A DNA stretch of 12,173 nucleotides, from NCBI GenBank assembly GCA_945483525.1, contig CALYRV010000055.1:1-12173 (forward strand), in the 5' to 3' direction. Positions 1 to 12,173 of this stretch are shown here, piece after piece. Within the stretch, counting starts at the first letter, position 1; every line of letters starts with the position of its first letter. Both the position numbers and the translations under genes were made by a program. Source of the DNA: an uncultured Verrucomicrobiota bacterium. Its GTDB lineage: Bacteria > Verrucomicrobiota > Kiritimatiellia > RFP12 > UBA1067. Below the pieces are notes generated by a model. That model did not search any database. It saw only the letters and a program-made list of their open reading frames with translations, and had not been told where the DNA came from.

Positions 1-1
1 C

Positions 2-421
2 CTGACGCTTAACCACAGGTTCCCGAGCTGGCTCTATTCCGTCGACCAGGGCGCGACTACGATCTGGGAGCGCTGGAACGGTTGGACTAAGGACAAGGGT
101 TTCGGTCCTGTGGGCATGAACAGCTACAACCACTATGCCTATGGCGCGGTGCTCGCGTGGATGTACCGTTATCTTGCTGGAATCGCGCCGAGCGTGGACG
201 AGCCCGGTTTCAAGAAGATCGTGATGCGTCCGATCTTCGATAAGCGTTTCGGACACATCAAGGCCGAATACAATTCCGCCGCGGGACTCATTAGGTCGCA
301 CTGGTGGTACGAAGGTGACAAAGTGATCTGGGAATTTACCGTTCCCTCCCCCGCTGTCGTCACCCTCCCCAACCGACCCGCTAAGAATTACAATCCCGGC
401 TCCTACAGAATCGAACTATAA
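2..421 (+). CDS. alpha-L-rhamnosidase (GH78), C-terminal part
   Basis: The reading frame is open from the window edge to the TAA at 419-421 and gives 139 residues of a C-terminus; the start lies outside the window. The segment includes VDQGATTIWERWNG followed by GMNSYNHYAYGAVLAWMYRYLAGI. This is the characteristic end of the (alpha/alpha)6 barrel in bacterial family GH78 alpha-L-rhamnosidases, and it is followed by the small C-terminal beta-sandwich (roughly residues 75-139). Such enzymes release terminal rhamnose from plant polysaccharides, pectin side chains or glycosides. The catalytic acid region is upstream and cannot be checked. The next gene, a sugar-phosphate mutarotase, starts 16 bp downstream on the same strand. 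The family call is based on motif recall; a divergent GH78-like hydrolase with another substrate is possible. Confidence 0.88.
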   Translation: MTLNHRFPSWLYSVDQGATTIWERWNGWTKDKGFGPVGMNSYNHYAYGAVLAWMYRYLAGIAPSVDEPGFKKIVMRPIFDKRFGHIKAEYNSAAGLIRSHWWYEGDKVIWEFTVPSPAVVTLPNRPAKNYNPGSYRIEL

Positions 422-437
422 TATCCCCATTCCCTTT

Positions 438-1334
438 ATGACTATCAACGAATTAAATTCGCGCTACGGCGCTCCCGGACGCATCGTGTTCAAGGAAGGA
501 CACGCTGGTTATCCTAATGTCGTCATCGCCAACAAGTACGGATCCGCGGAGATCGCGATGCTTGGAGCGAACGTGCTTTCGTACAAGCCGACCGGACACA
601 GCGAGGTGCTGTTCCGTCCCGCGAAGCGTGACTACAACCGCGGCGAATCCATCCATGGCGGCGTTCCCGTCTGCTGGCCGCAGTTCGGAAACCGTTTCTC
701 CAAGACACTGCCGCAGCACGGCTTCGCGCGGATCATGCCGTTCACGGTGAAGGGAACCGAGTATTCCGAGGATATGACCGAGGTTACGCTGTCGATCAGG
801 AGCGACGGGGAAACGAAGAAGCTGTGGCCTCATGATTTCGAGTTGGAGATGAAGATCTCCGTTTCGATGAAGCTTAACATATCCATGACGACGAAGAACA
901 TCGGCGACGAGCCTTTCAAGTTCAGTTGCGGATTCCATCCGTATTTTCTGCTCCGCAACCGTGATGACGCGGTGATCAAGGGGCTCGGTGGAACCAAGGC
1001 GCTTGATGTTGTCGAGGCGAAGGAAGCAGTGTTTGACGATGAGATCGTCGTTGATCATGCGCTGGACCATGTCTTCACGATGAAGATGGAGCCTAAGCAC
1101 GAATACGCGATTCTCGACAATTCGCTCCATCGGGCGCTCGCGATGGTATCCGCCGGCAATGACATGACCGTGGTCTGGAACTGCGGGGAAGCGGTCATGA
1201 AGGACTTTGAGCCCGATGACTGGAAGAAGTATGTCTGTGTCGAGCCGGTCAGCGACTGGCCGGGTGGTCGCACTCTGGCTCCAGGCGAGAGACATTCGCT
1301 TACTGCTGCAATTCAGGCGACCCTTGCGTGCTGA
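438..1334 (+). CDS. yeaD: D-hexose-6-phosphate mutarotase (YeaD / aldose 1-epimerase-like)
   Basis: This 298-residue protein carries the marks of the YeaD branch of the aldose 1-epimerase superfamily: SIHGGVPVCWPQFG at residues 71-84, QHGFAR at 93-98 (His94 is a candidate catalytic His), CGFHPYF at 164-170 (His167), and YVCVEPV at 265-271 with Glu269 as the likely catalytic acid/base. The expected reaction is interconversion of the alpha and beta anomers of glucose-6-phosphate or a similar hexose phosphate in the cytoplasm. The length is normal and no signal peptide is visible. ATG 438 was chosen because the family fold begins soon after it. No clear Shine-Dalgarno is present in the 16-bp gap after the GH78 gene. 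nadE follows; a GTG in its frame overlaps this stop codon, but a better start lies at 1379. The exact sugar-phosphate substrate is inferred from the family. Confidence 0.9.
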   Translation: MTINELNSRYGAPGRIVFKEGHAGYPNVVIANKYGSAEIAMLGANVLSYKPTGHSEVLFRPAKRDYNRGESIHGGVPVCWPQFGNRFSKTLPQHGFARIMPFTVKGTEYSEDMTEVTLSIRSDGETKKLWPHDFELEMKISVSMKLNISMTTKNIGDEPFKFSCGFHPYFLLRNRDDAVIKGLGGTKALDVVEAKEAVFDDEIVVDHALDHVFTMKMEPKHEYAILDNSLHRALAMVSAGNDMTVVWNCGEAVMKDFEPDDWKKYVCVEPVSDWPGGRTLAPGERHSLTAAIQATLAC

Positions 1335-1339
1335 AGTTT

Positions 1340-1359
1340 CCGTCGTGCCCTCACGACGG
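1340..1359 (+). promoter_or_regulatory. perfect 8-bp hairpin in the nadE leader
   Basis: CCGTCGTG (1340-1347) and CACGACGG (1352-1359) are exact reverse complements around the 4-base loop CCCT. The hairpin lies between the mutarotase stop (1334) and the nadE ribosome binding site (1367-1374). It has no T-run, so it is not a standard rho-independent terminator. It could act in mRNA processing or stability, or be a REP-like palindrome. Confidence 0.55.
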
Positions 1360-1366
1360 CGTGAAT

Positions 1367-1374
1367 GAGGAGGT
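1367..1374 (+). promoter_or_regulatory. strong Shine-Dalgarno that fixes the nadE start
   Basis: GAGGAGGT ends 4 bases before ATG 1379. It is the only strong Shine-Dalgarno I see at any start in the window. It favours ATG 1379 over the in-frame GTG at 1328, which overlaps the mutarotase stop. Confidence 0.8.
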
Positions 1375-1378
1375 CAAT

Positions 1379-2422
1379 ATGGAAGTCGGTTCTTTAGCTA
1401 AACATCGGGCTTATCTTGGAAAACCCTGCAAGAAGGGGAGTGTGGTGCCGTTCCCTTGTGATCCTGCGAAGATCTATCGTATGCAGGTCGAGGGACTTGT
1501 GAAGCGGCTTAAGGCGATTCATTGTAAGGACGTGGTTGTCGGGCTCTCCGGCGGACTCGACTCGACGCTGGCGCTCCTCGTTTGTGTTGGTGCATTCGAG
1601 AAGTTGCGGCTTGACAGGCAGGGCATTCACGTCTATACGATGCCCGGTTTCGGTACCACCAAACGGACCAAGGGAAATGCCGAGCAGCTGTGCGAGGGAC
1701 TCGGACTCAAGGTAGAAACGATCTCGATCGTGAAGAGTGTCCGTCAGCATCTCAAGGACATCGGACACGACGGCAAGACGCCGGATGTTACCTACGAGAA
1801 CGCCCAGGCCCGTATGCGTACGATGATCCTCATGGACAAGGCGAACATGACCAATGGCATCGTCATTGGTACTGGAGACCTTTCCGAGATTGCGCTCGGT
1901 TGGTGCACATACAACGGAGATCACATGTCGATGTTCGGGGTCAACAGCGACGTCCCTAAGACTGTGGTCCGTAAGGTATGCCGCTGGTGGGCGGAAAGAC
2001 AGTTGGAGAAGTCAGTTGGAGTTGGAGAAAGTGGCGGCAAGAAGGCCGCGGAGGCGATTCTTGATATTATCGCGACGCCGGTGAGTCCGGAACTCGTGAA
2101 GGGGCAGATCACCGAGGATAAGATTGGTCCGTATGAACTTCACGACTTCTTCCTCTGGAATTTTATCGTCAACGAGATGGGTTCGAAGGATCTTCAGCGC
2201 GCTGCTGAGAAGTATTTCATTAAAGAGAAGAATGGACCTTCCGATCTTCAACTTCAACTCTCGCCTTCAACTATTTTCAAAACATTGAAAATCTTCATGC
2301 ACCGCTTCTTTACTCAGGCGTTCAAGCGCAATTGCGCTCCTGACGGCATCAAGGTGTTTCCGTTCGAGCTTTCGCTTCACGACTGGTGGATCCCCTCCGA
2401 TCTCGGAATCGTCAAGATCTGA
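1379..2422 (+). CDS. nadE: NAD+ synthetase, synthetase domain only (glutamine-dependent subfamily)
   Basis: The enzyme adenylates nicotinate adenine dinucleotide and amidates it to NAD+, the last step of NAD synthesis. The ATP-pyrophosphatase loop SGGLDS is at residues 57-62. It is followed by MPGFGTT (88-94), YENAQARMRT (139-148), GTGDLSE (164-170) and CTYNGDHMSM (176-185). PVSPEL is at 234-239, PYELHDFF at 251-258 and RFFTQAFKR at 309-317. These motifs match the synthetase half of two-domain glutamine-dependent NadE, not the short ammonia-dependent NadE. The N-terminal nitrilase-like glutaminase domain (roughly 270-300 residues in that family) is absent: only about 22 residues precede PFPCDP, where the synthetase half begins. 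Ammonia must be free or come from another subunit. Residues about 208-220 and 289-299 are encoded by heptamer-repeat cassettes and look like extra loop sequence. The start is set by a strong ribosome binding site. Confidence 0.9.
   Translation: MEVGSLAKHRAYLGKPCKKGSVVPFPCDPAKIYRMQVEGLVKRLKAIHCKDVVVGLSGGLDSTLALLVCVGAFEKLRLDRQGIHVYTMPGFGTTKRTKGNAEQLCEGLGLKVETISIVKSVRQHLKDIGHDGKTPDVTYENAQARMRTMILMDKANMTNGIVIGTGDLSEIALGWCTYNGDHMSMFGVNSDVPKTVVRKVCRWWAERQLEKSVGVGESGGKKAAEAILDIIATPVSPELVKGQITEDKIGPYELHDFFLWNFIVNEMGSKDLQRAAEKYFIKEKNGPSDLQLQLSPSTIFKTLKIFMHRFFTQAFKRNCAPDGIKVFPFELSLHDWWIPSDLGIVKI
2001..2037 (+). repeat. heptamer cassette 1, inside nadE
   Basis: AGTTGGA occurs at 2001-2007 and again at 2014-2020, separated by six bases. 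GTTGGAG follows at 2021-2027, and the cassette ends in GGCGG at 2033-2037. The spacing is 7-6-7-7. It is read in frame as residues about 208-220, where related synthetases have a short loop before the PVSPEL motif. Confidence 0.7.
2246..2273 (-). repeat. heptamer cassette 2, inside nadE
   Basis: On the plus strand CTTCAAC (2246-2252) is followed by TTCAACT (2253-2259), six bases, and TTCAACT (2266-2272). Read on the minus strand this is AGTTGAA-type with the same 7-6-7-7 spacing as cassette 1, and it continues into CGGAAG (2240-2245). It encodes residues about 289-299, a loop before the RFFTQ motif. Confidence 0.7.
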
Positions 2423-2435
2423 CACCATTCTGCCC

Positions 2436-2462
2436 CTACATCTTCAACCTACATCTACATCC
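2436..2462 (-). repeat. heptamer cassette 3, nadE-pgpA junction
   Basis: On the plus strand CTACATC occurs at 2436-2442 and 2449-2455, with TTCAAC between them and TACATCC at 2456-2462. The total is 27 bp in 7-6-7-7 spacing. It ends one base before the pgpA ATG at 2464, so it takes the place where a ribosome binding site would sit. Confidence 0.7.
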
Positions 2463-2463
2463 A

Positions 2464-2931
2464 ATGCGTAAGTTCATTCTTTTCGTCGCTTCTGGTTTCG
2501 GGCTTGGACTCGTTGCTCCGTTCGCGCCCGGCACCTTCGGGTCGCTTCCAGGAGTTGCACTTGCCTATGCGGTCTGCGCCTTGCCGCTGTGGCTGCAGAT
2601 GCCGGTGTGTCTCGGCTTCACGCTCTTGGCGATTCCGTTCTGCGATGCGGCGGAGAAGATCCTGCGAATCGTCGATGACGGGCGTATCACCGCGGACGAG
2701 TGGATGCTCTATCCGATCTCGTTCATCGGCATTCCACTGCTGGATCTCCCGTGGTGGTCGATGCTGATCTTCTTCTGCGTGGTCCGGGCCATTGATATCA
2801 TCAAGCCTTGGCCGGCGCGTCAGTTGCAGCGCATCCCCGGCGGCCGCGGCATCGTCATTGACGACTTCTTTGCGAATCTCTATTCCCTAGCGATCAACTG
2901 GATGATCTATCTAATGGCGTTTTCTTGCTGA
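2464..2931 (+). CDS. pgpA: phosphatidylglycerophosphatase A
   Basis: This 155-residue membrane protein should dephosphorylate phosphatidylglycerophosphate to phosphatidylglycerol at the inner membrane. Family marks are GLVAPFAPGTFGSLPG near residues 15-30, an acidic stretch DDGRITADEW at 71-80 (the region of the family's metal-binding Asp/Glu residues), and RAIDIIKPWPARQLQRIPGG at 108-127 followed by GIVIDDFFANLY (129-140). Hydrophobic segments around residues 3-20, 29-60, 84-112 and 138-154 fit the family's membrane topology. ATG 2464 was chosen because the family N-terminus begins there; the frame is open upstream to 2386 but that part overlaps nadE. The start is preceded directly by a heptamer cassette and has no Shine-Dalgarno. 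Its stop faces the stop of the convergent kinase gene across a 29-bp gap. Confidence 0.9.
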   Translation: MRKFILFVASGFGLGLVAPFAPGTFGSLPGVALAYAVCALPLWLQMPVCLGFTLLAIPFCDAAEKILRIVDDGRITADEWMLYPISFIGIPLLDLPWWSMLIFFCVVRAIDIIKPWPARQLQRIPGGRGIVIDDFFANLYSLAINWMIYLMAFSC

Positions 2932-2965
2932 AGCATGTGGTAATTGCCACGCATTCCCGTTCAGC
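2927..2965. terminator. possible bidirectional hairpin between convergent genes
   Basis: GCTGAA (2927-2932) pairs with TTCAGC (2960-2965), and inside it GTGG (2937-2940) pairs with CCAC (2947-2950). The outer arms contain the stop codons of pgpA (2929-2931) and of the kinase gene (2961-2963, minus strand). The inner arms are not contiguous with the outer ones and there is no T-run on either side, so a terminator role is only suggested by its position. Confidence 0.35.
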
Positions 2966-3845
2966 CGTAGGGACTGAGAAGGATTGAGGAGTTGCCTTCG
3001 GTCTCTCGAGGTGGGAAATCCGCTCCGCGTTCGACGGCTTGCGCAATGGAATACACTTCGTTCCAGTTGGAAAGGCGTCCGTCACGGTTCTTCACGAGCA
3101 TCGCTTCCAGCATCTGGGCGAAGCCCTTGGACAGTTCAGGACGATAAAGGCGTGGGTCCTTCGCCTGGACCGTCTCGTTGCAATGAGCACGCATTGAGGC
3201 GTCGTTATCATATCCGGGGAATAGTACTCTCCCTGTAGCTAAATGATAAAGCGTTGCGCCAAGTGAATAGATGTCGGTACGGCAGTCGAGTTCGACGTCG
3301 GCATAAACTTGCTCTGGCGAGATGTATGCAGGAGTTCCGGAGATATGTGAAGCCTGCGCCAGTTTGCCTTCCTTGAATTCATAGCGATAGGAGATTCCGA
3401 GGTCGAGGATCTTGATCGTGCCTTCGGAATTAATCATAATGTTCTCGGGCTTGATGTCGCAATGGACGATGCCGTGATCGTTCCAGGCAAAGCTGAGTGC
3501 AGAGGCGATTGATTGTGCGATTAGAAGACAGTCTGTCTCGCAGACTCGATGACGACGGATGATATAGTCTGAAAATGTATATCCGTCGACATATTCCATC
3601 ACTATGTACCAACGTCCGTCTACGTTGTCGAAATCATAAGCTTGAACGATCCCCGGATGGCGGATTTCCTCCATGCGGCGTTCTTCGAGCTTGAGCGCAC
3701 GCACCTCTTCTCCGCAGGTGGAGAGGTTGTCGTTCAGTATTTTTATTGCAACGATACGGTTGTTGACGTTGTCGAAGGCTTTCCAGACGGTCGACATGCC
3801 GCCTGCGCCAATTTTTTCAAGAATTGTCAGTCCTGGAATTTCCAT
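2961..3845 (-). CDS. soluble Ser/Thr protein kinase (PknB/Hanks type)
   Basis: The 294 residues are almost entirely one eukaryotic-type kinase domain. The glycine loop GAGGMS is at 13-18, the ATP-binding Lys35 lies in VAIK, and the hinge region is VMEYVDG at 82-88. The catalytic loop is HCDIKPEN at 128-135, the metal motif is DLG at 148-150, and SGTPAYISPEQ (activation segment to APE-like end) follows. Cys replaces the Arg of the usual HRD, so this is a non-RD kinase; DLG replaces DFG. All catalytic residues needed for activity appear present. No transmembrane segment or extracellular sensor domain follows the kinase domain, so the protein should be cytoplasmic. The ATG lies inside the end of the response-regulator gene (19-bp overlap), suggesting coupled translation and a role with that regulator. 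Its substrate cannot be read from sequence. Confidence 0.92.
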   Translation of the reverse strand: MEIPGLTILEKIGAGGMSTVWKAFDNVNNRIVAIKILNDNLSTCGEEVRALKLEERRMEEIRHPGIVQAYDFDNVDGRWYIVMEYVDGYTFSDYIIRRHRVCETDCLLIAQSIASALSFAWNDHGIVHCDIKPENIMINSEGTIKILDLGISYRYEFKEGKLAQASHISGTPAYISPEQVYADVELDCRTDIYSLGATLYHLATGRVLFPGYDNDASMRAHCNETVQAKDPRLYRPELSKGFAQMLEAMLVKNRDGRLSNWNEVYSIAQAVERGADFPPRETEGNSSILLSPYG

Positions 3846-5254
3846 TCGTTAAGTTTCCTATGGAGGGTCCTGCGCGATATGCCAAGCGACTCGGCGGCTT
3901 TCGACTTGTTGCCGCCAGCGGCTTCTAAGGCCGCGAGTATCTGCTGCTTTTCAGCTGCAGCAAGAGTGGTGGGGTTGTGCGCTGGAGTTGAAGATGCGGA
4001 GGAAGCTGGTTCCTTTGTACTTCTGTCGGTTGAATCAGAAGGGTGGGTGTTCGAAATGAGGGGCGTTCCCGGTGTTCCTTTGATGTCGGTAGGGAGGTCA
4101 TCAGCCGTAATCATCTCACCGGTTGATAGCACAACCATTCTTTCAATGACGTTTCTCAGTTCGCGTACATTGCCTGGCCAGGGGTAGTGCTCTAGCGCCT
4201 CCATTGCGCCTGTGGAGAAGCCTTTGACTTGGCTGGAATATTCTTTTGCGAATTCTTTGAGAAAGCGTGAGGCGAGCAATGCGATGTCGCCGGGACGCTC
4301 ACGAAGAGGGGGAAGATCGATCGGTATCACGTTCAGGCGGAAGAACAAGTCTTCCCTGAACTTACCTTCAGCGACCATTTCCTTGAGGTTCTTATTGGTC
4401 GCGGCGACAAGGCGGAAATCGACGGGGGTTTCTTCGCTTGAGCCGAGCCGCCGGATGGATTTGGATTGAATGGTTCTGAGCAGTGCTATTTGCGTCGGCA
4501 TGTCGATTTCGCCGATTTCATCAAGAAACAAGGTGCCGTCCGCGGCTGATTCAATGCAACCTTTCTTGCCGTCCTTGAGTCCGCCGGTAAATGTTCCTGG
4601 GACGTATCCGAAGAGTTCTGATTTGAGCAGGTCGCCTGAGAACGCCGAGCATTCCACGGCGATGAATGGATTGTTCTTGCGCGGAGATAGATCGTGTAGC
4701 GCTTTGGCTACAAGTTCCTTGCCGGTTCCGCTTTCGCCTTCAATCAAGACGGTCGCAGGAGTAGGCGCGATGCGGCGAATGAGTTGGTAGACGCGTTCCA
4801 TTGCCGGTGACGATCCGGTGATGGCGTTGAGGCCGCTTTTCGCTACCAGCTTCGATTCAAGGTCTGCCACTTTTTTCTCGAGTGCACTTACCTTGATGGC
4901 GCGTTCGATGCGGGTGCGGAGCTGGGAGAAGTCGGTGATCGGTTTGGTGATGAAGTCGTCCGCGCCTTCTTTCATCGCGGCGACGGCGAGATCGATTTCG
5001 CCGAAGGCGGTAATCAGGATGGCGCCAACGGAGGGGAATTTCGCCTTGGCGGATTTGATGAGTTCGACGCCGTTCATCACCGGCATCTTGTAGTCTGTAA
5101 GAATCAGTGCGACATCTGGGTTCCGGTCGAGTACGGAGAGTGCCAATTCGGGATCTGCCGCGGTGAGACAGTCGTATTCTCCGCTAAGAATACGTGACAT
5201 CGTGTCTCGTGTCATTTTCTCGTCGTCGACGATTAGTATCTTTGGCTTGGACAT
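3827..5254 (-). CDS. NtrC-family sigma-54-dependent response regulator
   Basis: The 475-residue protein has three domains. A receiver domain (about 5-120) carries acidic D10/D11, phospho-acceptor D54 in LTDYKMP, T82 and K104. An AAA+ sigma-54 activator domain (about 145-375) has Walker A GESGTGKE at 173-180 and Walker B LFLDEIGE around 242-249, with arginine-finger region RLNVIPIDLPPLRERPGDI. A Fis-type helix-turn-helix (about 440-471) includes NKSKAAESLGISRRTLHRKL. When phosphorylated it should activate RNA polymerase carrying sigma-54. The sigma-54-contact loop reads GTFTGG at 220-225 instead of the usual GAFTGA; the central FTG is kept. The linker at about 393-430 is rich in Ser, Thr and Pro. 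The partner histidine kinase lies just upstream in the operon. No obvious Shine-Dalgarno precedes the ATG; a heptamer cassette fills the 42-bp gap. Confidence 0.95.
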   Translation of the reverse strand: MSKPKILIVDDEKMTRDTMSRILSGEYDCLTAADPELALSVLDRNPDVALILTDYKMPVMNGVELIKSAKAKFPSVGAILITAFGEIDLAVAAMKEGADDFITKPITDFSQLRTRIERAIKVSALEKKVADLESKLVAKSGLNAITGSSPAMERVYQLIRRIAPTPATVLIEGESGTGKELVAKALHDLSPRKNNPFIAVECSAFSGDLLKSELFGYVPGTFTGGLKDGKKGCIESAADGTLFLDEIGEIDMPTQIALLRTIQSKSIRRLGSSEETPVDFRLVAATNKNLKEMVAEGKFREDLFFRLNVIPIDLPPLRERPGDIALLASRFLKEFAKEYSSQVKGFSTGAMEALEHYPWPGNVRELRNVIERMVVLSTGEMITADDLPTDIKGTPGTPLISNTHPSDSTDRSTKEPASSASSTPAHNPTTLAAAEKQQILAALEAAGGNKSKAAESLGISRRTLHRKLNEWKFQD

Positions 5255-5265
5255 GGAAGATGAAT

Positions 5266-5291
5266 AGTTGAAAAATTAGGAGGCGGGAGGC
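5266..5291 (+). repeat. heptamer-like cassette 4, kinase-regulator junction
   Basis: On the plus strand AGTTGAA (5266-5272) is followed by five bases, then AGGAGGC (5278-5284) and GGGAGGC (5285-5291). It shares the AGTTGAA unit and a GGCGGG stretch with the other cassettes but is more degenerate. It fills most of the 42 bp between the histidine-kinase stop and the response-regulator start. Confidence 0.45.
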
Positions 5292-5296
5292 AAGAC

Positions 5297-6355
5297 TTAT
5301 TTCAAAGCTCGAACTCGGCGTTCGATGCGCGGGAGCCGGATGGTGAATATTGCGCCTTCTCCGGGCGCGGACTCCACATCTATTCGGCCGCCGTGGTCGC
5401 GGACGATCCGTTGAGAGATCATGAGACCGAGCCCGGTGCCGTGTTCCTTGGAAGTGCGGTACGGCTCAAAGAGATGGGCGATTTGTTCCGCGGTCAATCC
5501 GGCTCCGCTGTCGTGAAAAGCAATGAAGACGTCATTGTCGTCGGATCCGATGGTGATGTCAATGCTCCCGCCGTCCGTCATCGCTTCGAGCGAGTTTTTG
5601 ATCAGATTGAAGAAAACTTGCTCCATTTGTGCGGGGTCGAGTGCAACCGAAGGAAGCGCGCCAGGCATGTTGACGGACACGGTGATCTGGCGGTCTTCCA
5701 GTTGCGCCTTTAGGGTCTCAAGACAGTCCTTGAGCGGCGATGCAGGGGAGCCCGGCATCAGATTGGGGCGTGATGGCTTGAGTGCTTGCAGGAAACCTTT
5801 GAGGATTCCATCGAGCCGCTTGATTTCGGATTTACAGATGGCGATTGATTCTTTGTCGCCGGGATTCTGTTCGAGAATCTGTAGATTGAGCGAAATCGCA
5901 TTTAAGGGGTTGCCGATCTCGTGGGCGACTCCGCTGGCAAGGTCTCGGACGGCTTGGGTCGCTCCGGCGCGAAGTTCTTCCTCGCTTTTCTCGCGATTCG
6001 CGGTAATATCTGTAAGTTTTACCAGCGTCTCGTCCCCTCCCATCGGGAAAGTCTGTATCTCCAAGAACCTGTGCTCGGGATAAGAAATTTCGACTTCGCG
6101 CTTGGATGATTTGCAAAGAGGAATGTCTAGCGTCGGCAGAATGTCCTCGGGTTTCATGCCGAGCAGCCGTTCTGCCGCATGGTTCGCCCACCTCGGCGAA
6201 CCAGAGGCGTCCAGCACCAGATATCCGTCGCTGGTCGTGTGGAAGATCATCTCGGAGAATGCGAGCTCGTCGGTTACGAGTGAATACTGCTCGCGGAGAT
6301 GCTCGGCATCAAGCTTCCCGATGTGCTTCCTTACACCTTTAAAAAAGTCCTTCAT
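5297..6355 (-). CDS. cytoplasmic PAS sensor histidine kinase (NtrB-like)
   Basis: The 352-residue protein has no membrane segment, so it senses an internal signal. A short N-terminal helix is followed by a PAS domain (about 30-118, with SDGYLVLDASGSPRWANHAA at its core). The dimerisation and phospho-acceptor region has GVAHEIGNPLN with the phosphorylated His145. The ATP-binding domain has the N-box NLIKNSLEAM (250-259), the G1 box DSGAGL (282-287), the F box FEPY (296-299) and the G2 box GTGLGL (306-311). It should phosphorylate the sigma-54 activator encoded 42 bp downstream, as NtrB does NtrC; that pairing is inferred from adjacency. The start ATG touches a run of five heptamers and lacks a Shine-Dalgarno. 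The ligand of the PAS domain cannot be told. Confidence 0.93.
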   Translation of the reverse strand: MKDFFKGVRKHIGKLDAEHLREQYSLVTDELAFSEMIFHTTSDGYLVLDASGSPRWANHAAERLLGMKPEDILPTLDIPLCKSSKREVEISYPEHRFLEIQTFPMGGDETLVKLTDITANREKSEEELRAGATQAVRDLASGVAHEIGNPLNAISLNLQILEQNPGDKESIAICKSEIKRLDGILKGFLQALKPSRPNLMPGSPASPLKDCLETLKAQLEDRQITVSVNMPGALPSVALDPAQMEQVFFNLIKNSLEAMTDGGSIDITIGSDDNDVFIAFHDSGAGLTAEQIAHLFEPYRTSKEHGTGLGLMISQRIVRDHGGRIDVESAPGEGAIFTIRLPRIERRVRALK

Positions 6356-6359
6356 ATGC

Positions 6360-6394
6360 TAATCACTAATCACGAACCACCAACCACGAATCAC
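6360..6394 (-). repeat. heptamer cassette 5, paaK-kinase junction
   Basis: On the plus strand five 7-base units run without a break: TAATCAC (6360-6366), the same at 6367-6373, GAACCAC (6374-6380), CAACCAC (6381-6387) and GAATCAC (6388-6394). On the minus strand each unit begins GTG. The last unit contains the paaK stop codon (6391-6393), and the array reaches to within four bases of the histidine-kinase ATG. Confidence 0.8.
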
Positions 6395-7704
6395 TTCCTC
6401 CTATTGTCAATCACCCGCTTGATTTTGCCCTCGCTGCGCGGGAGGGAGCCTGGGGCGACGAGGGTGAGTTTCGGAGAAAGACCGATGATCTGCTTGACAG
6501 CGGCGAGAACCTTCTTGCGCAGGACTTCGAGGGTGCGGATGTTGTCCGAGAAGGCCTCGGCCTTGATCTCTACCTTGATCTCGAAGATGTCCAGCGTTTC
6601 GGTCGGCGTGATGATGATCTGATAGTGCGGCTCGACTTCGGGAACGGTGAGAAGTGCGGTCTCGATCTGACTCGGGAACACGTTGACGCCGTGGATGATT
6701 AGCATATCGTCCGACCGCGCCTTGATGCGGTCCATGACGCGCGCGGTGCGTCCACATTTGCACGGCTCGGTGTGGAACCGAGTGAGGTCGCGGGTGCGGT
6801 AACGGACCATCGGGGTGCCCGTGCGGTCGAGCGTGGTGAAGACGAGTTCGCCTTCTTCGCCGTCCGGCAGCGGTTCGAGTGTTTCGGGGTCGACAATCTC
6901 GGGGTAGTAGTGGTCCTCCCAGATGTGGAGCCCCGGGGTCTCATTTTCGCAGTACTGGCAGCTGCCGGCGACGCCGGGACCGGAGACCTCGGTAAGACCG
7001 TAGATGTCATGGGCGATGATGCCAGTGCGCGATTCGATCTTCGCACGCATCTCGTCCGTCCACGGTTCGGCGCCAAAAATGCCGTGGCGGAGCTTCGTGT
7101 CGCGGCGGAAGTCGATTCCGAGTTTCTCGGCGACCTCGATGATGTGGAGGAAATAGGAGGGCGTGCAGCAGATCGCGGTTGTTCCGAGGTCACGCATCAG
7201 CATGAGCTGCTTCTCGGTGTTGCCGGCCGAAGTCGGTAGCACTGCGCATCCTAGGTGCTCTCCGCCATAGTGGAGACCGAGGCCGCCGGTGAAGAGTCCG
7301 TAGCCGTAGGACACCTGTAGCACGTCTTCGTTGGTAATTCCGTACATCGCCAGGGTCCGTGCGGTAGCATCCGCCCACACCTCGATGTCGTTCTTGGTGT
7401 TTGGAATGCAGATGGGTTTGCCAGTGGTGCCGGATGAGCAATGGAAGCGGACGATCTCGTTCATCGGTGCTGCCGTGAGACCGGTGGGATACTCGTCGCG
7501 GAGGTCGGTCTTCTTCATGAACGGAAGCTTCGCGATGTCCTTGAGCGTGACGATGTCACGTGGCTTAACGCCTTTCTCATCGCAGCGGCGGCGGAAAAGC
7601 GCGACGCGCTCGTATTCGTAGGTGACGAGTTTCTGCAGTTTCGCCAGCTGAAGGGCGCGGAGCTCCTCGACGGGCATGTAATCGGGTCTAGATATTGAGT
7701 TCAC
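6391..7704 (-). CDS. paaK: phenylacetate-CoA ligase family enzyme
   Basis: The 437-residue protein has the normal family length and belongs to the adenylate-forming enzymes. The phosphate-binding motif SSGTTGKP is at 90-97, the A5-like motif YGLTE at 235-239, the RYRTRD segment at 301-306, and the C-terminal SEGKIKR at 424-430 has Lys427 as the likely catalytic lysine. C249, C252, C315 and C317 form two Cys pairs as seen in PaaK proteins. It should activate phenylacetate or another arylacetate with ATP and CoA. In anaerobes such genes often serve salvage of arylacetates into aromatic amino acids by way of 2-oxoacid:ferredoxin oxidoreductases, but none is present in this window. The start is GTG at 7704; ATG at residue 10 is an alternative. 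A heptamer cassette occupies the upstream gap and no Shine-Dalgarno is visible. Confidence 0.93.
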   Translation of the reverse strand: MNSISRPDYMPVEELRALQLAKLQKLVTYEYERVALFRRRCDEKGVKPRDIVTLKDIAKLPFMKKTDLRDEYPTGLTAAPMNEIVRFHCSSGTTGKPICIPNTKNDIEVWADATARTLAMYGITNEDVLQVSYGYGLFTGGLGLHYGGEHLGCAVLPTSAGNTEKQLMLMRDLGTTAICCTPSYFLHIIEVAEKLGIDFRRDTKLRHGIFGAEPWTDEMRAKIESRTGIIAHDIYGLTEVSGPGVAGSCQYCENETPGLHIWEDHYYPEIVDPETLEPLPDGEEGELVFTTLDRTGTPMVRYRTRDLTRFHTEPCKCGRTARVMDRIKARSDDMLIIHGVNVFPSQIETALLTVPEVEPHYQIIITPTETLDIFEIKVEIKAEAFSDNIRTLEVLRKKVLAAVKQIIGLSPKLTLVAPGSLPRSEGKIKRVIDNRRK

Positions 7705-7713
7705 GGTAAAATA

Positions 7714-7748
7714 AGTAATGAGTAATGAGCAACGAGGAATCGCGGGCG
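7714..7748 (+). repeat. heptamer cassette 6, hisC-paaK junction
   Basis: On the plus strand AGTAATG occurs at 7714-7720 and 7721-7727. AGCAACG follows at 7728-7734, AGGAATC at 7735-7741 and GCGGGCG at 7742-7748. It fills the 46-bp gap between the hisC stop and the paaK GTG. The AGGAATC unit followed by GCGG closely resembles the ends of the hisC and U32 cassettes. Confidence 0.8.
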
Positions 7749-7752
7749 ATTC
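7737..7752. other. perfect 7-bp palindromic hairpin at the hisC 3' end
   Basis: GAATCGC (7737-7743) and GCGATTC (7746-7752) are exact reverse complements with a 2-base spacer; part of the stem is made by cassette 6. A T-rich stretch (7754-7759) follows on the plus strand, antisense to the operon, so as a terminator it would act on antisense transcripts only. With a 2-base loop it may instead form as a cruciform or an intermolecular duplex. Confidence 0.45.
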
Positions 7753-8800
7753 ATTTTTTACTGATTTTGTCTAGTGCGGAGAGGAGCTTCTTCATCTGTG
7801 CGGGCGTGCCGATCGTAATCCGAAGACGGTCGCCCGTCTTCGGACCCCTAAAGTAACGCACGAAGATGTTCCGTTCCTTGAGCGCGGTGAAGACGATCTC
7901 GGCCCGGTTTCCCTTCGGTGGACGCGCGAAGACGAAGTTCGATTCGCTCGGGATCACGTCCCAGCCACGCTTCACTAGTTCGTTGGTGAACCGCTCGCGG
8001 GTTTCGATAATCGCCTTGACGTTCTTCTTCATCCAGGCCACGTCCCTGACCGCGGCGAGCGCCACGGCCTGGGCGATGGCGTCGACGTTGTAAGAGTCCT
8101 TCACCTTGACGAGCGCATCAATCAGTTCCTTCGGTCCAACACAGTAACCGACGCGGAGCCCCGCGAGCGAGAAGCTCTTGGAGAAGGTGCGCATCACGAG
8201 GATGTTCCGGTTGTCCTCCGCGATCGCGAGCTTCATACAGTTGCCGCGGGCGAAGTCGCCGTACGCCTCGTCAATCAGTACCACGCCCTTGAACTTCTTC
8301 GCAAAAGCGGCGATCGCCGCGGGCTCGACCCATTCTCCAGTCGGCGCGTTGGGATTCGTGAGCAGGAAAAGTGAAATCTTCCGCCATTCCTTATTCCTCG
8401 TCCCTCTTTTCTCGCCGATTGCGCATCCCCGCCATTCGACGTCGCGGATCGCCGCGAGTGTCTTGTAGAGCGAGTAGCTTGGATCGAGAGATCCTATTGA
8501 TTCGTCGTTTTCTACGAAGGTCTTAGCACTGAGCGCGAGGATTTCGTCCGATCCGTTGCCGACGAAGATATGGTCAGGCGTCGTGTGGTGCAGTTTCGCG
8601 AGCGCTTCGCGGAGCGCAGTGCAGTCGGGATCGCAATATCGACGCAATCGTTCGAGATCGAATCGCTTGAGCACTTGAGCGCATTTCGGAGATGGCGGAT
8701 AGGCGTTTTCGTTGGTGTTGAGCTTAACTACGTTCTTCGTCTTCGGTTGTTCACCGGGGATGTAGCCCGCGAGCTTACGGACATGTCTGGCGATCATCAT
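7751..8800 (-). CDS. hisC: histidinol-phosphate aminotransferase
   Basis: The 349-residue fold-type I PLP aminotransferase has NTNENAYPPSP (28-38), GNGSDE (81-86), TNPNAPTG (148-155), IDEAYGDF (176-183) and the PLP lysine K208 in TFSKSFSLAGLRVGY. These are typical of HisC, which converts imidazole acetol phosphate and glutamate to histidinol phosphate; related enzymes also act on aromatic amino acids, so an aromatic aminotransferase role is possible. No other his gene is in the window. The segment between DVEWRGCAI and ISLFLLTNPN (about 129-141) is encoded by a heptamer cassette, replacing the usual linker before the NPNNPTG-like motif. The gene starts ATGATG four bases after the stop of the upstream lipoprotein gene, so the two are probably cotranscribed. 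paaK follows after 46 bp. Confidence 0.92.
   Translation of the reverse strand: MMIARHVRKLAGYIPGEQPKTKNVVKLNTNENAYPPSPKCAQVLKRFDLERLRRYCDPDCTALREALAKLHHTTPDHIFVGNGSDEILALSAKTFVENDESIGSLDPSYSLYKTLAAIRDVEWRGCAIGEKRGTRNKEWRKISLFLLTNPNAPTGEWVEPAAIAAFAKKFKGVVLIDEAYGDFARGNCMKLAIAEDNRNILVMRTFSKSFSLAGLRVGYCVGPKELIDALVKVKDSYNVDAIAQAVALAAVRDVAWMKKNVKAIIETRERFTNELVKRGWDVIPSESNFVFARPPKGNRAEIVFTALKERNIFVRYFRGPKTGDRLRITIGTPAQMKKLLSALDKISKK
8378..8412 (-). repeat. heptamer cassette 7, inside hisC
   Basis: On the plus strand the 7-base units are CTTCCGC (8378-8384), CATTCCT (8385-8391), TATTCCT (8392-8398), CGTCCCT (8399-8405) and CTTTTCT (8406-8412). On the minus strand the last two units read AGGAATG then GCGGAAG, the same ending as U32 cassette 11. 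It is translated as part of an inter-motif loop of HisC. Confidence 0.7.
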
Positions 8801-8804
8801 GATG

Positions 8805-9158
8805 TTACTTGACTAGTTCTGCGCTGGTGTGCAAGGCGTAACGTTTGAGTAAAATGAGCATTACCTTTTCGTCGGTAGAGTGAGAGACTACGTTGTTGGC
8901 CTTGTAGGATCCGTCTTTTAGCATGGCCAGACGTAAAATCTTCATGTTGTTCTCGAGTGTAACCGTTTGGGAAAACAACGAGCAGCAATGCTTGTTCGGA
9001 CGATCTGGATTGCCGGAGGCGATGGGAATGAAACTTAACAGATACCAGCCGGTGTTCTCCACGTCAATCGTCTTATGACCGCCTTCGTCGGAGATGTGGT
9101 ACGTAGCGCAACCGCCGAGGAGTAGAGCCAATGATATGACGGTGAGGATCTTCTTCAT
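8805..9158 (-). CDS. small lipoprotein of unknown function (paralogue 2)
   Basis: This 117-residue protein has a clear lipoprotein signal: a positive start (MKK), a hydrophobic core and the lipobox LGGC with Cys17 as the likely lipidated residue. The mature part contains ENTGWYLLSFIPIASGN at about 34-50, then a short alpha/beta-looking region without enzyme motifs that I recognise. The motif GWYL-x3-IPI-x2-GN is shared with the gene just upstream, so the two are diverged tandem paralogues. The ATG overlaps the upstream stop as ATGA, a strong sign of coupled translation. hisC follows four bases after the stop. It is probably anchored in the inner or outer membrane facing the periplasm. I do not recognise a named family. 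Confidence 0.82.
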   Translation of the reverse strand: MKKILTVISLALLLGGCATYHISDEGGHKTIDVENTGWYLLSFIPIASGNPDRPNKHCCSLFSQTVTLENNMKILRLAMLKDGSYKANNVVSHSTDEKVMLILLKRYALHTSAELVK

Positions 9159-9544
9159 TTCAATTCTCCGGACAGCTGTTTCTCACGGTATGTGAGGATG
9201 TAAGGGATCGGAACTGGTATGTTTACGAACGGAAGATTGAAAAGTACAGAATCGTAATTGTTCCAGACCAGATTCTCCACCTGATATTGTTGTCTTTCGG
9301 CTTCCTTGAAGAGTCGGCGCTGCAGCAAGTCCATTTGCACATCGTTTCTGAAAATGACGAAGGGGGTATATGCGTCCTCTGCTGCATTGCCGCAGACAAT
9401 AGGGATGGCGCCGAAAAGATACCATCCGAAATTCGTTACCAGAACATGATTTTTCATGCCAGGCTCCCTGCTGTTGGAGATTGAAAAGCATCCCGTGAGA
9501 CATATTGTCACGCATAGCAGGATAGGAGCTAAAAACTTATTCAT
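9155..9544 (-). CDS. small lipoprotein of unknown function (paralogue 1)
   Basis: From ATG 9544 the protein has 129 residues with a lipoprotein signal MNKFLAPILLCVTICLTGC; the lipobox LTGC gives Cys19 as the lipidated residue. The mature part has VTNFGWYLFGAIPIVCGN, matching the motif of the downstream paralogue, and ends with NIPVPIPYILTYREKQ. An ATG six bases upstream (9550) is in frame and would add two residues. I prefer 9544 because a TATAAT box lies directly before 9550 and transcription would begin near 9544, possibly giving a leaderless mRNA. It is the first gene of the minus-strand operon. No enzyme motif or known family is recognised. Confidence 0.8.
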   Translation of the reverse strand: MNKFLAPILLCVTICLTGCFSISNSREPGMKNHVLVTNFGWYLFGAIPIVCGNAAEDAYTPFVIFRNDVQMDLLQRRLFKEAERQQYQVENLVWNNYDSVLFNLPFVNIPVPIPYILTYREKQLSGELK

Positions 9545-9550
9545 GCACAT

Positions 9551-9580
9551 ATTATACTATATACACGCGTGCGCGCGCAA
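9551..9580 (-). promoter_or_regulatory. candidate promoter of the minus-strand operon
   Basis: On the minus strand TATAAT (9551-9556) is a perfect -10 box. TTGCGC (9575-9580) lies 18 bp upstream as a weak -35. Transcription would start around 9544, at or next to the second ATG of the lipoprotein gene, which leaves no room for a Shine-Dalgarno. Confidence 0.5.
9558..9579. other. 22-bp alternating purine-pyrimidine tract (Z-DNA prone)
   Basis: Every base from 9558 to 9579 alternates pyrimidine and purine, starting as TATATACAC and ending as a GCGCGCGCA run. Such tracts can flip to Z-DNA under negative supercoiling. It forms nearly the whole spacer of the candidate minus-strand promoter and lies in the divergent region before lysA. 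Confidence 0.7.
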
Positions 9581-9602
9581 GTGAGGATTTTTATGGTTAT
9601 GC

Positions 9603-9631
9603 TTGCATTTTAGGATGAATTTCGGTAATAT
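9603..9631 (+). promoter_or_regulatory. lysA: candidate lysA promoter
   Basis: TTGCAT (9603-9608) and TAATAT (9626-9631) are spaced by 17 bp and lie 22 bp before the lysA ATG. The matches to the sigma-70 consensus are only moderate. AAGGG at 9644-9648, five bases before ATG 9654, is a weak ribosome binding site. Confidence 0.4.
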
Positions 9632-9653
9632 ATTCATTCAAAAAAGGGTTGAT

Positions 9654-10934
9654 ATGTCTAGACGACTTCCTTTTGACAAAAAGTGGATTGAAAACACAGC
9701 TGCCAAGTGGCCGACACCATTTCATGTTTATGACGCAGAGGCAATTCGTGCGAATGCCCGTCGCCTGAAGAAGGCGTTTGCGTGGAATGCGGGATTTCGC
9801 GAGTTTTTCGCGGTCAAGGCGACGCCGAACCCGCACCTTATGAAGTTGCTAAAGGAGTTTGATTTCGGATCCGACTGCTCCTCGATGGCCGAGCTCGTCC
9901 TTGCCGAGAAAGTTGGTAATGACGGAGAGCACATCATGTTTACGTCAAATGATACCCCTGCCGAGGAGTTCGTCAAGGCTTGGGAACTAGGTGCGGTAAT
10001 CAATCTTGACGATATCTCGCATTGGGATTTCCTCGTTTCCACCCTCAACTCGAGAAATCTTAACCCTGATGCTGATTCCTGGTCCGACAGGATCATGTGC
10101 TGCCGATATAATCCCGGCCCCTTGAAGGGCGGTAACGCCATTATCGGCAGGCCCGAGGAGGCCAAGTACGGTCTTACCCGTGATCAGTTGTTCGAATGCT
10201 ACGCGAGGATGCGCGATGCTGGTGTAAAGCGGTTCGGCCTTCACGCCATGGTCGCCTCGAATGAACTAGATCCCGAGTACATCATTGACACCGCAAAAAT
10301 GCTGTTCGCCCTTGTAGGTGAACTCCATGACCAGCTTGGCATCGACTTCGAGTTCGTCAACATCGGCGGCGGCATCGGTATCCCCTACCGTCCCGACCAG
10401 AAAGCGATGGATCTCGAGTACGTCGGCGACGGGATCCGCAGGGCGTATGAGGAGTTGGTTGAGGACAAGGGGCTGAAGCCGATTCGGCTCTTCATGGAGT
10501 GCGGACGCTGCATCACTGGCCCCTATGGCTATCTGGTCGCCAAGGTCCTGCACATTAAGAACACCTATCGGATGTATGCCGGACTCGACGCTTGCATGTC
10601 CAATCTGATGCGTCCCGCCCTCTACGGCGCCTACCACGAGATCGTCGTTCCCGGCAAGGAGAATAGCGGCGATACGACGGTCTATGACGTTACCGGGTCG
10701 CTTTGCGAGAACAACGATAAGTTCGCGATTCAGCGCGTACTCCCGGTTTTGGAGCCCGGCGACTACGTCGTCATTTGCGATGCCGGAGCGCACGGACACG
10801 CTATGGGATTTCAGTACAATGGCAAGCTCCGAAGTGCCGAACTCCTCCTTGAGAAGGATGGTTCGGTCCGTGAGATCCGTCGCGCTGAGACGCTTGACGA
10901 TTACTTCGCAACGCTTGATTTCAATGGACTGTGA
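9654..10934 (+). CDS. lysA: diaminopimelate decarboxylase
   Basis: The 426-residue protein is a fold-type III PLP decarboxylase that makes L-lysine from meso-diaminopimelate. FFAVKATPNPH (51-61) carries the PLP lysine K55. VNIGGGIGIPY forms the phosphate-binding glycine loop, FMECGRCITGPYGYLV a substrate-side strand, and GSLCENNDKFA holds the conserved Cys at the dimer active site. The C-terminal motif DAGAHGHAMGFQYNGKLR has GAHGHAM where the classical form reads GAYG, as in a distinct LysA subgroup; other decarboxylases of the family are less likely. Start ATG 9654 fits the family N-terminus and has AAGGG five bases upstream; the frame is open from 9603. About nine residues near 134-143 look extra and coincide with a degenerate heptamer cassette. 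The stop overlaps the start of the U32 gene by 11 bp. Confidence 0.92.
   Translation: MSRRLPFDKKWIENTAAKWPTPFHVYDAEAIRANARRLKKAFAWNAGFREFFAVKATPNPHLMKLLKEFDFGSDCSSMAELVLAEKVGNDGEHIMFTSNDTPAEEFVKAWELGAVINLDDISHWDFLVSTLNSRNLNPDADSWSDRIMCCRYNPGPLKGGNAIIGRPEEAKYGLTRDQLFECYARMRDAGVKRFGLHAMVASNELDPEYIIDTAKMLFALVGELHDQLGIDFEFVNIGGGIGIPYRPDQKAMDLEYVGDGIRRAYEELVEDKGLKPIRLFMECGRCITGPYGYLVAKVLHIKNTYRMYAGLDACMSNLMRPALYGAYHEIVVPGKENSGDTTVYDVTGSLCENNDKFAIQRVLPVLEPGDYVVICDAGAHGHAMGFQYNGKLRSAELLLEKDGSVREIRRAETLDDYFATLDFNGL
10054..10080 (-). repeat. degenerate heptamer cassette 8, inside lysA
   Basis: Read on the minus strand, AGGAATC (10074-10080) is followed by AGCATC (10068-10073), AGGGTTA (10061-10067) and AGATTTC (10054-10060). 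This is the 7-6-7-7 spacing of the clearer cassettes, but the units share little beyond AG at their start. It encodes residues about 134-143, where I expect a shorter loop. Confidence 0.4.
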
Positions 10935-12173
10935 ACTGCTTGCCCCTGCGGGCGACTTCGAAACCGCGCTTGCGGCGTTTGACGCGGGTGCGGATGCCGT
11001 TTATTGCGGGCTCTCCGACTTCTCGGCCAGGGCTTTCGCGACAAACTTTTCGATTGCGCACCTCAAGGAGCTGATCCGCTACGCGCACGCCGTCGGTGAC
11101 ACCGACTCTCGTCCGTCCGCCCGTCGCGTCTACGTGACCTTCAATACCGTCATTGACGAGACGAACTTCGAGGAGGCGATTGACCGGCTTTCTCGGCTTG
11201 AACAGGCGGGACCGGATGCCATAATCGTCCAGGATCTCGGCGTCGCGCGTATCTGTCGCAAGTTCTTTCCCGGCCTCACGTTGCATGCGTCGACTCAGCT
11301 TGTTGCTCACAATCTTGAAGGCGTCATGGCGCTCAAAGAGATCGGCTTCACCCGCGTGGTGTTGGCGCGTGAGCTTTCGTTTGAGGAGATCCGTCAGATC
11401 AAGCAACGTTGCGGAGACGTCGAACTCGAAGTCTTCATCCACGGCGCCTTGTGCTATTCGATTTCCGGTCTCTGTCTCTATGGGGCGATGGAGAAGGGGC
11501 GCAGCGGCAATCGCGGGAAGTGTCCGTACTGCTGCAGGCAGGAGTTGAAGTGCGAAGTTGAAGAAAGGAGCGGTCGCAATTCCGCTCTTCAACTTTCGAA
11601 TTCAACTCATCATTATCCGTTCTCCATGAAGGACCTGCGGCTTGGCGAGGATGTGAAGAGTCTCGCTGAGATCGGTGTCGCCTCGCTCAAGATCGAGGGG
11701 CGCATGAAGAGTCCGCTCTATGTCGCGAGCGTCACCCGCTGGTACCGTCAGTTCTTGACGAGTAGCGACGAGGCGGGAGTCAGGAGCGAGGAGTCGCGGA
11801 AGGTGACCTCTTCTGATCTCGAGACGGTCTTCTCCCGCCGCACGACCGAACTCCGCTTCAATCCTACCAACTATCAACTATCAACTACCAACTCTTCCCC
11901 TATTGACCCAGTCTCCCTCGGGCATCTTGGAACGCCGATCGGCACCGTCAAGCGCATTACGCGCGATCGTGAGGGAAGGGCGTGGCTGCGGTTCCACACG
12001 ATGCGGGCGCTGGAGAAGCATGACGGACTCCAGTTCGACGCGCTGACGGACGAAGGGCGTCACTTCGGGTTTGGCATTCAGGAGATGCGGCAGGCGATTT
12101 CTCGTGCGCCTGTCTTTGAGGTTGCGCCAGGCGAAGATGTGGAGATCGCGCTTCCGGAGCGAGAAGTTTCAGG
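10924..12173 (+). CDS. peptidase U32 family protein (partial, 3' end outside window)
   Basis: The frame opens at ATG 10924 inside the lysA 3' end and stays open to the window edge, giving 416 residues. ELLAPAGDFETALAAFDAGADAVYCGL (4-30) and LHASTQ (120-125) are the typical U32 N-terminal barrel segments. VFIHGALCYSISGLCL (170-185) and SGNRGKCPYCCR (194-205) hold cysteines (C177, C184, C200, C203 or C204) that in studied U32 proteins bind an iron-sulfur cluster. KIEGRMKSPLYVA (256-268) follows. Despite the name, studied members act in RNA hydroxylation (RlhA) or O2-independent ubiquinone hydroxylation (UbiU/UbiV), so a tRNA/rRNA-modifying role is likelier than proteolysis. Three regions, about 207-230, 279-293 and 315-324, are encoded by heptamer cassettes and look like added loops. 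The 11-bp overlap suggests coupling to lysA. Confidence 0.9.
   Translation, partial: MDCELLAPAGDFETALAAFDAGADAVYCGLSDFSARAFATNFSIAHLKELIRYAHAVGDTDSRPSARRVYVTFNTVIDETNFEEAIDRLSRLEQAGPDAIIVQDLGVARICRKFFPGLTLHASTQLVAHNLEGVMALKEIGFTRVVLARELSFEEIRQIKQRCGDVELEVFIHGALCYSISGLCLYGAMEKGRSGNRGKCPYCCRQELKCEVEERSGRNSALQLSNSTHHYPFSMKDLRLGEDVKSLAEIGVASLKIEGRMKSPLYVASVTRWYRQFLTSSDEAGVRSEESRKVTSSDLETVFSRRTTELRFNPTNYQLSTTNSSPIDPVSLGHLGTPIGTVKRITRDREGRAWLRFHTMRALEKHDGLQFDALTDEGRHFGFGIQEMRQAISRAPVFEVAPGEDVEIALPEREVS
11542..11573 (+). repeat. heptamer cassette 9, inside the U32 gene
   Basis: AGTTGAA occurs at 11543-11549 and 11556-11562 with six bases between. It is followed by GAAAGGA (11563-11569) and ends in GCGG (11570-11573). 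It is the left arm of an inverted pair with cassette 10 and lies just after the CPYCCR cluster motif. Confidence 0.75.
11582..11608 (-). repeat. heptamer cassette 10, inside the U32 gene (inverted partner)
   Basis: On the plus strand TTCAACT occurs at 11588-11594 and 11601-11607 with six bases between, preceded by CCGCTC (11582-11587). Its reverse complement matches cassette 9 in order: an identical 8-base block, a diverged 6-base spacer, an identical 8-base block, and AGCGG, with only five bases missing. The two can fold into a hairpin with an 8-base loop (11574-11581). Confidence 0.75.
11758..11802 (+). repeat. heptamer cassette 11, inside the U32 gene
   Basis: GGGAGTC (11775-11781), AGGAGCG (11782-11788), AGGAGTC (11789-11795) and GCGGAAG (11796-11802) follow each other without a gap. 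Related ACGAGTA and GCGACGA units precede them (11758-11771). The end is the same as in the hisC cassette. It is translated in frame as residues about 279-293. Confidence 0.7.
11868..11895 (-). repeat. heptamer cassette 12, inside the U32 gene
   Basis: On the plus strand CAACTAT (11868-11874 and 11875-11881), CAACTAC (11882-11888) and CAACTCT (11889-11895) form four uninterrupted 7-base units. On the minus strand the units read AGTTGRT-like, and a GCGGA tail follows at 11850-11854. It encodes residues about 315-324, rich in Asn, Thr and Ser. Confidence 0.8.

Follow-up and report, generated by a model that had tools for sequence, protein, structure and literature searches.

Several described systems resemble parts of what is reported here. 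The Rickettsia palindromic elements are palindromic in-frame inserts in protein genes, as are some of the sequences below, but unlike the arrays here they form fixed sequence families and are not tandem heptamers. The STRR sequences are heptanucleotide repeats of cyanobacteria (Calothrix, Nostoc), and Avd works together with a reverse transcriptase. Over-representation of heptamers has been reported in bacteria, with no agreed cause, and two Xanthomonas genomes have GGGAATC repeats in convergent pairs, 70 in one and 75 in the other (PMC4692102). As far as the literature compared describes them, the cyanobacterial and Xanthomonas repeats are, like the arrays here, degenerate and mostly intergenic with a heptamer unit; the Kiritimatiellae arrays differ in that a single genome uses several units and many copies lie inside genes, and the sections compared link no gene to the cyanobacterial or Xanthomonas heptamers (PMC4692102). 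TAACTGA repeats of Beggiatoaceae are also heptamers at junctions, some of them in ORFs, although they have a single unit and were proposed as regulator sites, unlike the arrays here (PMC4679880).

Intervening sequences (IVS) of 23S rRNA that carry an S23/IVP gene (Leptospira, Coxiella) share with the elements described here complementary borders, small size, and the same protein family (PMC4990558). In Coxiella, two or three tandem heptamers, in strain-variable number, stand directly before the S23 gene and complementary sequences lie at the borders; the PF05635 protein also occurs inside some CRISPR and restriction operons, its function being given as not known (PMC4990558). Whereas the IVS lies in rRNA, the elements here lie in operon junctions and protein loops, their arms are long heptamer or octamer arrays with genome-specific units, and ORF-less forms are present. 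Avd of diversity-generating retroelements resembles PF05635 in sequence and structure (PMC10053308).

Repeat arrays in the window

The window, a stretch of 12,173 nt from an uncultured gut bacterium of the Kiritimatiellae, was described in an initial annotation as holding twelve period-7 arrays. Each segment was scored by the percentage of positions matching the base 7 on (p7; p6 for step 6) and ranked by percentile against equally long segments of the window.

2001..2037, + strand: degenerate 13-mer x 2 repeat, in-frame loop cassette 1 of the NadE gene; not period 7 (p7 23%), two 13-mer copies at 1996-2021 (score 45)
2246..2273, - strand: TTCAAC-type repeat, in-frame loop cassette 2 of NadE; best match at step 6 (p6 59%, p7 33%)
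2436..2462, - strand: CTACATC/TACATC repeat filling the nadE-pgpA junction and reaching the ATG at 2464, which we picked as the start codon; best step 6 (p6 67%, p7 40%), best of p6-8 at the 99.7th percentile
5266..5291, + strand: weak heptamer array at the junction of the histidine-kinase and sigma-54 regulator genes; p7 53%, 98.6th percentile
6360..6394, - strand: clear heptamer array of the AATCACT/AACCACC family, occupying the whole space between the genes for the AMP-binding ligase and the histidine kinase; p7 82%, 100th percentile, 5.3 copies
7714..7748, + strand: clear heptamer array of the AGTAATG family, separating hisC (aminotransferase) from the AMP-binding ligase gene; p7 61%, 99.5th percentile, 4.4 copies
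8378..8412, - strand: heptamer array (GGAATAA/GGAATG), in-frame loop cassette in hisC; p7 61%, 99.5th percentile
10054..10080, - strand: weak segment in the PLP-dependent decarboxylase gene, doubtful member; p7 45%, 95.3th percentile
11542..11573, + strand: left arm of a hairpin cassette without an ORF, in the U32 peptidase gene; 85.6th percentile, not clearly periodic
11582..11608, - strand: right arm of the ORF-less hairpin cassette in the U32 gene; 79.1th percentile, not clearly periodic
11758..11802, + strand: degenerate heptamer array, second loop of the U32 gene; p7 50%, 98.9th percentile
11868..11895, - strand: clear heptamer array (CAACTAT family), third loop of the U32 gene; p7 86%, 100th percentile, 4.3 copies

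Six of the twelve are real or probable period-7 arrays, some of them weak (6360-6394, 11868-11895, 7714-7748, 8378-8412, 5266-5291, and 11758-11802), and these six are degenerate, dispersed tandem 7-base units of the STRR type. Three others (2001-2037, 2246-2273, and 2436-2462) have steps of 6 or 13 bases, another two pair as the arms of a single hairpin, and 10054-10080 is weak. Clean period 7 is absent in half of the window segments. The common 7-6-7-7 spacing that had been proposed fits loosely, because only part of the listed segments are period 7, and a fixed element length found no support. The proposed GCGG or GCGGAA tail is at background level: 134 arrays of related genomes have GCGG 20 times at the 3' end of the purine strand and 22 times at its 5' end, where 21.2 would be expected, and the window counts (6/12 at the 3' end, 1/12 at the 5' end) refer to segment boundaries that the initial annotation itself drew with the tail included. 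What found support is one kind of element whose unit varies, located in gene junctions and inside genes, while its supposed fixed orientation is better taken as inversion, as arrays often form inverted pairs. Within the window, complementary borders form a tight hairpin at 11542-11608 only, with 28-nt arms that are 79% complementary, an 11-nt spacer, and a folding z of -5.3.

Cassette swapping in enzyme loops

NadE, HisC, and U32 are ordinary metabolic enzymes by Pfam, and their loops are the variable parts among aligned homologues. The initial annotation took conservation of the array segments in orthologues as ordinary protein sequence for a refutation of its reading; this refutation fails, the segments ranking with the most variable stretches of all three enzymes. 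NadE loop 1 (the 2001-2037 site) differs in most homologues listed, and changes in loops 1 and 2 are often separate from one another. Comparison of HisC homologues identifies the loop with the 8378-8412 array as a cassette site. In U32, the second loop (11758-11802) varies in length among orthologues, and the third (11868-11895) holds arrays of other units in some of them. Whole loop peptides are swapped between near-identical proteins, the HisC pair P0059/P0073 having unrelated inserts despite 2 differences over 329 core residues, which demonstrates a route for the gain or swap of peptide loops between near-identical metabolic enzymes.

Homologous recombination was rejected as the cause of the loop swaps, as HisC differences are not crowded around the insert (12 pairs, from few clusters of relatives); the NadE pair P0305/P0348 is an exception, with 4 of 5 differences within 10 residues. 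Elsewhere in the order, NadE loops are mostly short and none is period 7 among the 18 of 30 loci listed. In 30 members of the family, the HisC loop has period 7 about three times (L195, L196, and L207) and in L199 is a run of hexamers alone; L218 gave no match.

PF05635 genes between mostly inverted arrays

The initial annotation suggested a linked recombinase, reverse transcriptase or polymerase gene; the linked gene that does exist is one it did not name. In relatives, a PF05635 gene (23S_rRNA_IVP, four-helix bundle; IVP hereafter) lies between arrays. Matches above the cut-off number 26, in 10 of 12 Kiritimatiellae genomes, and a PF05635 protein is found in 199 of the 288 Verrucomicrobiota genomes searched; genome G004 has no PF05635 match, though it carries arrays. 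Among 21 loci drawn from the 26 Kiritimatiellae matches, 14 have a period-7 or -8 array (at least 16/21 matches) on both sides within 250 nt, compared with 0 of 400 random segments. Of 62 labelled loci pooled from Verrucomicrobiota and from plasmids of five other phyla, 49 are flanked on each side by arrays that share one period (period 7 in 42, period 8 in 7), against 3/796, 4/362, and 8/400 random segments. The number of independent loci is smaller, because several represent one and the same junction seen in relatives (for example, L231/L232, L225/L226, L237/L228/L230, and L252/L229). By this rule arrays are absent in 13 of the 62 loci, and they are absent in both of 2 phage IVP loci.

The array-IVP-array anatomy extends across several phyla, with arms that are mostly inverted: among 50 elements, 42 have inverted arms, 7 direct, and 1 is undecided. 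The best common period is 7 for 23 of the 29 loci taken phylum-wide (best-scoring matches) and for 15 of the 16 on plasmids of Spirochaetota, Bacteroidota, Bacillota, Cyanobacteriota, and Chloroflexota, and 11 cyanobacterial plasmid IVP genes have flanking heptamer arrays. About 30 nt separate the start of each array from where the PF05635 protein match ends. Arrays are also denser in ten IVP-rich genomes (16 in 284 kb) than in ten IVP-free genomes (4 in 353 kb; p = 0.0024).

The window itself holds no IVP gene in a six-frame search with a profile of 59 IVP proteins, so we infer the membership of its arrays and do not file them as full members. Unlike Avd systems, the genomes here have RVT_1 in only 3 of 12 cases, and a linked reverse transcriptase, as suggested in the initial annotation, is thus not a general partner. 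A diversity-generating retroelement was rejected on the absence of RVT_1 from 9 of 12 genomes, a soft absence because the genomes are drafts.

Empty and filled states of one junction

The junction upstream of speE-like genes was compared within one bacterial family at 27 loci with the same upstream gene, IVP being checked by profile. This one junction exists in empty, array-only, and full states. At 20 loci it is empty, the gap being 0-39 nt long and free of arrays; at 3 it holds arrays only (53-149 nt), and at 4 it has array-IVP-array (525-659 nt). SpeE from one empty-junction genome and one full-junction genome shares 96% identity.

Period-7 and period-8 arrays in related genomes

In the clade the arrays exceed chance. 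At the strictest cut-off, 80 related loci (1.165 Mb) hold 35 period-7 and 17 period-8 arrays, compared with 0 and 0 in one first-order Markov copy of these loci, while periods 5, 10, 11, and 13 give 0, 3, 6, and 2 arrays, respectively. In 200 kb of E. coli K-12 there are 0 period-7 arrays at each of three cut-offs. An inverted partner lies within 150 nt for 43 of 163 array calls, which count both arms and come from stretches some of which were partly selected for arrays, versus 2 at random places. With a crude gene caller, 16/40, 23/49, and 35/70 arrays fall within coding sequence. A common flanking sequence around arrays was rejected: many of the 50 matches listed (100 and 205 in total) come from arrays close by or from flanks that overlap.

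Origin of the arrays

We favor the reading that the arrays are probably arms, ORF-less hairpins, and remnants of IVS-type mobile elements, which would also suggest where the heptamer repeats that many bacteria carry without explanation may come from. A full element would consist of a heptamer (sometimes octamer) array, a PF05635 (S23) four-helix-bundle gene, and an array in inverted order, and its sites would be insert-tolerant places, that is, operon junctions, as far as the following start codon, and, in frame, enzyme loops. Movement or maintenance of the element may be the work of the IVP protein, by itself or together with host factors, and the window's own arrays would be ORF-less forms or remnants. 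Speaking against this reading are the lack of an IVP gene in the window, the 13 of 62 IVP loci and both phage loci without arrays, the arrays of G004, which has no PF05635 match, the four arrays in stretches of IVP-free genomes, and the 7 of 50 elements with direct arms. No target-site duplication was seen in the few junctions read by eye.

Were the arrays ordinary heptamer minisatellites, slippage would create them anywhere, they would survive where tolerated, template switching would supply inverted partners, and IVP genes would merely land nearby. The higher-order repeats and copy-number shifts of genomes G002 and G003 resemble slippage and unequal exchange, both p7 and p8 are found, and a polymerase-footprint hypothesis is cited for the heptamer over-representation in bacteria (PMC4692102). 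However, we consider this origin unlikely, given that both-side arrays at 49/62 labelled IVP loci far exceed the random controls (3/796, 4/362, and 8/400), and that slippage of one array predicts neither the 42:7 ratio of inverted arms nor the swapping of whole cassettes. Selection on regulatory elements (terminators, ribosome-binding or G-quadruplex sites) would suit the window junctions that arrays fill up to start codons, and the TAACTGA repeats proposed as regulator sites stand directly before start codons (PMC4679880), but the many arrays in coding sequence, the use of both strands, the variation of units by genome, and a speE junction empty in 20/27 genomes make it very unlikely.

REP/BIME-like palindromes mobilised by RAYT (Y1 transposase) would also be palindromic, dispersed, and partly intergenic, and Y1_Tnp matches occur in 11 of 12 genomes. 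We give this explanation hardly any weight, as the arms are not a conserved palindromic sequence but tandem heptamers whose units differ by array and genome, and G006, which has no Y1_Tnp match, has arrays at its locus L019. That the enzymes themselves are selected for diversity in useful hypervariable loops draws on the variability of the NadE, HisC, and U32 loops, yet the hosts are ordinary metabolic enzymes, similar arrays fill non-coding junctions, and the NadE loops of other order members are mostly short, which renders the idea highly improbable.

Building on the IVS-type reading, a broader proposal, possible if doubtful, is that PF05635 proteins, which are related to Avd, create or disseminate repeats that are locked in length but free in sequence. 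The mobile ends could then be any 7- or 8-base word, tandem, mirrored, and rewritten into each genome's dialect; the cyanobacterial, Xanthomonas, and Beggiatoaceae heptamers would be products and rRNA intervening sequences a special case. Tying PF05635 to heptamer repeats gives the protein a candidate substrate and the repeats a possible maker, so that both become testable.

Unit and period choice

Array units differ among arrays and among the related genomes, and arrays are remodelled between close genomes, as in G002 versus G003, where higher-order repeats and copy-number shifts occur inside arrays. Within one genome, unit choice may drift via slippage and exchange between arrays. Sharing of 9-mers among array pairs is 36% in G002, 48% in G003, and 9.4% in G001, compared with 3.7% between genomes, the G002 and G003 "dialect" figures being inflated because their stretches were partly selected for the CAACT pattern, while G001 was unselected. 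Word sharing with IVP arms says little, 27 of 43 G002 arrays sharing words with the genome's own arms and 20 of 43 with those of G001; the G001 test, at 18/40 and 5/40, says equally little. A role for IVP clade in setting period 7 or 8 found no support, since period 8 arises several times, with at least 3 changes forced and 5 on the tree. The labels are nevertheless somewhat clustered on the IVP tree, with 14 changes against a shuffled mean of 18.4 and a count as low in 1 of 200 shuffles.

Period-7 and period-8 arrays in the window and its relatives

All 10 coding sequences of the window that were scanned gave Pfam matches, and the closest relatives found were Kiritimatiellae and similar draft genomes, with ruminant gut samples named in many titles.

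Features of the window
Pfam families: aldose epimerase; NAD synthase (NadE); PgpA; protein kinase; sigma-54 regulator; histidine kinase; AMP-binding ligase; class I/II aminotransferase (labeled HisC in this analysis); PLP decarboxylase; peptidase U32
10054-10080: weak repeat segment inside the PLP decarboxylase gene

The initial annotation listed about twelve period-7 arrays here. Six of the 12 do have period 7, with varying strength; three others step by 6 or 13 bases, two together form the arms of a single hairpin, and the last is the weak segment. The GCGG tail ascribed to the arrays occurs at background frequency.

Across 80 related loci (1.165 Mb, strictest cutoff), period 7 yielded 35 arrays and period 8 yielded 17, with 0, 3, 6, and 2 for periods 5, 10, 11, and 13. 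Periods 6, 9, 12, and 15 were likewise raised (17, 19, 16, and 16 arrays), as is expected from coding sequence, and so was period 14 (24 arrays), being twice 7. An unpicked 400 kb of one relative, G001, contained 21 period-7 and 15 period-8 arrays, versus 0, 1, 0, and 2 for the comparison periods; no period-7 array was found in 200 kb of Escherichia coli scanned.

The array units vary from genome to genome. An inverted partner lies within 150 nt of 43 of 163 array calls, compared with 2 at random places. For six hairpins tested, folding was much more favorable than for shuffled sequences (z of -5.3 to -8.0). As judged with a crude gene caller, arrays fell within coding sequence in 16/40, 23/49, and 35/70 cases, where random placement predicts 33.2, 38.3, and 60.1, indicating that gaps and gene edges are favored.

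Arrays flank genes of the PF05635 family

Locus L070 has a small gene lying between two GGAATG arrays in inverted orientation; its product is a PF05635 protein (23S_rRNA_IVP; here, IVP). Matches to PF05635 above the cutoff numbered 26, in 10 of 12 genomes, and among the 21 whose flanking DNA was examined, 14 had strong period-7/8 arrays on both flanks, whereas none of 400 random segments did. Matches above the cutoff also occurred in 199 of 288 genomes sampled from the phylum; at 29 further loci, drawn from among the best-scoring matches, the best common period was 7 in 23, and both flanks scored at least 16 of 21 in 9. The association extends to plasmids, where 28 records match PF05635: at all 16 loci examined, from five phyla, the gene has an array on either flank (15 loci with period 7 and one with period 8; scores of 14 to 21 of 21).

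From 66 pooled loci, L233 (short flank) and L234 (weak match) were excluded before labeling, and two more had no stop-free frame. The 62 remaining were labeled period 7 (42), period 8 (7), or neither (13), whereas the identical rule was positive for 3/796, 4/362, and 8/400 random segments; because some of these loci represent a single junction shared by related genomes, fewer of them are independent than the counts suggest. The arms, about 7.5 copies long by a generous measure, start ~32 to 34 nt outside the boundaries of the protein match and are inverted in 42 of 50 cases, direct in 7, and undecided in 1 (L286 was added by hand). Array density differs as well: stretches from ten IVP-rich genomes held 16 period-7/8 arrays in 284 kb, versus 4 in 353 kb for ten genomes without IVP matches (binomial P = 0.0024), although all are drafts of uncertain completeness, which makes IVP absence soft. 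We are confident that IVP genes and period-7/8 arrays are strongly associated; that the IVP protein itself makes or moves the arrays is a tentative idea, less likely than not.

In the literature, heptamers are reported in bacteria (PMC4692102; PMC4679880), as are cas loci containing IVP genes (PMC3936711), rRNA-gene inserts with IVP in CPR bacteria (PMC11270868), and a likeness of IVP to Avd (PMC10053308). The nearest precedent is the Coxiella IVS with tandem heptamers, in a source that also describes the Xanthomonas protein as a homopentamer (PMC4990558); the solved structure of a relative, 2rld, has five chains. Among the matches listed in the open literature, we found no report joining PF05635 genes in general with heptamer arrays, which is weak evidence of novelty.

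Some PF05635 matches lie in open frames of ~470 to 750 codons (G002:C85, G003:C206, G009:C47, G039:C3, G017:C32, G310:C33, and G231:C10), so that arms and gene may be read through with their neighbors. Two phage records from human stool (L402 and L403) have PF05635-like genes without flanking arrays; these genes may be the Avd of a retroelement. On several plasmids, the gene sits amid defense-type genes.

Plasmid four-helix-bundle genes amid defense-type genes, as annotated
L286: between hsdS and hsdR
L297: between cas2 and cas1
L294: adjoining cas1
L287, L292, L295, L296: neighbors are helicase and methylase or Swt1/DUF1156 genes

Empty, array-only, and full sites

Among 30 loci 5' of speE-like genes, 27 have an upstream gene with a similar end, two have another upstream gene, and one is incomplete. 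The junction is a gap of 0 to 39 nt with no array in 20 of the 27; it holds arrays only (53 to 149 nt) in L379, L380, which includes a masked stretch, and L389, and array-IVP-array (525 to 659 nt) in L372, L373, L376, and L388, the first two being near-identical genomes. The array-only state looks like the window junctions, and the window arrays are probably ORF-less forms or remnants of the full element. The right arm in L388 is an octamer array that itself repeats in 57-base blocks.

A second junction gene was surveyed at 32 loci (3 too short): four carry IVP, one an array pair without IVP, and 24 no array, with a differing upstream gene in several of these 24. At L354, 5' of this gene, inverted CACAGAGA-type octamer arms are separated by ~500 nt that gave no IVP match and may hold another cargo.

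Turnover of arrays and loop cassettes

In stretches of G002 and its close relative G003, partly selected for arrays, 18 G002 arrays could be placed in G003, and the matching positions hold arrays. Their flanks are mostly 95 to 99% identical, while unit order differs, as often does length; in the reverse comparison, one G003 array lacked a counterpart. Unrelated cassettes occupy one site of the U32 gene in the related loci L004 and L002, and at an intergenic site in two close genomes (L035, ~13510-13600; L031, ~12080-12440), the cassettes have common outer ends and different insides. These ends, GGTATTATACC/GGTATAATACC, are near-palindromic and include a -10-like TATAAT ahead of ATG.

Across 120 homologues each of HisC and NadE, compared as proteins, the loop of HisC and two loops of NadE are occupied by many unrelated peptides that resemble repeats; the pairs counted below are nonindependent. 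At core identities of at least 97%, inserts were <40% identical in 20% of 59 HisC pairs and in just 1% and 2% of 105 NadE pairs (two loops); at 93 to 97%, this applied to 61% of 88 HisC pairs and, for the two NadE loops, to 73% and 86% of 424 pairs (P0032 left out for HisC). Of 5449 NadE pairs with at least 85% core identity, both inserts were alike in 115, one was alike and one different in 345, and both were different in 4135, with the remainder intermediate. The HisC loop site of L199 is a run made up purely of ACACCT hexamers (peptide TPTPTP), indicating that other repeat types enter that site too.
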